64,000 bases of DNA. It comes from Candidatus Binatia bacterium (GTDB lineage: Bacteria; Desulfobacterota; Binatia; UBA12015). A program made the translations under genes and the position numbers. The notes beneath the pieces are model-generated. The model made no database searches. It saw only the letters and a program-made list of their open reading frames with translations, and was not told the DNA's origin. The stretch spans positions 1 through 64,000 of the forward strand of contig JAQWJE010000046.1 in assembly GCA_029248525.1 (NCBI GenBank), written 5' to 3'. This document shows, piece after piece, positions 1 through 64,000 of the stretch; within the stretch, counting starts at the first letter, position 1, and every line of letters starts with the position of its first letter.

Positions 1-156
1 CTCAACCAACTGATTGGCGCAGGACCGGGCTGAGGCACCCTGCACCTCATCTCCTGCTCAGCGGACCAAAAGCAAGAAGAAACGTGTGATCGACAACCGT
101 CCCCGATCGGAATGTTTCACCCTGATTCGGCAGAATCACCCGACATCACGCTGGGT

Positions 157-196
157 ATTTCCCCCTGGCACCTGGTGGCAGGTGCCGAGGGGAAAT
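157..196 (-). terminator. Hairpin downstream of ssrA
   Basis: A long inverted repeat lies just past the tmRNA 3' end. Bases 157-173 pair with 180-196 around a 6-base loop (one mismatch and one G:U in 17 positions), with an ATTTCCCC arm matching GGGGAAAT. It is well placed to end the ssrA transcript or protect its 3' end. No clear U-run follows on the minus strand, so it is not a textbook intrinsic terminator. The rest of bases 1-202 shows no gene I can support. Confidence 0.45.
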
Positions 197-202
197 AGGT
201 AG

Positions 203-558
203 TGGAGGCGGGGGGAATCGAACCCCCGTCCGAGAGCGGTCCACCAAAGGTCTCTACACGCTTAGCTCACGAATTAATCTCGTCCCGACGGCGCCCGTGA
301 GCAGGCTCCTGCCAAGACCAGTCGGATTAAGTTAAGCGGCGAGTCTACCGACGGAAGACCCGTCGCCGATCCCGAAAATTTGCGCCCATCCGAATCCCTC
401 GGGAAAGGACCCAGCGGACGTCTCACGAACTAAGCCGCGAGAGGTTGTGGAAAATTATCCGCAATTAAATGCGTGCCGGACTGATTAACGAGGCCAACCG
501 ACATCCTCGGCGTGCAACCAATAGTTTCTTCAACCCCCGTCGAATCCAGGTCGCCCCC
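203..558 (-). ncRNA. ssrA: Transfer-messenger RNA (tmRNA)
   Basis: One-piece tmRNA that rescues stalled ribosomes and tags the nascent protein for proteolysis. The 5' end GGGGGCG pairs with the 3' end CGCCUCC (one G:U), followed by discriminator A. The 5' segment has the typical CUGGAUUCGACGGGGGUU block and the 3' end carries a T-arm with GGUUCGAUUCC. The bases after the discriminator read CUA, so the terminal CCA is not encoded and must be added after transcription. The tag reading frame lies at 462 to 430: resume codon GCG, peptide ADNFPQPLAA, stop UAG. Its hydrophobic PLAA end suits ClpXP-type recognition. The protein partner SmpB is encoded at 16.2-16.7 kb. Confidence 0.97.
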
Positions 559-574
559 ATGACGACATTATTTC

Positions 575-603
575 ATTATACGGTCTGCAGCCTCGGAAAG
601 GAA
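575..603 (-). promoter_or_regulatory. Probable ssrA promoter
   Basis: On the minus strand a perfect -10 box TATAAT (575-580) follows a weak -35-like TTCCTT (598-603) with a 17-base spacer. Transcription would begin near base 568, giving a leader of about 10 bases before the mature 5' end at 558. That matches RNase P removal of a short leader, as in known ssrA genes. The -35 is poor, so the call rests on the -10 and its position. Confidence 0.55.
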
Positions 604-701
604 GACTTCTTCGCCCGAATCCATGGGCGTGGAAAGCCGGGCTGTGTGGGTGCGATTTGTTCGCGGTTGTCCCGTCCAGCAGCTTTTCCTATGCTCGCGA
701 T

Positions 702-2726
702 GTGCATTTCTTGTCCGCCGTATCCTTTTTTTTGATCGTTTTGATGCTGGTCGGTTGCCCTCAGGGTACAGCAACGGAGATCACGGAAACGCCGAAAAAC
801 CGGGCGCGAAACGTCTCCCTGCGTATCTGGGAGAAGCTCGACAAGGATATCAGTTGGACACCCCGCTGCGAGGTCGATGATGTGTTGCGCCCGGCTCTAG
901 GCTGCAATCTCGGCAAGGAGATCTTCCGCGGGCGCCTGACAATCGATGATCAGCGAAAAGCCTACCTCGACATCGAGCGCCCCATCTGGCTGGAAGACCA
1001 GGCCGCCCTGATTAAATCGGTGCGAAACCCGCGAAACATCCTCGATGACGGCGGACTGGCCCCCCTGCTCCTGCCTGCCGGTCGCGGCCGCCTTCAGGGG
1101 GAGCTCGAAAACGCCGGGCAGCCCGACGAGGAAATCAGGATCAAGGTGATCGCTCTAGAGCTCGCCAGCATTCGGCGAAGCTGGCGCTCCCGGACGCAAG
1201 CCATCGCCAAAGAAAACGAACTTGTTGTCCATCTGGCGGTTGATCCGCGCGCCGTCGCCATCGGGGCCGGATCGACTCGATTCAAGATCACTATCGACAT
1301 CGGTGGCGAAGAGCACCTTCTGCTCGAAGAGATTCTGCAACCAGAATCCAGAGGGTGGCAGGAGCGAACAATTTCGCTCAATCGTTTCGCCGGACAGCAG
1401 GGTGTCTTCCAGTTCGCCGCGGAACCCGCAGCAGGAGTTGGTGCCACCCTGATCGCGCCGCTCTTCGGCTCACCGGTGCTAACCGCTCCTGTGGCAGACA
1501 GGAAGCCTCCGAGCGTAATCCTGATTTCGATCGATACGCTGCGTGGAGATTTTGTCGGACAGATTCGCGATGGTCGCAGCCTGACGGAAAGCATCGACGA
1601 GTTCGGACGACAAGGCGTCGTCTTCTCGCAAGCGATGACCACCTACCCCTCGACCACGGCCTCTCATATGAGCATCCTGACCGGCCTCTATCCGTCGATT
1701 CACAACGTCATCATCCCCGGAACTCGAGTGTCTCGCAAAACCCCGATTGCCGCAGAAATCTTTTCTCAGGCCGGTTATTTCACGGGAGCGGTTACCGAAA
1801 ATGCCATGATTGCCCGAAGCAGCGGATTCGCCCGAGGTTTTGATTTTTATCGAGAGGAACACGGCACCAGCCATCAACATCGCCTGGGCTTTATCGAGGA
1901 CACTTTAGCTACCGCGACCGAGTGGATTCGGGCGCACCATGCGGACCCGTATTTCTTTTTCATTCATTCCTATCAGGTACATTCGCCTTATTTCCCTCCT
2001 CCCGAATACGATGTTTTCACGGGGGCACCCGATTGGCTGCCCGAGCCTCTGCCGGCACCGAAACTGCGGATGCTGAACGCCTATTCGGGCGAAGTTCTCT
2101 ATACCGATGCCATGGTCGGGCGGTTCCTGGCCGAATTGGAGGAGATCGGGATCGGTGACGATACCGTCGTGATCATCACATCGGATCACGGCGAAGAATT
2201 TGGGGTCCATCGCACCGTAGGCCATTCGGGCCTCCTCCCAGAATCCGTCATGCATGTCCCATTGATCATCCGAGCGCCCAATCAAATCCCGCCGAACCGT
2301 CGCGTGGACTCGGTCGTTTCCCTTGTCGATATCTTGCCGACAATTCTGGAACTCACGGGGCAGCCGCCACTGGCGCAGAGTAGCGGAACCTCACTTATGG
2401 CCCGATTGAACGATCCTGCCCTCGCGAGCCCTCGCGCCGTCTACGGTGAGAATCGGCGGAAAACCGCCGACCATATCTCCGCTCGGACCGATACGCATCG
2501 CTTCATTCGCTATCGCCGTGGGTCACGCCCCACAGCCGTCTTCGCGACGAAAGAAGATCCGCTTGAAATGCAGGAGCTTGAAGACCCTGCTCTTCGGAGC
2601 GAAGGCGAAGCATGGATTGCGCTCTACGAATCGGGCGCCAAGCCCCCGCCCTCCGGCGATGCGAGCAAGACCTCCGTGCCCGCCGACACCGCGGCCAAAC
2701 TCCGGGCTCTGGGCTACACCGACTGA
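702..2726 (+). CDS. Sulfatase-superfamily lipoprotein (Thr at the nucleophile position)
   Basis: Alkaline-phosphatase-fold sulfatase family (PF00884). A lipoprotein signal with lipobox LVGC lies just after the GTG start chosen at 702; the frame also opens upstream at TTG 657, which would add residues before the hydrophobic segment. The catalytic domain begins with ILISIDTLRGD (first metal Asp). The nucleophile region reads STTASHMSILTG, so the usual formylglycine motif C/S-x-P-x-R is absent and Thr (about residue 318) sits in the nucleophile place. A later SDHGEEFG supplies metal ligands. The C-terminus LRALGYTD is common in this subfamily. The protein is probably anchored in a membrane facing the periplasm; it may be a phosphodiesterase or transferase rather than a true sulfatase. 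Substrate unknown. Confidence 0.85.
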   Translation: MHFLSAVSFFLIVLMLVGCPQGTATEITETPKNRARNVSLRIWEKLDKDISWTPRCEVDDVLRPALGCNLGKEIFRGRLTIDDQRKAYLDIERPIWLEDQAALIKSVRNPRNILDDGGLAPLLLPAGRGRLQGELENAGQPDEEIRIKVIALELASIRRSWRSRTQAIAKENELVVHLAVDPRAVAIGAGSTRFKITIDIGGEEHLLLEEILQPESRGWQERTISLNRFAGQQGVFQFAAEPAAGVGATLIAPLFGSPVLTAPVADRKPPSVILISIDTLRGDFVGQIRDGRSLTESIDEFGRQGVVFSQAMTTYPSTTASHMSILTGLYPSIHNVIIPGTRVSRKTPIAAEIFSQAGYFTGAVTENAMIARSSGFARGFDFYREEHGTSHQHRLGFIEDTLATATEWIRAHHADPYFFFIHSYQVHSPYFPPPEYDVFTGAPDWLPEPLPAPKLRMLNAYSGEVLYTDAMVGRFLAELEEIGIGDDTVVIITSDHGEEFGVHRTVGHSGLLPESVMHVPLIIRAPNQIPPNRRVDSVVSLVDILPTILELTGQPPLAQSSGTSLMARLNDPALASPRAVYGENRRKTADHISARTDTHRFIRYRRGSRPTAVFATKEDPLEMQELEDPALRSEGEAWIALYESGAKPPPSGDASKTSVPADTAAKLRALGYTD

Positions 2727-2813
2727 ACCAGCTCGCCAACCGCGCGAGATCGGCTGCTATTCACTCGAAGTGGCCGTTTGGGAACGGCCCGCGGCCGGTG
2801 ATAGGGCAGGAGG

Positions 2814-3983
2814 ATGTCGGACGATATCCTCTCCACCCAGGCCTTGCTTACCGAAGCCATGAGTCGCGCCGATGGTCTCTCCGATCTTGGCGAAGGCCCC
2901 TTTACCGAACCCCTGGAGAGATTCCTCGACTCTCTCCGCGAGGAAGCCGGACTCAATGACATCGGGCTTCTGATCGCACAGGAACGGATCCTCGGCCATA
3001 CCGTCAACCGCTTGAACTACGTCGAAGACCGGAAACGATATCCCCAGATCGCCAATCAGAAGATCGTTCGACCGGTTTTCATCATCGGCATGCCCCGGAC
3101 GGGCACCACGGTTCTGCATGATATTCTGGCGCAGGATACTTCCAATCGGGCGCCGATGACCTGGGAAGTCATGTTCCCCTCTCCTCCGCCCGAAACAGCC
3201 CTCTTCCACACCGACCCCCGCATCGAAGCGTGCGCCGCGACCTTCCCCGATATCGACGCCATGATTCCCGGATTCAAGGCGATGCATCCCATGGGGGCCT
3301 TGTTGACCCAGGAGTGCGTCACCTTGATGGGTGAGACGATGTGTACGCCCCTGTTCCATTGCCAGTTTCGCGTACCGACATATCAGGACTGGGTCGACAG
3401 GGAGGCTGATTGGAGCCACGTCTACCACTTTCACAAACAACAGCTCCAACATCTCCAATCACACCACGGTGCGGAGCGCTGGGTGTTGAAGACCGGCGCA
3501 CACCTCTGGGGCCTTGAGCACCTTCTGCAAACCTATCCTGATGCACGGATCGTCTTCACACACCGCGACCCCGTCGACTCGATGACATCCTACGCCAGTC
3601 TGACCTCTCTGGTGCGCAGCATGGGCAGCGACAAGGTGGACCGGATGGAAGTGGCCGAAGATTGGACCCGCAGGTTATGCAGGGCCGTCGAACACGGACT
3701 GCAAGTGCGCGAGGCTGGCGAGCACCCCGACGCCCTCTTCTACGACGTGCAGTTCGGAGATTTCGTGAAAGATCAGTTTGCGGTCGTGGAAAAGATCTAT
3801 GCCGCGTTCGATCTGCCACTGCCCGACGATGCCGCCACGCGCATGCGGAGCTTCATCGCTGATAACCCGAAGGGCAAACACGGCGAGCACCAATACCAGC
3901 CCGAAGACTTCGGCGTGAACCCCACGAGCGTCCGTGACGAATTCGGAGCCTATATCAAACGTTTCGGCCTGCGCCCCTCCTGA
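2814..3983 (+). CDS. Sulfotransferase family protein
   Basis: PAPS-dependent sulfotransferase family (PF13469 type), 389 aa. The 5'-phosphosulfate loop is visible as IIGMPRTGTT near residue 85, and the 3'-phosphate-binding segment as VFTHRDPVDSMTSYASL near residue 245. These proteins move sulfate from PAPS to hydroxyl groups of lipids or small molecules and are abundant in sterol- and lipid-degrading bacteria; the acceptor cannot be read from sequence. AGGAGG directly abuts the ATG at 2814, which is too close for good initiation, so the downstream in-frame ATG at 2859 is an alternative start. It follows the sulfatase-like gene by 87 bases on the same strand, so the two may be co-transcribed. 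Confidence 0.88.
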   Translation: MSDDILSTQALLTEAMSRADGLSDLGEGPFTEPLERFLDSLREEAGLNDIGLLIAQERILGHTVNRLNYVEDRKRYPQIANQKIVRPVFIIGMPRTGTTVLHDILAQDTSNRAPMTWEVMFPSPPPETALFHTDPRIEACAATFPDIDAMIPGFKAMHPMGALLTQECVTLMGETMCTPLFHCQFRVPTYQDWVDREADWSHVYHFHKQQLQHLQSHHGAERWVLKTGAHLWGLEHLLQTYPDARIVFTHRDPVDSMTSYASLTSLVRSMGSDKVDRMEVAEDWTRRLCRAVEHGLQVREAGEHPDALFYDVQFGDFVKDQFAVVEKIYAAFDLPLPDDAATRMRSFIADNPKGKHGEHQYQPEDFGVNPTSVRDEFGAYIKRFGLRPS

Positions 3984-4049
3984 GATCGGCGATCACAACA
4001 GCCTGCCAAGGCAAGCGCTGTCTCGAAAGCACCCGGGGCAGCGACGGCG

Positions 4050-4481
4050 TCAGCTTAAACTCGCAGCAAAATCATCCGCGGACTTGGTTTCGATATTCAG
4101 CTGACCGGCCAATCCGGCGCTTCGGTGCTGCTCGCTCGCCTGATAATCAGGGTCCTGGATCATGCTGAGCATTGCCTTGCGGCTCGGATACATCGCGATC
4201 GCCACGGCGTCCCAGAGCTCATCCACTTCGCCGAGCATCAAGCGAGACACCTGACCACCAAAAATAGCTCGCCCGCCGACCTTCTCCAGGTGCCCCTGGA
4301 CTTCTTCGGCGTAGATTGCGTATGCGGCCGGCCCGGTCAAATCCGTATCGCGGCCATCGGCATACTCTGCTTTCTCCCGGAACTTCAGGAGATTCACCAT
4401 AAAGATCGGCGTATCGGTATCGCCTTCCAGAAATCCCTTGACCTGCTCTTCCGAAGGGGCCAGTCGATTCTCAACGTTCAT
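4050..4481 (-). CDS. DUF1330 family protein
   Basis: A 143-residue soluble protein with the DUF1330 pattern (dimeric ferredoxin-like alpha/beta barrel). Visible elements are FMVNLLKFRE near residue 27, a central GGRAIFGG segment, and AIAMYPSRKAMLSMIQDPDYQ near residue 95. The biochemical role of the family is unsettled. A good ribosome site (AGGAAAC) precedes the ATG. It converges with the sulfotransferase gene and lies 47 bases downstream of the DUF2007 gene, so the two may share a transcript. Confidence 0.85.
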   Translation of the reverse strand: MNVENRLAPSEEQVKGFLEGDTDTPIFMVNLLKFREKAEYADGRDTDLTGPAAYAIYAEEVQGHLEKVGGRAIFGGQVSRLMLGEVDELWDAVAIAMYPSRKAMLSMIQDPDYQASEQHRSAGLAGQLNIETKSADDFAASLS

Positions 4482-4528
4482 TTTTGTTTCCTGTTGCTGA
4501 TTCTATCCGAGGTTGGACAAGATGACGG

Positions 4529-5068
4529 TCATCGCTCGCCGCGAGCGCGCCAACGATGGTGACAACTCTTGCATTCAATCGTAGGTCCGACAAACACATT
4601 GATCGCGTATAGAACGGCAGCGGCACCGGCCAGACCGGGGATCCCGAAGCCCAGAACACGGATCAGCAGGACAATGCCGGCAACCGTCAGAGCGAAAGCC
4701 CACAGACTATCCGGCATCAGAAAGCGACGCAGCATCAGATCCTCACTGCCACAGAGTGGACAACGCTCATCAGGCCCCGGCGCCAGCGAAGACTCGGCAA
4801 TGTCCTGCAGATCGGAGCCGTGATCGGCGGCCAGAGATCGCCAACTTCGCTCGAGATCACCTTGGGCCACAAGCACACGCACCTGAGGCCGCCCGCTGGA
4901 CAAGACCGGCAACACGGAAAAAGAGCGATCATCGACAACGGCCTCGATGCCATCGGCCTGCAAACGCCCTTGCGCCAGGAGTCCGTCGTCGAGGGTGGAG
5001 AACCGAGCCAACTCGACCATCGGCCCCTCCCCTTGGGGGGTTTCTGTTTCGCTATCCGACATCACCAT
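4529..5068 (-). CDS. DUF2007-domain membrane protein with zinc-ribbon cysteines
   Basis: About 179 aa. The N-terminal 70 residues resemble the DUF2007 'putative signal transducing protein' fold (ARFSTLDDGLLAQGRLQADG, then a QVRVLVAQGDLE strand). Next come a CPLCGSEDL cysteine pair, one or two hydrophobic segments (about residues 130-160), and a second pair in ECKSCHHRW near the C-terminus. Together the two CxxC pairs could form a zinc ribbon either side of the membrane segment. GTG, ATG, GTG and ATG codons are all possible starts between 5071 and 5062; I chose ATG 5068, about 10 bases after GGAG. Function unknown. Confidence 0.75.
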   Translation of the reverse strand: MVMSDSETETPQGEGPMVELARFSTLDDGLLAQGRLQADGIEAVVDDRSFSVLPVLSSGRPQVRVLVAQGDLERSWRSLAADHGSDLQDIAESSLAPGPDERCPLCGSEDLMLRRFLMPDSLWAFALTVAGIVLLIRVLGFGIPGLAGAAAVLYAINVFVGPTIECKSCHHRWRARGER

Positions 5069-5107
5069 CACGATCCCGCTCCAGCCTTCGTTCGATCCAC
5101 AAAAGCG

Positions 5108-6046
5108 TCACCGGGAGTATTGATAAATGGGCTGATCAAGGCCCTCGCTCAGCGTGAGGTAGCTTGTACCGTCGGGCGAGAATCCAATCGCTTCGCCCTG
5201 CGGTTCCTCCGGCACGCCCACGACCGGGACCTCACACGGTTCTCCCGCCAGCGCCTCGGCAACGGATTGTCGTCGCGTGCGCCGCCAGAGACGTGCCCCG
5301 ACATAGCCCCGCACGAGGATTTCTCGACCGTCGGGGGAAATATCCCCTCCGGTGGTAAAGTCGCCTCCTTCGAGATTTGCCTCGCCGACCAACTCCAGCA
5401 CGGTATCGCCACGCGCCTGGGCTTCCGCGGAGAGGCGATAGACCAAAGATGGACCGGGCGCATAGAGAGTCTTGATCACAATCAGCAGATCCCCGGTTTC
5501 CGGGTCGACCAGGAGAGTTTCGGCATCGTGAGCTCCATCGGGATAGGTAAGATCCATCGTGACGATCTCGCTTGCCGCAATCTGATGATTCGCGCCATCC
5601 ACCACAGGTTCTGCAAAACGGTGGATCTGGATGGAATCCCTCTGGCTGAAATTGTCGCCGATGTCCGCGAGGTAAAGATACTGCTGGCCTCGCCTCGGCC
5701 CCGGCCCGATCGCCATATCCTCCCAATCACGAGCCGTCGCTTCGAGCAAAAACGTACCCCGCAGAGATCCGTCCGTGTGGATCGCAAACAAACGGGGAAG
5801 ATCTCCCGAATCATTATGCACCCACAGAACGTCGGGCTGTGCGCGACTTGCCACCAATCCCGAAACCTCGCGAATTTCCGGCGACACAACGCGCCCGACA
5901 ACCTCCACTCGGTCGATGACCGGGCATGGAGGTGGCCCCGGGTCGGGTCTCGTGGAAGCGCCACATCCCGCGACCAGAACGACCCCAAAGCCGGCGAGAA
6001 GAATCGACCGATATATCCGAAACGACCCGTGCATGCATGACTTCAT
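5108..6046 (-). CDS. Lipoprotein with SdiA-regulated/esterase-like propeller repeats
   Basis: A 312-residue protein with a lipoprotein signal (hydrophobic stretch ending LVAGC, Cys near residue 28). The mature part has repeated beta-strand units such as VSGLVASRAQPDVLWVHNDSGD, WEDMAIGPG, YLYLADIGDN, and later GGDISPDGREILVR and EAIGFSPDGTSYLTLSEG. This pattern is typical of beta-propellers of the SdiA-regulated or esterase-like phytase type. It is likely an outer-membrane-anchored periplasmic or surface protein; I cannot assign enzymatic activity. It is the last gene of the leftward group that begins at 10.2 kb, 70 bases after the nitronate monooxygenase-like gene. Confidence 0.72.
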   Translation of the reverse strand: MKSCMHGSFRIYRSILLAGFGVVLVAGCGASTRPDPGPPPCPVIDRVEVVGRVVSPEIREVSGLVASRAQPDVLWVHNDSGDLPRLFAIHTDGSLRGTFLLEATARDWEDMAIGPGPRRGQQYLYLADIGDNFSQRDSIQIHRFAEPVVDGANHQIAASEIVTMDLTYPDGAHDAETLLVDPETGDLLIVIKTLYAPGPSLVYRLSAEAQARGDTVLELVGEANLEGGDFTTGGDISPDGREILVRGYVGARLWRRTRRQSVAEALAGEPCEVPVVGVPEEPQGEAIGFSPDGTSYLTLSEGLDQPIYQYSR

Positions 6047-6116
6047 GACGCGATGCTACCCTCCCTTGCCGAAGATGACGAACCCCCCGGCAAGAGGACT
6101 TCAGAGGCCATCCGAC

Positions 6117-7094
6117 TCAAGCGCTCTGCAGGCCCACCAGACGCTGGCGAATGAGGTCATCCGCCTCGCTCATGATGCGATCGACCAGCTCAGCCACTGT
6201 CGGTACGTCATGGATCAGCCCGGCCACCATTCCGCAGGACCAGGCGCCCGAATCGACATCGCCCTCCTGCATCACCTTGGGGTAAATGCCCGCAACCTCG
6301 GGAAGAATATCTTCAAATTTCAGATCGGCGCCGAGTTCCTTTTCCTTGGCGATCAATCTCTCGACACCGGCGTTGGTAAGCACACGTTCGGTGTTGCGCA
6401 GGCCCCGCATAATCAGTCGCGTATCCAGCTCACTGGCCTCCACCAGCGCCTGCTTGACGTTGGGATGCACGGGCGCCTCTTTTGTCGCGATGAACCGAGT
6501 CCCCATATTCATGCCGTCGGCACCCATCGCCAGAGAAGCGACGAGACTCCGCGCGTCGGCCATTCCACCGGAAGCGACAAACGGGATTTCCAATTCTTCT
6601 GCCGCACGCGGCAGAAGGATGAAATTCGGAACATCATCCTCTCCCGGATGACCACCGCACTCGAAACCATCGACCGACACCGCATCACAACCGATTTTCT
6701 CGGCTTTCAAGGCATGCCTGACCGAGGTGCATTTATGGATGACCTTGATATCGGCCTCCTTGAGCATTGGCAGCCATTGGGCCGGATTGTTCCCGGCCGT
6801 CTCGACAACCTTGATGCCGCTTTCGATGATCACCTCGAAGAGCCCCGGATAGTCGGGCGGCTGCAAGGCGGGCAAAAAAGTCATGTTCACGCCAAAGGGC
6901 TTGTCGGTCATCTCCCGACAACGGCTGATCTCGGCGGCCAGTTTCTCGGGAGTGCCTTGCGTCAAGCCCGTCAGGATCCCCAGGCCACCCGCGTTGGAAA
7001 CGGCAGCAGCCATCTCGGCCAGACCCACAAAGTGCATGCCGCCCTGGATAATGGGATGTTCGATGCCAAAAAGTTCCGTGATGCGTGTCTTCAT
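6117..7094 (-). CDS. Nitronate monooxygenase / FabK-like FMN protein
   Basis: 325 aa, NMO/2-nitropropane dioxygenase-like TIM barrel (PF03060). It begins with the family signature PIIQGGMHFVGLAEMAAAVSNAGGLG. The FMN-phosphate region appears as FVASGGMADARSLVASLAMGADGMNMGTRF, and the central DAVSVDGFECGGHPGED matches the substrate/flavin loop. These enzymes oxidise alkyl nitronates or, in some branches, act on acyl-CoA or enoyl substrates. Position in an acyl-CoA operon favours a role tied to acyl-CoA or unusual carbon sources. The ATG is preceded by GAGAGG, and the gap from the enoyl-CoA hydratase stop is 52 bases. Confidence 0.88.
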   Translation of the reverse strand: MKTRITELFGIEHPIIQGGMHFVGLAEMAAAVSNAGGLGILTGLTQGTPEKLAAEISRCREMTDKPFGVNMTFLPALQPPDYPGLFEVIIESGIKVVETAGNNPAQWLPMLKEADIKVIHKCTSVRHALKAEKIGCDAVSVDGFECGGHPGEDDVPNFILLPRAAEELEIPFVASGGMADARSLVASLAMGADGMNMGTRFIATKEAPVHPNVKQALVEASELDTRLIMRGLRNTERVLTNAGVERLIAKEKELGADLKFEDILPEVAGIYPKVMQEGDVDSGAWSCGMVAGLIHDVPTVAELVDRIMSEADDLIRQRLVGLQSA

Positions 7095-7146
7095 GATGGG
7101 TCAGGCCTCTCTTGAGTTTTTCGGGACTTCCGCAAAGCGACAGAAG

Positions 7147-7812
7147 TCAGGCTTCGACTGTGAAGCCTTTGATCAAATCTGCATTCAGTTGACGTTTGAT
7201 CGTGGAGAAAATGCCACGCTCCTTGCTCGCCATACTGGCCGCCAGGGCCGTCGCCTCGGCCAGCAAGGCCTCTTCGGTCGAGATCCTGTCGACCATCCCG
7301 GCATCGAGAGCTTCCTCGGCCGTATAACGCTTGCCGGTCAAGGCAGCGTTTCGTGCGATTTGCGGAGTCAGCTTGGCCTTGAGCAAACGCATCATGGGGT
7401 CTCCGATCGCAACGCCCACATCCACTTCCGAAATACAGACCCATCCCTTGTCAGCCCGCATGACCCGATAGTCACAACCGAGCGTCACAAAAGCCCCGCC
7501 GGCAAAAGCGTGTCCATTGATTGCCGCGACTGTCGGCACGGGCAAGGAGACCAACCGGCGCATGAAGCCCAACATGCCCGAGCTGAATCGAGGGATCTCC
7601 TCTTCGGTCAAGGCCATCAGCTTCTCGACATTCAGCCCACTGCAGAAGAACTTCCCGGTCCCGGTCAGCACCAGGCCCGCCTCCCCCTCGCAATCGGCCT
7701 CCACCGTATCGAGAACCGCGTGCATGCGATCGAGCCAATCGAGGTCGATCATATTGGGACCATTGTTCAGCGTGATCCGGTGAATGGCGCCTTCTCGGCT
7801 AAGTTCAATCAC
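7147..7812 (-). CDS. Enoyl-CoA hydratase/isomerase family protein
   Basis: Crotonase fold, 221 aa, somewhat shorter than the usual 255-265. Oxyanion-hole segments are visible as FFCSGLNVEKL near residue 57 and NGHAFAGGAFVTLGCDYRVM near residue 100. The start is GTG at 7812 with AGGAGAAA upstream at good spacing. It would hydrate or isomerise an enoyl-CoA produced by the two acyl-CoA dehydrogenases just upstream on the same strand (54-base gap). The exact reaction is not determinable because crotonases are functionally diverse. Confidence 0.9.
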   Translation of the reverse strand: MIELSREGAIHRITLNNGPNMIDLDWLDRMHAVLDTVEADCEGEAGLVLTGTGKFFCSGLNVEKLMALTEEEIPRFSSGMLGFMRRLVSLPVPTVAAINGHAFAGGAFVTLGCDYRVMRADKGWVCISEVDVGVAIGDPMMRLLKAKLTPQIARNAALTGKRYTAEEALDAGMVDRISTEEALLAEATALAASMASKERGIFSTIKRQLNADLIKGFTVEA

Positions 7813-7866
7813 TTCGATTTCTCCTGGTTGGCGTGATTCCTGGGGGAGCCCCGCCGTCGGCCCCCC

Positions 7867-9033
7867 CTACTCCGGAATCTGCAGGACGCGCTTGGCAATG
7901 ACGTTGAGCTGCACCTCGTTGGTACCGCCCCAAATCGAATCCGAACGCGTGGTCAGCAGCGCGCGGGTGCGCTCCAGCTGGGTGTCCTCGAAACCAGGAC
8001 CCGACCATCCCAACCCTTGAGTTCCCATGGCCTGAACCACCAGATCCTGCTCGTTCTTGACCATATTTGCCCAACGGTATTTGCCCAGAGAACTGATATC
8101 TCGACCCGTCTGCTTGGCCCGGGCCTCGGCCATTGCCCGCTTCATGGTGAGCGAGAGCGCCTTGGCTTCCATCTCCTGGCTTGCCATCTTCTGTCGCATG
8201 GAGGGATCGGCCAACTTGCTGTCTTCCAAGCCGACTTCCCGCTTTACGATGTCCACAAACGTCTCTTTCATCGCGCCCAGAATGCCGCCTTCGCTGCCGC
8301 CATCCGAAGAGCGCTCATGCTGCAAAAGCCGCTTGGCGACCGTCCAACCCTTGTTGACTTCGCCGACAACATGCTTGGCCTGCGCCCGAGCGCCCTCGAA
8401 GAACACCTGCGAGAAATCCGCGCTGCCGTCGATCAGAGTCAGGCGAGAAACCTCGACGCCTTCCTGCTTCATCGGGAAGAGGATGAAGGTAATGCCTTCA
8501 TGCTTGGGCGCGTCCGGATCCGTGCGGACCAGACAGAAAATCCAATCGGCGGCATGCGCGTACGACGTCCAGATCTTCTGGCCTGTCACGACGTACTCAT
8601 CCCCATCGCGAACCGCGCGGGTTTGCAGGCTGGCGAGATCCGAACCCGCGCCCGGCTCGCTGTAGCCCTGACACCAATTCATCTCATTGCGGGCGATTTT
8701 CGGCAGGAATTCAAGCTTCTGTTCTTCGGTCCCGAATTCGAGAAGAGTCGGGCCGATCATCTGCGTTCCGAAGCCCTTGACCATAGGTGCGCGGCGCGAT
8801 GCCAGCTCCGCCTTGACCACCGCAGCCTGTTTGCGATCCAGACCCGCACCGCCGTATTCGACTGGCCATTCCGGACAGACCCAACCTCGATCCGTGAGCT
8901 TTTTGATCCACTCCCGGGTAACCGGGAGGCCCATCATCGATTGGCGATTGCCGACACGGATTTCTTGCGGGAGATTTTCTTCAACCCAATTTACGACTTC
9001 CTGGCGAAATTCTTCGATGGATTCAGATGACAT
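7867..9033 (-). CDS. Acyl-CoA dehydrogenase
   Basis: 388 aa, FAD-dependent acyl-CoA dehydrogenase family. Seen in order: N-terminal helical domain, GYSEPGAGSDLASLQTRAV with VVTGQKIWTSYAHAADW (flavin/substrate middle domain, about residues 130-165), and a C-terminal helical domain ending GGTNEVQLNVIAKRVLQIPE, the typical nucleotide-binding tail. It introduces an alpha-beta double bond in an acyl-CoA and passes electrons to ETF. AAGGAGAT precedes the ATG. The partner dehydrogenase lies 24 bases upstream; such tandem pairs often form heteromers, as in the sterol side-chain FadE pairs, which is a possibility here. Confidence 0.93.
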   Translation of the reverse strand: MSSESIEEFRQEVVNWVEENLPQEIRVGNRQSMMGLPVTREWIKKLTDRGWVCPEWPVEYGGAGLDRKQAAVVKAELASRRAPMVKGFGTQMIGPTLLEFGTEEQKLEFLPKIARNEMNWCQGYSEPGAGSDLASLQTRAVRDGDEYVVTGQKIWTSYAHAADWIFCLVRTDPDAPKHEGITFILFPMKQEGVEVSRLTLIDGSADFSQVFFEGARAQAKHVVGEVNKGWTVAKRLLQHERSSDGGSEGGILGAMKETFVDIVKREVGLEDSKLADPSMRQKMASQEMEAKALSLTMKRAMAEARAKQTGRDISSLGKYRWANMVKNEQDLVVQAMGTQGLGWSGPGFEDTQLERTRALLTTRSDSIWGGTNEVQLNVIAKRVLQIPE

Positions 9034-9057
9034 GCGTTATCTCCTTGTGTTCTCGGA

Positions 9058-10197
9058 TCAGTAGCCGCGCAGACCGGCAAAGCGGTCGCGGTGGTAAATG
9101 CTGTCGCCCAGGGTCAGTTCCAAAGCCTTGAGCCGTTTGAAGAAAAGGCCGATTTCCTCGTCGTCCGTCATGCCGATCCCGCCGTACATCTGGATCGCTT
9201 CGCCGCCGATCAACTTGGCAACATCCGAGCAACGAGACTTTGCTGCGCTGGCGCATTCGGCGATGTCGTCGCGGTTATCATCAATCGCACTCTGCGCATC
9301 CCGGACCACCGACCTTGCAAATTCGAGTTCGCCGAACATATGGGCAGCGCGGTGTCGCAGTGCCTGAAAGCTGCCGATCTTCACCCCGAACTGTTCTCGA
9401 ATTTTCAGGTACTCCAGGGTCCGCTCGAAAGCTTCCTCGAAGCAGCCCACCATTTCCGCGCACAACCCGATCGTGGCGCGGTCCAAAACCGCATCGAGGA
9501 TTTCAGCACCACGATCGACCTCTCCGAGAAGCCGATCCGCATCGACCGAAACATTCGAGAAGGTGATTGTCGTCGCAGAGCGGCCGTCGACCAACTGACT
9601 GCGCTCGACAACGACGCCTTCTGCGCCGGCATCGACGACCAACAGGGCCAATCCGTCACGGTCGCCGCGCGAACCCGAGGTGCGGGCCACAAGGATGATT
9701 TGTTCGGCGGCATGGCCGTCGAGAACAAATTGCTTGGTGCCGTTCACGACAAACCGATCCCCTTCGGCCTTGGCGCTCGTTTCGACAGCGTACGGAGAAA
9801 ATCGACCCTGTTCCTGCAGCGCCAGACAAAGAATCCTCTGTCCCTGACAAACACCCGGCAGAAGCTGCTTCTGCAGAGCTTCCTGACCACCCAGAGCGAC
9901 CGCGTTGCCGCCGAGGAGAACTGTCGAAACAAAGGGCTCCGGCGCCAGGACGCGGCCGGCTTCGGCGAGCACGGCGCCGAGTTCCCCGTAACCCATACCC
10001 GAGCCCCCGACTTCCTCGGGAAAAGGAATCCCGATCCAGCCGAGCTCGCCCATTTCGCGCCAAAGGTCCTGGCCAAAACCAGTTGCATCTTCCGTGTCGC
10101 GGAGCGCACGCATGCGACTGACCGGAGACTTCTCGTCGAAGAAGTTCCGCGCCATATCGCGCAACATGAGTTGATTCTCGGTGAGTATAAGTCCCAT
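9058..10197 (-). CDS. Acyl-CoA dehydrogenase (divergent partner)
   Basis: 379 aa, acyl-CoA dehydrogenase family. The N-terminal helices include GWIGIPFPEEVGGSGMGYGEL; the middle domain has DRFVVNGTKQFVLDGHAAEQI but lacks the strong SEPxAGSD flavin motif of the next gene; the C-terminal domain has IQMYGGIGMTDDEEIGLFFKR. The reduced middle-domain motif beside an intact neighbour suggests a heteromeric pair with 7867-9033. It is the first gene of the leftward operon, transcribed away from the TetR gene, and the 167-base gap carries the nested palindrome at 10241-10278. Confidence 0.9.
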   Translation of the reverse strand: MGLILTENQLMLRDMARNFFDEKSPVSRMRALRDTEDATGFGQDLWREMGELGWIGIPFPEEVGGSGMGYGELGAVLAEAGRVLAPEPFVSTVLLGGNAVALGGQEALQKQLLPGVCQGQRILCLALQEQGRFSPYAVETSAKAEGDRFVVNGTKQFVLDGHAAEQIILVARTSGSRGDRDGLALLVVDAGAEGVVVERSQLVDGRSATTITFSNVSVDADRLLGEVDRGAEILDAVLDRATIGLCAEMVGCFEEAFERTLEYLKIREQFGVKIGSFQALRHRAAHMFGELEFARSVVRDAQSAIDDNRDDIAECASAAKSRCSDVAKLIGGEAIQMYGGIGMTDDEEIGLFFKRLKALELTLGDSIYHRDRFAGLRGY

Positions 10198-10240
10198 GAA
10201 ATCTAGCCCTTTCGTGCCGCTTGTCGTTTGGAGACCCCCG

Positions 10241-10278
10241 TTAGGGTTGACAGCCTAATCTTAGGCTCGATACCCTAA
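10241..10278. promoter_or_regulatory. Nested palindromic operator and tetR promoter
   Basis: Two perfect nested inverted repeats share one centre at 10259/10260: outer TTAGGGT (10241-10247) with ACCCTAA (10272-10278), and inner AGCCTAA (10252-10258) with TTAGGCT (10261-10267), separated by 4-base steps. Embedded on the plus strand is TTGACA (10247-10252), 18 bases, then TACCCT (10271-10276), a plausible promoter for the TetR gene. A repressor bound here would cover that promoter and the start region of the divergent acyl-CoA operon. Binding by the adjacent TetR protein is inferred from position and symmetry. Confidence 0.75.
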
Positions 10279-10364
10279 AACTGCAAGTTGGGCCGCGGAG
10301 CAGAAACTCTCGGGGATTTCTCTCGCGAGAGCCACGGGCCGCCTCGAACTGGTCGATCGCCGCC

Positions 10365-11075
10365 ATGAGCACCACCAAAAACACACGCCAACGGATTCTC
10401 GACGAGAGCCTGCAGCGCTTCAATCGCAATGGGTACAGCACGACCACGCTGGCCGAGATCGCCGACGCGGTCGGGATCGCCGAGGGCAATCTCTGGTACC
10501 ATTTTCGCACCAAAATCGACCTGGTCAAAGTTCTGGTGCAGCAATGTCGCGATGATATGAAAGCCAATCGATCGCGATCGGCTACCAGTTCCACAGCGGA
10601 CGATTATGTCGTCGGGATCCTCTCCGCCGTGCGGATTCAGCTACGGTACCGCTTTCTCTTGAGGGATTATCTGCAATTCTCCGACTCGATCCAAGCCATA
10701 GCCGTGGACCCCGATGCGATCGCGGTCCGGAAGATGCTGCGCAAGCTCCTCGGGCGCCTCGAGCGTGAAGGTATGTTCCGCCGCGATATTCCGATCGATC
10801 TCGAAATTCTCGCACGATCCTTGTGGATCATCAGCCGGTATTGGCCCGACTATCTCCGCGAGCAGGACGGGTGCACCGATGTGACGTGGGCGGATCAACA
10901 CCGCGGTTTCCAGCACCATTTCGCCGTCCTGCTCCCCTACCTGACAGCATCGGCCCGCCAGCGCCTGACCGAAGCCTTGGAGCGAGCAACGGATAGTCCG
11001 TCAGAAGATACCCCGGTGCCAACCGATAGAACCGATACACCGCAACCATCCGGCCAGCGAAGCACCTCAGCCTGA
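10365..11075 (+). CDS. TetR/AcrR family transcriptional regulator
   Basis: 236 aa. The N-terminal TetR helix-turn-helix is clear: RQRILDESLQRFNRNGYSTT, then LAEIADAVGIAEGNLWYHFRTK (about residues 8-50). The C-terminal two thirds is a helical ligand-binding domain resembling TetR regulators that sense acyl-CoAs or lipids; the last 30 residues are polar and probably disordered. It is divergent from the acyl-CoA dehydrogenase operon, with a nested palindrome in between, so it likely represses both directions and is released by an acyl-CoA or related ligand. The plus strand continues into the dehalogenase gene after 88 bases. Confidence 0.9.
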   Translation: MSTTKNTRQRILDESLQRFNRNGYSTTTLAEIADAVGIAEGNLWYHFRTKIDLVKVLVQQCRDDMKANRSRSATSSTADDYVVGILSAVRIQLRYRFLLRDYLQFSDSIQAIAVDPDAIAVRKMLRKLLGRLEREGMFRRDIPIDLEILARSLWIISRYWPDYLREQDGCTDVTWADQHRGFQHHFAVLLPYLTASARQRLTEALERATDSPSEDTPVPTDRTDTPQPSGQRSTSA

Positions 11076-11163
11076 GGACCCCGCTCCCTCGGGCTGCGGC
11101 CGGCAAGACAGCCAGCATCAGGGATTCACGAGAACAACTACCCGAGACGAAGGAAAAAGAATC

Positions 11164-12180
11164 ATGAAAATTTTGCGCACACCGGACGAACGTTTCGAGG
11201 GCCTTCCGGGCTATCCATTCGAAGCGCACTACGTGCAAATCCCCGCAGGCGATGGCGACGAGCTGCGCATGCATTATCTGGATGAAGGACCTCGAGACGG
11301 CGAGGTAATCCTCTGCCTGCACGGACAACCCGTCTGGTCGTATCTCTATCGGAAGATGATTCCGGTGCTGGTCAAAGGTGGCTACCGGGTCATCGCTCCC
11401 GACCTGATCGGCTTTGGCAAATCCGACAAGCCGGCCCAACGCAGCGACTATACCTACGCCAACCACGTGGCCTGGCTGACCAGCCTTCTTTCGAGCCTCG
11501 AGCTCACCGACCTCACGATGGTCTGTCAGGATTGGGGCGGTTTGCTGGGATTGCGCGCACTGACCGAGCACCCGGATTGGTTTGCCCGCGCCGTGGTGGC
11601 CAATACCGGATTGCCCGACGCCAAGGGCATTCCCGACGAGATGGCCGGCCCGATGCGCACGATGCTGGAGAACACCCCGGCACTCCCGATTCCCGAGATG
11701 TTTGCCAAACTCAGCGCGAACGAAAACGGTGTCGGCTTCATGTACTGGGTCAAATATTGCGCCGAATTTCCGGATCTCGATATCGGAGCCGTGGTGAACC
11801 TTTCTTCGGGCGACAAAATGAATGCCGATGAAATCCGCGCCTACGAGGCGCCCTTCCCGGATGAGACCTACAAACAGGGCGCCCGTCAGTTCCCGTCGCT
11901 CGTCCCGATCATTCCCGACGACCCGGCGATTCCGGCCAATCGGGAAGGCTGGAAAGTTCTGGAGGCGTTCGAGAAACCCCTGATCACGATCTTTGGCGAG
12001 AGCGATCCGGTCAGCCAGGGCGGGGAAAAACGGTTCCGGAAATCGGTTCCCGGGGCGCAGGGGCAAAAGCATCAGATCCTGAAAGGCGTCGGACACTTTC
12101 TTCAGGAAGAAGTCGGTGAGGAATTCGCCGCCTTGATCCTCGATTTCTGTAAAGCCAACCCTATCCGGTCGGGCAGATGA
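11164..12180 (+). CDS. Haloalkane dehalogenase-like alpha/beta hydrolase
   Basis: 338 aa. The oxyanion-hole segment LHGQPVWSYLYRKM (H53 onward) and the nucleophile elbow CQDWGG (Asp123 with Trp124) match subfamily-I haloalkane dehalogenases such as DhlA, where the Asp is the nucleophile and the neighbouring Trp helps hold the halide. GFGKSDKP is also conserved, and the catalytic His is probably in LKGVGHFLQEE (about H311). The reaction would be hydrolytic release of halide from an alkyl halide, but many genome homologues act on other substrates. A ribosome site (GAAGGAAAAAG) precedes the ATG. The stop overlaps the next ATG by 4 bases (ATGA), implying coupling to the DUF3604 gene. Confidence 0.85.
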   Translation: MKILRTPDERFEGLPGYPFEAHYVQIPAGDGDELRMHYLDEGPRDGEVILCLHGQPVWSYLYRKMIPVLVKGGYRVIAPDLIGFGKSDKPAQRSDYTYANHVAWLTSLLSSLELTDLTMVCQDWGGLLGLRALTEHPDWFARAVVANTGLPDAKGIPDEMAGPMRTMLENTPALPIPEMFAKLSANENGVGFMYWVKYCAEFPDLDIGAVVNLSSGDKMNADEIRAYEAPFPDETYKQGARQFPSLVPIIPDDPAIPANREGWKVLEAFEKPLITIFGESDPVSQGGEKRFRKSVPGAQGQKHQILKGVGHFLQEEVGEEFAALILDFCKANPIRSGR

Positions 12181-14222
12181 GCATATTGAAGAAAATCTTT
12201 GGGGTCCTGTCCTGCCTTTTGGTGCTCGGAATTATTCTTGCCTGGTTCAATGGAGGCTCTGGTCTCTACCGGATGTATCAAGCGACATCGCCGACCACCG
12301 CGCCCGCAGACTATACGCTTCAAGACGACACTCTGGTGGACATCCCTCCGTTCGAGCCAAAGAAATCGACCTCTTACAACCCCGAGAAGAATTTATATTG
12401 GGGCGATCTGCATGTGCACACGGAAGCGAGCTTTGATGCCAAGCTCTTCGGCACGAACCTGACGATCGAAGACGCCTATCGCTTTGCCCGCGGGGAGTCG
12501 CTGCGCAGTCCCGGCGGGGAAAGCATGCAATTATCGCGACCTCTCGACTTTGTGGCCATCACCGACCATGCCGAGGGTTTCGGGATGCGCACCCGTTGCG
12601 GCGACGAGGGCCTCACGGTTGTCGAGAAAGTGAATTGCTGGTTTCTCGAAAAGCCCAACGTGATCACCTTCCAACTCCTCCGCGGGATTGCGGTGCAACC
12701 TGGGGATTCCTCGAACACCGAACCTGACGGAAGTCCCAGCCCCGCTGGCATCTACCAGCCCGAAGCTCGTCGACCTTCCGACATCTCCCTCCTGCCGCTC
12801 TGTAAGTTCGGTGAAGGTGGTGTGGAACGCTGCTTCCGCGACAGCAACGCCGACTGGGCGGAATATATCGAATTGGCCGATCTCTATTACGACCCCGGTA
12901 CGCTGACCACATTTGCCGCCTATGAATTCTCACCCAGCCTGCCCGACTCCGGCAAGCACCATCGCAATGTCATCTTCAACGACACTCGTCAGTTACCCGA
13001 ACACGCGATCTCGTCGCTCGACGTCAATAATGCTCTCGAGCTCTGGCGTGGGCTGGAGGAAACCTGCACCGAGCCCTGCGACTTCCTGACGATTCCGCAT
13101 AATATGAACAAGGGATGGGGGTTGTTCTACAGCCGCTATACCTGGGATGGAAAGCCCTACGACATCGAAGACTGGCGGCTGCGCAAACGACGCGAGCCTC
13201 TGGCCGAAATGTATCAGGTGAAGGGCGCCTCGGAATGTGCGCTGGGCGTGGGAGCCACCGACGAAGAATGTGCCTTCAGTCAAATTCTGGCCCCATGCGA
13301 GCCCGGACAAAAAACCGGATGCGCGTTTCAGACAGGCTTCGCCCGCCAAGGACTGAAGGTCGGTATGGAACTCGATCAGGAACTCGGATTCAACCCGCTG
13401 GCGTTCGGGATGATCGCCGCCACCGACACTCATAATGCCTCCCCGGGAGACGTCGAAGAATGGGATTTCGTGGGCAAGACGGGTGCGATCAGCTCCCCGG
13501 CGATTCGCCGCTTCCGGCAACTCAGCGACGACACTCCGCCTTATAATGGCATCCTGCAATTCTACACCTCGGGCGGCATTGCCGGGGTCTGGGCCGAGGA
13601 AAATACTCGCGAAGCTATTTTCGCCGCGATGCAACGACGCGAAGCCTATGCGACATCCGGCCCACGTATGATGCTGCGATTTTTTGCCGGTTGGGGCTTT
13701 GCGCCTTCGATCATCAACGACGCTGCCCCCATCTCGACCGCTTCCTCCGGCGGCGTCCCGATGGGTGGCGTGCTCCAACCCGAAGCGGACCAGATCGAGA
13801 GCCCGACCTTTTTTGTATGGGCAGCTGCCGACACGCAGAGTGCACTCTTGCAGCGGGTCCAGATGGTCAAGGGCTGGATTGACGCGAACGGTAAAACACA
13901 CGAAAAGGTCTGGGACGTGGCCTGTGCCGACGGGAAGAAGGTCGACCCGGCAACGCAGCGATGCCCGGACTATGAGGCTTCCGTCAACCTGCAGGATTGC
14001 AGTCTCGAGGGCGACGGGGGTGCCACCGAGTTGATGGCGGCTTTTCGCGACCCCGACTTTGAGACCGACCAGGCCGCCTTCTACTACGTGCGTGCCCTGC
14101 AGAACCCGACCTGTCGATGGTCGACCTATGATGCCATCCGGCTGGGCAACGATCCCGACCCGCGCGTGCCTGCCACCATCCGCGAACGGGTCTGGTCCTC
14201 GCCGATCTGGATTGACCCATGA
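12177..14222 (+). CDS. DUF3604 protein (PHP-like metal hydrolase candidate)
   Basis: 681 aa with an N-terminal membrane or signal segment (about residues 8-24). The body shows a PHP-like metal-binding set: GDLHVHTEASFDA (residues 76-88), AITDHAEGFG (about 124), IPHNMNKGWG (about 306) and TDTHNASPG (about 417). A conserved RREAYATSGPRMM block lies near residue 487, and the C-terminus is WSSPIWIDP. DUF3604 has no settled reaction; the His/Asp pattern suggests a secreted or membrane-anchored metal-dependent hydrolase. It overlaps the dehalogenase gene by ATGA and precedes the PhyH gene. A second family member lies at 25.9-28.1 kb. Confidence 0.87.
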   Translation: MSILKKIFGVLSCLLVLGIILAWFNGGSGLYRMYQATSPTTAPADYTLQDDTLVDIPPFEPKKSTSYNPEKNLYWGDLHVHTEASFDAKLFGTNLTIEDAYRFARGESLRSPGGESMQLSRPLDFVAITDHAEGFGMRTRCGDEGLTVVEKVNCWFLEKPNVITFQLLRGIAVQPGDSSNTEPDGSPSPAGIYQPEARRPSDISLLPLCKFGEGGVERCFRDSNADWAEYIELADLYYDPGTLTTFAAYEFSPSLPDSGKHHRNVIFNDTRQLPEHAISSLDVNNALELWRGLEETCTEPCDFLTIPHNMNKGWGLFYSRYTWDGKPYDIEDWRLRKRREPLAEMYQVKGASECALGVGATDEECAFSQILAPCEPGQKTGCAFQTGFARQGLKVGMELDQELGFNPLAFGMIAATDTHNASPGDVEEWDFVGKTGAISSPAIRRFRQLSDDTPPYNGILQFYTSGGIAGVWAEENTREAIFAAMQRREAYATSGPRMMLRFFAGWGFAPSIINDAAPISTASSGGVPMGGVLQPEADQIESPTFFVWAAADTQSALLQRVQMVKGWIDANGKTHEKVWDVACADGKKVDPATQRCPDYEASVNLQDCSLEGDGGATELMAAFRDPDFETDQAAFYYVRALQNPTCRWSTYDAIRLGNDPDPRVPATIRERVWSSPIWIDP

Positions 14223-14332
14223 CCTATGCCCCCTGAACCTTACCCCTGAACCCATGGCACCCTGCCCCGACCACGATGCGAAACCGGCCCCGCAGGAGCG
14301 GGCAACCCATTTGGCGCAACAGGAGAGAGACG

Positions 14333-15148
14333 ATGGCAAGCAACATCATCCCGGAGTGTTCGGCGAATACGAGTCCCGATTCGATGTACAAGATGCTGGC
14401 CGAGTCAGGCTGCCTGGTGATTCATGATATCGCCACGCCCGATGCGATCGCGAAAGTCCGGGACGAGCTTGCAGAAACAATGGCTTCGGCACCCGTGGAA
14501 GAGAACGATCCGGCATCTTTCTACGCGGGCAAAACGCGCCGGGCGGTGGCCCTGATCCACCGCAGCCCGACAGCACTTGAGCTGATGATGGACGCACGGA
14601 TCGAGAAACTCTGCGACCAGCACCTGCTGGAGAACTGCGATCGATACCACCTGAATGTGACCGCGGCCGTCGAAGTCGGGCCTGGCGCGCGAGATCAGAT
14701 TCTTCACCGGGAGGAGGATCTCTTTCCTTACTTTACCTTACCGCGCCCCAACCTGATTCTCGCAACCATGTGGGCCCTCTCGGACTTCACCGTCGAAAAT
14801 GGCGGAACCCAGCTGGTCCCGGGAAGTCATCGCTGGGAGGAAGGTCGAGTCGCGGAGCCCTCTGAGGTTGCGCGCGCGGCCATGCCGGCCGGATCCGTTC
14901 TGGTCTGGCTGGGCGGCACCCTTCATGGCGCCGGTGCCAACATCACAATCGACAACTGGCGCTATGGGATGATCCTGACATATGCGCTCAGCTGGCTGAG
15001 GCAGGAAGAAAACCAGAACCTCTCGATGACACTCGAAGAGGCCTTCTCGCTGCCCGAAGCCGTCCAGAGCCGGATGGGCTTCTCGATGGACTATGAAGGC
15101 GGTCTGGGATTCTACGATCCGTCCGTCATCCTGAAGGCCGGGAAATGA
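14333..15148 (+). CDS. Phytanoyl-CoA dioxygenase (PhyH) family protein
   Basis: 271 aa from ATG 14333, chosen because AGGAGAGA lies just upstream; the frame also opens at 14276 but the added residues look unlike the family. PhyH enzymes are Fe(II)/2-oxoglutarate dioxygenases that hydroxylate lipids, acyl-CoAs or small molecules. The His-x-acidic iron motif appears in LHREEDLFP (about residue 124) and the distal His in WLGGTLHGAGAN (about residue 200); NGGTQLVPGSHRW is the typical strand before it. It lies downstream of the dehalogenase and DUF3604 genes, suggesting a degradative set. Substrate not determinable. Confidence 0.88.
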   Translation: MASNIIPECSANTSPDSMYKMLAESGCLVIHDIATPDAIAKVRDELAETMASAPVEENDPASFYAGKTRRAVALIHRSPTALELMMDARIEKLCDQHLLENCDRYHLNVTAAVEVGPGARDQILHREEDLFPYFTLPRPNLILATMWALSDFTVENGGTQLVPGSHRWEEGRVAEPSEVARAAMPAGSVLVWLGGTLHGAGANITIDNWRYGMILTYALSWLRQEENQNLSMTLEEAFSLPEAVQSRMGFSMDYEGGLGFYDPSVILKAGK

Positions 15149-15166
15149 GCCGGGTTCCCGCAGAAG

Positions 15167-16186
15167 TCATTCGCGAAAGCTGGCCACCAATGACTTCCAG
15201 CGATCGGTGTCGCGCCCCGGGTTGAACGGCACGTAGAAACCGATCCGGTCCAGCACGCCCTCATAGCGCGCCTTCATCTTGCCGGCGATATCCGACCATG
15301 TGCCGGTCACCGTGAACACGTCCAGCATTTCATCGGTAATCAAATCCGCCATGCCCGCCCAATCACCGGCCCGACTCTTGGTGGTCAGGTGCGGCGCGAC
15401 ATCTTCCCAGCCGTGGGCTGCCAGAACAGGCTTGTAGGCTGGAGTGGATGCGTAAAAGGAAATCTGACTGCGCACCATCTGGCGCATCGCTTCCCTTTCC
15501 TTGTCGCTGTCACCGACAATCGTGAAGCAAGTGGACGCGAGCTGAATGCTGGACGGGTCTCGGCCCGCTTTCGCCGCCCCTTCCGCGATCCATGGCCGGA
15601 CATAGTTCTCGACATACTCCACCGAATGCAACGGGTGAACGTGAAATCCATCGCACATTTCGCCGGCCAGGCGGCAGATATAGGGATTCACGCCGGCGAT
15701 ATAGATGGGAATTTGCGGATAATCGATCGGCCCCGGATTAAAGAAAGGGCTCATCAGGGTGAATTCGTAATACTCGCCCTTGAACGCAGGGGTGGTCCCG
15801 TTCTGAAAACAATCCCAGGCGGCGCGAATCATCTGGATCATCTCCCGCAACTGCGGACCGGGCTTTTGCCAATTAACGCCGAAGCGACGCTTGTTATGGC
15901 CACGCACCTGCGTGCCCAGGCCGAGAATGAATCGTCCTCCCGATTGCTGCGCGAGATCCCACGCCGTCATCGCATGCACCATCGGACTGCGCGGGAAGGC
16001 AACCGCGATCGAGGTGCCCAAATCGATGCGCGAGGTATGCTCGGCGGCCAGTGCGACCGGGAGATAAGGGTCGTGGGACGTCTCGGCGGTCCACAACCCG
16101 CTGAACCCCAGCTCCTCCACCTCCCGCGCGGCGGCGGGAACGTCGGCCAATCTCGCTACAGCAAGCCCCGTATCCAATTGCACCAT
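15167..16186 (-). CDS. LLM-class F420-dependent oxidoreductase
   Basis: 339 aa, luciferase-like TIM barrel, closest in pattern to the TIGR03617-type F420-dependent oxidoreductases. Visible: VEELGFSGLWTAETSHDPYLP near residue 25, TSRIDLGTSIAVAFPRSPM near 50, FILGLGTQVRGHNKRRFG near 90, and IPIYIAGVNPYICRLAGEMCDGF near 180. Such enzymes use reduced deazaflavin F420 or FMN; F420 use is inferred from subfamily resemblance, as no F420 biosynthesis gene is in the window. GGAGGT lies 5 bases before the ATG. It converges with the PhyH gene (18-base gap) and is followed by nothing co-directional until the PhyH stop. Confidence 0.88.
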   Translation of the reverse strand: MVQLDTGLAVARLADVPAAAREVEELGFSGLWTAETSHDPYLPVALAAEHTSRIDLGTSIAVAFPRSPMVHAMTAWDLAQQSGGRFILGLGTQVRGHNKRRFGVNWQKPGPQLREMIQMIRAAWDCFQNGTTPAFKGEYYEFTLMSPFFNPGPIDYPQIPIYIAGVNPYICRLAGEMCDGFHVHPLHSVEYVENYVRPWIAEGAAKAGRDPSSIQLASTCFTIVGDSDKEREAMRQMVRSQISFYASTPAYKPVLAAHGWEDVAPHLTTKSRAGDWAGMADLITDEMLDVFTVTGTWSDIAGKMKARYEGVLDRIGFYVPFNPGRDTDRWKSLVASFRE

Positions 16187-16208
16187 CAGCGACCTCCGAT
16201 TTTCTCGA

Positions 16209-16679
16209 TCAACGATTCCGAACTTTCAGGGCCCGTTGGATCTCGCGCTTGGCTTCGCTCTCCTTCAGGTCCTGGCGTTTGTCCTGTCTCTCCTTGCCGC
16301 GGGCGAGAGCGATTTCGACCTTCGCCTTTCCATCCTTGAAATACACCCGGGTGGGGACCAAGGTAAAACCCCGTTCTCGGGTTTTACCACCGATTCGATC
16401 AATCTCTTGTCGGTGCAAGAGTAATCGACGGACCCGCTCCGGGTCAGGAGCGTCCTGATTCGCATGGGTCCAGGGCGAAATATGAACACCAACCAATTCG
16501 ATCTGGCCTTGCCGCGTGACCCGCGCATAGCCGTCCTTCAGATTGATCCGCCCCTCACGAAGGGACTTCACCTCGGGCCCCAGCAACACGATTCCCGCCT
16601 CGAACTTTTCGTCGAGGGAGTAGTCGTGGCGCGCCTTGCGGTTGTCCGCCACCTGCTTCACTCCGGACTCACGAGCCAT
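16209..16679 (-). CDS. smpB: SsrA-binding protein SmpB
   Basis: 156 aa from the ATG at 16679, where the family N-terminus (KQVADNRKARHDYSLDEKFEAG) begins; the frame extends 17 codons further but those residues are not SmpB-like. Core oligonucleotide-binding signatures are visible: GIVLLGPEVKSLREGRINLKDGYA and TLVPTRVYFKDGKAKVEIALARGK. The C-terminal tail (KRQDKRQDLKESEAKREIQRAL) is the positively charged helix that enters the empty mRNA channel. SmpB carries tmRNA to stalled ribosomes; the ssrA gene is about 16 kb away in the same window and orientation. Confidence 0.96.
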   Translation of the reverse strand: MARESGVKQVADNRKARHDYSLDEKFEAGIVLLGPEVKSLREGRINLKDGYARVTRQGQIELVGVHISPWTHANQDAPDPERVRRLLLHRQEIDRIGGKTRERGFTLVPTRVYFKDGKAKVEIALARGKERQDKRQDLKESEAKREIQRALKVRNR

Positions 16680-16770
16680 GGTCGGAAGATAGCAGGCCGG
16701 AAGCGGTGCGCGAAGCATGCCACTTTCCACACTTGCAAAATCGTCTCAACAAGCGTTTCACAGAGAAAGA

Positions 16771-17112
16771 ATGACTTTCCCAAATTGGATTCTCATCGGA
16801 TTGACCCTCGCGGGTGCGATTATCGCCACTTTCGGAGTTGCCCTGATGTCACGACGTGAACCGGAGATTGTGAGACCCGAGGATGGGCTCGCCACCACAC
16901 CGATCGGCCGGCTCAAAGCAGTGATTCAATCGGGCGACTGGAACAAGGCCCTGCCACCCGTTCTGGTGATGAGCGGGCTGATCGTTCTGATGGTCTTCGG
17001 CTCCCTTTGCCTCGTGATCATCCGAGGGCAGCTCTACGGGGGTGGAATCATGTTGGTTGTCGCCGTGGCGGCGATCGTGAAACTTGTGCGGGATTGGCAA
17101 CGCGGGGCTTGA
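16771..17112 (+). CDS. Small membrane protein of unknown function
   Basis: 113 aa from ATG 16771, preceded by AGAGAAAG; the frame also opens at 16717. Three hydrophobic segments are visible: WILIGLTLAGAIIATFGVAL (about residues 6-25), VLVMSGLIVLMVFGSLCLVII (about 62-82) and GGGIMLVVAVAAIVKLV (about 88-105), with a polar loop between the first two. No catalytic motif or family is recognisable. It is divergent from smpB and converges with panD. Confidence 0.6.
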   Translation: MTFPNWILIGLTLAGAIIATFGVALMSRREPEIVRPEDGLATTPIGRLKAVIQSGDWNKALPPVLVMSGLIVLMVFGSLCLVIIRGQLYGGGIMLVVAVAAIVKLVRDWQRGA

Positions 17113-17134
17113 TCAGCCCCTTGGCGAAGCGATC

Positions 17135-17527
17135 TCAGGCCGCTGCCAGATTCTTGATGCGGTTCTGGCCGTCCACCATAACCACTTTGGGCTTGTAGGC
17201 CCGGGCAGCCTCTTCTTGCATCCAGGTGAAAGCGCCGATGATTACGAGGTCCCCGACAGCTACCTTGCGCGCGGCGGCACCATTGACGCAGATGACACCG
17301 GAGTCGGCCTCGCCTTCCAGAACGTAGGTCTCAAAACGTTCGCCGTTATCGACGTCCCAGATCTGGACTGCCTCGAACTCGACCAGGTCCATTCCTGCCA
17401 TCAGCGTGCGATCAATCGTAACGGAGCCCTCATAATGCAGATCAGCCTGCGTCACGGTCGCTCGGTGAATCTTTCCACGGAGCATCTTTCGCATGCCCTG
17501 CCCCGGTTGCTCTCGACTCGTGTCCAT
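17135..17527 (-). CDS. panD: Aspartate 1-decarboxylase
   Basis: 130 aa. Makes beta-alanine from aspartate for pantothenate synthesis. The core [25 protein letters not shown] is typical; the Gly-Ser bond in YEGS is the self-cleavage site, with the Ser becoming the pyruvoyl cofactor. Later segments [19 protein letters not shown] also fit. Several starts are possible: ATG 17543-17545 overlaps the panBC stop as ATGA, while ATG 17527 sits 6 bases after GGAG; I chose the latter. The extra residues before the usual MLRGK start are unusual but short. Co-transcription with panBC would make the whole pantoate and beta-alanine branch one unit. Confidence 0.95.
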
Positions 17528-17541
17528 CATTTTCTCCACTC

Positions 17542-19329
17542 TCATCGCCGCCCGCGCTCGGCCAACCAGGGCGCAGCGCCATCCCCGGGATAACTCGTTC
17601 CCGGCGCGGGGGTAGGCTTTGCTACCGCCAACAACTCCGGAGAGGTTTCCCGTGGATCCATGCGCACATTATCGATCAACCTGACGCCATCAAGCCACAC
17701 GGCCACCGCCAACTGCACCGGGCCTGTAATGGTCTGAACTGGTTCGAGGGAGTCCGGGCAGACCACTTCGCCGTATTCCAGACGCGCATCCCCCGCTTGC
17801 GCCAATCCGGTCTGCAGAAGCTGGCGTACACGAGCGGAGTCTCGCAATCCGTCCGCGACGGCCAACCGCGCGACATCGAGAGCGCGGGGCACGCAGACGG
17901 CCGCCGCGCGACCGGCCGGAGAAAGCCGCGAATTCCGGCTCGACATCGCCAGACCGTCCGCTTCGCGGGCAACCGCGCCGCCGATGATCTCGACACCGAA
18001 GTCCAGATCGCGCGCCATCCGGCGCACCACAGCCAACTGCTGATAATCCTTCTCGCCAAAAACAGCGAAATGTGGCTGCACGGCGTGAAACAACTTGGTC
18101 ACCACCGTCGCAACACCACGAAAGTGGCCCGGCCGCTTTGAGCCGCAAAGCCCCTCGGTCAACTTCTCGACATCCACCAGACTGGAAAAATCGTCGGCGT
18201 ACATCGACTGGGCCGCAGGCGAAAAGACGATATCGACGCCCTCGCGAGCCAATAATGCGCAATCTCGCTCCATCTCTCGAGGATAGGAGGTGAGATCTTC
18301 CTCACGATCGAATTGAATTGGATTGACAAAGATCGAGACGACAACCCGATCCCCTCGCCGTTTGGCTTCTCGCACCAGGGAAAGATGGCCTTCGTGCAAA
18401 AAGCCCATCGTCGGCACCAGCGCGATCCGCAACCCGGCAGCTCGGGTGCGCTCGGCCCAGACCCGCATATCGGCGACTGCATCAATCTGTCGCAGGCCAT
18501 AGCCGACGCGTTCGGTATTACCCGAGGCGTGATAGGACTCCGCGTCGCTCGGAAATGTTCCCGCGGCGACTTCCGATCGGTAGGCCCGAACCGCATCGGT
18601 GACCTGATCTCCCAAATTAGCAAATTTGCGAACGAAACGCGGCCGTTTTTCACCCGAATCCAGTCCCAGCAAATCATGCATCACGAGAACCTGACCGTCG
18701 CAATATGGGCCGGCACCGATACCGATGGTCGGGATTTTCAGCGTTTCGGTGATCTCACGCGCCAGATCCAGAGGGACGCCCTCGAGCACAATGGCAAAAG
18801 CGCCCGCTTCCTCGACGGCACGCGCATCCTTGAGCACCTGTGCCCGGCCGGCAGCATCGCGCCCCTGAACTTTATGACCACCCATTCGATTTACGGCCTG
18901 GGGCGTCAGCCCAACGTGACCCACAACCGGAATCTCGGCACGGACCAGAGCGGCGATCGTGCGCGCCACTTTTTCTCCGCCCTCCAACTTCACCGCCTCG
19001 GCACCCGCTTGAATCAGACGACCCGCGTTACGCACAGCCTCCTTTTTCGAGACGTGGTATGACAGGTACGGCATATCGCCGAGGACCAGCGCGCGTGGCT
19101 TGGCGCGAGCGACCATCTTCGTGTGGTAGGCCATCTCGTCCATCGTGACCGCGACTGTCGAATCAGCCCCCTGCACAACCATGCCGAGGCTGTCCCCGAC
19201 AAGAAGAATGTCGACACCCGATCGGTCAATCAGCCGAGCGAACGTGCAATCATAAGCGGTCACCATGGTCAGGTGAGCGGAGAGGCCCTTGGAGCCCTGA
19301 ATTCCCGGAACGGTAATTTTCTCATTCAT
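17542..19329 (-). CDS. panBC: Fused ketopantoate hydroxymethyltransferase / pantothenate synthetase (PanB-PanC)
   Basis: A single uninterrupted frame of 595 aa. Residues 1-268 are Pan[25 protein letters not shown] (46-54), GHVGLTPQ, and the catalytic Glu in [10 protein letters not shown] (E183). Residues about 281-565 are Pan[12 protein letters not shown] (HIGH-like, 305-315), [19 protein letters not shown] and MSSRNSRLS (462-470, KMSKS-like). About 12 residues link the domains, and a roughly 30-residue tail follows PanC. The first enzyme makes ketopantoate from ketoisovalerate and methylene-tetrahydrofolate; the second ligates pantoate with beta-alanine. PanE/IlvC activity between them is not encoded here. 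The start is supported by a GGGAGA site and a promoter at 19371-19399. panD follows with an ATGA-type overlap. Confidence 0.95.
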
Positions 19330-19370
19330 CGAATCTGATCTCCCGGCCGGTCGGAAAGATCGGATATCGA

Positions 19371-19399
19371 CAAATATGTCGGGCCCCGTCCCGAAACAA
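19371..19399 (-). promoter_or_regulatory. Probable panBC promoter
   Basis: On the minus strand, TTGTTT (19394-19399) and TATTTG (19371-19376) are separated by 17 bases. Transcription would begin near 19364, leaving a leader of about 35 bases before the ATG at 19329. It supports starting PanB at 19329 rather than at the far upstream ATG 19614. Both boxes are imperfect. Confidence 0.4.
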
Positions 19400-20118
19400 A
19401 GACGGCAAAAAATCCGCTTTGTTTCTTTTCCGTCCCGGTCCAGCTTGGCCGCGGTCTGAAAACCGTCAGCTGCTATCTGGATCCCAGCGGTATATTTTCC
19501 TGCCCTCCAACTCATGAGTTCCGGGAAGGGTTCGGAGCGGTTGCATCGAGTTGATGTCCGCCCGGAATTGGCAATCCCGGTGGTGCCCTCACGAGAAGGC
19601 TTGCAGACCTTCACGATTTGAAATTTATACGTTCTGCTCTTCGCGACGCGTCCTCGGGTACTCCGGCCCCTGGAGGGCTCCCAGTCCCGACTTCACGCTT
19701 GAAGTTTCTTTCTTTTGCTCCTCGTAACGAGCCCTGCGGACGACAACAAGACCCCGGCAAAATGGTTTATTTACTGATGAATCGTCAGTTTCAGGCCTGC
19801 GGCGGATCGCTGATCTCCGCCCGGATCGCTCCCCGAAAAGATACTCACGATCGTGTATTTGTGAGCATCAGCCTACTCGATATTGCGTTTCCGGAGAAGC
19901 CGTAAATAGGGATGGCTGGCCGGCCGCAATCCAGAAGCCCCGAAAGAAGAAGCCAGAGGCCGCTTCCGACCGAAGGCGGCCCCGAAAACCGCAGGAACTT
20001 TGGCTTTTTTCGCAACTGCGTCGTGCGATTCGAGCACTTTTCAAAGCTATGCCCGAAGTGATAGAGAAAGTCAGGCCCGCGAATTGCGGAATTTTCCAAA
20101 ATAGAGGATCGATCCGAA
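19400..20118. other. Gene-poor interval between panBC and the PKD lipoprotein gene
   Basis: About 720 bases with no gene I can support. A 95-codon plus-strand frame (19618-19905) has no family-like features. A stretch at 19930-20060 codes in one frame for a very basic peptide (KPRKKK, RRRPRKPQ) but has no start codon or ribosome site. The only clear structure is the 17-base dyad at 19773-19789. The interval may hold remnants of a lost gene or a small RNA. Confidence 0.5.
19773..19789. promoter_or_regulatory. Orphan TetR-type dyad
   Basis: ACTGATGA-A-TCGTCAGT is an 8-1-8 inverted repeat with one mismatched pair, flanked by T-rich sequence. Length and symmetry resemble TetR-family operators. 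No gene starts close by on either strand, so its target is unknown. Confidence 0.35.
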
Positions 20119-20550
20119 ATGCTGAACAATATGAATTTCAAGGGGATGGCGACATGCCTGGCTGCTATCGTCCTCCTTCTCGGCGGATGCACACAGAATG
20201 AGGCGCCCAAAACCGCGGCGCCGGCAGACCAGAACTCGGCAGGACTCCCACCGGCGCAACCCGCGAAACCAGCAGTTGTCTACTACGACGAACTTTACGT
20301 CGATGCCGAGGCGGAACCCGATGAGGGCGAACCGCCTCTCGAAGTGCAATTTACATCCATTGTCGAAGACAACACTGGCGCCGTCGAATGCGAGTGGGAT
20401 TTCGGCGACGGCTCTCCCAAGGTGAAGGCGTTGAACCCGAAGCATACCTACACCATCGAAGATGACTTCATTGTCGTCATCGAGTGCACCGACGCCAAAG
20501 GGGTAAGCGGAGAAACCGAGATCGACGTCAGCGCATACACCTACGATTGA
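20119..20550 (+). CDS. Lipoprotein with one PKD-like domain
   Basis: 143 aa. A lipoprotein signal ends at LLLGGC (Cys near residue 24), followed by a Pro/Ala-rich linker of about 25 residues. Residues about 60-140 form a PKD-like domain: GEPPLEVQFTS, the hallmark ECEWDFGDGSP (about 92-102), KHTY, and a final strand GVSGETEIDVSAY. PKD domains are beta-sandwich modules for protein or carbohydrate contacts on cell surfaces. No catalytic domain is attached, so this is probably a small outer-membrane or periplasmic binding protein. It ends 35 bases before a strong bidirectional terminator. Confidence 0.8.
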   Translation: MLNNMNFKGMATCLAAIVLLLGGCTQNEAPKTAAPADQNSAGLPPAQPAKPAVVYYDELYVDAEAEPDEGEPPLEVQFTSIVEDNTGAVECEWDFGDGSPKVKALNPKHTYTIEDDFIVVIECTDAKGVSGETEIDVSAYTYD

Positions 20551-20585
20551 TCGTCAGGCGCGCGGAAGCGCCGGCAGATGCAGAA

Positions 20586-20617
20586 AGGCCCGTCACGCCA
20601 TCCGTGTCGGGCCTTTT
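20586..20617. terminator. Bidirectional intrinsic terminator
   Basis: AGGCCCG (20586-20592) pairs with CGGGCCT (20608-20614), with an inner CACG/CGTG extension, then TTTT on the plus strand and AAA before it for the minus strand. It lies between the convergent PKD-lipoprotein and N-formylglutamate amidohydrolase genes and can serve both. Confidence 0.8.
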
Positions 20618-20622
20618 ATGCT

Positions 20623-21333
20623 TCAGATCTCGAGCAACGCCTTGCGAAGCAACGCGGCGATACGACGCACACCCCGATCCTCGCGAATCAACGCGTTGTT
20701 GATTTCCAACTCGACATAGGGAACCTGATGCGCTTCCCCGTGTCGCTTGGCCGCGTAAATCAAACCGTCATAGCCCGAGTACGGTTCGTTATACCGCACC
20801 CGCAGACCAAGCCGCTTCAAGGCCCGACCGAAGGCCCTTGCGAGCGGCACGTGAGCGTCGAATAGAACACCGATATCAAAGTTGCGCGCATGACCATCCA
20901 TTACCGGGGTAAAACTGTGGATCGAAAGCAACCGAACGCCACCCGGAAATTTTCGACACGCTTGCCCCAACGAGGCATCGATACGCGCATGATAGGGAGC
21001 GTGCCAACGTGACAATCGCAATCGTCTCTCCACAGGAGTCAATCGTTGATTTCCTGGAATCAGAACCTGATCACTCTCGGCCGGGATCAGGGATGACTCA
21101 CCCGGATGCCGATTGGGGTCGACTAGAAGCCTTGAAACAGATGAATAAATCGCTGATGCGGGCAAATCCCGAGCGAGAACTTTCTGGACTTCCCGCGCAC
21201 CGATATCCCAGCCGATATGATCCGCGATTTGCTCACGAGCCAGCCCCAGGGAGCGATAGCCCCGCGGAATTCGCTTCGACGCGTGCTCGCATGTGAGCAC
21301 CCAATGCCGGATTTTTGTTGTATCCTGCTTCAT
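20623..21333 (-). CDS. N-formylglutamate amidohydrolase family protein
   Basis: 236 aa, PF05013 family. Recognisable are LTCEHASKRIPRGY near residue 13, DIGAREVQKVLARDLPAS near 43, VDPNRHPGE near 71, LLSIHSFTPV near 136, FDIGVLFD near 151, and a C-terminal YVELEINNALI. The reference enzyme hydrolyses N-formylglutamate in histidine breakdown, but no other hut gene is nearby, so this may belong to the broader branch acting on other N-acyl substrates. GGGAGG stands 6 bases before the ATG. It is divergent from the IclR gene. Confidence 0.85.
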   Translation of the reverse strand: MKQDTTKIRHWVLTCEHASKRIPRGYRSLGLAREQIADHIGWDIGAREVQKVLARDLPASAIYSSVSRLLVDPNRHPGESSLIPAESDQVLIPGNQRLTPVERRLRLSRWHAPYHARIDASLGQACRKFPGGVRLLSIHSFTPVMDGHARNFDIGVLFDAHVPLARAFGRALKRLGLRVRYNEPYSGYDGLIYAAKRHGEAHQVPYVELEINNALIREDRGVRRIAALLRKALLEI

Positions 21334-21392
21334 AAATCGCCTCCCAGAGGTACAGTTTTAAAACAGCTTCGGAAAGCGATCCACAAATGAAG

Positions 21393-21421
21393 TTGACGGC
21401 AAGACCGAATCTACCTAGGAT
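21393..21421 (+). promoter_or_regulatory. Probable promoter of the IclR gene
   Basis: TTGACG (21393-21398), a 17-base spacer, then TAGGAT (21416-21421). Close to the sigma-70 consensus, with an expected start near 21428 and a leader of about 50 bases before ATG 21481. Confidence 0.55.
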
Positions 21422-21480
21422 AAAACAGTATTTGGGTATGCTGCCCGCTCTCAATCGCCAGGAAGGTCAATAGCGGCTCC

Positions 21481-22260
21481 ATGGTCCGACGCGAAAAAAC
21501 AAACTACGTCATTCAATCCGTTTCGCACGCCTTCGATGTGCTCGAGCAGTTTAGCGATGAGACCGACGAACTCGGGGTCACCGAACTTTCCAAGCGCCTG
21601 AAGCTGCACAAGAACAACGTCTTCCGACTGCTCGCCACCCTCGAGTCACGCGGCTATATCGAGCAGAACAAGGCGACCGAGAACTACCGTCTCGGCCTGG
21701 GATGTCTGAAACTGGGACAGACTTTTGTCTCGCAGATGGGCCTGTTGCGGCAAGCTCTTCCGATCATGCAGGAAGTCGTCGAAAAAACCGGCGAAACCAC
21801 CTATGTCGGCCTGCTTCGCCGAGGGGAAGTCGTCCCCCTGCAATCGATCGACTCCGATCAGGCCGTGCGCGCGATTTCGCTGATCGGTCGCGCCCTGCCC
21901 CTGCATTGCACGGCTGCAGGCAAGGTCCATCTGGCTTTCGAGTCGCAGGAGGGCCTCCGCAATGGACTGCCGGAATCCCTCACTCGGCACACCGAAAATA
22001 CCCTCACGAAAAGATCCGACCTGATTGCCGATCTCAAGGCCGCCGCCGATTGCGGTTATACCTGCGAATCGGGCGAATACCTGCCCGACCTCGCGGCCAT
22101 TGCCGTTCCTATCCGAGATTATACGCGAGCGGTGGTTGGTAGTCTGGCCATTTCGGCGCCCGAATATCGACTGACCCGGGAGCGTATCGAATCTGAAATT
22201 GCTCCCGAAGCTCTTCGCGCTGGCCGCGACCTCTCGGCGCGGCTCGGGTTCAACGGTTAA
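21481..22260 (+). CDS. IclR family transcriptional regulator
   Basis: 259 aa. The N-terminal winged helix reads LGVTELSKRLKLHKNNVFRLLATLESRGYIEQN (about residues 31-62), followed by the IclR effector domain with ETTYVGLLRRGEVVPLQSIDS, LPLHCTAAGKVHLAF (about 139-153), and GYTCESGEYLPDLAAIAVPIRDY. IclR proteins usually control uptake or breakdown of aromatic and carboxylic acids. It sits 165 bases upstream of etfBA on the same strand, so it may govern the electron-transfer genes, or itself. A promoter is visible at 21393-21421. Confidence 0.9.
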   Translation: MVRREKTNYVIQSVSHAFDVLEQFSDETDELGVTELSKRLKLHKNNVFRLLATLESRGYIEQNKATENYRLGLGCLKLGQTFVSQMGLLRQALPIMQEVVEKTGETTYVGLLRRGEVVPLQSIDSDQAVRAISLIGRALPLHCTAAGKVHLAFESQEGLRNGLPESLTRHTENTLTKRSDLIADLKAAADCGYTCESGEYLPDLAAIAVPIRDYTRAVVGSLAISAPEYRLTRERIESEIAPEALRAGRDLSARLGFNG

Positions 22261-22284
22261 TCCCGGCAAAACTTCCCGCTCCGT

Positions 22285-22301
22285 CTTGAAATGGCTTCAA
22301 G
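22285..22301. promoter_or_regulatory. Inverted repeat between iclR-type gene and etfBA
   Basis: CTTGAA-ATGGC-TTCAAG, a perfect 6-5-6 dyad, 25 bases after the IclR stop and followed by GCTCTTTT. It could be a weak terminator or an operator for etfBA; sequence alone does not decide. Confidence 0.35.
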
Positions 22302-22424
22302 GCTCTTTTGGGGAGAGGCATATTGCGCCCCCGCTCAGACTTGTTAGCTAATAACTAGACCCGCGGCAGTTCAGAAGAACTGATACGCAACCCCAAAAAC
22401 CCATAGGTAGGAGGATACACCGGC

Positions 22425-23180
22425 GTGAAGATTCTGGTGCCCATCAAACGTGTCCCCGATCCCCAGACCAACATCGTGGTAAAACCCGATGGGTCCGGAA
22501 TCGCGGAAGATAACGTCAAATTCGTCATCAACCCCTTTTGTGAGATCGCAATCGAGGAAGCTCTCCGAATCAAGGAAAACCAAGGCGAAGCCGAAGTTAT
22601 CTTGATTTCGATCGGTGATGCAGTCTGCCAGGAGCAGCTGCGAACCGGTCTCGCCATGGGAGCCGATCGAGCCATTCTTGTGGTGGCCGACAAGCCACTC
22701 GACCCGGCGACAACCACGGAAGTTCTGGCCAAGATCGTGGCCGACGAGCAGCCTGAGCTGGTCATGCTCGGCAAGCAGTCGATCGATGATGACGCTAACC
22801 AAACAGGACAATTACTCGCATCGACTCTGGACTGGCCGCAGGCCACGTTCGCGTCGAAAGTCGAATTTAGCGACGACAAAGCCGATGTCACGGTGACCCG
22901 AGAAGTGGACGGCGGGCTGGAAGCAATTGCCTTCTCGCTCCCCGGAATCATCACCACCGACCTTCGGTTGAACGAACCGCGATATGCTTCCCTGCCCGGC
23001 ATCATGAAGGCAAGGAAAAAAGAGCTGAAGGAAATCCCTCTCGCCGAAGCAGGCGCCTCGGATTCTCTTCAGGTCGAAACGCTGACTCTGGTTCCGCCAT
23101 CCGTCCGTGAAGCAGGCAAGACCGTGGAAACGGTCGATGAATTGGTCGAGCTGTTGCACAGCGAAGCCAAGCTGATCTGA
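22425..23180 (+). CDS. etfB: Electron transfer flavoprotein beta subunit
   Basis: 251 aa, GTG start at 22425 with AGGAGG 11 bases upstream. N-terminus MKILVPIKRVPDPQTN and the internal LGKQSIDDDANQTGQLLAS (about residues 112-130) are family hallmarks; the AMP-binding region lies in the DAVCQEQLRTGLAMGADRAI segment. With EtfA it takes electrons from acyl-CoA dehydrogenases, of which this window has three. The etfA start lies 11 bases downstream. The likely electron acceptor is the membrane oxidoreductase at 29.4 kb. Confidence 0.96.
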   Translation: MKILVPIKRVPDPQTNIVVKPDGSGIAEDNVKFVINPFCEIAIEEALRIKENQGEAEVILISIGDAVCQEQLRTGLAMGADRAILVVADKPLDPATTTEVLAKIVADEQPELVMLGKQSIDDDANQTGQLLASTLDWPQATFASKVEFSDDKADVTVTREVDGGLEAIAFSLPGIITTDLRLNEPRYASLPGIMKARKKELKEIPLAEAGASDSLQVETLTLVPPSVREAGKTVETVDELVELLHSEAKLI

Positions 23181-23191
23181 GGAGCATCATC

Positions 23192-24151
23192 ATGAGCAAA
23201 GTTCTGGTTTATATCGAGCATGCCCACGGCAAGGTCCCCAAAGCATCCGCGGTTGCGGTCGCTGCTGCCGCAAAGATGGGTGGCGATGTTGTCGCCCTCG
23301 TCCTCGGCAAGGGGATCGATGAAGTTGCCGCGCAGGCGGGCGCCCTTTCCGGCGTAAGCAAGGTGGTTGCGATCGACGACGACCGCCTCGAGCACTACCT
23401 CGCGGACATCTACGCCGCAGCGACCACTCAGGTGGCCGATGCTGAAGGAGCCGATGCGGTGGTCGCCGCCGCGACAGCCATCGGTAAGGATTTCGCACCC
23501 CGGGTGGCGCAGAAACGCGCCTCCGGGATGGCTTCCGAAATTACGGCCGTGAATGACGATGGGACATTTGTTCGCCCCATCTATGCGGGTAACGTGCTCG
23601 CGACCACCAAAATCAACACCGAGAAAAAGGTCGTGACTGTCCGCGGAACCGCCTTCGAACCAGCGGCTGCCGATGGCAGTGCCAGCGTCGAAAAAGTCGA
23701 ATTGGCAGCAGATGCCGCTTCGAAGACGCGTTTTGTTTCCTTCGAGGAGACAAAAAGCGATCGACCGCAGTTGGCAGACGCCGATATCGTGGTGTCGGGA
23801 GGCCGTGGCCTGAAGTCTGGCGAGAACTTCGTTGAAGTCCTCGAACCCTTGGTCGACGCCATGGGCGCGGCGATGGGCGCTTCCCGGGCAGCCGTGGACG
23901 CCGGGTTTGTGCCCAACGACCTCCAGGTGGGTCAGACCGGCAAAGTCGTGGCGCCGCAGCTCTACGTCGCTGTCGGCATCTCGGGCGCGATCCAGCATCT
24001 GGCCGGCATGAAGGACTCCAAAGTAATCGTGGCGATCAACAAGGATCCGGATGCCCCGATCTTCAGCGTCTCGGACTACGGTCTGGTCGCGGATCTTTTC
24101 ACGGCTGTTCCCGAAATGGTCACAGCTGTCGACAAGGTGAAATCGGCCTGA
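23192..24151 (+). CDS. etfA: Electron transfer flavoprotein alpha subunit
   Basis: 319 aa with GAGGAGC before the ATG. The C-terminal FAD-binding signature is intact: [35 protein letters not shown] and [20 protein letters not shown] (about residues 230-300). The N-terminal half holds the alpha-beta nucleotide-binding fold that packs with EtfB. It is followed by a strong intrinsic terminator at 24179, so etfBA appears to be a two-gene unit. Confidence 0.97.
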
Positions 24152-24178
24152 TCCGTCAGAAAATACAAGCGTGTCCAG

Positions 24179-24214
24179 AGAGGGGGATGTCCGGTTCGGG
24201 CATCCCCCTCTTTG
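24179..24214 (+). terminator. Intrinsic terminator of etfBA
   Basis: AGAGGGGGATG (24179-24189) pairs perfectly with CATCCCCCTCT (24201-24211) around an 11-base loop, then TTT. It lies 28 bases after the etfA stop and shows that the next gene cannot start at the upstream GTG at 24171. Confidence 0.85.
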
Positions 24215-24245
24215 CGTTTCGCGTATGGCGATCTATGATCCCGCC

Positions 24246-24950
24246 ATGTCCGAGAATACCTTGATCCAATACGAACTTCGCGATGGCGTTGCCATCATTT
24301 CGCTCGACGATGGCAAGGCGAATGTTTTTTCGCCCGCCATGAGCGCCGCCATCGACGGCGCTTTGGACCGCGCGGAGCAGGAAGCCAAGGCCGTTGTCTT
24401 CGCCGGGCGTCCGGGGCGCTTCTCCGGCGGCTTTGATTTGGGAATCATGAAAGAAGGGGGACCGGCAGCCGCCGAGGCGATGGTCAAGGCAGGCGCCGAG
24501 CTTGTTTTGCGCATCTACGGCTTCCCTCGTCCGACGCTGGTCGCTGTCACGGGCCATGCTCTGGCCATGGGGGCCATGTTCATCCTCGGCTGTGATCGAA
24601 GGGTCGGAGCGGCAGGAAACTTCAAAATCGGCCTGAACGAATCCAAAATCGGAATGTCCCTGCCGGTATTCGCCACGGAGCTCTGTCGCGAGCGGCTCGA
24701 CCCGCGCCATCTGACCGATGCCGCCATCCTCGCGGAGATTTACGACCCCGAAAAGGCCTGCGCCGTCGGCTACCTCGATCGCACGGTTCCCGCAGAAGAA
24801 GTCGTTGATGCGACGATTGCCGAGGCCGCGAGGCTGGCCGCAGAGATCACACTGCGGGGCATGAACGGGACCAAGCAGCGCATTCGCGCCGCCGCCATGG
24901 CCCGCATTCGTGAAACCCTCGATCAGGACGTCAAAAACCTGATGTCCTGA
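24246..24950 (+). CDS. Crotonase / enoyl-CoA hydratase family protein
   Basis: 234 aa from ATG 24246; ATG 24225 is an alternative, and neither has a strong ribosome site. Crotonase fold: GVAIISLDDGKANVFSPAM at the N-terminus, first oxyanion segment GRFSGGFDLGIM (about residue 60), second VTGHALAMGAMFILGCDRRVG (about 101), then KIGLNESKIGMSLP. The SGGFD and HALAMG pattern is typical of crotonase-like proteins of less certain reaction. It stands alone after the etfBA terminator and converges with the SnoaL-like gene. Confidence 0.88.
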   Translation: MSENTLIQYELRDGVAIISLDDGKANVFSPAMSAAIDGALDRAEQEAKAVVFAGRPGRFSGGFDLGIMKEGGPAAAEAMVKAGAELVLRIYGFPRPTLVAVTGHALAMGAMFILGCDRRVGAAGNFKIGLNESKIGMSLPVFATELCRERLDPRHLTDAAILAEIYDPEKACAVGYLDRTVPAEEVVDATIAEAARLAAEITLRGMNGTKQRIRAAAMARIRETLDQDVKNLMS

Positions 24951-24951
24951 T

Positions 24952-24988
24952 CGACGGCAGCCAGCAAAGGCTGGCCCCCGAGCCGTCG
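24952..24988. terminator. Stem-loop between convergent genes
   Basis: CGACGGC (24952-24958) pairs with GCCGTCG (24982-24988), with an inner GCCAGC/GCTGGC arm. There is no T-run on either side, so termination is only suggested by its location between two convergent stop codons. Confidence 0.4.
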
Positions 24989-24996
24989 CACCCGGC

Positions 24997-25446
24997 TTAG
25001 ATATTCATGAAGTCGGGGGTATTATGCACCCAACTCTTCTCTTCCTCGCGTCGGGAGATCCGCCAACCCGCCGAGGTTCGGCGATACTCGTCGATATACC
25101 AGAGGCCACAAAAGAAGACTCTGGTGTCTTCCTTGATGAGCATTTCCTGTGGGTTGAGACACATAATCCTTCCGGTCGCCTGATCGCCCGCGATCCGAAG
25201 CTGCATATTCGCAACAAGGTGTTGGGTATTCGGAAACATCGACGGCGTCATCACCTTGTTCAGAAACGCCAGGGTGCTTTCGAGGTCGCCCTTGCTGCCG
25301 CCCAGAGCGCTGTAATCGATAAAGGCATCTTCGGTGAAGACATCTTCTCGCAGAGTGTCGATCTTCTTGCCGTCGATCAACTCGGAGTAACGATAGAGAA
25401 GGTCCTGAATTTCCAAACGGTCGGAGATTTCCTGATGGCTAAGCAT
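24997..25446 (-). CDS. SnoaL-like (NTF2-fold) protein
   Basis: 149 aa, nuclear-transport-factor-2-like fold of the SnoaL_4 type. The N-terminus EISDRLEIQDLLYRYSELID, then DAFIDYSALGG, QHLVANMQLRIAGDQATGR and FCGLWYIDEYRRTSAGWRISRREE are the usual helices and strands of this cone-shaped fold. Members act as isomerases, cyclases, dehydratases or ring-hydroxylating subunits; the activity cannot be named from sequence. The neighbourhood of lipid and acyl-CoA genes is compatible with a steroid- or lipid-related role. Confidence 0.82.
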   Translation of the reverse strand: MLSHQEISDRLEIQDLLYRYSELIDGKKIDTLREDVFTEDAFIDYSALGGSKGDLESTLAFLNKVMTPSMFPNTQHLVANMQLRIAGDQATGRIMCLNPQEMLIKEDTRVFFCGLWYIDEYRRTSAGWRISRREEEKSWVHNTPDFMNI

Positions 25447-25584
25447 CGCTGTTCATACGACTTCATTTCCCTCAAGAGCAAACCCTCGCAGATGGCGGCA
25501 CACCGAGACCCTGCATTGAAGAAATTGTTCTGCGTGCAATGACAGCGCTTGGCGATTCGACAAAAGTGACACCTGGCAGACCCG

Positions 25585-25809
25585 ATGCGGCGCACTCTTC
25601 ATATCTCGCTCCCCCAGACTCTCAAGAATTGGCTGGATCTGGAGGTGCAGCGAAGAGGGTATGCCTCCCCGAACGCCTTTCTTCGGCATCTGATTATGCG
25701 GGAGCAGGAGCGCGTCCTGCAGCGCCGCCAGAACGGCGATCCCCCGGATCAGGATGACCTGCTTCTTCCCCCGCGCGGCCTCCATCCAAGTCGTCGGCCG
25801 GCACCTTGA
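25585..25809 (+). CDS. Ribbon-helix-helix protein, ParD/CopG-like, without visible toxin
   Basis: 74 aa. Residues 1-45 fit a ribbon-helix-helix DNA-binding fold: strand RTLHISLP, helix TLKNWLDLEVQRRG, loop YASPNAF, helix LRHLIMREQERVLQ. This resembles ParD-type antitoxins. The C-terminal 25 residues are Pro/Arg-rich and unlike the toxin-binding tails I know. No ParE or other toxin frame follows; the next gene is on the opposite strand. It may be an orphan antitoxin, a remnant, or a stand-alone repressor. Confidence 0.6.
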   Translation: MRRTLHISLPQTLKNWLDLEVQRRGYASPNAFLRHLIMREQERVLQRRQNGDPPDQDDLLLPPRGLHPSRRPAP

Positions 25810-25859
25810 GTTCTGTAGCGGTCCTGTCGCGGTCCTGCCGCGGGCTTACCTGAGACGTT

Positions 25860-28115
25860 TCACAGTCCTGCCTCCTGCGCTCCATCCGAACCAGCGAGAG
25901 CGACCGGCGCCCCTGCTGCGTAGTCGACAAAGATCGGCGACGACCAGGCGCGCTCGGCGGCTTCCGCCATGCAATCATCGCCCGGAGCAGAGACCGCACC
26001 GACCCCGCAGGGCTGTACCGCAACGGGTTTTCCCGCGGCATCAAATTGAGTGCGGAGGTTATCGGCATTGATCGCTTCCGTCGGTTCCTGAAGCACCCGC
26101 ACATAGTAGACGGCATCTCGCTTCCCCTTCGTGAAATCCTCATCCGTAAACTCCACCACACAGGTATCGCCAGCCTCCGGACAAGGGATCGTCTGCCATG
26201 GATCCTCGATCAACCCGCCAATATCCTCCCCGGGAGAGGTCTGCGGGCGAACACGAACCACCTCAACTCCCGTTATCGAATGCCTCTCGTCGGTGGGGTA
26301 GTAACACTCGCCCATACAGAGTTTGGCGATTCGTTCGGGTGCGAGCGCCGTGATCGTCTCCTCCGGACAACCTGGCGCCTGACGCGGCGCCCCCATCGCA
26401 CGAACCCGGAACCGTGGCGCGACATTCGTTTTCACAATCGAACCCATGGGCAACTCGGGACCGTTGGCCATGAGTAAATCAAACCACAGGAGGATCCTCG
26501 GGCCGCTGGTCGCATAGGTTTCGCGGCGCTCGAGGGCGTCCCATATGCCCTGACGGGAGTGCTCATTTGCGTGAACCGCAACAACACCCCCGGGATAGAG
26601 AAAGCTCCCGGTTCGCTCGACTGCCAGGGCACCGGCGAACCCCGAGGTTGACTCCACGGGCATCCGCGGATCTTCCATCTCGCTCCGAGGGCGGAGCAAG
26701 GCCGCGTAAAAATCATTGCGCGGACCGACCATATCGGTGCGCCCCCGTTTTGGACCATCCTGCTTGAAGCCCGTGCTGGCGCGACCACTATGACTGTCGC
26801 TGGAGCCAATAAAACCCCAGCGAAAACGATCCCTGCGATCGGTCCCACCTGGCGAAAGAGCTAGACCGTATTGCGCTGTCCCGAGGGGCCGGAGACTATA
26901 ATCCGGCTTGAAACCCGAACGCGCCTGGCCACAATCGAGCCATTCCTCGGCTCCGGTATCCGGGAAGATCCCGTCAAAGGCAATCCCCGCAGCCAGAGCA
27001 TATTCGACTGCCAGATCGACTCGACGCTCGCATTCGGCCGCGGGCAGATCGCCACAGCGGCTTCGCATGATCTGGCCGGCACGACGGCAGCACGGCAAAT
27101 AAGCGTCTGTTTCTTCCGGACAGATCCGCTCTCCGTCCTCGCCCAGCGTGAATTCTCGCCAGTCCTTGTATTGCTCGGAATTGCCGTGGCCGGAATAGAT
27201 TTCGATCAATTTCTGCCGGTCGGGATCATGCATGCCGCCGCTCAATTGCTTGGCAAGATTCGTCCCCGGGGGGCTATAGCTCCCCCAGGCAGTTCCGTGC
27301 GGGATGACCATGGCATCATAGTCCCACTCATCGAGCTTCTCGAAGAGGATATCCGGCGTTGGCGCATGCTCCCGGCAATCCAGCGGTAGTTCGCGGCTGG
27401 GCTTTCCCGAATCACAATCCGGGACTTGCTGCAGCTGATCGAACATCCACTTGAACTGGCTATAGGTCTCCCGATTCAGGGGATCGATCAGGCCTGCGCC
27501 CGACATGACGGGCGCGATCGTCAGCCATGGATTGACCACCTCGGGGCCGCCGAGCGCCGTAATGGGCCGAGGCGTCACCTCGTCCTCACCGAGACCGCGA
27601 AAAATGACATTCTTGTGACCATAATGCTGATCCGGGGTCCGACCGATCTGCGTCCATTCAAACCCGTGAAAGACGACGAGATCCTGTCCACCATCCGCGG
27701 TCTGGCCCACCGCATTGCATTGCCGATTGGCCTCCTTCTCGAGGGCCCAATGCTCGGGAGTCAATTCCTGTGCATGATCCGTGATCGCGTAGAAATCCAA
27801 GGCCGCGCAATGTCGGGCGTAATCGCAGGCATCCGCCGGGGGATGCGCTCCTTCGCCGCTCAGCAGGGGCATCGAAGTGAAAAATGCGTCCAGCGAATAG
27901 GTCGTGTGCACGTGCAGGTCGCCAAACAGAATCTGCTTGCTGTCCGAAACCGCGTTCGCATCCCCGCGCGCTGTCGTTCGCGGCTGCAGAGAGATCGAGC
28001 CCACAGGCTGGTCTTCTCCCGGCGGAAGCAAGATGAAGGCAGCAGCTCCGACCAACAACAAAAGTACTCCCCCAACGACACGGAGAATACGACCAGCAAT
28101 CGAAGATCTACTCAT
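25860..28115 (-). CDS. DUF3604 protein, second copy
   Basis: 751 aa with an N-terminal membrane segment (about residues 10-30). The same metal-type motifs as the 12.2-kb paralogue are present: FGDLHVHTTYSLDAF (about residue 65), YAITDHAQELTPEHW (about 112), IPHGTAWG (about 273) and SSDSHSGRASTGF (about 440). The shared RRETYATSGPRILL block (about 530) and C-terminal WSSPIFVDY are also conserved. Overall similarity outside these blocks looks low, so it is a diverged paralogue with perhaps a different substrate. It probably acts outside the cytoplasm. It is divergent from the SDR gene (163-base gap). Confidence 0.87.
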   Translation of the reverse strand: MSRSSIAGRILRVVGGVLLLLVGAAAFILLPPGEDQPVGSISLQPRTTARGDANAVSDSKQILFGDLHVHTTYSLDAFFTSMPLLSGEGAHPPADACDYARHCAALDFYAITDHAQELTPEHWALEKEANRQCNAVGQTADGGQDLVVFHGFEWTQIGRTPDQHYGHKNVIFRGLGEDEVTPRPITALGGPEVVNPWLTIAPVMSGAGLIDPLNRETYSQFKWMFDQLQQVPDCDSGKPSRELPLDCREHAPTPDILFEKLDEWDYDAMVIPHGTAWGSYSPPGTNLAKQLSGGMHDPDRQKLIEIYSGHGNSEQYKDWREFTLGEDGERICPEETDAYLPCCRRAGQIMRSRCGDLPAAECERRVDLAVEYALAAGIAFDGIFPDTGAEEWLDCGQARSGFKPDYSLRPLGTAQYGLALSPGGTDRRDRFRWGFIGSSDSHSGRASTGFKQDGPKRGRTDMVGPRNDFYAALLRPRSEMEDPRMPVESTSGFAGALAVERTGSFLYPGGVVAVHANEHSRQGIWDALERRETYATSGPRILLWFDLLMANGPELPMGSIVKTNVAPRFRVRAMGAPRQAPGCPEETITALAPERIAKLCMGECYYPTDERHSITGVEVVRVRPQTSPGEDIGGLIEDPWQTIPCPEAGDTCVVEFTDEDFTKGKRDAVYYVRVLQEPTEAINADNLRTQFDAAGKPVAVQPCGVGAVSAPGDDCMAEAAERAWSSPIFVDYAAGAPVALAGSDGAQEAGL

Positions 28116-28278
28116 GGTTCGTTTTTCTTAACACCTTGGTCGATGGCTCCAAACATCGCGGATCGCTGTCATAAAGGATAAGACTCGAGAGTCGGCAGCC
28201 GTCAGGTTCGACCGGCAATTCGTTGAAAATCGGCCGGCCCGATCACTCGGTTTCGTCTGCCCCAAAAAGGAGTCTTCG

Positions 28279-29256
28279 ATGAAAAATTTCCAGAACAAAA
28301 TTGCGGTGATTACAGGTGCCGGAACCGGAATGGGCCGAGAACTCGCGGTGCAGCTGGCGGCCGAGGGTTGCCACCTCGCGCTCTGCGATATCCATCCGGA
28401 GAATATCGAAGAAACCGCTGAACTCTGCCGCGGCGGTGGCGCGGACGGCCTTCGGGTCACCACACACCGGGCGGATGTATCCAGCGAGGACGATCTGGTT
28501 GCCTTTCGCAACGCTGCGCTGGCCGAGCATCAGACAGATCACGTCAATCTCGTCTTCAATAATGCCGGGATCGGAGGCGTCGCCAGTCTGGTCGACGGCG
28601 ATCGCGACGAATGGGAACGCGTCTTCAACGTCAATTGGTTGGGGGTATATTACGGCACCCGCACTTTCCTCCCGGCCTTGGTCGCGAGCGAGGACGGCTA
28701 CCTGGTCAACACCAGCAGCATTAACGGTTTCTGGGCGGCTCTCGGCCCCAACGTCCCCCACTCAGCCTACGCGACCGCCAAATTTGCAGTGAAAGGCTTC
28801 ACCGAGGCTCTGGTCACCGATCTCCGCATGAATGCACCACACGTCAAATGTGCCGTGGTCATGCCGGGCCATATCGGAACCGCCATCATGATGAACTCAC
28901 GGCGAATTCTCGGCCACGGGACGCCTGAGCAAATGACGGCCGACGAACTCACCGACATGCGCGCGATGATTCATCAGCGGGGTATTGATGCCTCGGCCAT
29001 CTCGGATTCGGACCTCAAGGCATTTGTCCATCAACGGATGCTCGATTTCCAGGAAAAGGCGCCCACCACCGCGGCCAGCGCGGCGAATATCATCCTCGAC
29101 GGGATTCGGGCCGAAAAATGGCGCATTCTGGTCGGCAAGGACGCCGAGGTTCTCGATGGTCTGGTTCGAGCCACACCCGAGGAGGCCTACGAATCGGATT
29201 TTCTGGAGAAACTTCTGGCCGAAGGCCACCTCAACGACCTCGTACCCCAAGAATAA
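28279..29256 (+). CDS. Short-chain dehydrogenase/reductase
   Basis: 325 aa, classical SDR Rossmann fold. Cofactor loop TGAGTGMGRE (about residues 12-21), NNAGIGG (about 95), catalytic Ser in VNTSSINGFW and YATAKFAVKGF (Tyr and Lys of YxxxK, about 160). Asp in LCDIHPENIEE after the second strand suggests NAD preference. The C-terminal extension beyond 250 residues is longer than minimal SDRs and may shape the substrate pocket or oligomer. AAGGAG precedes the ATG. Likely an alcohol or 3-hydroxyacyl oxidation in lipid breakdown; substrate not known. Confidence 0.92.
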   Translation: MKNFQNKIAVITGAGTGMGRELAVQLAAEGCHLALCDIHPENIEETAELCRGGGADGLRVTTHRADVSSEDDLVAFRNAALAEHQTDHVNLVFNNAGIGGVASLVDGDRDEWERVFNVNWLGVYYGTRTFLPALVASEDGYLVNTSSINGFWAALGPNVPHSAYATAKFAVKGFTEALVTDLRMNAPHVKCAVVMPGHIGTAIMMNSRRILGHGTPEQMTADELTDMRAMIHQRGIDASAISDSDLKAFVHQRMLDFQEKAPTTAASAANIILDGIRAEKWRILVGKDAEVLDGLVRATPEEAYESDFLEKLLAEGHLNDLVPQE

Positions 29257-29350
29257 GCTCGATTCCGTCCACTGGCGTGCGCTCACGGCAGGAACACGGT
29301 AGACTTATGCCAAATTCGGACGACAGCCGAACACGGGGGATATTGACAGC

Positions 29351-31627
29351 ATGAATGATGAATTGAGTCTGACCGGGACGCGCCAGATCGGCGAAGGTGC
29401 ACCGCAAGCTTTCACCGACCACTTCATCCATATCCTTGGATTCCTGAACCTTGGATTGCCTTTTCTCCTGTTCCTCCTCTGGGGGATCACCATCATCTAT
29501 CCTCTGGTGCGCTGGGGCTACATTGTGTCCCGCGGACAACCGGAGAATCGCCTGGACCGGATTCCGGAGCGAATTCAGAGAGCTCTATTTGAGGGTATCG
29601 GGCAGGGACGCGTGGTGCGCGAACCCCTCGGCATCAACCACCAAGTCCTTTTTGTCTCCTTCGTGATTCTTTTCCTCGGAACATCGCTCGTCACCGTTCA
29701 GTTCGACACGCCTCTGGATTTCTATAACGGCGCCTTTTACGGCGTATACAAGCTGATGATGGACACCGCCGGCGTTGGACTCTGTGTCAGTTCGGGCATC
29801 TTCATGTACCGCCGCTACGTGGCACCGCCGCGAGCCCTCGAACAGCCCGAAAAAATGGTCGGAACCTTCGAGAACGAAGGAGGCTACGGCTTCCCGCTGA
29901 TCATGCTTTTCCTGATCGGCTTTACGGGCTTCATGCTCGAAGGCGCCCGCATGGTCGCCCAGCCCGAGAGCTCTGCCGGGCTGGCCTATGTCGGCATCAT
30001 GTTCTCGAAGGGCTTTCGTGCCATGGGAACGGGAACAGCGTTCCACTACTCGATCTGGTGGATCCATCTCGCGATTGTTTTCGCCTTCCTCTATTCGATG
30101 GTGTCGACCAAGTTGCGCCATATGTTCCTTGGGCCGATCAACCTCTTTTTCAAGAAACTCGATCCCGGCCTGCGTCTGACCCCGGTTGATGACTTCGAAA
30201 CCGCCGAAAGCTTTGGCGCGGAAAAACCGGAAGACTACAGCTGGAAACAGATCCTGGACATGGCGGCCTGCCTCGAATGCGGTCGCTGCACCCTCAACTG
30301 CCCGACGGTGAACACTCAAAAATCGCTCAATCCCAAGCATCTGGTGATCGAGCAGCGTGAGCAGGTCACCGCACGACACGGCCTCTCCTTCCTGCAATCC
30401 CAATTCTCGCGCTGGGCCCAGAAAGATACCTCCGGAGATGCCGATGCCAATACAGGTGGCGAAGGTGGCGATATTGCACTGAACGAACTCGGCGAGCGCT
30501 CCACCCCCCTGATGGACGGCGAGCACGACGCCGCGTGGCTCCAGAACGCCGACATGATCAACGATGTCGCTACTCAGGAAGTCGTCTGGGGATGCACGAC
30601 CTGCGGCTGGTGCGAAGAAGGCTGCCCCGTGGGCATCGAACATATCCAGCGTATCGTCGATATGCGACGCAACGGCGTGCTGATGCGGGCGGAATTCCCC
30701 GGAGACCTCCAGTCGTCCTTCCAGGGAACGGAGCGACAAGCCAACCCTTGGGGGATCGCCGCTGATCAACGCGCGAAATGGGCTGACGACCTCGGTGTCC
30801 AGCAAATGGCCGAAATCGGCGAGGACGAAGAAGTCGAGATTCTCTACTGGGTTGGTTGTGCCGGCTCCTTCGATGATCGCAACCAGAAAACTTCGACCTC
30901 GCTGGTCAAAATCATGCAGGAAGCCGATGTGAAATTCGGCATTCTGGGCATGGAAGAGCAGTGCACAGGCGAACCTGCTCGCCGTCTCGGCAACGAATAT
31001 CTCTACTTCTCGTTGGCGTCCATGAACGTCGAGACGCTGAACCGTTACAAATTCAAACGGATCGTCACGCAATGCCCTCATTGCTTCAACACGATCAAGA
31101 ACGAGTATCCGGATTTGGGCGGCCACTTCGAGGTGGTCCATACGACCCAATATATTGACGAGTTGCTCGAAGCCGGCCGTATCCACCTCGACAAGGACTT
31201 CCTTGGCAAGAAACTGACGATGCACGACCCGTGCTACCTGGCGCGTCACAATGACGTCCATCAGGCTCCGCGAAAAATTCTCGACAAGATCCCGGGCATG
31301 AAGCGCGAAGATGTCGAACAGTCCGAGCGCAAAACCTTTTGCTGCGGAGCCGGCGGTGGTCAGTTCTGGAAAGAGGAAGAACACGACACGGCTCGCATCA
31401 ATGTGACCCGTCTTGATCAATTGATGGAAACCGAGCCCGATACCATCGCCGTCGGTTGTCCCTTCTGCACGACCATGATGAGCGATGCCACCAAGACCAA
31501 GGGGATTGAGGAACAGGTTCAGGTCAAGGACGTCGTAGAACTGGTCGCTGACTCCCTCAAGCGCTCGGAGCCTCGAGAAGAAGGTGCCGCTCCGGAAGCC
31601 AGTGAGACGACGATTGAGGAGAGCTGA
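29351..31627 (+). CDS. ETF:menaquinone oxidoreductase-like membrane iron-sulfur protein (EMO type)
   Basis: 758 aa. The N-terminal third has about five membrane helices resembling the haem-b NarI-like domain. It is followed by two cysteine clusters for 4Fe-4S centres: CLECGRCTLNCP (residues 307-318) and CTTCGWCEEGCP (415-426). Then come two CCG domains: YWVGCAGSFDD with CTGEPARRLGNE and QCPHCFNTIKNEYP, and HDPCYLARHND with FCCGAGGGQFWKE and GCPFCTTMM. This architecture matches the ETF:(methyl)menaquinone oxidoreductase described in Geobacter-type anaerobes and their relatives. It would take electrons from EtfAB (22.4-24.2 kb) into the quinone pool at the inner membrane. It overlaps the next gene by 44 bases. 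Confidence 0.9.
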   Translation: MNDELSLTGTRQIGEGAPQAFTDHFIHILGFLNLGLPFLLFLLWGITIIYPLVRWGYIVSRGQPENRLDRIPERIQRALFEGIGQGRVVREPLGINHQVLFVSFVILFLGTSLVTVQFDTPLDFYNGAFYGVYKLMMDTAGVGLCVSSGIFMYRRYVAPPRALEQPEKMVGTFENEGGYGFPLIMLFLIGFTGFMLEGARMVAQPESSAGLAYVGIMFSKGFRAMGTGTAFHYSIWWIHLAIVFAFLYSMVSTKLRHMFLGPINLFFKKLDPGLRLTPVDDFETAESFGAEKPEDYSWKQILDMAACLECGRCTLNCPTVNTQKSLNPKHLVIEQREQVTARHGLSFLQSQFSRWAQKDTSGDADANTGGEGGDIALNELGERSTPLMDGEHDAAWLQNADMINDVATQEVVWGCTTCGWCEEGCPVGIEHIQRIVDMRRNGVLMRAEFPGDLQSSFQGTERQANPWGIAADQRAKWADDLGVQQMAEIGEDEEVEILYWVGCAGSFDDRNQKTSTSLVKIMQEADVKFGILGMEEQCTGEPARRLGNEYLYFSLASMNVETLNRYKFKRIVTQCPHCFNTIKNEYPDLGGHFEVVHTTQYIDELLEAGRIHLDKDFLGKKLTMHDPCYLARHNDVHQAPRKILDKIPGMKREDVEQSERKTFCCGAGGGQFWKEEEHDTARINVTRLDQLMETEPDTIAVGCPFCTTMMSDATKTKGIEEQVQVKDVVELVADSLKRSEPREEGAAPEASETTIEES

Positions 31628-32174
31628 GGCGCGCCCGGCGGGACTCGATCGTGGGACGAATACGCGATCGGGCTTGCCGGCATGCCTCATTGCGAGCGTC
31701 GCGTTTATCCTGCTCCTGCTGGCGGGATGCGGTGAAGGCAATGCGCAAACCGACCCCGTAGCTGAACCGAGCCCGCGGCCCGACTATCCGACCGTCCAAC
31801 TGGAACCTCTCGGGGGAGCCCCCGTAGAGGTTCGGGTCGAGATCGTGGCAACCCCGGAAAGCCGTGCGCGCGGTTTGATGTTCCGGGAGTCTCTGACACC
31901 GGGCACCGGAATGTTGTTTATCTTTCCCGAAACCAGACCCTTGTCGTTCTGGATGCGCAACACTCCGATTTCGCTTGATATCCTCTATCTCGACCCCTCC
32001 GGGACGATCATCAATATTCATCGGAACACGACCCCCTACTCCGAGAAATCGCTGCCCAGTGAACGCCCGGCGCGATTCGTACTCGAAGTCCCTGGCGGTT
32101 ATTGCGCCCAAGTCGGCGTGCGGGCCGGCGACCGTGTCGAGTTAGGCGCGCTCGCCAGGACGCCGGCCACCTGA
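31584..32174 (+). CDS. DUF192-domain lipoprotein-like protein
   Basis: 196 aa from GTG 31584 (AAGAAG upstream), or about 166 aa from TTG 31674. A hydrophobic segment ending LLLLAGC suggests a lipoprotein, and the late TTG would place it correctly at the N-terminus. The C-terminal 110 residues are DUF192: VRVEIVATPESRARGLMFRESL, GMLFIFPETRPLSFWMRNTPISLDILYLD, and AQVGVRAGDRVEL. The biochemical role of DUF192 is unknown. The start overlaps the oxidoreductase gene, so expression is probably coupled. Confidence 0.8.
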   Translation: MPLRKPVRRRLRRAEARPAGLDRGTNTRSGLPACLIASVAFILLLLAGCGEGNAQTDPVAEPSPRPDYPTVQLEPLGGAPVEVRVEIVATPESRARGLMFRESLTPGTGMLFIFPETRPLSFWMRNTPISLDILYLDPSGTIINIHRNTTPYSEKSLPSERPARFVLEVPGGYCAQVGVRAGDRVELGALARTPAT

Positions 32175-32283
32175 AAAGACGGCCGGGCCGCTCGATAGCC
32201 GACATGGACCCTCGAACCGCCGAGGCAACCGGTGACTCGGTCTCCCGTGGCAGTGACGGGCTTGCCTTGCTACTTTTTTGCTC

Positions 32284-33402
32284 GTGATTATCATCCTCAA
32301 GCCAGAAACCCCGCCGGACTCCCCCGACGTTCAGAAAGTCCTTGATGTAGCCGCGGAATTCGAGGGAGTTCAGGCACGCAAGCACGTCGTCGAAGGTGCC
32401 AGCCGATCCTTGATCGAAGTCTACCTGATCGGAGCGACAGGTCCGGTGCCCACCGAGGCGTTCGAGAAACTCGATTGTGTCGAAAGCGTCGTTCGTGTCT
32501 CGGAAAAATATCGGATCCTGGGCCGCCATAAGGGACAGGTGGAAGCTGTCGGGTTTACCTATCAGGGTCTGACCTTCGATCAGGACTCACTGCATGTGCT
32601 GCCCGGGCTCTGCGCGGTCGACTCTCGCCAGAGCGTCGAGGAAATGTTTGCCGCGCTCAAGGACGCCGGCATCCAGACTTCTCGTATGGGTGCCTACAAG
32701 CCCCGCACCAGCCCCTACGACTTCCAGGGACTAGGCAAGGACTGCCTGCCCTATGTCTTCGAGTTGGCCGGGAAATACGACGTCAAAGTCATCGCCATGG
32801 AGATTGTCCACGAATCCCAGATCGACGAGATCAACGAAGCACTCGATGCCGCCGGCTCACCCACCGGTGTCCTGCTGCAGGTCGGCACACGCAACGCGCA
32901 GAACTTCGAGATGCTGAAGGTGATCGGCCAGCAGCAACGCTTCCCCGTTCTTTTCAAACGAGGCATGGGGATCACACTCGAAGAATCTCTGAATGCCTGC
33001 GAATATGTGGCGAGCGAGGGCAACCGCAACATCATTCTCTGCCTGCGCGGCATGAAGACAAATCTCGGAGATCCGCATCGCAACTTCGTCGATTTCGGTC
33101 ACGTTCCCGTTGTCAAAAGGCTGACGAGGATGCCGGTTTGTGTTGACCCCTCGCACTCGGTCGGCCGCAAGGAACCGGCCCCCGACGGCATCACCGACAT
33201 CCAGCATTGCACAGCACAGGGAGTCATCGCGGGCGCCAATATGGTACTGGTCGACTTCCATCCGGATCCATCGAAGGCTCTCTGCGATGCCCCGCAGGCT
33301 CTCACTATTCCCGAACTCGCACCTTATCTGGAAGACATCCAGATTGTCCGGGAGGCCTATGAGAAGCGTCGTGCGCTGGCCGCGCGCGCCGCAACCGCCT
33401 GA
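32284..33402 (+). CDS. DAHP synthase (3-deoxy-7-phosphoheptulonate synthase), type I-beta-like
   Basis: 372 aa from GTG 32284; TTG 32278 is two codons upstream. First step of the shikimate pathway: PEP plus erythrose-4-phosphate to DAHP. An N-terminal regulatory ferredoxin-like domain (VIIILKPETPP onward) precedes the TIM barrel, as in AroF/AroG-Bacillus types. Key segments are GLCAVDSRQS (metal Cys), YKPRTSPYDFQGLG, FKRGMGITLEES, LCLRGMKT, DPSHSVGRK (metal His) and VDFHPDPSKALCD. The usual CERG reads CLRG, and the usual metal Glu of VEVHPEP appears to be Asp, so this is a divergent branch. apaG begins 8 bases downstream. Confidence 0.9.
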   Translation: MIIILKPETPPDSPDVQKVLDVAAEFEGVQARKHVVEGASRSLIEVYLIGATGPVPTEAFEKLDCVESVVRVSEKYRILGRHKGQVEAVGFTYQGLTFDQDSLHVLPGLCAVDSRQSVEEMFAALKDAGIQTSRMGAYKPRTSPYDFQGLGKDCLPYVFELAGKYDVKVIAMEIVHESQIDEINEALDAAGSPTGVLLQVGTRNAQNFEMLKVIGQQQRFPVLFKRGMGITLEESLNACEYVASEGNRNIILCLRGMKTNLGDPHRNFVDFGHVPVVKRLTRMPVCVDPSHSVGRKEPAPDGITDIQHCTAQGVIAGANMVLVDFHPDPSKALCDAPQALTIPELAPYLEDIQIVREAYEKRRALAARAATA

Positions 33403-33409
33403 ACCAGTC

Positions 33410-33793
33410 ATGGCGACCGCAACAACAGAGAACATTCGGGTGAGTGTCCGAGCACTGTATCTCGAAGATCGCTCGGATCCAGCCGAAGAGCGGTTCGCCT
33501 TCGCCTACCAGATCCAGATTGCGAACGAAGGCACCGAAACCGTGCAGTTGCGCCGTCGCCATTGGATCATCACCGACGGAAACGGGGACGTCGAAGAAGT
33601 CGAAGGCGAAGGTGTTGTCGGCGAACAACCCGTTCTGCAACCCGGTGCGGTCCACGAGTATACCAGTGGTGCGATTATCGAGACGCCTTTTGGAACGATG
33701 GAAGGCACCTACGAAATGCACGCGGGCGAGGGGCATGTCTTCCGAGCCGAAATCCCCAGATTTTCCCTCGAAAGGCCCGGCACGCTTCAGTAA
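33410..33793 (+). CDS. apaG: ApaG family protein
   Basis: 127 aa, a single fibronectin-like ApaG domain. The signature YQIQIANEGTETVQLRRRHWIITD, then VEGEGVVGEQPVLQPGAVHEYTSG with its Gly-rich loop, and TPFGTMEGTY are intact. ApaG is linked to cobalt/magnesium sensitivity and diadenosine-tetraphosphate levels in enterics; its molecular action is unclear. ATG 33410 lies 7 bases past the DAHP synthase stop. A longer frame from 33140 lies inside the previous gene and is not expected to be used. Confidence 0.92.
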   Translation: MATATTENIRVSVRALYLEDRSDPAEERFAFAYQIQIANEGTETVQLRRRHWIITDGNGDVEEVEGEGVVGEQPVLQPGAVHEYTSGAIIETPFGTMEGTYEMHAGEGHVFRAEIPRFSLERPGTLQ

Positions 33794-33873
33794 TCACGGG
33801 GCACCCGCAAGCCCTTCACCGAGGTCTCCCCACCCCGCTTGGACCTGACGCGGCCAGAAGCTAGACAGACTGC

Positions 33874-35085
33874 ATGCAGGCTATTCAACGCGCGATTCAT
33901 CATGTGGCGATTGCTCTCTTTCGAATCTTCTCCCAGTTGTTGCCGATTTCGATCCCGGTCACGTTCGCCGGAGAAGACGCCACTCAGGAACTGAGTCGCG
34001 CGATCGGCCGACTGGGTATCCAGAAGGTCCTGATCGTGACCGACAAGATCCTGGTCGAACTGGGGATTGTCGGACAGGTCGCAGCGAAACTGGAAGCCGC
34101 GGGCGTCGCCAGCGTGGTTTACGATGGCGTCGAACCCAACCCGACTTTCGACCAGATCGATGCCGGACGTGCACTCCTGCGGTCCGACACTTGCGGCGCA
34201 GTAGTCGCGATCGGCGGAGGCTCCCCGATGGATGCCGCCAAGGTCATTGCGGCCTGCGGCACCAATTCGAAAGATCCACGCAAGCTTGCCGGGATGATGA
34301 AGATTCGAAAGCGCCCGCTTCCCATATTCGCCCTCCCCACCACGGCCGGCACTGGCTCCGAAGTCACGATCGTGGCCGTTGTCTCGGACACCGAAACGCA
34401 TGAAAAAAAGCAGTTCATCGACCCCAAACTGGTACCTCTGATGACCGCTCTGGATCCTGCCTTGATGGCGGGCATGCCACCTCATGTCACCGCGGCCACG
34501 GGCGTCGATGCTCTGACCCATGCCGTCGAATCCTTCCTGTCGAAAACCTCGAATGACCAAACGGAAACCTATATCCGAATGGCGATTCCGCTCATTTTCG
34601 AGAACCTGCCGCGAGCATTCTCCAACGGAGATGATCTTGAAGCGAGAGGTGCTATGGCGATGGCCTCGTATTATGCAGGCATCGCCTTCACGCGCACCAG
34701 TGTAGGCTATGTGCATGCGATCGCCCACACTTTCGGGGCCCGCTACAATACGCCGCACGGCCTCGCGAATGCCATCACGCTGCCCCACATCCTGAAGTTC
34801 TCGGCACCCGCCGCCAACGAGCGTCTCGCAGCGCTGGCCGCCATGATCGGCATCGAGCAGGGAAGCGCCGAGCAAAGAGCCGATGCTTTTCGCGCTGCGG
34901 TCGATGAACTGCTTCGCCAGCTGCAGATCCCGACACACCTCGAAGACCTGCAATTGAAGGACATTCCCTCGATCGCCCAACAAGCCCTTGCGGAGGGCTG
35001 GGCCAATTACCCCGTACCTCGCTACATGGAGCAGGCCGAATGCGAGGATATTCTGCGGGCCATCGCACCCGCGTCGGTTCGCTAA
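33874..35085 (+). CDS. Iron-containing alcohol dehydrogenase
   Basis: 403 aa, group III ADH family. The NAD-binding motif AIGGGSPMDAAKVIA (about residue 109) and PTTAGTGSEVT (about 152) are classic. Metal ligands appear as Asp and His in TGVDALTHAVE (about 210) and two His in VHAIAHTFGARYNTPHG (about 275-292). It interconverts an alcohol and aldehyde with NAD(P); substrate unknown. The N-terminal 25 residues are hydrophobic (HHVAIALFRIFSQLLPISIPV), unusual for this family; a later start is possible. It converges with the kinase-like gene. Confidence 0.92.
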   Translation: MQAIQRAIHHVAIALFRIFSQLLPISIPVTFAGEDATQELSRAIGRLGIQKVLIVTDKILVELGIVGQVAAKLEAAGVASVVYDGVEPNPTFDQIDAGRALLRSDTCGAVVAIGGGSPMDAAKVIAACGTNSKDPRKLAGMMKIRKRPLPIFALPTTAGTGSEVTIVAVVSDTETHEKKQFIDPKLVPLMTALDPALMAGMPPHVTAATGVDALTHAVESFLSKTSNDQTETYIRMAIPLIFENLPRAFSNGDDLEARGAMAMASYYAGIAFTRTSVGYVHAIAHTFGARYNTPHGLANAITLPHILKFSAPAANERLAALAAMIGIEQGSAEQRADAFRAAVDELLRQLQIPTHLEDLQLKDIPSIAQQALAEGWANYPVPRYMEQAECEDILRAIAPASVR

Positions 35086-35127
35086 CCAACTCTGGCAGAA
35101 CTCTCGAGCCTCACCTCGACAAGGCGG

Positions 35128-36174
35128 TCAAACGCAGCCTCGAACAGCTCCCGCCGCCAACTGCGGAACGATCGAACCCAGCCCTTCGAAACGCGCATCC
35201 TTGGTTTGGCCGCGCACCCAGCGAACATAAATCTGCTCGAGCACCACGGCGGTCTTGAAGAGGGCAAAGGTTTCGTAGAAGCCGATCTCGCTCAGATCGA
35301 GCCCGGTTCTGGCCGCGTAGCGCTCGGCGAGCTCGTCGCGTTTGAGAAATCCGTCGAGTGTCGAGACGCCACCAACGGTCCCGCGGCCCATATCGTCCGT
35401 CGCCTCGGACCAGTAGCCGAGCAGCGTACCGAGATCGACCAGAGGGTCTCCCAGGGAAGCCATATCCCAATCGAAGATTGCGACCAGACGCCCGGGATCG
35501 TCGGCGCCATACATGCAGTTATCCAGCTTGTAGTCATTATGCAGCACGCTCACCGACTGGGGGACCGGAATATGCTCCAGACACCAGGCCGCGGCTCGAT
35601 CCATATCGGGAATCTCGCGGGTCTTGGCGGCTTCCCAACGCCCCAACCAGCCCCGCACCTGTCGCTCCACAAAGCCGTCGGGGCGCCCGAGCGTCGAGAG
35701 TTCCGGGGTCGAGGTATCGACCAGATGCAGGTCGGCGAGAGCATCGACGAGATCCTCGGAGATACGCCGGCGCAACGCCGGATCCTCGGGCAGGAAAGCG
35801 GGCCATTCCGAACGGATCACGTACCCTTGTCGCCGTTCCATCACGAGAAAAGGCGCCCCGAGCACACTCTCGTCCTCACAAAAGCCCAGCGGGCGTGGCG
35901 AATGAGGGAATTGCGGGGCCAGACCTGCGAGCGCTCGAAATTCGCGCCCCATATCATGCGATTTGGGGGCCACCGGACCGAGCGGCGGACGTCGCACAAC
36001 CAATTCCTGATCTCCGAAGGAAACCATATAGGTCAGATTCGCATGTCCCCCGTGGAACTGGGTGACGGACATCGGGCCGGTGAGCCCGGGGACCGTCGCC
36101 TGCAACCACGCAGCCAAAGCTGCTTCATCCAATTGTTCGTCTGCGCGAACCTCGCCGGGATTATCCATCTTCAT
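35128..36174 (-). CDS. Phosphotransferase (APH/ACAD10-like kinase) family protein
   Basis: 348 aa, aminoglycoside-phosphotransferase fold of the ACAD10/11-like branch. Visible: LTYMVSFGDQELVVRRPPLGP (nucleotide-binding strands), catalytic loop LHNDYKLDNCMY (about residue 205) and metal Asp in IFDWDMASLGDPLVDLGTLLGYW (about 230). In mammals this kinase domain is fused to an acyl-CoA dehydrogenase and phosphorylates 4-hydroxyacyl-CoAs, routing them to beta-oxidation. That role fits this lipid-rich window but is inference. AAGGAG stands before the ATG. Divergent from yejA. Confidence 0.88.
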   Translation of the reverse strand: MKMDNPGEVRADEQLDEAALAAWLQATVPGLTGPMSVTQFHGGHANLTYMVSFGDQELVVRRPPLGPVAPKSHDMGREFRALAGLAPQFPHSPRPLGFCEDESVLGAPFLVMERRQGYVIRSEWPAFLPEDPALRRRISEDLVDALADLHLVDTSTPELSTLGRPDGFVERQVRGWLGRWEAAKTREIPDMDRAAAWCLEHIPVPQSVSVLHNDYKLDNCMYGADDPGRLVAIFDWDMASLGDPLVDLGTLLGYWSEATDDMGRGTVGGVSTLDGFLKRDELAERYAARTGLDLSEIGFYETFALFKTAVVLEQIYVRWVRGQTKDARFEGLGSIVPQLAAGAVRGCV

Positions 36175-36307
36175 CGAAACGCTCCTTGTCCTGCCAAAGA
36201 CAATGGCGAATTCGCCCCCCCGATGTCCAGTACCAGAAGAAACTATCCTTTGGATCCGTGGCCTTTCGCTTGCTGCATCGATCCGGGACCGTCACTATTT
36301 GCGAAGC

Positions 36308-38140
36308 ATGCGAACCCTTTCTAAATTCCTCCAAGCAACCCTCGCCGGCCTCGTCCTATGCGCGGGCGTCTCGCTATCCCACGCCAGCCCACAGCATGGC
36401 CTGGCAATGCATGGCGACCTGAAATACCCGCCGGCCTTCACCCATTTCGGGTACGCCAACCCGGACGCGCCCAAAGGGGGACGTTTCCGAACCTCGACGC
36501 TGGGCACGTTTGACAGCTTCAATCCATTTCTGGTGCGCGGGAACCCCGCCGCCGGACTCGGCAACATCTGGGATACCCTGATGACGCCGTCGGCCGACGA
36601 ACCATTCAGTCAATATGGCCTGCTGGCGGAATCGGTCGAGGTCGCGCCCGACCAGTCCGAAGCCACCTTTACCTTGCGGGAGAACGCACGATGGCACGAC
36701 GGCAAGCCGGTCACGCCCGAGGACGTGATCTGGTCTTTCGAGACCCTGCGCGACAAGGGCCAACCCTTCTACCGGGCCTACTATGCTGGCGTTACCGCCG
36801 TCGAGAAAACCGGCCCGCGACAGGTCCGCTTTCAATTCGCCCACGGCGGCAATCCGGAATTACCCCTGATCATCGGCCAGCTTGTCGTGCTGCCCCGGCA
36901 TTGGTGGAGCGAGCGCGACTTCAGCAAAACCACTCTCGAGCCACCACTCGGCAGCGGCCCCTATCGCATAGCGTCGTTCGAGCCCGGCCGGAGCATCACC
37001 TACGAGCGAGCAGACAACTACTGGGGGGCCGACCTTCCGGTCAATCGCGGTCGGCATAATGCCGACACTCTGAAGATCGACTATTACCGCGACGGGACCG
37101 TCGCGCTGGAAGCTTTCAAGGCTGGCGAATACGACTTTCGCCCCGAAAATATGTCGAAGGCATGGGCGACAAGCTACGATATCCCGGCTGTCGACGAAGG
37201 GCGTCTGATCCGACGAGAAGTCCCCAACGGTCGACCCAGCGGCATGCAGGCCTTTGTGATGAATACCCGCCGTCCGATCTTCAAGGATGCGCGTGTCCGC
37301 CAGGCACTCGGGGAAGTCTTTGACTTCCCGTGGTCCAATCAGGCCCTGTTCTACGGCCAATACACCCGCACCCGCAGTTTCTTCGACAACTCGGATCTGG
37401 CCGCAACCGGCCTCCCCGAGGGAGCAGAACTCCGCGCGCTCGACGCCGTGCGGGACCAGATCCCGCCCGAGGTTTTCACCGACGTCTATGATCCGCCGAC
37501 CACGGACGGCTCGGGGAATATTCGCGCCAATCTCAAAACGGCGCATACGCTTCTCGGCGAGGCCGGTTGGAAGATCAACTCCGACACACGCCGTCTCACC
37601 AATACCGCGAGCGGCGAAACCCTGGACTTTGAAATCCTTCTCGTGGCACCGGAATTTGAACGCGTGGTGCTCCCCTTCAAGAAAAATCTCGAGCGCCTCG
37701 GAATCAACGTCACCGTCCGCACGGTGGATGCAGCGCAGTACCGCCGGCGCATGGACTCATTTGACTTCGACGTGATCGTCGGAACGTTTGGTCAGTCCCT
37801 GTCGCCCGGAAATGAGCAGCGGGACTATTGGGGGTCTGCCTACGCGCAACAAAATGGCAGTCGAAATCTGATCGGCATCGAAGACCCGGCCGTCGACACC
37901 TTGATCGAAGGAATCGTCCGAGCACCAACCCGCGCAGATCTCGTCGCACAAGTCCGCGCTCTGGACCGGGTCCTCCAATGGAATCATTGGGTCATTCCCC
38001 AATGGCATATCGCAAATGATCGCATCGCTTACTGGAATAAATTCGGCATGCCGCAAACAGTGCCTCTGATGGGTGTGCAGACCGACACCTGGTGGATTGA
38101 TCCGCAACGGGAAAAGGCACTCGGCACCTCGAAGGAATAG
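36308..38140 (+). CDS. yejA: Solute-binding protein of a YejABEF-type oligopeptide ABC transporter
   Basis: 610 aa from ATG 36308, where a Sec signal begins (FLQATLAGLVLCAGVSLSHASP); the frame stays open upstream to 36062 but those residues are not signal-like. Family-5 binding protein. The YejA-typical start of the mature chain is HGDLKYPPAFTHFGYANPDAPKGG, followed by FDSFNPFLVRG and FTLRENARWHDGKPVTPEDV. It binds peptides or peptide-like compounds in the periplasm; YejABEF in E. coli imports microcin C and related peptides. yejB follows after 12 bases, then yejEF. Confidence 0.9.
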   Translation: MRTLSKFLQATLAGLVLCAGVSLSHASPQHGLAMHGDLKYPPAFTHFGYANPDAPKGGRFRTSTLGTFDSFNPFLVRGNPAAGLGNIWDTLMTPSADEPFSQYGLLAESVEVAPDQSEATFTLRENARWHDGKPVTPEDVIWSFETLRDKGQPFYRAYYAGVTAVEKTGPRQVRFQFAHGGNPELPLIIGQLVVLPRHWWSERDFSKTTLEPPLGSGPYRIASFEPGRSITYERADNYWGADLPVNRGRHNADTLKIDYYRDGTVALEAFKAGEYDFRPENMSKAWATSYDIPAVDEGRLIRREVPNGRPSGMQAFVMNTRRPIFKDARVRQALGEVFDFPWSNQALFYGQYTRTRSFFDNSDLAATGLPEGAELRALDAVRDQIPPEVFTDVYDPPTTDGSGNIRANLKTAHTLLGEAGWKINSDTRRLTNTASGETLDFEILLVAPEFERVVLPFKKNLERLGINVTVRTVDAAQYRRRMDSFDFDVIVGTFGQSLSPGNEQRDYWGSAYAQQNGSRNLIGIEDPAVDTLIEGIVRAPTRADLVAQVRALDRVLQWNHWVIPQWHIANDRIAYWNKFGMPQTVPLMGVQTDTWWIDPQREKALGTSKE

Positions 38141-38152
38141 CCGGCCGGCTCG

Positions 38153-39259
38153 ATGGTTGCATATATCTTCAGACGTCTGATTTTGGTCCTGCCCACGTTG
38201 GCAGGCATCATGGCGCTCAACTTTTTCGTGATTTCACTCGCACCCGGCGGGCCGGTCGAGCAGGTGCTGGCCCGCGTACAGGGCACCGACGTCAGCGCCA
38301 CCGAAAGATTCTCGGGCGGCGAAGGTCGCGAGGTCGCAAACAACCAGAAACCCATGCCGGGGGCAGGCACTACCGGTAAATACCATGGTGCGCGTGGCAT
38401 CGACCCGGAATTCATTCGCGAACTCGAAGTCCGTTTCGGTTTCGACAAACCGGCTCACGAACGCTTCTTCCACATGATCGGGAATTTCCTGCGTTTCGAT
38501 TTCGGAGAGAGCTTCTTCCGCGACGTTTCGGTCGTCTCTCTGGTGGTCGAGAAGATGCCGGTGTCGATCTCGCTCGGCGTCTGGACAACCTTGCTGGTCT
38601 ATCTGGTCTCGATCCCGCTGGGCGTGGCCAAAGCCGTGCGCAACGGCAGCCGCTTCGATCTCTGGTCGTCGACAGCAGTCATCATCGGCAATGCCGTGCC
38701 GGGATTCCTCTTTGCGATTCTCTTGATCGTCGTCTTTGCCGGAGGTCGCTACCTGGACTGGTTCCCGCTGCGCGGACTTGTATCCGACGACTTCGATCAG
38801 CTCTCCTGGCCCGGGAAAATTCTCGACTACCTCTGGCATATCACCCTGCCGGTGCTTTCCATGGTGATCGGCGGCTTTGCCAGCCTCACCATGCTGACCA
38901 AGAATTCCTTTCTCGATCAGATCCACCAACAATACGTCACCACCGCCCGCGCCAAGGGGCTCGCCGAACGACAGGTTCTCTATGGCCATGTCTTTCGCAA
39001 CGCGATGCTGATTGTCATTGCCGGATTCCCCGGAGCTTTCGTCGGCATGCTTTTCACCGGCGCCTTGCTGACCGAGGTGATCTTTTCGCTCGACGGTGTC
39101 GGCTTGCTTGGTTTTGAAGCCGCCATCAACCGCGACTATCCCGTGATGTTCGGCACCCTCTACTTTTTCACACTACTCGGCTTGGTCATGAAGCTTGTAG
39201 AAGATCTGACCTACGTCTTTGTCGATCCCCGGATTGATTTTGAAAGCCGGGATTCATGA
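38153..39259 (+). CDS. yejB: ABC transporter permease YejB
   Basis: 368 aa, inner-membrane permease with about six helices. The N-terminus [24 protein letters not shown] and the long periplasmic insert with [10 protein letters not shown] are YejB-like. The permease domain (about 135-360) carries the EAA-type loop for ATPase contact near [25 protein letters not shown]. The C-terminus [17 protein letters not shown] is characteristic. Its stop overlaps the yejEF start as ATGA, pointing to coupled translation of both pore subunits. Confidence 0.93.
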
Positions 39260-41919
39260 AACCGATCACCCGGCGGAAAATCGCAGCCTTTCGGGCAAAC
39301 AGACGAGGCTGGGTATCTCTCTGGCTGACGGTGGCTCTCCTCGGTATGAGTCTTTTTGCCGAAGTGATTGCCAATGACCGTCCCCTGCTCGTTTCCTATC
39401 AGGACGAGTTGTACGTACCGCTGATCGAAACCTATCCGGAAACTACTTTTGGCGGTTTCCTCGAAACTGCGACCGACTATCGGGACCCGTTCATTCGCGA
39501 GACCATCGAAGCCTCCGGATGGATCCTGTGGCCGCCGATTCCCTATAGCTACGACACCGTTATTCATGACCTGCCCGTACCGGCCCCGTCCCCGCCGAGT
39601 TGGCAAAATTGGCTGGGCACCGATGACCAGGCCCGGGATGTAGCGGCAAGACTGCTCTACGGACTCCGCATCTCGCTGCTCTTCGGCCTGACTCTCACAT
39701 TGCTGAGTTCGATCATCGGCATTCTCGCGGGCGCGGTGCAGGGGTATTTCGGGGGTTGGGTCGATCTTGTCTTTCAGCGCCTCATCGAGATCTGGGCCGG
39801 CATGCCCACGCTTTATCTATTGATCATCCTCGCCAGTGTGGTCACGCCCACATTCAGCTGGCTGCTGGGCCTGATGTTGCTTTTTTCCTGGATGACGCTG
39901 GTCGGCGTGGTGCGTGCCGAGGTGCTGCGCACGCGCCAATTCGACTACGTCCGGGCCGCACGCTCCCTCGGCATGGGACATGCGCGGATCCTCCAACGCC
40001 ATGTCCTGCCCAACGCCATGGTGGCCACTCTGGCCTTTCTGCCCTTCGTCACCAGTGGCGCGGTCGTGACCCTGACCGCCCTGGACTTCCTCGGCTTCGG
40101 ACTTCCACCGGGTTCGGCATCGCTCGGCGAACTCCTGCGGCAGGGAAAGGACAACCTGCAGGCGCCGTGGCTCGGGTTCGCCGGATTCTTCTCGATCGCG
40201 ACCATCCTCACCCTTTTGGTCTTTGTCGGCGAAGCCGTGCGGGATGCTTTCGATCCGCGCAACGGCATCAATGGGGCAAACGACGAAGTACCGGCCATGG
40301 GTGACGCGCAAAGCGTACCCGCCACCGCACCCGATGCGCTTGTCTCGATCCAGAATCTGGAGATCGGATTCCCCACACCCACCGGATTTACCGAGGCCGT
40401 CCGCCGCATCTCTGTCGATGTAGGGCCAGGCGAAGTCGTTGCCCTGGTCGGAGAAAGCGGCTCGGGGAAATCCGTGACCGCGCTCTCGATTCTGGGTCTT
40501 CTGCCACCCGCAGCCAGAGTCGGGGGAGGACGCATCGAGTTTCGCGGGCGAAACCTTCTGGAGGAAAGGCCGGACGCGCTGCGCTGCGTCCGAGGCAACG
40601 AGATCGGCATGATCTTTCAGGAGCCGATGACCTCCCTGAACCCCCTGCATACGATTGAAAAGCAGGTGGCCGAGGCCATCGGCATCCACAACCCCGGCAC
40701 AGCCGACTCCATTCGCCGGCAGGCACGCGAGCTTCTCGAGGCTGTCGGTCTGGAATCGGTATTGGAGCGTGGATCCCCCTACCCGCATGAGCTCTCCGGT
40801 GGGCAGCGACAACGTGTGATGATCGCCATGGCGTTGGCGAACAAGCCGGACCTGCTGATCGCCGATGAACCCACGACCGCTGTCGACGTCACCATCCAGG
40901 CACAACTGCTCGAACTGCTGGCCTCCCTGCGCGCGCGCTACGGCATGGCGATGCTCTTCATCACCCATGACTTGTCTGTGGTGCGCAAGATCGCTGATCG
41001 CGTCTGCGTCATGAATGCGGGGCGGATTGTCGAAACAGGCCCCACGAGCGAGGTTCTGCACACCCCGGAGCACCCCTACACGCGTCACCTGCTGGCCGCA
41101 GAGCCCTCAGGCGAACCCGATCCAACTCAGATCCGATCGCCGGAGGTACTCGGCGTGCGTAATCTGAAAGTCTGGTACCCCATTCGGACGGGCCTGCTCC
41201 GGCGCACCACCGATCATGTAAAGGCCGTAGACGGCGTGACGCTGGATGTGCGCGAAGGAGAAACGCTCGGCGTGGTCGGTGAAAGTGGGTCCGGCAAGAG
41301 CACGCTGGGGCTTGCGATTCTGGGCCTCGTCGCCAGCCAGGGAGAGCGAAGATTTCTCGATCACGATCTCGCCTCGAGCACTGCCGAGGAAACCCGCACC
41401 TTTCGGCGGCAAGCACAGATTGTCTTTCAGGATCCATATGGCTCACTCAGCCCGCGGCTCTCCGTGGGCGAGATCGTCGGTGAGGGCTTGCTGGTTCATC
41501 CCGCGGGCATCGATGAGACCGGCCGGCGCGCTCGGATTGCAGCAGCCCTGCAGGAGGTCGATCTGCCCGCAGATGCGGCCGATCGCTACCCCCACGAGTT
41601 CTCGGGTGGACAGCGCCAGAGAATCGCCATCGCCCGCGCCATGATCCTGCGCCCCCGATTGATCATTCTCGACGAGCCAACCAGTGCGCTCGATGTCTCC
41701 GTGCAGGCACAGATCACCGAACTCCTGAAAAACCTGCAAAGACAGCATGGAACCAGTTATGTTTTCATCAGTCACGATCTGCGCGTCGTGCGCTCGCTGG
41801 CACATCGTGTTGCGGTCATGAAGGCCGGACACGTGGTCGAGCAGGCGCCCACGGGCGATCTATTTGCCTCCCCGCAGCAGGCCTATACGCAGGAACTGAT
41901 CCGGGCTTCCCTCCTCTGA
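39256..41919 (+). CDS. yejEF: Fused permease and twin ATPase of a YejEF-type ABC transporter
   Basis: One continuous frame of 887 aa. Residues 1-340 are a YejE-like permease (N-terminal helix, long periplasmic insert, [24 protein letters not shown] loop [19 protein letters not shown]). After a linker of about 20 residues, the two ATPase domains of YejF follow. The first has Walker A GESGSGKS (399-406), signature ELSGGQRQR (about 512) and ADEPTTAVD; the second has Walker A GESGSGKS (675-682), signature EFSGGQRQR (about 781) and DEPTSALD. Both ATP sites look intact. In E. coli these are two genes (341 and 529 aa), and the sum is close to this length. The protein places permease and both motors in one chain. 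Confidence 0.93.
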
Positions 41920-41967
41920 GTTTCGATAAATCGCCCGAAATTAGCGGCAGGATTCATCGGCTCGTCT

Positions 41968-42690
41968 TTGCTAGAAAAATGGTCCGTGTTCACTGAGCCA
42001 AGAGATACACTCGCTCCCGACGAGCCCGCCGCCACCGTCATCCTCTTGCGTGATGCCGCCGATGGTCTGGAAATTCTGATGCTCCGGCGCAATTCCAAGC
42101 TGAATTTCGCCGGGGGGCTCTGGGTCTTCCCGGGCGGCCGCATCGATGAGGCTGACTGGACAGGTCTGGCTTCGGACGATGACTGTGGCGCTGCCAAAGT
42201 CTGCGCCGCGCGCGAGGCAGCCGAGGAATCCGGTCTCGAAATCGAGCCCGCGGACCTGGTTCCCTTTTCTCATTGGACACCGCCGGACAACTCACCGCGG
42301 CGGTTCCTGACCTGGTTTTTTGTCAGCCAGGCACCGGTGGGCGATGTCGCGATTGATCGCGGCGAGATCCACGACCATCGCTGGGTGACGGCGGCCGAAG
42401 GAATGCGCAAAGTGCAATCCGATGAAATCCAGGTTCTGCCGCCCACCTTCGTCACCCTCGCCATGCTGGCAGACTTCCCCACAGTGAAAGCGGCCCTTTC
42501 TGCGATCGAAGCGGCCCCGGTGGACTTCTACCGCACTCGCATCGGACTCTCCGACGCCGGTGCCACCGCGCTCTGGGAAGGTGATGCCGGATACGCCGCC
42601 TCGGACCCCGAACAAGCGGGCCCTCGCCACCGACTTCTGATGGCGTCGGGCGGCTGGGAGTATTTTCGCGAGCGAACCGAGGAGATCTGA
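41968..42690 (+). CDS. NUDIX hydrolase
   Basis: 240 aa. The Nudix box is visible from GLWVFPGGRIDEAD (about residue 50) through AAREAAEESGLEI (about 77), with the REAAEES core supplying metal Glu residues. The insert between GGRIDEAD and the REAAEES core is longer than in the canonical 23-residue box. The C-terminal half (HDHRWVTAAEGMRKVQSDE, LPPTFVTLAML) matches larger Nudix proteins related to NUDT19-type CoA hydrolases. Substrate uncertain: CoA or acyl-CoA esters are plausible. Start TTG 41968 or GTG 41986. HAD follows after 2 bases. Confidence 0.85.
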   Translation: MLEKWSVFTEPRDTLAPDEPAATVILLRDAADGLEILMLRRNSKLNFAGGLWVFPGGRIDEADWTGLASDDDCGAAKVCAAREAAEESGLEIEPADLVPFSHWTPPDNSPRRFLTWFFVSQAPVGDVAIDRGEIHDHRWVTAAEGMRKVQSDEIQVLPPTFVTLAMLADFPTVKAALSAIEAAPVDFYRTRIGLSDAGATALWEGDAGYAASDPEQAGPRHRLLMASGGWEYFRERTEEI

Positions 42691-42692
42691 CG

Positions 42693-43322
42693 ATGGCCGC
42701 AAAAGCATTCCTGTTTGATTATGGTGGCGTTTTTACCGCCTCCCCGTTCCGCGCGATTGACGAGCTCGGCGTCAAGATCGGCGCCGCACCCGGCCAGGCC
42801 GTGGAAATCATTTTCGGCCCCTATGCGAGCGATACCGACCACCCTTGGCATCGCCTCGAACGCGGCGAGATCTCGCTGCAGGAGGCTCGGGAGGCGATTC
42901 TGGCTCTGGGTCAGAAGGTCGATCTCGAGACCGATGTTTTTCAATTTTTCTCGGCAATGAGCACCGGGGCCGGGGTCCGCGAGGAATTCGTGGATCTGGT
43001 GCGAGAAATCCGGGCCGCCGGTCATAAAACCGGCATGATCACGAACAACGTCCTCGAATTCCGGGAGCATTGGGAAAAGACCCTCCCGCTCGGCGAGCTT
43101 TTCGATGTCGTGATCGACTCCAGCGCTGTGGGTGTGCGCAAACCCGATCCCGCCATCTTCACGCTGACGATGGAACACCTCGGAGTTCAAGCAGAACATT
43201 CTGTTTTTATTGATGATTTTGAGGGAAACATCGACGCGGCCCAGCGCCTGGGGCTGCAGGGGGTTCTGGTCGAAGAAGATTTCGCTCCCTCGATCGCCGA
43301 AACTCGACGCCTTCTGGGCTGA
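42693..43322 (+). CDS. HAD-superfamily hydrolase (ACAD10/epoxide-hydrolase-N-like)
   Basis: 209 aa, HAD-IA type. Motif I is present as FLFDYGGVFT (about residues 6-15), though the canonical DxD second Asp is replaced by Gly (DYGGV), as in epoxide-hydrolase N-terminal and ACAD10 HAD domains. Motif II lies in TGMITNNV, motif III Lys in VGVRKPDPAIF, and motif IV in SVFIDDFEGNID. GAGGAG precedes the ATG and the stop of the Nudix gene is 2 bases upstream. A phosphatase for small phosphorylated acyl or sugar compounds is likely; the reaction is unknown. Confidence 0.87.
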   Translation: MAAKAFLFDYGGVFTASPFRAIDELGVKIGAAPGQAVEIIFGPYASDTDHPWHRLERGEISLQEAREAILALGQKVDLETDVFQFFSAMSTGAGVREEFVDLVREIRAAGHKTGMITNNVLEFREHWEKTLPLGELFDVVIDSSAVGVRKPDPAIFTLTMEHLGVQAEHSVFIDDFEGNIDAAQRLGLQGVLVEEDFAPSIAETRRLLG

Positions 43323-43397
43323 TTCGATCCGGGCTCGGTTGCGCCGCTTCTCCCTCTGAAAAAACGCTGGAAAAACCTGGCTTCCAGCTTTTCGGCC

Positions 43398-43426
43398 TTG
43401 CTTGAAGCCCACTCCACCCATATACT
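43398..43426 (+). promoter_or_regulatory. Probable promoter of the ArsR-methyltransferase/ahcY operon
   Basis: TTGCTT (43398-43403), a 17-base spacer, then TATACT (43421-43426). The expected start (about 43432) lies within the adjacent dyad, so a protein bound there would block initiation. Confidence 0.6.
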
Positions 43427-43427
43427 C

Positions 43428-43445
43428 CATCCGTAATCCCGGATG
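43428..43445. promoter_or_regulatory. Operator dyad before the ArsR-methyltransferase gene
   Basis: CATCCG-TAATCC-CGGATG is a perfect 6-6-6 inverted repeat that begins 2 bases after the -10 box and ends 5 bases before the ATG at 43451, overlapping the ribosome site. It is probably the binding site of the ArsR-type domain encoded next, giving autoregulation. The regulator identity is inferred from position. Confidence 0.65.
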
Positions 43446-43450
43446 AAGCG

Positions 43451-44413
43451 ATGAATGAGACCCCCGCACTGCTTGGCTGGATGAGCGCCCTGTCGGACGC
43501 CACCCGGGCCCGCACCTTGAGGCTTGTCGAGAGACACGAGCTGACCGTTGCGGATCTCTGCGCCGTTTTGCAGGCTCCTCAATCCACCGTGAGCCGCCAT
43601 CTGAAAGTGCTCGCCGACGAAGGCTGGGTCGAGGCGCGTCCCGAAGGGACCAGCCGGCTCTACAGGATGCCGAAGGAAGACCTGGCCGGGCCCGCAAAGC
43701 GCCTATGGGCACTCGTCCGCGAGGAGACGGCGGCCCTGACATCGACCGCTCAGGATGACCAGCGGCTGGAAAGCGTGCTGGCCCAGCGTCGACGTCCGTC
43801 CGAGGAATTTTTCCGCTCTGCTGCGGGAGAATGGGATCGGATGCGCGACGAGATGTTCGGTCATCGTTTTGATTTGCAGGCGCTGGCCGCCCTTCTGGAC
43901 CCCGATTGGACGGTTGCCGACCTCGGTTGTGGCACCGGAGAACTCGCGGCCAGCCTCGCCCCCTTCGTCTCGCGCGTCGTCGGGGTCGACAGCTCCAACG
44001 AAATGTTGCGCAGCGCACGTACGAGGCTCCAGCAGCTCAAGAATATCGAGCTTCGCTCGGGCCAACTCGAAGCACTCCCCATCGACGATCAAAGCGTCGA
44101 TGCGGCCACCGCGTTTCTCGTCCTGCATCATTTGCCGGACCCCCTCGCGGTCCTCCGGGAAACCACCCGGATCCTGAAGCCAGGCGGGCGCCTTTTGCTT
44201 GTCGACATGCAGGAACACGATCGGAACGAATACCGCAGCCAGATGGGTCACGTCTGGCTCGGCTTCCCACCCGATCAACTTGCCAGCTGGTTCGAGGAAG
44301 CCGGCCTGGAAAATCTCCGAATCCATTCGATTCCCCCCGACCCGAAGGCCAAAGGGCCTTCGCTATTTGCCGCAGTAGGACAGCGGAGTCGCGGGACCGT
44401 TACTCTTCATTGA
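43451..44413 (+). CDS. ArsR-type regulator fused to SAM-dependent methyltransferase
   Basis: 320 aa. Residues 1-80 form an ArsR winged helix (LTVADLCAVLQAPQSTVSRHLKVL, then DEGWVEARPEGTSRLYRM). Residues about 110-320 form a class I methyltransferase: motif I VADLGCGTGELAASL (about 156), VVGVDSSNEML, post-I AFLVLHHLPDP and ILKPGGRLLLVDM. Such ArsR-methyltransferase proteins are often found beside ahcY and are thought to sense S-adenosylhomocysteine or SAM and control methyl-cycle genes (SahR-like behaviour). No Cys metal site is apparent, which favours a non-metal ligand. ahcY follows 30 bases downstream. Confidence 0.9.
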   Translation: MNETPALLGWMSALSDATRARTLRLVERHELTVADLCAVLQAPQSTVSRHLKVLADEGWVEARPEGTSRLYRMPKEDLAGPAKRLWALVREETAALTSTAQDDQRLESVLAQRRRPSEEFFRSAAGEWDRMRDEMFGHRFDLQALAALLDPDWTVADLGCGTGELAASLAPFVSRVVGVDSSNEMLRSARTRLQQLKNIELRSGQLEALPIDDQSVDAATAFLVLHHLPDPLAVLRETTRILKPGGRLLLVDMQEHDRNEYRSQMGHVWLGFPPDQLASWFEEAGLENLRIHSIPPDPKAKGPSLFAAVGQRSRGTVTLH

Positions 44414-44443
44414 ACCACGACCAAGGAAAGGAAATTTCGAGAC

Positions 44444-45913
44444 ATGAGCACCGCTGAAAAATTGGACACCCTGAATCGACCCGCCTACAAGGTAGCCGAT
44501 CTGGGACTAGCCGAATTGGGCCGCAAAGAACTGCGCCTCGCCGAACAGGAAATGCCCGGATTGATGGCCCTGAGGGAAAAATACGGCAGCGAGAAACCGC
44601 TGTCGGGCTCCCAGATCATGGGCTCCCTTCATATGACCGTCCAAACCGCGGTTCTGATCGAAACTCTTGTCGACCTCGGGGCTGATGTCCGCTGGGTGTC
44701 CTGCAATATCTTTTCGACGCAGGACTCCGCCGCCGCAGCCGTCGTTGTCGGACGAGATGGAAGCGTCGACAACCCCACAGGCACCCCCGTATTTGCCTGG
44801 AAAGGCGAGACTCTCGAAGAATATTGGTGGTGCACCAACGAAGCTCTCGTATGGCCGGATGGCACTGGTCCCGATCTGATCGTGGACGATGGCGGCGACG
44901 CCACCCTGCTTTGCCACAAAGGTCTCGAGTTCGAAAAATCCGGCGTCATCCCGGAGTTCGATCCCGAAAACGACGCCGAGGAATACGGTGTCATTCTGGA
45001 CCTGATCCGGAAGGTAGCCAAGGATGCCCCGGGACAGTGGGCGCGAGTCAATGAAAAGCTCCGCGGCGTTTCCGAAGAGACCACCACCGGTGTCGATCGT
45101 CTCTACCAGATGGCTCGCGACGGAGAACTCCTCTTCCCTGCGATCAACGTGAATGACTCGGTGACCAAATCGAAATTCGATAACGTCTATGGCTGCCGCC
45201 ATTCATTGATCGACGGCCTGAACCGCGCCACTGACGTGATGCTCGGGGGCAAGATTGCCGTGGTCTGCGGCTTTGGTCAGGTTGGCAAAGGCTGCGCCGA
45301 GTCGCTTCGCGGTCAGGGCTGTCGAGTCATCGTGACGGAAATCGATCCCATTTGTGCGCTGCAAGCAGCCATGCAGGGATTCGAAGTCGCCACGATCGAG
45401 GACTTTATCGATCGAGCGGATCTCTTCATCACGACCACCGGCAACTTCAACATCATCACTGCCGAGCATATGTCCAAAATGAAAGACAAGGCGATCGTCG
45501 GAAACATCGGCCACTTCGATAACGAAATCGATATGGCAGGCGTGCAGAAGATCGCGGGAATCGAGAAGATCAACATCAAGCCCCAATACGACGAGTGGGT
45601 CTTCCCGGACGGACATTCCGTGCTGGTTCTGGCCGAAGGTCGTTTGCTCAATCTCGGTTGCGCCACAGGCCACCCGTCGTTTGTTATGAGTGCCTCGTTC
45701 ACCAACCAGGTTCTGGCCCAATTGGAGCTCTGGCAGAATCCCGACAAATACGAGACGGCGGTCTATATGCTGCCGAAACATCTGGACGAAGAAGTCGCTC
45801 GTCTGCACCTCGGCAAGCTCGGCGTCAAGCTTACAACCCTGAGCGAGAAGCAGGCCGACTATCTCGGCGTGCCCGTCGAAGGCCCCTTCAAGCCGGATTA
45901 CTACCGCTACTAG
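44444..45913 (+). CDS. ahcY: Adenosylhomocysteinase (SAH hydrolase)
   Basis: 489 aa, NAD-dependent cytosolic enzyme splitting S-adenosylhomocysteine into adenosine and homocysteine. N-terminal substrate domain: [25 protein letters not shown] (usual GCLHMT reads GSLHMT). NAD domain: [20 protein letters not shown] (about residue 268). [11 protein letters not shown] and the C-terminal KPDYYRY are conserved; the KPDYYRY tail lends a Lys and Tyr to the partner's NAD site. The length includes the insertion found in many bacterial SAHHs. AAGGAAAGGA lies upstream. It is in the same operon as the ArsR-methyltransferase gene. Confidence 0.97.
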
Positions 45914-45931
45914 AAAGACGCCTGACACTAA

Positions 45932-45969
45932 AAAAGGGGGGTCGGACGATGCTGTCCGGCCCCCCTTTT
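45932..45969 (+). terminator. Intrinsic terminator after ahcY
   Basis: GGGGGG-TCGGAC pairs with GTCCGG-CCCCCC around a 6-base loop, flanked by AAAAA and TTTT. It can also end the convergent transketolase-like transcript. Confidence 0.85.
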
Positions 45970-45992
45970 CTTTGCCTGCTGTTGTTCAAAAT

Positions 45993-47897
45993 CTAAGCGG
46001 ATGTTGCCAGCTTCTCGACCGCTGCCAGGATTCCTTCGGGGTCGAGACCCTGATGTTCCATCTGCTGCCACAAGCCGCCGCATCCATCGAGGTGGGTCCC
46101 GATATGAGCATATTTGGGCGTGAGCCCACGCGCCAATAGCCAGGATCCGAAATGAACCCCCAGCCCGTTCGTCTGGCTGAGTCCTTCAGCAACCAGAACA
46201 AAGGGCGATGATCCGACTTTACGCATCAGATCCTCGTCCACCACGTTGAGTGTGGATTTATTGATCAAGCCCACGTCCATACCCTTGGCTCTGAGCTGCT
46301 CCACAGCGTCCAACGCTCGATAAAGCGTTTCGCCGAAGCTGACCACCCAGCCCGCAGTGCCCTCACGAACGATCTCGTCACGCCCCGGCTCGAAGGTGTA
46401 ATTCTCGCCATGGAGCAAATCACCATTGGCATCGAGCAGATCCGGCAAAGCCGATCGGTTCGAGAACACGAAACGCATGCCGGGATCATGGAAGACTCGC
46501 TCGAGCACCGCGCGCATCTGATGCTGGTCTCCGGGGAAGTATAAACGGGTCGTATCGTCCTCACTCGCCAGACCGTTTGCGGCGAACATATTATTGATTC
46601 CGAAATGGCATGTATTATCGGCCATATCGTCGACCCCTGCATGGGAGAAATGTGCAAGAACGTTGGCCCCGTTCAGGCGGGCCATGGTGATTTCCGAAAG
46701 GCACATCTCGAGGAAAGCCGAGAAGGTTCCGAAAACACCCTGACGGCCTTTCTCCATGCCGAATCCGGCCGCGGCGGAAAAATTTCCTCGTTCCATAATG
46801 CCGCTGCGCACGAAGACGTCAGGCACTCGCTTGTGGATATGGTGCAAACCGCAGGACCCTTCCAGATCACTATCGATGACCATAACCTGGCGCTGCCGCT
46901 CGGCCGGGTCCATCTTCTCGAGCATATCCGCAAGAACAATCCCGAAAACTTCGCGATTCTTCCCCATCGTGTCCGAGCTCCCGCGGTGGCCTGAGGGTGC
47001 TTTTTCCTTGGTGACCCCCGCCAGATATTCGAGAGCCGCGGTATGCCCTCTCGCCTCGAGGTAGGGCTCGGCGAGGCCGACCGAAATGACATCGTGCCCC
47101 TTCGGCAGACCTTCGAGTCCCTCGATCCCGATCGCCATCTTCCGACGATTGATCAGAGCGTGAGGGCCTTTTTTCGTTACGGCGGCACACATCCGCCGAT
47201 ACAGTGCCGGGAGGTCCTCGCCATCACCGTCACAGATATCCATCCCGTGACCCTGAAGGGTCTTGCCGACATCGAAGCCCGGCAAATAATCACTCGGATG
47301 CCCGGCAATCGTGACGTCATTATCGTCAATCACGAGCTTGATATTCAGTTGATGCCCCACGGCAATCCGAGCGGCTTCGGCATCGTCACCTTCCTGCTGC
47401 GAGCCGTCGGAACCGAAGACGATGACCGACTTCTCGGGGTTCGCAAAGGCGATGCCGTTGGCGAAGGGCCATAAATGGCCGAGGCGCCCCGACGAGAAAT
47501 GGACCCCGGGGGTGTGCCCGAATTCCGGATGGCCCGGCAGTTGACCGAAAGCCTCCCGGTAATGAAGCAATCGTTCCTCGGGCATTTCACCGTTCAAAAC
47601 CGCCATCAAGTACTGAATGGCGACGCGATGACCCGCCTCGTCGAGATACAGTGGCACCACCGGCTGGTCGCTGCGGACAAAACCATCCATGATCAGCACT
47701 TCAGGAACAATATCGTAGGCGCCGCCGGTATGACCCCCGAGGCCCTTCGCCGCAGCACATGCGGTGAAGAAAACGATAACATCCCGACATAACTGAATAT
47801 TATCAGCTAACTGACGCTCCTGATCAGGAGAGAGTTCGGGGTTTTTCGGGTCCAGCGGTACCGGCCGAAAGGCGGCAAGATCAATCGGGAAACTCAT
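45993..47897 (-). CDS. Transketolase-like thiamine-diphosphate enzyme
   Basis: 634 aa from ATG 47897, which has GAGGAGC upstream; the frame opens further at 47996 with unlikely residues. N-terminal TPP domain: GGHTGGAYDIVPEVL (about residue 56), HFSSGRLGHLWPFANG, FGSDGSQQEGDDAE with VIDDNDVTI (about 175-206; the usual GDG...NN reads SDG...ND). Pyrimidine domain: VIDSDLEGSCGLHHI and FGTFSAFLEM (about 385-435). C-terminal domain: INKSTLNVVDEDLMRKV, VLVAEGLSQTNGLG. This fits transketolase-type enzymes broadly but not the canonical pentose-phosphate enzyme in detail, so the sugar or ketoacid it handles is uncertain. Confidence 0.82.
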   Translation of the reverse strand: MSFPIDLAAFRPVPLDPKNPELSPDQERQLADNIQLCRDVIVFFTACAAAKGLGGHTGGAYDIVPEVLIMDGFVRSDQPVVPLYLDEAGHRVAIQYLMAVLNGEMPEERLLHYREAFGQLPGHPEFGHTPGVHFSSGRLGHLWPFANGIAFANPEKSVIVFGSDGSQQEGDDAEAARIAVGHQLNIKLVIDDNDVTIAGHPSDYLPGFDVGKTLQGHGMDICDGDGEDLPALYRRMCAAVTKKGPHALINRRKMAIGIEGLEGLPKGHDVISVGLAEPYLEARGHTAALEYLAGVTKEKAPSGHRGSSDTMGKNREVFGIVLADMLEKMDPAERQRQVMVIDSDLEGSCGLHHIHKRVPDVFVRSGIMERGNFSAAAGFGMEKGRQGVFGTFSAFLEMCLSEITMARLNGANVLAHFSHAGVDDMADNTCHFGINNMFAANGLASEDDTTRLYFPGDQHQMRAVLERVFHDPGMRFVFSNRSALPDLLDANGDLLHGENYTFEPGRDEIVREGTAGWVVSFGETLYRALDAVEQLRAKGMDVGLINKSTLNVVDEDLMRKVGSSPFVLVAEGLSQTNGLGVHFGSWLLARGLTPKYAHIGTHLDGCGGLWQQMEHQGLDPEGILAAVEKLATSA

Positions 47898-48123
47898 CCA
47901 TTGCTCCTCAATGCGGGATGTCGGCCCGGTTTTCGGGCCAGATTTGTCTTCAGACACTTGTTTACAGAAAGTTTCTAGCTGGCAGCGGTAGAACACGCAT
48001 CTGCCGTGGCCTGTATTTCATTCGCCATAGCTCCTAGCAAGCATTGCGATTCGACCGTTGGTCAAGACGTGGAACTCGCGTACAAGGGATGTGATGTTTC
48101 AACGCACCACAAAGGAGAAATTG

Positions 48124-48678
48124 ATGTTCCCAGCCCTCGCCCGCCAATGCCGGCCCGGCCTTGTCGCCCTGCTTTTGACCCTGATCCTCGCACCCGGATG
48201 CGCCGCCATCGGGACCTGGACGACCTACTGGATCAAAGGCGACGGTCCTACCGGAGCAGACCTCGAACTTCTGCGGGAGCAATCAGCCCCCTACCGTCAG
48301 CGCGGAGCTGGTATTATCGTCGGTCGTGCCTTCCTGCAATTCCCGGAGAACAAGGAGGTTCGATCCTTCCGAGGACGCATCCGTATGGTTCCGGCGACCC
48401 TGTTCGCAGAGCATCGGCTGGAAAAATACGTCATGAAGAAAAACGAGTTCCCGCCCGAAATCGAGTCTCAGGTAAAATGGGTGACTCGTTCGGATACCGA
48501 AGGTCGGTTCGTCTTTCGGGAGCTCCCACCGGGGAAATACATCATTGCCTCGGAGATCGCGTATGTGAGCAATTCCGACAAGGCCCAAATGGCGATCGCC
48601 TGGTCCGAGGTCGAATTGGGCGAAGGTGAAACCAAGCAGACCTTTGTATCGCGGGAGATCAAACCCGGGATCCTCTAG
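48124..48678 (+). CDS. Lipoprotein of unknown function
   Basis: 184 aa from ATG 48124 with AAAGGAGAAA upstream; earlier in-frame ATGs lack a site. The lipoprotein signal ends LILAPGC (Cys about residue 22). The mature part has a transthyretin- or carboxypeptidase-regulatory-like beta section: WVTRSDTEGRFVFRELPPGKYIIASEIAYV (about residues 118-147), followed by EVELGEGETKQTFVSRE. Such a prealbumin-like module usually binds proteins or sugars on the cell surface. No enzyme motif is visible. A perfect palindromic terminator follows. Confidence 0.72.
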   Translation: MFPALARQCRPGLVALLLTLILAPGCAAIGTWTTYWIKGDGPTGADLELLREQSAPYRQRGAGIIVGRAFLQFPENKEVRSFRGRIRMVPATLFAEHRLEKYVMKKNEFPPEIESQVKWVTRSDTEGRFVFRELPPGKYIIASEIAYVSNSDKAQMAIAWSEVELGEGETKQTFVSREIKPGIL

Positions 48679-48694
48679 GCGAATGCCGCTGCAT

Positions 48695-48734
48695 AAAAAA
48701 AGGCGAAGCCCTGATCAGGGCTTCGCCTTTTTTT
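48695..48734. terminator. Bidirectional intrinsic terminator
   Basis: A perfect 40-base palindrome centred in CTGATCAG: A6-AGGCGAAGCCC on the left and its complement with T8 on the right. It serves the plus-strand lipoprotein gene and the convergent GWD-repeat gene. Confidence 0.9.
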
Positions 48735-48749
48735 TGAATCCGGAAGACC

Positions 48750-49055
48750 TCAGTCAGCAGACTTCTTGTAAGCTTCCTTGGTCGAATCCCAGCCGTCCTT
48801 GGTGCCCGTGCCGACGGCTTTTGCGGCATCCTTGGTCGAATCCCAGCCCTTCTTGGCGGCATCGCCGGTGGCATCAGCCGCGTTCCCGACGGCCTTCTTG
48901 CTGGCATCCCATCCTTCTTTGAAACCGTCTCCGGTTTCATCGGCGGCGGCGGCAAAGGAATCCTTCGCCTCCTTGGCGCTATCGGAAGCCAACGCCAGAG
49001 GGCCCGTGCCCATGATCAAAATCGCGGCAAATACTGCGGTAAACAATGATTTCAT
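48750..49055 (-). CDS. Secreted helical protein with GWDxxK repeats
   Basis: 101 aa from ATG 49055, where a Sec signal begins (LFTAVFAAILIMGTGPLALAS, cleavage likely after ALA). The mature 78 residues are Ala/Lys/Asp-rich and contain three GWD units: EGWDASKKA, KGWDSTKDA and DGWDSTKEA, about 18 residues apart. They would form amphipathic helices like LEA or YtxH-type proteins, with Trp spaced on one face. At the DNA level an identical 19-base block recurs at 48776 and 48830 (54 bases, 18 codons apart), so duplication is recent or constrained. Likely periplasmic; a membrane- or stress-related role is inference. Confidence 0.72.
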   Translation of the reverse strand: MKSLFTAVFAAILIMGTGPLALASDSAKEAKDSFAAAADETGDGFKEGWDASKKAVGNAADATGDAAKKGWDSTKDAAKAVGTGTKDGWDSTKEAYKKSAD

Positions 49056-49168
49056 CTCTACTCTCCCTTGAACTACTGCAAATGAACGCCTCGAACGGCG
49101 CCCGATTAACCTTTTCACAAGCTGTCGAAAGCAGAAAGCGAAAGTCGACAGACAACCAAACCTGATAT

Positions 49169-50602
49169 TTAACGACGGGCCGTCCAGGTGGTCGGCCCGT
49201 CCGGTGCATCCTTCAAATCGATTCCGGCCGCGGCCAGTTCATCTCGAATCTCGTCAGCCCGACCAAAATCTCTCGCCTCACGTGCCTCGGCCCGCTCCAC
49301 GATCAGTGCCTCAATTCGCGGGGCATCCATTCCCGAGGCTTCCGCCCGTCCCTGGCGCATTTCCTCAAGCGTTGCTGCCGGATCGCCCTGCAAGACACCC
49401 AGAACGGATCCTGCGGAAACGATGGCGCGACCGACCGAGGCCGCCTGAGCGCAGTAGCCGACGTCGATCATGCGATTCACCGCACGCACGCCGTCGTGCA
49501 AGGCAGCCAGCGCCCTCGACGTATTCAGGTCATCATGCAAGGCGCTTCGGAATTCCGCGAGAAGCTCCTCAGCCTCTGGTACCGGGGCCTCCGGAGGCTC
49601 CGACTCAAAGGCCCGCGCCAGGGTCTCGTACATCCGGAGCAAGACTTTCTCGGCGTCGGCAACCGCATCCATGGTGAACTCGAGAGGCGAACGATAGTGG
49701 GTCTGCAGAAGCATCAGGCGCAACGCCTCGCGCGGGAAACGTTCCAGAGCATCTCGAATATTGACGATATTCCCGAGCGATTTGGACATCTTCTCGTCGC
49801 CCAGACGCAGAAAGGATACGTGCGCCCAGTGGTTCGCGAAGGGCTTCCCGGAACTGCCCTCGGATTGAGCAATCTCGTTCTCATGATGCGGGAAAACCAG
49901 ATCCTCCCCACCGCCATGCAAATCAAAGGTCTCCCCCAGATAACGGCTGCTCATCGCCGAGCATTCGATATGCCAACCCGGTCGTCCCGCGCCAAAAGGA
50001 CTCTCCCAGAAAGGCTCTCCGGGCTTCGCAGCTTTCCATAAGGCGAAATCAGCAGGATGACGTTTATGGGCATCCACCTCTACCCGCGCCCCGGCCTTCA
50101 GGTCGTCCAGATTTCGGCGCGAGAGTCGACCGTAGGCGGGGAAATCACCCACCGAAAAATACATGCCGTCGGGCGTCCTGTAAGCCAGACCACGCTCTTC
50201 CAGTTCGGTGATCATCGCTACCATTTCGGGAATATGGTCGGTAGCCAGTGGTTCGACATCGGGGGCACGATTGCCCAGAGCGGCCGAATCTTCCTGCAGG
50301 GCATTAGCAAAACGACGCGATAATTCCTCCGAGGTCTCGCCATTCTCGCGAGCCCGGTTGATGATCTTGTCCTCGATATCCGTAATGTTGCGGATGTAAG
50401 TTACCCGCTGCCCCGTCCATTCCAGAAACCGTACGAGGGTGTCGAAAACCAGCATGACGCGCGCGTGCCCGACATGCGCGTAGTCGTAAACCGTCACGCC
50501 GCAGACATAGAGGCGCACATGACCGGCCTCGCGGCAGACGAGCGGCTCGACCCGGCGAGTCAGCGTATTATAGAGTGCGATCGATGCATCCTGGTCGGAC
50601 AT
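49169..50602 (-). CDS. cysS: Cysteinyl-tRNA synthetase
   Basis: 477 aa, class Ia synthetase that charges tRNA-Cys. The HIGH-like motif is in [18 protein letters not shown] (about residue 36), the zinc Cys in [11 protein letters not shown], zinc-binding HIECSAMS (about 210) with [11 protein letters not shown], and [12 protein letters not shown] (about 272). The C-terminal helical anticodon region ends with a [16 protein letters not shown] segment typical of CysS. The ATG follows the acs stop directly, with GAGGAG of the acs end as ribosome site, so the three genes from 53.7 kb are one tightly coupled unit. Confidence 0.97.
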
Positions 50603-52553
<1,951 letters not shown>

Positions 52554-52561
<8 letters not shown>

Positions 52562-53717
52562 CAAAAATCTCCGCTTCCCCGTCGGGAAGAATTTCCTGCG
52601 CTATCGTTTCCCTGTTCCAAACGCTGTCACCAAAGGCGACTTCAGAACTTTTGGCGCGCTTAAAATATATGTGCATGTCATGCTCCCAGGTGAACCCGAT
52701 CCCGCCATGGATCTGAATGCCTTCACCGGCGACCTCCCGGAATGCATCGGAGCAATAGGCTTTTGCCATGGCAGACGCCAGATGCGCTTCCGGAGACCCG
52801 CTTGCGATCGCCCATGCAGCGTACCACGCCGCCGAACGACCGCTCTCCACTTTCACCATCATATCGGCACATTTGTGCTGGATCGCCTGAAAAGATCCGA
52901 TCGGCTTTCCAAATTGCTCCCGCACCTTGGCGTAATCGACCGACATTTCGAGGATCCGGGCGGCACCGCCGCAAGATTCCGCCGCCAAACCCGCTCTTGC
53001 CGCGTCGGCGAGTCGCTCCAGTTGCCGCCACCCGGAGCCCTTGGCGCCCACCCGATCGGCCAGGGGCACCCGCACCGCGTCGAGGCGTACCTCGGCTTGT
53101 TTGCGTGTCTGGTCGAGAGTCTTCAAACCGGTCATCGTGACGCCGTCCGCCTTGCCGGGGACGAGAAAGAGATCGATACCGCTTGGCCCCTCGCTCCCGG
53201 CCTCCCGCGCGGCCACGATGAGCCAGTCCGCACCGATGGCATCCGGGACGAAAACTTTTGTTCCCCGCAATTCGACGCCACCGGAGACCGGGCTCCATTC
53301 GGCCTCGATGGCCTCCGGGGCAAGTTGTCCCGAGCTTTCCAACCAGGCAATGGTCGCGCGGATCTCCCCCGCGGCAATTCCTGGCAACAGGGCTCGGGCG
53401 GCGGGACCTGTCGCCTGCGCAGATAACAGGCTCGCCGAGCAAACCGCTGTAGAGAAAAAAGGCCCCGGCAAGACAACACGGCCCATTTCCTCGAGCAGCA
53501 GCGCCATCTCGACAAAGCTCAATCCAATCCCCCCATCCTCCTCAGGAATCATCATGCCGAGCCACCCAAGCGCTGCCATTTGGCGCCAGAGGGCGGGGTC
53601 GTGTCCCTCCTCCTCGGCCATCAAACGGCGGACCAGAGTCATCGGGCATTCCTTTTCGAGAAATGCTCGTGCCGAATCGCGTAATAGCTCCTGATCTTCG
53701 TTGAATCCGAAATCCAT
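52554..53717 (-). CDS. Acyl-CoA dehydrogenase
   Basis: 387 aa. N-terminal helices with [31 protein letters not shown], middle domain [21 protein letters not shown], and C-terminal [31 protein letters not shown], with GFTWEHD resembling the ACAD family members that use an alternative catalytic residue position. The strong SEPxAGSD flavin loop is not seen, as in the dehydrogenase at 9.1 kb. It oxidises an acyl-CoA, electrons going to ETF. It is first in the ACAD-acs-cysS operon and divergent from the sigma-54-type AAA+ gene. Confidence 0.9.
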
Positions 53718-53921
53718 TATGATCGCCTACAAGCTTTCCCGCGCTCGAGGAGAAAGCTGACGCCCAGCGCCAATTTTTTGACGTTTCGCGAGTTTTCGTC
53801 AAGCCCTCGACGGCATTCCGCGCCGCCCGCTCGAGCCGACGCGGGCAACCCGATCCGCGAACCCCTGCGGAATGTAGGCCGATTTGTGTCCCATAACAAT
53901 CTCGGGGGGGCAATTGGCCTT

Positions 53922-53937
53922 TGGCATTGCCATTGCA
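53922..53937 (+). promoter_or_regulatory. Sigma-54 (-24/-12) promoter
   Basis: TGGCA-TTGCCA-TTGCA places GG and GC exactly as in the sigma-54 consensus (TGGCAC-N5-TTGCA), with one departure (C to T). Expected start near 53948, only about 6 bases before the ATG at 53954. It would be read by RpoN-RNA polymerase; rpoN is not in the window. The leader is very short, so the real start codon could be downstream. Confidence 0.55.
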
Positions 53938-53953
53938 TCCGTAGTTTCAAACC

Positions 53954-54913
53954 ATGAACGGAATCACACCTCGAATCAGTCTGATCGACGTGCGGGCACT
54001 TCGCCCCGCAAGCTTTGGTGCCAAAACGGAGAACGGAACCACCGGAGGGAGACTTTCGCCACTTGAAGCGCTCCTGAGGCCGCGAAGCGCTGCTGTGGAA
54101 CGCGAACTGCCCGAGGAAATTCCATCTGGCAGCTTCTACGGCATGGTCGGCCGAAGCCCGGCCATGCTCTCGGTTTTCGCCACGCTGGCGAGAATGGCGG
54201 CCTACCCCGTCACACCGCTCCTCCTCGGAGAACCCGGCTGCGGTAAAAGTTGTGCGGCGAAGGCCCTTCACCGAGCCTCGGATCGCGCCGCAGAACGGAT
54301 GATTTCCTTTGATTGCCGACAGGCTCAGGACCTGCCGATCGAGAGTATTCTCTTCGGCCAGGTCGGCGGAATTGCTCCCGCGCAGAATTCGGCCGATCGG
54401 CCCGGATTGCTCGAGATGGCGCATGAGGGGACGCTTTATCTGCAAGAAATCAGCGAACTTCCGATAGACGTGCAGGTGAAACTCCTGCGCTTTCTGGAGT
54501 CTCGCGAAATCCGGCGTGTCGGCTCTGCGCAACTCAGGCGGTTGGATGTGCGAATCATCACCTCGAGCGAGAGAGATCTCAGCCTTCTTTGCACTCAGGG
54601 GAAATTCCGAGGAGACCTGCTCTACCGCCTGAATGTCGGATCGATCGTCTTGCCCCCATTGCGCGAGATCCCCGAGGACATCCCCATGCTGGTCAGTCAT
54701 CTTCTGGAGCGGGTCGCGATGGTCAACGGCCTGCCACCGCAGGCGCTCAGCGCTCAGGCACACCGGGAGTTGGCCGCATATGGCTGGCCGGAAAACGTAC
54801 GCCAATTATTTGCAGTCTTGCTGGCGGGGAGTCGGCGGGCCTGTGGACGTGAAATTCAGAACACGGATCTGGGCCTGCCCGCGATGGACCATCCCTCCAT
54901 GCCGGGCGTTTGA
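53954..54913 (+). CDS. Degenerate sigma-54-activator-like AAA+ protein
   Basis: 319 aa. Residues about 62-300 are a sigma-54-interaction AAA+ domain: Walker A GEPGCGKS (92-99), FGQVGGIAPAQNS, GTLYLQEISELP, LRFLESREIRRVGS, DVRIITSSERDL, FRGDLLYRLN (arginine finger) and WPENVRQL. Three hallmarks are changed: the sigma-54-contacting GAFTGA loop reads GIAPAQ (139-144), the Walker B Asp is Gln (Q164, LYLQEI), and there is no Fis-type DNA-binding helix-turn-helix after the AAA+ part. There is no recognisable receiver domain in the first 60 residues. It probably cannot activate sigma-54 promoters by the usual route and may instead act as an inhibitor or scaffold. A -24/-12 promoter precedes it. Confidence 0.82.
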   Translation: MNGITPRISLIDVRALRPASFGAKTENGTTGGRLSPLEALLRPRSAAVERELPEEIPSGSFYGMVGRSPAMLSVFATLARMAAYPVTPLLLGEPGCGKSCAAKALHRASDRAAERMISFDCRQAQDLPIESILFGQVGGIAPAQNSADRPGLLEMAHEGTLYLQEISELPIDVQVKLLRFLESREIRRVGSAQLRRLDVRIITSSERDLSLLCTQGKFRGDLLYRLNVGSIVLPPLREIPEDIPMLVSHLLERVAMVNGLPPQALSAQAHRELAAYGWPENVRQLFAVLLAGSRRACGREIQNTDLGLPAMDHPSMPGV

Positions 54914-54925
54914 GCGACGGGGCGC

Positions 54926-55207
54926 TCAGGCGTCAGCGGTGCCTTCCCGCGAGCGAAAGAGGCGGTCGATGCTCTCCTCCTCACGGTTGGCTTCGAGCAA
55001 GGCTCGCAAAGTCTGTTCCAGCGCGGTCAGCTCGGTATTCACGGTCACCAAAGACTCCACCAGGCCAATCCAGGACTCCTGTTCGGGAAGCGGTGCGTCG
55101 CCTTCCTCGCAAATCGTTACGCATTTCTGCGTCACTTCCAGAACGCCTTCCGAGGCGCCCTCCAGATGTGTGGCCAAATCAATAAACGTATGACGATCGA
55201 TAATCAT
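54926..55207 (-). CDS. Small acidic helical protein of unknown function
   Basis: 93 aa from ATG 55207, with GGAGG 9 bases upstream. Predominantly helical and acidic, with heptad-like spacing in WIGLVESLVTVNTELTALEQTLRALLEANREEE (about residues 44-76), compatible with a coiled coil. Two Cys (TQKCVTICEEGD) sit near residue 30. It is convergent with the degenerate AAA+ gene (stops 12 bases apart). No family recognised. Confidence 0.6.
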   Translation of the reverse strand: MIIDRHTFIDLATHLEGASEGVLEVTQKCVTICEEGDAPLPEQESWIGLVESLVTVNTELTALEQTLRALLEANREEESIDRLFRSREGTADA

Positions 55208-55394
55208 GGGGATTTTCCTCCAAGCCCGGAAATCAACTGTGTCGGACCTGCTTCCCCTTAAAGGCAAGTGGAGTGCCAGCTTGGACCACGCAAAATAAGG
55301 CTTTTTTCGGAACCCCAACCTTGCATCCGCACAACATTGGGGCAGTTCTTGCGGCAGCGCTCGATTTCGGGAAATGCGCCGCTACCCGAACGCC

Positions 55395-56843
55395 TTATTC
55401 GGCCAGAATCCGCTCCGCGGCCAAACGTCCCGCTCGGGCAGCCGCACCCGACCCCGTCGAGGGCATCCCGGGCAAGCGAACTTCGGCATTCGCCAGCCGG
55501 ACACCTCCAATACCGGGAACGGTTTCGGGCAAGGTGCCCGCAAGAAGAGGGTCCGCTCCATCCTCGTCTGCGAGCCAATGATGCTCCCATTCGATCGAGG
55601 CGCTGGCACCCGGCAGCATCAGTTCCAAAGCGGCGCGCAAGCGTTCGCCGGTACCTTCGATAGCGGCCGCATCACGGATTCCGGCGGCTGGCAGCGCGGC
55701 CCGACCCAGCACGAGAGCTCGGCCGGGAGGCGCAACCCGCGGGGCAAGGGCACTGGCCCGGAACAAGGAAAGGCGCTCGCCTGCGGAGAGCGACAGGTCT
55801 CCCGACCCGGGAACCGCGTCGAGAACCACGGGCGCGTCAGCAAGCGCCTCGACGTCGGATGCCTTGATGCCCCAGGCCACCCCGAGCGAATGACCAAGAT
55901 TACCGGCGACCGTCCCCTGAAGGAAATCCTGCGCCTCTCCGGGAATCAGGTCGAGACAATCGTGTCGGGGCATCGCCAAAACCACGGCCTTGGACTCGAT
56001 GGCCTCGAGGAAGGGCTGTTCTTCGCGGCAGACAGCCAACCCCACGCACCGCCCCTCTTCCAGAGCCAGTCCCACCGCCTGGGTTCCGAGGCGCAACTCT
56101 CCACCAGCCTCCAGCAAACTGTCCACCAGTGCTCCGATGACGCCTTGGGCTCCCGCAATAGGTGCGTCACCGAAACTCACCAACCGATGCACGGGGTCCG
56201 CGCCGAGTACCCGAACGCGTCGCTCCAGTGCCGCGATACTGGCAGCTTCCGGGTTTTGCGAACCGAGAAGCATCGCGCTGCGAAGCAAGGCGTTCGCAAC
56301 CGGCTTTTCAATCTCCTCCCGAAGGATCCATTCGCTCAGAGTCGTATCGCGTTCGGCGGCAATCTCCTCATCACCCAGAGCAGAGAGCGTTGCGTATTGA
56401 TCTCCCATCCCTGCAAAGACCCGGGGGGGGATCCCGTAGAGCGATCGCACCGCGTCGAGAGTGGCGGGCGAAGGTACCGCTCCGGGAACCGGCAGCGGAA
56501 CGACTTTCCCCAGATGCCCCTCCTCATCCGTGGCCGCGACACGCAATTGGGTGCGAACATCAATATCCGCCAGAGCCGTATCCGCGACGCCCGCAAGCTT
56601 GAGCGATTCGGGCAGGTCGGGCGCCTCCCAGACCACCGGACCGAGGTCTACGGCATAGCCCTGAAACTGGGCCGTCTTGAGTCGCCCACCCGGGCGCCTC
56701 GCACGGTCCACGACAACCACCCGTTTCCCTGCTCGCGCCAGAACGGCAGCGCATACCAACCCTGAAAGACCCGCACCCACCACAATAACGTCGGTATCGC
56801 GAGAGGCCCCGCGGCGCTTCAACAACCAGGTGGGGAGGCTCAT
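55395..56843 (-). CDS. FAD-dependent amine oxidase/phytoene desaturase-like protein
   Basis: 482 aa. The N-terminal dinucleotide-binding motif VIVVGAGLSGLVCAAVLARAGKRVVVVDRARRPGGRLKT (about residues 19-57) defines the FAD monooxygenase/amine-oxidase superfamily (NAD(P)-binding_8 type). The C-terminal GIGGVRLANAEVRLPGMPSTGSGAAARAGRLAAERIL resembles the FAD-closing end of protoporphyrinogen oxidases and phytoene desaturases. Substrate unclear; could be an isoprenoid, porphyrin or amine. It overlaps the preceding lipoprotein gene by ATGA. A 187-base gap to the 55.2-kb gene holds nothing recognisable. Confidence 0.82.
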   Translation of the reverse strand: MSLPTWLLKRRGASRDTDVIVVGAGLSGLVCAAVLARAGKRVVVVDRARRPGGRLKTAQFQGYAVDLGPVVWEAPDLPESLKLAGVADTALADIDVRTQLRVAATDEEGHLGKVVPLPVPGAVPSPATLDAVRSLYGIPPRVFAGMGDQYATLSALGDEEIAAERDTTLSEWILREEIEKPVANALLRSAMLLGSQNPEAASIAALERRVRVLGADPVHRLVSFGDAPIAGAQGVIGALVDSLLEAGGELRLGTQAVGLALEEGRCVGLAVCREEQPFLEAIESKAVVLAMPRHDCLDLIPGEAQDFLQGTVAGNLGHSLGVAWGIKASDVEALADAPVVLDAVPGSGDLSLSAGERLSLFRASALAPRVAPPGRALVLGRAALPAAGIRDAAAIEGTGERLRAALELMLPGASASIEWEHHWLADEDGADPLLAGTLPETVPGIGGVRLANAEVRLPGMPSTGSGAAARAGRLAAERILAE

Positions 56844-57256
56844 CGCTTCTCCCCCTCGCGATCCGCTGCAAGCTGAAGTCTCTGCGGGTCGCCGGTAAGG
56901 ACCTGCAACGGACCTCCGAGATCCGTCACGCGCCCGATCACCCAGACGTCCTGATCACTGAACTTCTGCAAAAACTTCTCGGCATCCACGAGGAGCAGTG
57001 GCGGAACGACGACGATCTCCACCGCGGGCTTCACGTCCCCCGCAACCGGAAAAATCAGTTTCCCACGCTCGGATCGACCAGGCCCGGTGCGCGCCATGAG
57101 AGTCACCAGGTCCCCCAGGTAGGCGCCCAGATCGGGAGCCTCGACCGTCGGCGGTGGCGCCACCAGCCCCAGAGGGCCGACTTCCGGATCTTGAGACACA
57201 ACTGGGGCACAAGCGGCGACAACGGAAAACAGAATCAGAAAAATTCGCTCACGCAT
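56840..57256 (-). CDS. Small lipoprotein of unknown function
   Basis: 138 aa. The signal MRERIFLILFSVVAAC ends in a lipobox (VAAC, Cys about 16). The mature domain is about 120 residues with AEKFLQKFSDQDVWVIGRVTDLGGPLQVLTGDP near the end, and no family I can name. Its stop overlaps the FAD-oxidoreductase start by 4 bases, so the pair is translated together. It starts 55 bases downstream of the end of the polysaccharide operon on the same strand, so it could also be read from there. Confidence 0.65.
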   Translation of the reverse strand: MRERIFLILFSVVAACAPVVSQDPEVGPLGLVAPPPTVEAPDLGAYLGDLVTLMARTGPGRSERGKLIFPVAGDVKPAVEIVVVPPLLLVDAEKFLQKFSDQDVWVIGRVTDLGGPLQVLTGDPQRLQLAADREGEKR

Positions 57257-57311
57257 ACCGTTCCCTTACCCTTCGAGCATGAATCCGTCGAAAGAAAATC
57301 GTCGCATTTTC

Positions 57312-58769
57312 TCATACCCCCCGACGGGTAATCAAGGTCCGCACAGTCTCGGCCATGATCCGCAGATCCAGCTGCAGCGAATAGTTATGAATATAGGCGA
57401 GGTCATACTTCAGCTTATAGGCTGGCGAGGTACTGTACTCACCTCGAACCTGCGCGAGCCCTGAAAGTCCCGGTTTGACCAGCCATCGTTCAGCGTAGCC
57501 GGGAATTTCGCGAACCATCGCCTCGGTCAGTTCCGGGCGTTCGGGCCGGGGCCCGACCAGACTCATTGTGCCGTTCAAAACATTAAGCAACTGGGGAATC
57601 TCATCGATGCGGGTGGCCCGCAGGAAACGCCCCACACCAATCACACGGGAGTCATCCGGGGTCGCGAGAACTGCCCCCACACCATCTTCCGCCCCCTCCC
57701 GCATCGTTCGCAGTTTATAGATAATAAATTCGGCGCCGCCTTTGCCCACGCGACGCTGCCTGAACAAAACGGGGCCCGACGAAGAGATGCGAATCGCAAG
57801 GCAGGCGCCGAGAAGGACCGGAAGAGAGACCACCAAAAGTAAAATCGCCAGCGAAAAATCAACCCCCGACTTCAATGAAAATCCAAAGCGCCGCTCGGGG
57901 TTCCGGGAGACGTCGATCATGGGAACGTTTTCCACCGAGACACCGGTCAATCGGCCAACCAGCAACTCATGAAAAGACGGGACGACCGCAACCAACGCGC
58001 GCGGGACCCCTTCGGTCTCTCGCAGCACACCTTCAAGAATCTTGTCTTTCCACGACTCGGCGGGTGCCACGATCACCTTGTCCAGCGCACCCGAGCGCAC
58101 TTCCCGGCCAAGGTCCTGCACCGTACCGAGCCAGCGGAGGTCCGAGCCCTTCACTTTCTCGCCAGGCTCGGCGGGGCCATCGGAACGCACCGCACCGACG
58201 ATCCGAAGCGGTTCCCCCGCCCCGCTCTGCGCCCGCAGGATGCTCTCCAACTCGCAGATCTCCATTTCCGGACCCACCAGCGCCACCCGCAGAACTCGAG
58301 AACCCGACCAGAGAACCTGGTGAGCAAAGATCCGAAACCCGACCAGCAGGATCATATTGAACAAACTGAAAAGCAGGAGGACCGAGCGAGGGAGTTGCAT
58401 CCCGCCGGCAAAGAAGAACCACGCCGAAATCAACAGGAGCTGAAAGACGGCCATCAAACCGACCGCAAGAGTCGCCTCACGCGGCCGGCGAAGAAATGCG
58501 GGATCGTAAAGACCGGAGAAAAAAAGCAGAGGCAACTGGGTGAGCAAGCCAATCGCGAGCGAACCCTGCAACAGTTGCATCCGGTCGATCGGCAACAGAT
58601 GTTGTGTCCAGGGGAAGGGAATCGATACCCGCAGGAGAAAAGCCAACCCGAAAGCCAGAGGTACGGCGAGCGCATCGAGGAGAAGAAGAACCAGAATCAG
58701 CCGGGAATCCAGATGTCCCAAAACCTTCGCGCGCCGCAAACGCCTGGCGAATCGCTCAGATGCCTTCAT
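57312..58769 (-). CDS. Polyprenyl-phosphate sugar-1-phosphate transferase (initiating)
   Basis: 485 aa from ATG 58769, chosen because it overlaps the GT2 stop as ATGA; the frame extends to 59228 but that sequence is antisense to the next gene. Four or five membrane helices (about residues 20-150) and a Rossmann-like CoA-binding type domain are followed by the catalytic bacterial sugar transferase domain: SGPVLFRQRRVGKGGAEF, YKLRTMRE (about 345), FLRATRIDEIPQLLNVLNGTMSLVGPRPERPE (about 385) and KPGLSGLAQVRGEY. It transfers a sugar-1-phosphate to undecaprenyl phosphate, starting a surface polysaccharide. Last gene of the leftward EPS operon. Confidence 0.92.
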   Translation of the reverse strand: MKASERFARRLRRAKVLGHLDSRLILVLLLLDALAVPLAFGLAFLLRVSIPFPWTQHLLPIDRMQLLQGSLAIGLLTQLPLLFFSGLYDPAFLRRPREATLAVGLMAVFQLLLISAWFFFAGGMQLPRSVLLLFSLFNMILLVGFRIFAHQVLWSGSRVLRVALVGPEMEICELESILRAQSGAGEPLRIVGAVRSDGPAEPGEKVKGSDLRWLGTVQDLGREVRSGALDKVIVAPAESWKDKILEGVLRETEGVPRALVAVVPSFHELLVGRLTGVSVENVPMIDVSRNPERRFGFSLKSGVDFSLAILLLVVSLPVLLGACLAIRISSSGPVLFRQRRVGKGGAEFIIYKLRTMREGAEDGVGAVLATPDDSRVIGVGRFLRATRIDEIPQLLNVLNGTMSLVGPRPERPELTEAMVREIPGYAERWLVKPGLSGLAQVRGEYSTSPAYKLKYDLAYIHNYSLQLDLRIMAETVRTLITRRGV

Positions 58770-59824
58770 GAGGTACCGCACATGGTTTCCCACCAACGGA
58801 GCACACCGAACTCTCGTGCGAGTTTCTGTTGCTCCTCGCGATAGCGTTGCTGAGGAATTTCGACACGCCAGGGTTCCTGAAATAAAGGCATCAGCTCGAC
58901 ATCCGAGCGGCGGCGGCGATGTGCGAGCGTGCGGCCACGACGACGCGCTTCGGGGAGCGCAGCCATCGCCCCAAGCCGACCTCGGTCGCAAGCCTCGGAA
59001 CGGTCGGGGTCGCATTGCGCGCGCAGGTCTTGGAGCGCCAGCGCATAACTGAAGATTCGGGAGGCATTCCGGGGTTCGAAATTCTTCAGGATCGACAGCA
59101 GAGCATTGCGCTCCAACAAGGAGAATCGACCGGCAGGCCCCAGCACAGCCTCGCTGGCATGCCCCTGATGAAAGCAACGAGCCTCGGGCGTCCATACCAC
59201 GGATTCGCCCAAAGCCTGTAGTCGCCACCCAAGATCGACGTCCTCGTAGTAGGCAAAATACGCCGGATCGAAGCCACCTGACCCAATAAATTTTTCCTTG
59301 ACAACCAGCATGGCGCCCCCGGAGGCGAACAACGTATCTTCAATCGAGGCGCAGCCCTCCAGAGCAGCAACCGGCAGCCCATGGCGACGAGGCGCGGCAT
59401 GGCCGGAAAAAGCCAGTGAACCACCAGCGAATTCGATGACATCACCCATAGCCGTCAGAACGCATGCCCCCACACACGCGGCTCCGGTACTTTCATGAAC
59501 TTCGACGAGGGCTCGCAGGAACCCGGGATCAAAGGTCATATCGTCATTCACCAAACAAACGAGATCCGTGCGAGCTCGCTCCACAAGGCCATTGCACGGA
59601 CCAGCGAACCCACGATTCGCTTCCACCGTCCAGACATCGGCAGCGGGATGCCGACGCGCCGCCCAGGGTGCGACCGCGTCCGGCGAGCCATTATCGTGAA
59701 TCAGCACCTCGATTCGGTCGAGCGGATAGTCCAGCCCCCCAAGAGACCCCAGACATTGCTCGAGCAAAGCGGGCCCCGTGCACGTCACTACTCCGATCGA
59801 GACCTTCGGCCAGACCCGCGTCAC
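58766..59824 (-). CDS. Family 2 glycosyltransferase
   Basis: 352 aa, GT-A fold. The nucleotide-sugar region begins IGVVTCTGPALLEQCLGSL, the GT2 block VEVLIHDNGSPD then NDDMTFDPGFLRALVE (DxD-like NDD, about residue 93), and a later YEDVDLGWRLQALGE (about 192) with the catalytic base region. The C-terminal tail is polar and variable. It adds a sugar to the growing lipid-linked saccharide or to another acceptor, which the sequence does not show. Start overlaps the upstream methyltransferase end by 4 bases, and the stop overlaps the sugar transferase start. Confidence 0.9.
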   Translation of the reverse strand: MTRVWPKVSIGVVTCTGPALLEQCLGSLGGLDYPLDRIEVLIHDNGSPDAVAPWAARRHPAADVWTVEANRGFAGPCNGLVERARTDLVCLVNDDMTFDPGFLRALVEVHESTGAACVGACVLTAMGDVIEFAGGSLAFSGHAAPRRHGLPVAALEGCASIEDTLFASGGAMLVVKEKFIGSGGFDPAYFAYYEDVDLGWRLQALGESVVWTPEARCFHQGHASEAVLGPAGRFSLLERNALLSILKNFEPRNASRIFSYALALQDLRAQCDPDRSEACDRGRLGAMAALPEARRRGRTLAHRRRRSDVELMPLFQEPWRVEIPQQRYREEQQKLAREFGVLRWWETMCGTS

Positions 59825-61656
59825 GACTCCTCCTCGATCGAACTCGGTATGCGAGACGCGGGCAAGGCCTCGTGCCAGCGCCGCAGGGGCTCCAGATCTG
59901 GCGGACTTTCCGCGGAGAGATTGGCAAGGACTCCTTTGAGATCACGTGCGTGACGGTCGATGACGAGCAGGTGCCGATAGGAAGGCTCGCACGTACCACC
60001 AAGACCATACGTTCCGTTGATCTCTCGATTGGAGGCCAGCCATTCCAGGCCCTGTCCGGGGTGAGACCATCTGGCGCTGATCACCTGAGCCATCTCCCAG
60101 ACCGGCAAATAGCCCGAAGGGAGTACTGTCACGCTGGCGCCCTGTTCTCGGAAAAATTCCTCGGTGGTTGCCAGACACGGGTGTCCCAGATCCAGATGCT
60201 CGGCGAGGAAGGTATGGTCATACGCATAATCGCGCGCAATCAGTTCGCGCAGGTTCTGATCCGCCTGCACGACCTCCGGTGAAACGAAGGGAACGCCCAA
60301 TAAAAATAGATCGCCGGTCACGCGCCAGGCCTCTTCCAACCATGCACTTCGTTGTGCTTCGGGGACATGCTCCAGGACGTCCAGCGAAACGACAATCGGA
60401 AAGTGCCGGTCGGGAAAGGGAATCCCCGCCGCAGCGTCAATGGTTCGATGCCCCGGATGGTCGATCGGACGCGTATCCAGAACCGTGGCTTCGTGCCGCG
60501 GAAAGAAGTCTCCGGCCCAGGCAAGATGCCCCTCCCCACCCCCCATCGTACCGCCGATATCAAGAAGCCGCGCCGATGGCCGAACCAGGCGGTCCAGGAC
60601 GGCTGCCGCCAGCGCATAACGCTCATGAAGATCGAACGGGAGCTGCAGGATCAACTCGCTCGATGTCGCTGCCCTGGCATGAAATGCAAGCGTGTGGATC
60701 GTGGTCCAGCCCGTCGGAACGAGCACTTGGAGCTCATGACCCCCACTGGGCAAGAGGAACCGAAGAGGCTTGTTCTTCTCCAATTCTCCCAGAAGGATGC
60801 CGGCCAGACGCATCCCGACGGGCTCGTCGATGGATCCGTACAATTCGATAGCGAGAGGTTCGCGACCGTCGTTGACCAGGTATAGCTTGGCTTGATTCTC
60901 CACCCCACGGCCCGTCGCCGGAGCCGGCGTCTCGAAACCTTCTCGCAAGGTCACGCGAAGAGCATCCGATCCCTCGATCTCCAGAATCGACTCTTCCTTG
61001 CCCAGCGCGTCCCAGCATATGGATGGGCGCGGGCCTCGAAGCCGGCCTACGACTTCGAGATTATAAGGCGCCTGGAAGAAGCGAAAGGACGCGTTCAGGC
61101 CAAGGTCACTGAATGCTTCCAGCCACCAGCTCGGCACCTCCTCGGAGATATGCGTACTCTCCTCTGCGGCAAAGCGGATCGGATCGGGCGTGGTCACCAC
61201 CAACAAGCCGCCCGGGCGCAAGAGACTGGCCGCTTCCCGCAGAACAGCCCGGGGGTCGGGAACGTGCTCGAGAATATCAAACGCGGTCACAATATCGAAA
61301 GAACGTGGCGCGAAAGGAAGCGTTTCGCCAAGTCCCGCGACGAGGTTCAGATTCTTGCCCGGATGAGAGCGCCGCGACTCTCGCAACGCATAACGACTGA
61401 CATCGACACCAAAGGAGCGGAAGCCTGCTGCGCTCGCCTGATCGACGAGGAAGCCGAAGGCACACCCCAAATCCAGCCAGGCCGCCCCCTCACCGGCCTC
61501 TCGACGCAGAAAGGGCAGCCAATGCGACCAGTCTGCGTGCACCTGAGCGTAGCCCTCTTCCGAGAAACCACTCGTCTCTCCATGAAAGTAGGCTTCTCCG
61601 TACCGTTCCTGAAGAACGGCGGAGGAGACCTCGGAGCACTGCTTCGCAGACGGCAT
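59821..61656 (-). CDS. Protein with two SAM-methyltransferase domains
   Basis: 611 aa. The first methyltransferase (about residues 55-180) has AWLDLGCAFGFLVDQA (motif I), SFGVDVSRYAL and FDIVTAFDILEHVPDP. The second (about 355-470) has RLLDIGGTMGGGEGHLAW, ATVLDTRPI and FPIVVSLDVLEHVPEAQ. Between them is a region without a recognised motif. The two motif sets differ in sequence, so this looks like a fusion of two distinct methyltransferases rather than a recent tandem copy. In a polysaccharide operon, sugar O- or N-methylation is the reasonable role. It overlaps the GT2 start by ATGA. Confidence 0.85.
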   Translation of the reverse strand: MPSAKQCSEVSSAVLQERYGEAYFHGETSGFSEEGYAQVHADWSHWLPFLRREAGEGAAWLDLGCAFGFLVDQASAAGFRSFGVDVSRYALRESRRSHPGKNLNLVAGLGETLPFAPRSFDIVTAFDILEHVPDPRAVLREAASLLRPGGLLVVTTPDPIRFAAEESTHISEEVPSWWLEAFSDLGLNASFRFFQAPYNLEVVGRLRGPRPSICWDALGKEESILEIEGSDALRVTLREGFETPAPATGRGVENQAKLYLVNDGREPLAIELYGSIDEPVGMRLAGILLGELEKNKPLRFLLPSGGHELQVLVPTGWTTIHTLAFHARAATSSELILQLPFDLHERYALAAAVLDRLVRPSARLLDIGGTMGGGEGHLAWAGDFFPRHEATVLDTRPIDHPGHRTIDAAAGIPFPDRHFPIVVSLDVLEHVPEAQRSAWLEEAWRVTGDLFLLGVPFVSPEVVQADQNLRELIARDYAYDHTFLAEHLDLGHPCLATTEEFFREQGASVTVLPSGYLPVWEMAQVISARWSHPGQGLEWLASNREINGTYGLGGTCEPSYRHLLVIDRHARDLKGVLANLSAESPPDLEPLRRWHEALPASRIPSSIEEES

Positions 61657-61670
61657 CAGTCAAAAAGAAA

Positions 61671-64000
61671 CTACTGAGGTCGGCGCCCATCAGCAAACCG
61701 CAGCCGTCCTGCGAAAAGCAACCAGATCAGCAGGCTGGCCCCGGAGACCCAGAGGCCCCAATGAACGCTGCGAGGGGCGTAGAGGACTTTCACTTCGAGC
61801 GAACCCGGCGGAACTCGAAAGCCCAGCAAGGCTCCATTCACTTGTTGCGTGGGCAGCACCTCGCCTCCTGCTCTGGCCTCGAACCCGGCCGCCGCCAGGC
61901 GACTGACGACCAGCAAGCCGCCTGGGCCTTCTGCCTGCAGCAGCATCGCATTCGGGCCATCTTGCAAGACGGCGACTTCGGCGCCACCTCGAGCCTCGGC
62001 GATCGCCGGACCGACCACGCAGGCCGAGGCTCCGCCGTGTCGTCTCACGCAGGAAAAAACCTCTTCGGACGTTCTCACCGAGACGACTCGATCAGCAAAA
62101 TAAGCAGCTCCCAAAGCATCGCGCCTCTCGTAGAGATAGAGGCCGTCCCCGACGTAGCGGAGAATCAACTGATCGAATGCGGCGCTCCGGTGCACGAGAT
62201 CCTGCTCCTCATGTCGACTTTCCGCACCTTGACCCGGCGACAAACCGACGCCGCCGACAAAAACCCGCGTTGGCTTCGGAGCTGTCAGAGACACAACCAG
62301 CGAAGCCGACGCAGAGGGCGGCATCTCAGAAATTTCGATCTCCAGGTCCCGCCAGCCATCATCGTCCGGAGCAAGAACAAGCTGCTTTTGATTGGATGCG
62401 AGAACCTTTCCGTCGTGCCGGGCCGAGACCCGTGCCTGGACCTCGCTTGGCTCCCCTGTGGTAAACCCGGCGACGAGGTGGGTCGACAACTCGCTCAAAT
62501 CGAATTCCAACTCGCAGGGCGTCTCGCAGATCCAATGGAATCGTTCGTCATCGCCGCGACGCGTGCGTCCCCCGAACAAATAGGCCGTCGAAAAACGATG
62601 CGCCTCGAGGTGCGCAAATAATCTTACCGTGCGCTCTCCGACGCTCATCGCGCGAACCGCACCGGGTAGTTGCGCCAACTCCAGCCGGTCCGGGCTGAGA
62701 ATCCATCGCAAATTCGCGGAGGGCCCACCCGCCCCCGTGGCCACCAGCAAGGGGTCCGGGTCGGCCAATACCCATGTAATCCCCTCGCTGGGAGCGAGCG
62801 TTCGCTGCACGAACTCCCAAGTGCGTGCGGGGGTCAGAACATCGATGGAGCGAAGATCACGGAACCCGAGCGCGCCGGAAACCAGAGGCGGCGCGAGCGA
62901 TACGGCGCCACTGAGGCGACCCGGGGTCTCTCGATTCAATTCCCGGAGGGCCGTCACCCAGGGGGCGGGTGCATAGGGATTGGTTCGAACCGGCCATGCC
63001 CGCGGCACGAGGAAAAGCATCTCCGCGCCCACCAAAAGAAACGCCAGAAGCCGACCGCTTGTCGGTAATGCCTCGAGCCCGCGCGCGGCGAGCAATCCGC
63101 ATGCAAGATAGAGGGGAAAACTATATTTGATCCACTGCACAGATCCGAGCAAAGGCACATCGGATAGAGGCAGGGGAAGCCCGCCAAAAATCCGCGCGAG
63201 ATAGATCGCGACGGTGGCCAGCCACACGAGCACCAGAGCTTCGCGATACCCTCGCAAAGCACCGTAGGCTGCCAGCACAAGCACCGAGACCCCCAACCAC
63301 GGGAGACCGGCCGGCACGAGACTCTCCGGAAGAGCCCAGGGCCCCGCCAGCGAAACGATTTGCGCGAAAGGAAGGGTCCATTCCGACTGCCCGCGACGAC
63401 CCGCTCCCACCAATCCGCTCGCCTGCGTCCAGGACTCCCAGAAGGGAAACAGGGCCACCGCGGCGAGCCCCATCCCCAGCAGTGTCCAGCCAAAAAGCCG
63501 TTGCCAATGGAGGCGCCCTCGCGAGGCCGGCACGCCGGCCAGAAGCCAGACCACTGCTGCCAATCCAGCCACCAGCGCGCTCTGGGGCTTCAATCCCAGA
63601 CACCCGGCCGCGACGGCCAGCGCCAGCAGCGGTCCCCCGGCCGGGACCTGCCGGATCAACGCCAAAGCTGCAGCCAGGGCCAGCGGGACAAACGCATCGA
63701 CATTCAGTGGATGGTGCTCAATCCACTGGACGGTTTGGCCGGAAAAAGCCACGGCGAGACCGGCACCCAGGGCCGGGAGAAACCGAAATCCGAATTCCCG
63801 GGCGAGCAAGACGGTTGCCCAGCCCAAAAAGAGCACCCGAGCCAGCCAGGCAAAGTCCTGCATCCGGCTCGATGGAGCCAGAGCGACCGGAATCGAGAAG
63901 GGAGACAGCACAGCCGCATTGGGATTGCCCAATAGCGGCATACCCAGCCCTTCCCTGTCGTTCCATAGCGGCCAGGCGCCCGCACGCAGCGAAGCCCCGA
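61671..64000 (-). CDS. YfhO-like polytopic membrane protein (5' end beyond window)
   Basis: At least 775 residues; the frame stays open to the window edge at 64000, so the true start is upstream. The N-terminal part encoded near the edge includes GAWPLWNDREGLGMPLLGNPNAAVL, a pattern typical of YfhO and related GT-C-type membrane proteins. About ten hydrophobic helices follow, then a large periplasmic section. The C-terminal end returns to a helix (HWGLWVSGASLLIWLLFAG). YfhO proteins are linked to glycosylation of lipids or polysaccharides. First gene visible of the leftward operon with the dual methyltransferase, GT2 and sugar transferase; the next gene starts 14 bases on. Confidence 0.85.
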   Translation of the reverse strand, partial: GASLRAGAWPLWNDREGLGMPLLGNPNAAVLSPFSIPVALAPSSRMQDFAWLARVLFLGWATVLLAREFGFRFLPALGAGLAVAFSGQTVQWIEHHPLNVDAFVPLALAAALALIRQVPAGGPLLALAVAAGCLGLKPQSALVAGLAAVVWLLAGVPASRGRLHWQRLFGWTLLGMGLAAVALFPFWESWTQASGLVGAGRRGQSEWTLPFAQIVSLAGPWALPESLVPAGLPWLGVSVLVLAAYGALRGYREALVLVWLATVAIYLARIFGGLPLPLSDVPLLGSVQWIKYSFPLYLACGLLAARGLEALPTSGRLLAFLLVGAEMLFLVPRAWPVRTNPYAPAPWVTALRELNRETPGRLSGAVSLAPPLVSGALGFRDLRSIDVLTPARTWEFVQRTLAPSEGITWVLADPDPLLVATGAGGPSANLRWILSPDRLELAQLPGAVRAMSVGERTVRLFAHLEAHRFSTAYLFGGRTRRGDDERFHWICETPCELEFDLSELSTHLVAGFTTGEPSEVQARVSARHDGKVLASNQKQLVLAPDDDGWRDLEIEISEMPPSASASLVVSLTAPKPTRVFVGGVGLSPGQGAESRHEEQDLVHRSAAFDQLILRYVGDGLYLYERRDALGAAYFADRVVSVRTSEEVFSCVRRHGGASACVVGPAIAEARGGAEVAVLQDGPNAMLLQAEGPGGLLVVSRLAAAGFEARAGGEVLPTQQVNGALLGFRVPPGSLEVKVLYAPRSVHWGLWVSGASLLIWLLFAGRLRFADGRRPQ

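Follow-up and report, generated by a model that had tools for sequence, protein, structure and literature searches.

The window, which is the whole 64,000-nucleotide stretch of DNA analyzed from a Candidatus Binatia bacterium, carries a pseudo-activator gene (53954-54913, plus strand) whose orthologue at the same genomic place in relatives is a conserved NtrC-type (REC-AAA-HTH) sigma-54 activator. Its protein, P0001, is 319 aa long from the first ATG and is probably no longer able to turn genes on. Our tentative reading, which we hold with limited confidence, is that P0001 may be a FleT-like, AAA+-only pseudo-activator that is driven by sigma-54 and works in trans on a second activator, probably damping it.

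Retained and lost parts of the pseudo-activator

The 322-codon frame of the pseudo-activator was open in two genomes of one species (G000 and G118). P0001 matched the Pfam model Sigma54_activat (PF00158) with E = 7.9e-45 and also AAA_lid_14, with weaker matches to other AAA models, and the AAA+ domain and lid were placed at residues about 61-312. No Pfam match to a receiver domain or to an HTH was found in P0001. The closest fold to the P0001 model was the AAA+ domain of FlrC (TM 0.92-0.93 of target), and the AAA+ domains of NtrC1 and ZraR also matched. The ten-residue pLDDT means of the core model were mostly 82-97, with 76 at residues 61-70 and 64 at residues 141-150, and residues 1-60 were predicted to be disordered. 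An opposite-strand ORF (53717-54805) was rejected as a real gene because the AAA+ homology sits in the plus-strand frame.

The characteristic motifs were compared with 40 activators, which were 11 of the genome's own 12 (L008 absent) and 29 from the class. P0001 keeps 63 of the 88 columns conserved at 85% or more, compared to 73-88 in the other activators. Walker A (54227-54250, plus strand; residues 92-99) is kept as GEPGCGKS, but with the substitutions S94P, T96C and E99S. GAFTGA or a close variant (GSFTDA, GAFSGA) was present in all 40 compared activators and absent from P0001, in which loop L1 (54365-54391, plus strand; residues 138-146) reads G-IAPAQN and is longer by one residue than in the compared activators. 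In Walker B (54431-54448, plus strand; residues 160-165), D164 is replaced by Gln and E165 is kept. Furthermore, sensor I AATN became TSSE, the glutamate-switch Asn became Asp, and R239 became Ile. The arginine-finger motif FRGDLLYRLNVG is kept, with both R219 and R225 present. The sequence-only reading, which had described a sigma-54-activator fold with Walker A and the arginine finger retained and with GAFTGA, the Walker B Asp and the C-terminal DNA-binding helix lost, was thus correct on both the retained and the lost parts.

The losses are unevenly spread over the domain. P0001 keeps 67 of the 110 positions that are invariant in 18 intact orthologues. These comprise 14/33 in the cis-catalytic and L1 motifs, 43/67 in the remainder, and 10/10 in the arginine-finger segment GKFRGDLLYRLNVG (54599-54640, plus strand; residues 216-229). 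The arginine-finger segment differed from all other invariants at p = 0.006, a contrast that was picked after looking at the data. Judged from the residues retained, P0001 has lost much of a subunit's own machinery and keeps the face that is offered to a neighboring subunit.

The receiver is also gone from P0001, with 58 residues preceding the AAA+ domain compared to about 153 in the orthologue L087. Receiver remnants in residues 1-58 were considered and rejected; the pairing was forced by the alignment, no Pfam receiver was matched, and the region was treated as unrecognizable. No Shine-Dalgarno sequence precedes the ATG (+0.5 kcal/mol, where L087, L093, and L092 have values near -6), and two of seven reference genes of the window likewise have a weak or no Shine-Dalgarno sequence (-2.8 and +0.7). 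The first 40 codons are noncoding-like, with G+C by codon position of 0.60/0.57/0.55 compared to 0.67/0.48/0.67 for the whole ORF. The true start may be more internal, for example at ATG 54143 (residue 64), which is likewise without a good Shine-Dalgarno sequence. At the other end, 12 nt separate the stop codon from that of the convergent 93-aa gene, compared to approximately 470 nt between the gene ends in L087.

A single match to the sigma-54 DNA-binding domain (rpoN) is present in the genome, along with 12 further activators whose matches are strong. One of these activators, L012 (G000 C50:2959-3459), has a short 349-codon frame and a branch of 2.55, with GAFTGA and Walker B intact. In an anti-phage library, P0001 matched the AAA+ part of RtcR-type models, which was not taken as membership. 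No viral contig was found by searching with P0001 itself. A seed-alignment search of viral contigs returned 46 general activator relatives at up to 41% identity, which were used only as alignment partners.

Origin of the gene and its sigma-54 promoter

Eight of the 12 other family genomes carry an intact orthologue, and in seven of the eight at least one shared neighbor stands beside it. In G004, G005, G008, and G011, the orthologue lies between the acyl-CoA dehydrogenase gene and the 93-aa gene, in the same orientation as in the window. Only the 93-aa gene adjoins it in G002 and G007, and only the acyl-CoA dehydrogenase gene in G009, where the contig ends. Neither neighbor is adjacent in G003, where approximately 9 kb lie between the activator and the dehydrogenase gene and the contig stops just beyond the activator. 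All eight orthologues are REC-AAA-HTH proteins with GAFTGA. The receiver of one of them, L089 (G004), reads TVSTTLLDETDG compared to TVSDVCMPGMSG in L087; the usual phospho-acceptor Asp seems to be lost from this receiver in an orthologue that is otherwise intact. No subfamily member and no 93-aa gene were found in G001, G006, and G010, which form genus g2, or in G012 (87% complete).

The activator subfamily (L104-L121) was represented once per genome in 18 genomes at E values of 1.1e-166 or lower, and the next best match was at 2.9e-121, with 10 candidates scored per genome. These intact proteins resemble P0001 in the AAA+ fold and in an upstream -24/-12 site, and the genome position is common to P0001 and its orthologues as seen in the window's family. 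Unlike P0001, all 18 keep the receiver anchor, GAFTGA, and the Walker B Asp; their HTH was read in the eight members of the window's family and in two of the other ten.

In the AAA+-domain tree, which was built without L008 and without eight class rows identical to the orthologues, P0001 joined the subfamily (89/84). Its tip length was 2.58 compared to 0.01-0.14 in the eight orthologues, and a tip of this length makes the exact place of P0001 in the tree unsure. A second intact copy of the subfamily was not found among the window genome's own activators in this tree or among the 10 candidates scored. Among 148 genomes of the class, the window's own included, only G118, which is of the same species and has an identical protein, exceeded the general activator background. 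Three further matches passed E 1e-56, with 44-45% identity and longer frames, and no close relative of P0001 outside its species was found in the 148 genomes. Over 9.6 kb, the locus L049 and the window were 99.97% identical, and none of the three differences was in the pseudo-activator gene. A horizontal gain of the pseudo-activator is disfavored by both the synteny and the tree.

The -24/-12 site TGGCATTGCCATTGCA is located at 53922-53937 on the plus strand and has one mismatch to TGGCAYRN4TTGCW. By the usual spacing from the -12 element, transcription is predicted to start at about 53948, which gives a 6-nt leader before the ATG. The window holds four sites of this quality, and shuffled sequences average 1.27, with 5 of 100 shuffles reaching four; therefore, the site by itself is not compelling. 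In the 4.27-Mb genome, the exact TGGCAYN5TTGCW pattern occurred 10 times compared to twice for a reversed control. Of these ten sites, at least three fall within long ORFs, and for one the listing shows no nearby gene start. Another exact site, L082 (G000 C49:589651), lies approximately 110 nt upstream of a type IV pilin-like gene and approximately 1 kb from the activator gene L005 (C49:588398).

Conservation in relatives, which had been proposed as a check of the promoter, was then decisive. A -24/-12 site was present upstream of all 18 intact subfamily members, compared to 1 of the 12 next-nearest activators, when up to two mismatches to TGGCAYRN4TTGCW were allowed within 350 nt with GG and GC fixed. 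The Fisher test gave p = 2e-7, which is a guide only since the sequences are related. Homologues without a conserved site, which the sequence-only reading had named as a refutation, were thus not what the comparison showed. Because the site stands upstream of the intact subfamily members, the window site is ancestral and conserved, and a chance origin is ruled out by the same contrast. The predicted promoter of the pseudo-activator is thus ancestral and really of the sigma-54 type. The claim that the gene has a sigma-54 promoter of its own therefore stands as to the site itself but not as to its ownership: the promoter is inherited from the intact REC-AAA-HTH activator in the same position and does not belong to the broken gene as such. 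Since the promoter is inherited, the circuit probably began with an activator gene under sigma-54-dependent control, and any negative loop would be a reversal that came later.

The convergent 93-aa gene, p93 (54926-55207, minus strand; its protein begins MIIDRHTFIDLATHLEG), has a strong Shine-Dalgarno sequence (-9.3 kcal/mol) and its own -24/-12 site TGGCACTCCACTTGCC at 55263-55278 on the minus strand, with a predicted start at about 55252. This site was seen in the window and in five relatives. The 130-aa ORF containing p93 (54926-55318) had no match in Pfam or NCBIfam. A single match to a solved structure, at E = 0.68, was taken as chance, and four distant neighborhoods read by eye gave nothing consistent about the function of p93.

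The p93 family was found in 45 of the 148 genomes at E values of 1e-4 or lower; in eleven of these genomes, the match reached only E 7.8e-8 to 3.5e-5. For the promoter scan, 29 of 56 listed matches were examined with up to two mismatches allowed; L135, which belongs to the window's species, was excluded, and no anchor was available for L160. A -24/-12 site was present 44-93 nt upstream in 21 of the 28 members with a usable start, a count made without a control set. Sorted by family, the sites were found in 6/7 members of the window's family, 0/6 of f6, and 15/15 of the others; the -12 part of the f8 sites reads TCGCT. Counting both strands, a 17-kb stretch of the window holds five sites of this two-mismatch quality, of which three do not belong to either promoter. 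Nine of the 21 site-bearing p93 genomes (eight in f4, f14, and f16, and G051 in f8) are without the activator subfamily, so another activator must serve the p93 promoter there. In the window species, one activator may serve both the p93 and the pseudo-activator promoters.

Decay or constraint

P0001 is 44-46% identical to its orthologues, which are 71-93% identical among themselves. The sequence-only reading had named frameshifts and relaxed selection across strains as signs of decay. The frame contained no stop or frameshift, and there was one in-frame insertion across 246 aligned AAA+ residues. In the codon model, omega of the window branch was 0.023 (free) or 0.050 (shared), and setting it to 1 cost 20.9 log units relative to the free model. 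This omega averages over the whole branch, which is saturated at synonymous sites and covers the period when the gene still encoded an intact activator.

Neutral evolution was also simulated up to 39% residue change, which is the fraction of invariant positions that P0001 has lost. When no indels were allowed, 31-79 of 1000 frames remained free of stops, so that stops alone are a weak test. With indels at rates of our choice (0.03-0.1 per substitution), 0-2 of 1000 frames remained without a stop or frameshift. In another neutral run without indels, the open frames numbered 19/300 at 60% identity and 3/300 at 46%. Since the neutral branch was rejected and neutral frames rarely stay open, pure decay of the pseudo-activator is unlikely. 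The gene is present in one species only, so selection on its present form cannot be measured.

The rates of the neighboring genes were compared as well. The acs gene showed 69-80% identity for the window and 67-90% for the others, with no speed-up in the window species. The 93-aa protein (60-77% for the window, 71-96% for the others) showed no speed-up like that of the pseudo-activator, and the oxidoreductase neighbor was variable everywhere (37-45% and 32-79%, respectively). The acyl-CoA dehydrogenase gene (52554-53717, minus strand) was also fast in the window species, with 60-64% identity compared to 73-94% between relatives.

A relic in slow decay, in which the receiver and HTH were deleted, drift proceeded under relaxed constraint, and the promoter has not yet been lost, is possible but somewhat doubtful. 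It would account for the loss of the receiver, HTH, L1, Walker B, and ribosome-binding site and for the noncoding-like first 40 codons. Loss has occurred elsewhere in the family, since the three genomes of genus g2 have neither the activator nor the 93-aa gene. In the acs+ACAD tree, which does not fix the window's own place, g2 falls together with g3 and g4, both of which retain the activator; the loss in g2 is therefore separate. Activator matches are also few here (13) and in g2 (8-15) compared to 24-38 in g3, g4, and g6, but g5, with 6 and 15 matches, still has the intact gene. Besides the open frame and the rejected neutral branch, slow decay has to explain why both -24/-12 sites, the gene's own and that of the 93-aa neighbor, are present despite far-diverged relatives. 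Simple decay is kept plausible by the missing ribosome-binding site, the noncoding-like N terminus, and the absence of the gene from every other species among the 148 genomes.

Possible roles in sigma-54 control

The nearest known counterpart is FleT of Rhodobacter/Cereibacter sphaeroides, and the comparisons here draw on excerpts of the cited papers. FleT has no receiver or DNA-binding domain, is expressed by sigma-54, and forms hetero-oligomers with FleQ (PMC11999139, PMC7175178, PMC3162934). It is called, in the excerpted text, the only known bEBP without both regulatory and DNA-binding domains (PMC7175178). P0001 is likewise an AAA+ activator without these domains, and its conserved -24/-12 site predicts transcription by sigma-54, by which the FleT gene is transcribed. 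However, FleT belongs to a working FleQ/FleT activator, whereas P0001 is without GAFTGA and the Walker B Asp and comes from a REC-AAA-HTH gene in place.

In this species, the ancestral REC-AAA-HTH activator has been cut down to its AAA+ domain. The parts for ATP hydrolysis in cis and for sigma-54 contact are gone, and the ancestral sigma-54 promoter, the predicted fold, and the arginine-finger face have stayed. Under the damper reading, one of the genome's 12 intact activators would drive RNA polymerase-sigma-54 to transcribe the gene, and P0001 would join an intact activator by co-assembly. Because P0001 has no working L1 loop, the output of the partner would fall, and P0001 would serve as a feedback damper without DNA binding. 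Eukaryotic AAA+ rings frequently include dead subunits.

The inhibitory sign of this effect would follow from PspF chemistry. Efficient activation is not seen with PspF rings in which wild-type and T86A (L1-dead) subunits alternate (PMC4132715, excerpts). Together with the FleT precedent, these mixed rings lead us to infer a damper that works by co-assembly, with a helper role as the alternative. Mixed activator rings are also used for control by HrpR/HrpS and by the VnfA paralogues, which act via hetero-oligomers (PMC9542535), as proposed for P0001; HrpR and HrpS keep all characteristic motifs (PMC7057263), unlike P0001. Interactions between bacterial sigma-54 activators are described in excerpts as seldom reported (PMC9542535). 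The open-licence literature, as far as its excerpts go, contained degenerate activators at sigma-70 promoters and hetero-oligomeric ones, and no natural activator that is GAFTGA-dead, DNA-binding-less, and used as an antiactivator was found in it. The sequence-only reading had proposed a dominant-negative or antiactivator that joins activator hexamers and gives negative feedback on RpoN-dependent transcription, a proposal that is partly supported here. In a stronger form, P0001 would be a naturally evolved dominant-negative that poisons the rings of the very activators that switch it on. We consider this form rather unlikely.

A positive accessory subunit, which would co-assemble as FleT does, retarget or tune an intact activator, and lend its arginine finger in trans, is decidedly unlikely. 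The wholly retained arginine-finger segment would suit such a role, as would the hetero-oligomeric action of FleT and the VnfA paralogues. PspF rings containing ATPase-slow subunits still activate, mainly on pre-opened DNA (PMC4132715, excerpts), but those subunits keep L1, whereas L1 is lost from P0001 and rings with alternating L1-dead subunits fail.

It is very improbable that P0001 is a moonlighting AAA+ protein outside sigma-54 control, such as a partner of the 93-aa protein. The two genes adjoin in six of the eight genomes with an intact activator, the two exceptions being G003 and G009, whose contigs end just beyond the activator, and both genes have -24/-12 sites. However, the 93-aa family is also present in genomes without the activator subfamily, and thus does not need the activator.

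GAFTGA-less activators of the TyrR/HupR/VpsR group bind DNA and act at sigma-70 promoters. P0001 shares the loss of the sigma-54-contacting loop with TyrR, DhaR, HupR, VpsR, and the NtrC proteins of Caulobacter and Rhodobacter (PMC10274813, PMC3162934, excerpts), but a sigma-54-independent regulator of this kind is hardly to be expected here, since the known examples bind DNA, with DNA-binding peaks reported for Caulobacter NtrC (PMC10274813), and P0001 has no recognizable DNA-binding domain.

The pseudo-activator may now restrain related switches or may simply be an old gene that is disappearing. Intact and disarmed orthologues share both the place and the promoter, so whether the disarmed form is a brake, a helper, or debris is directly testable. 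If the dominant-negative form is true, this species would have built a negative-feedback loop from a former activator.
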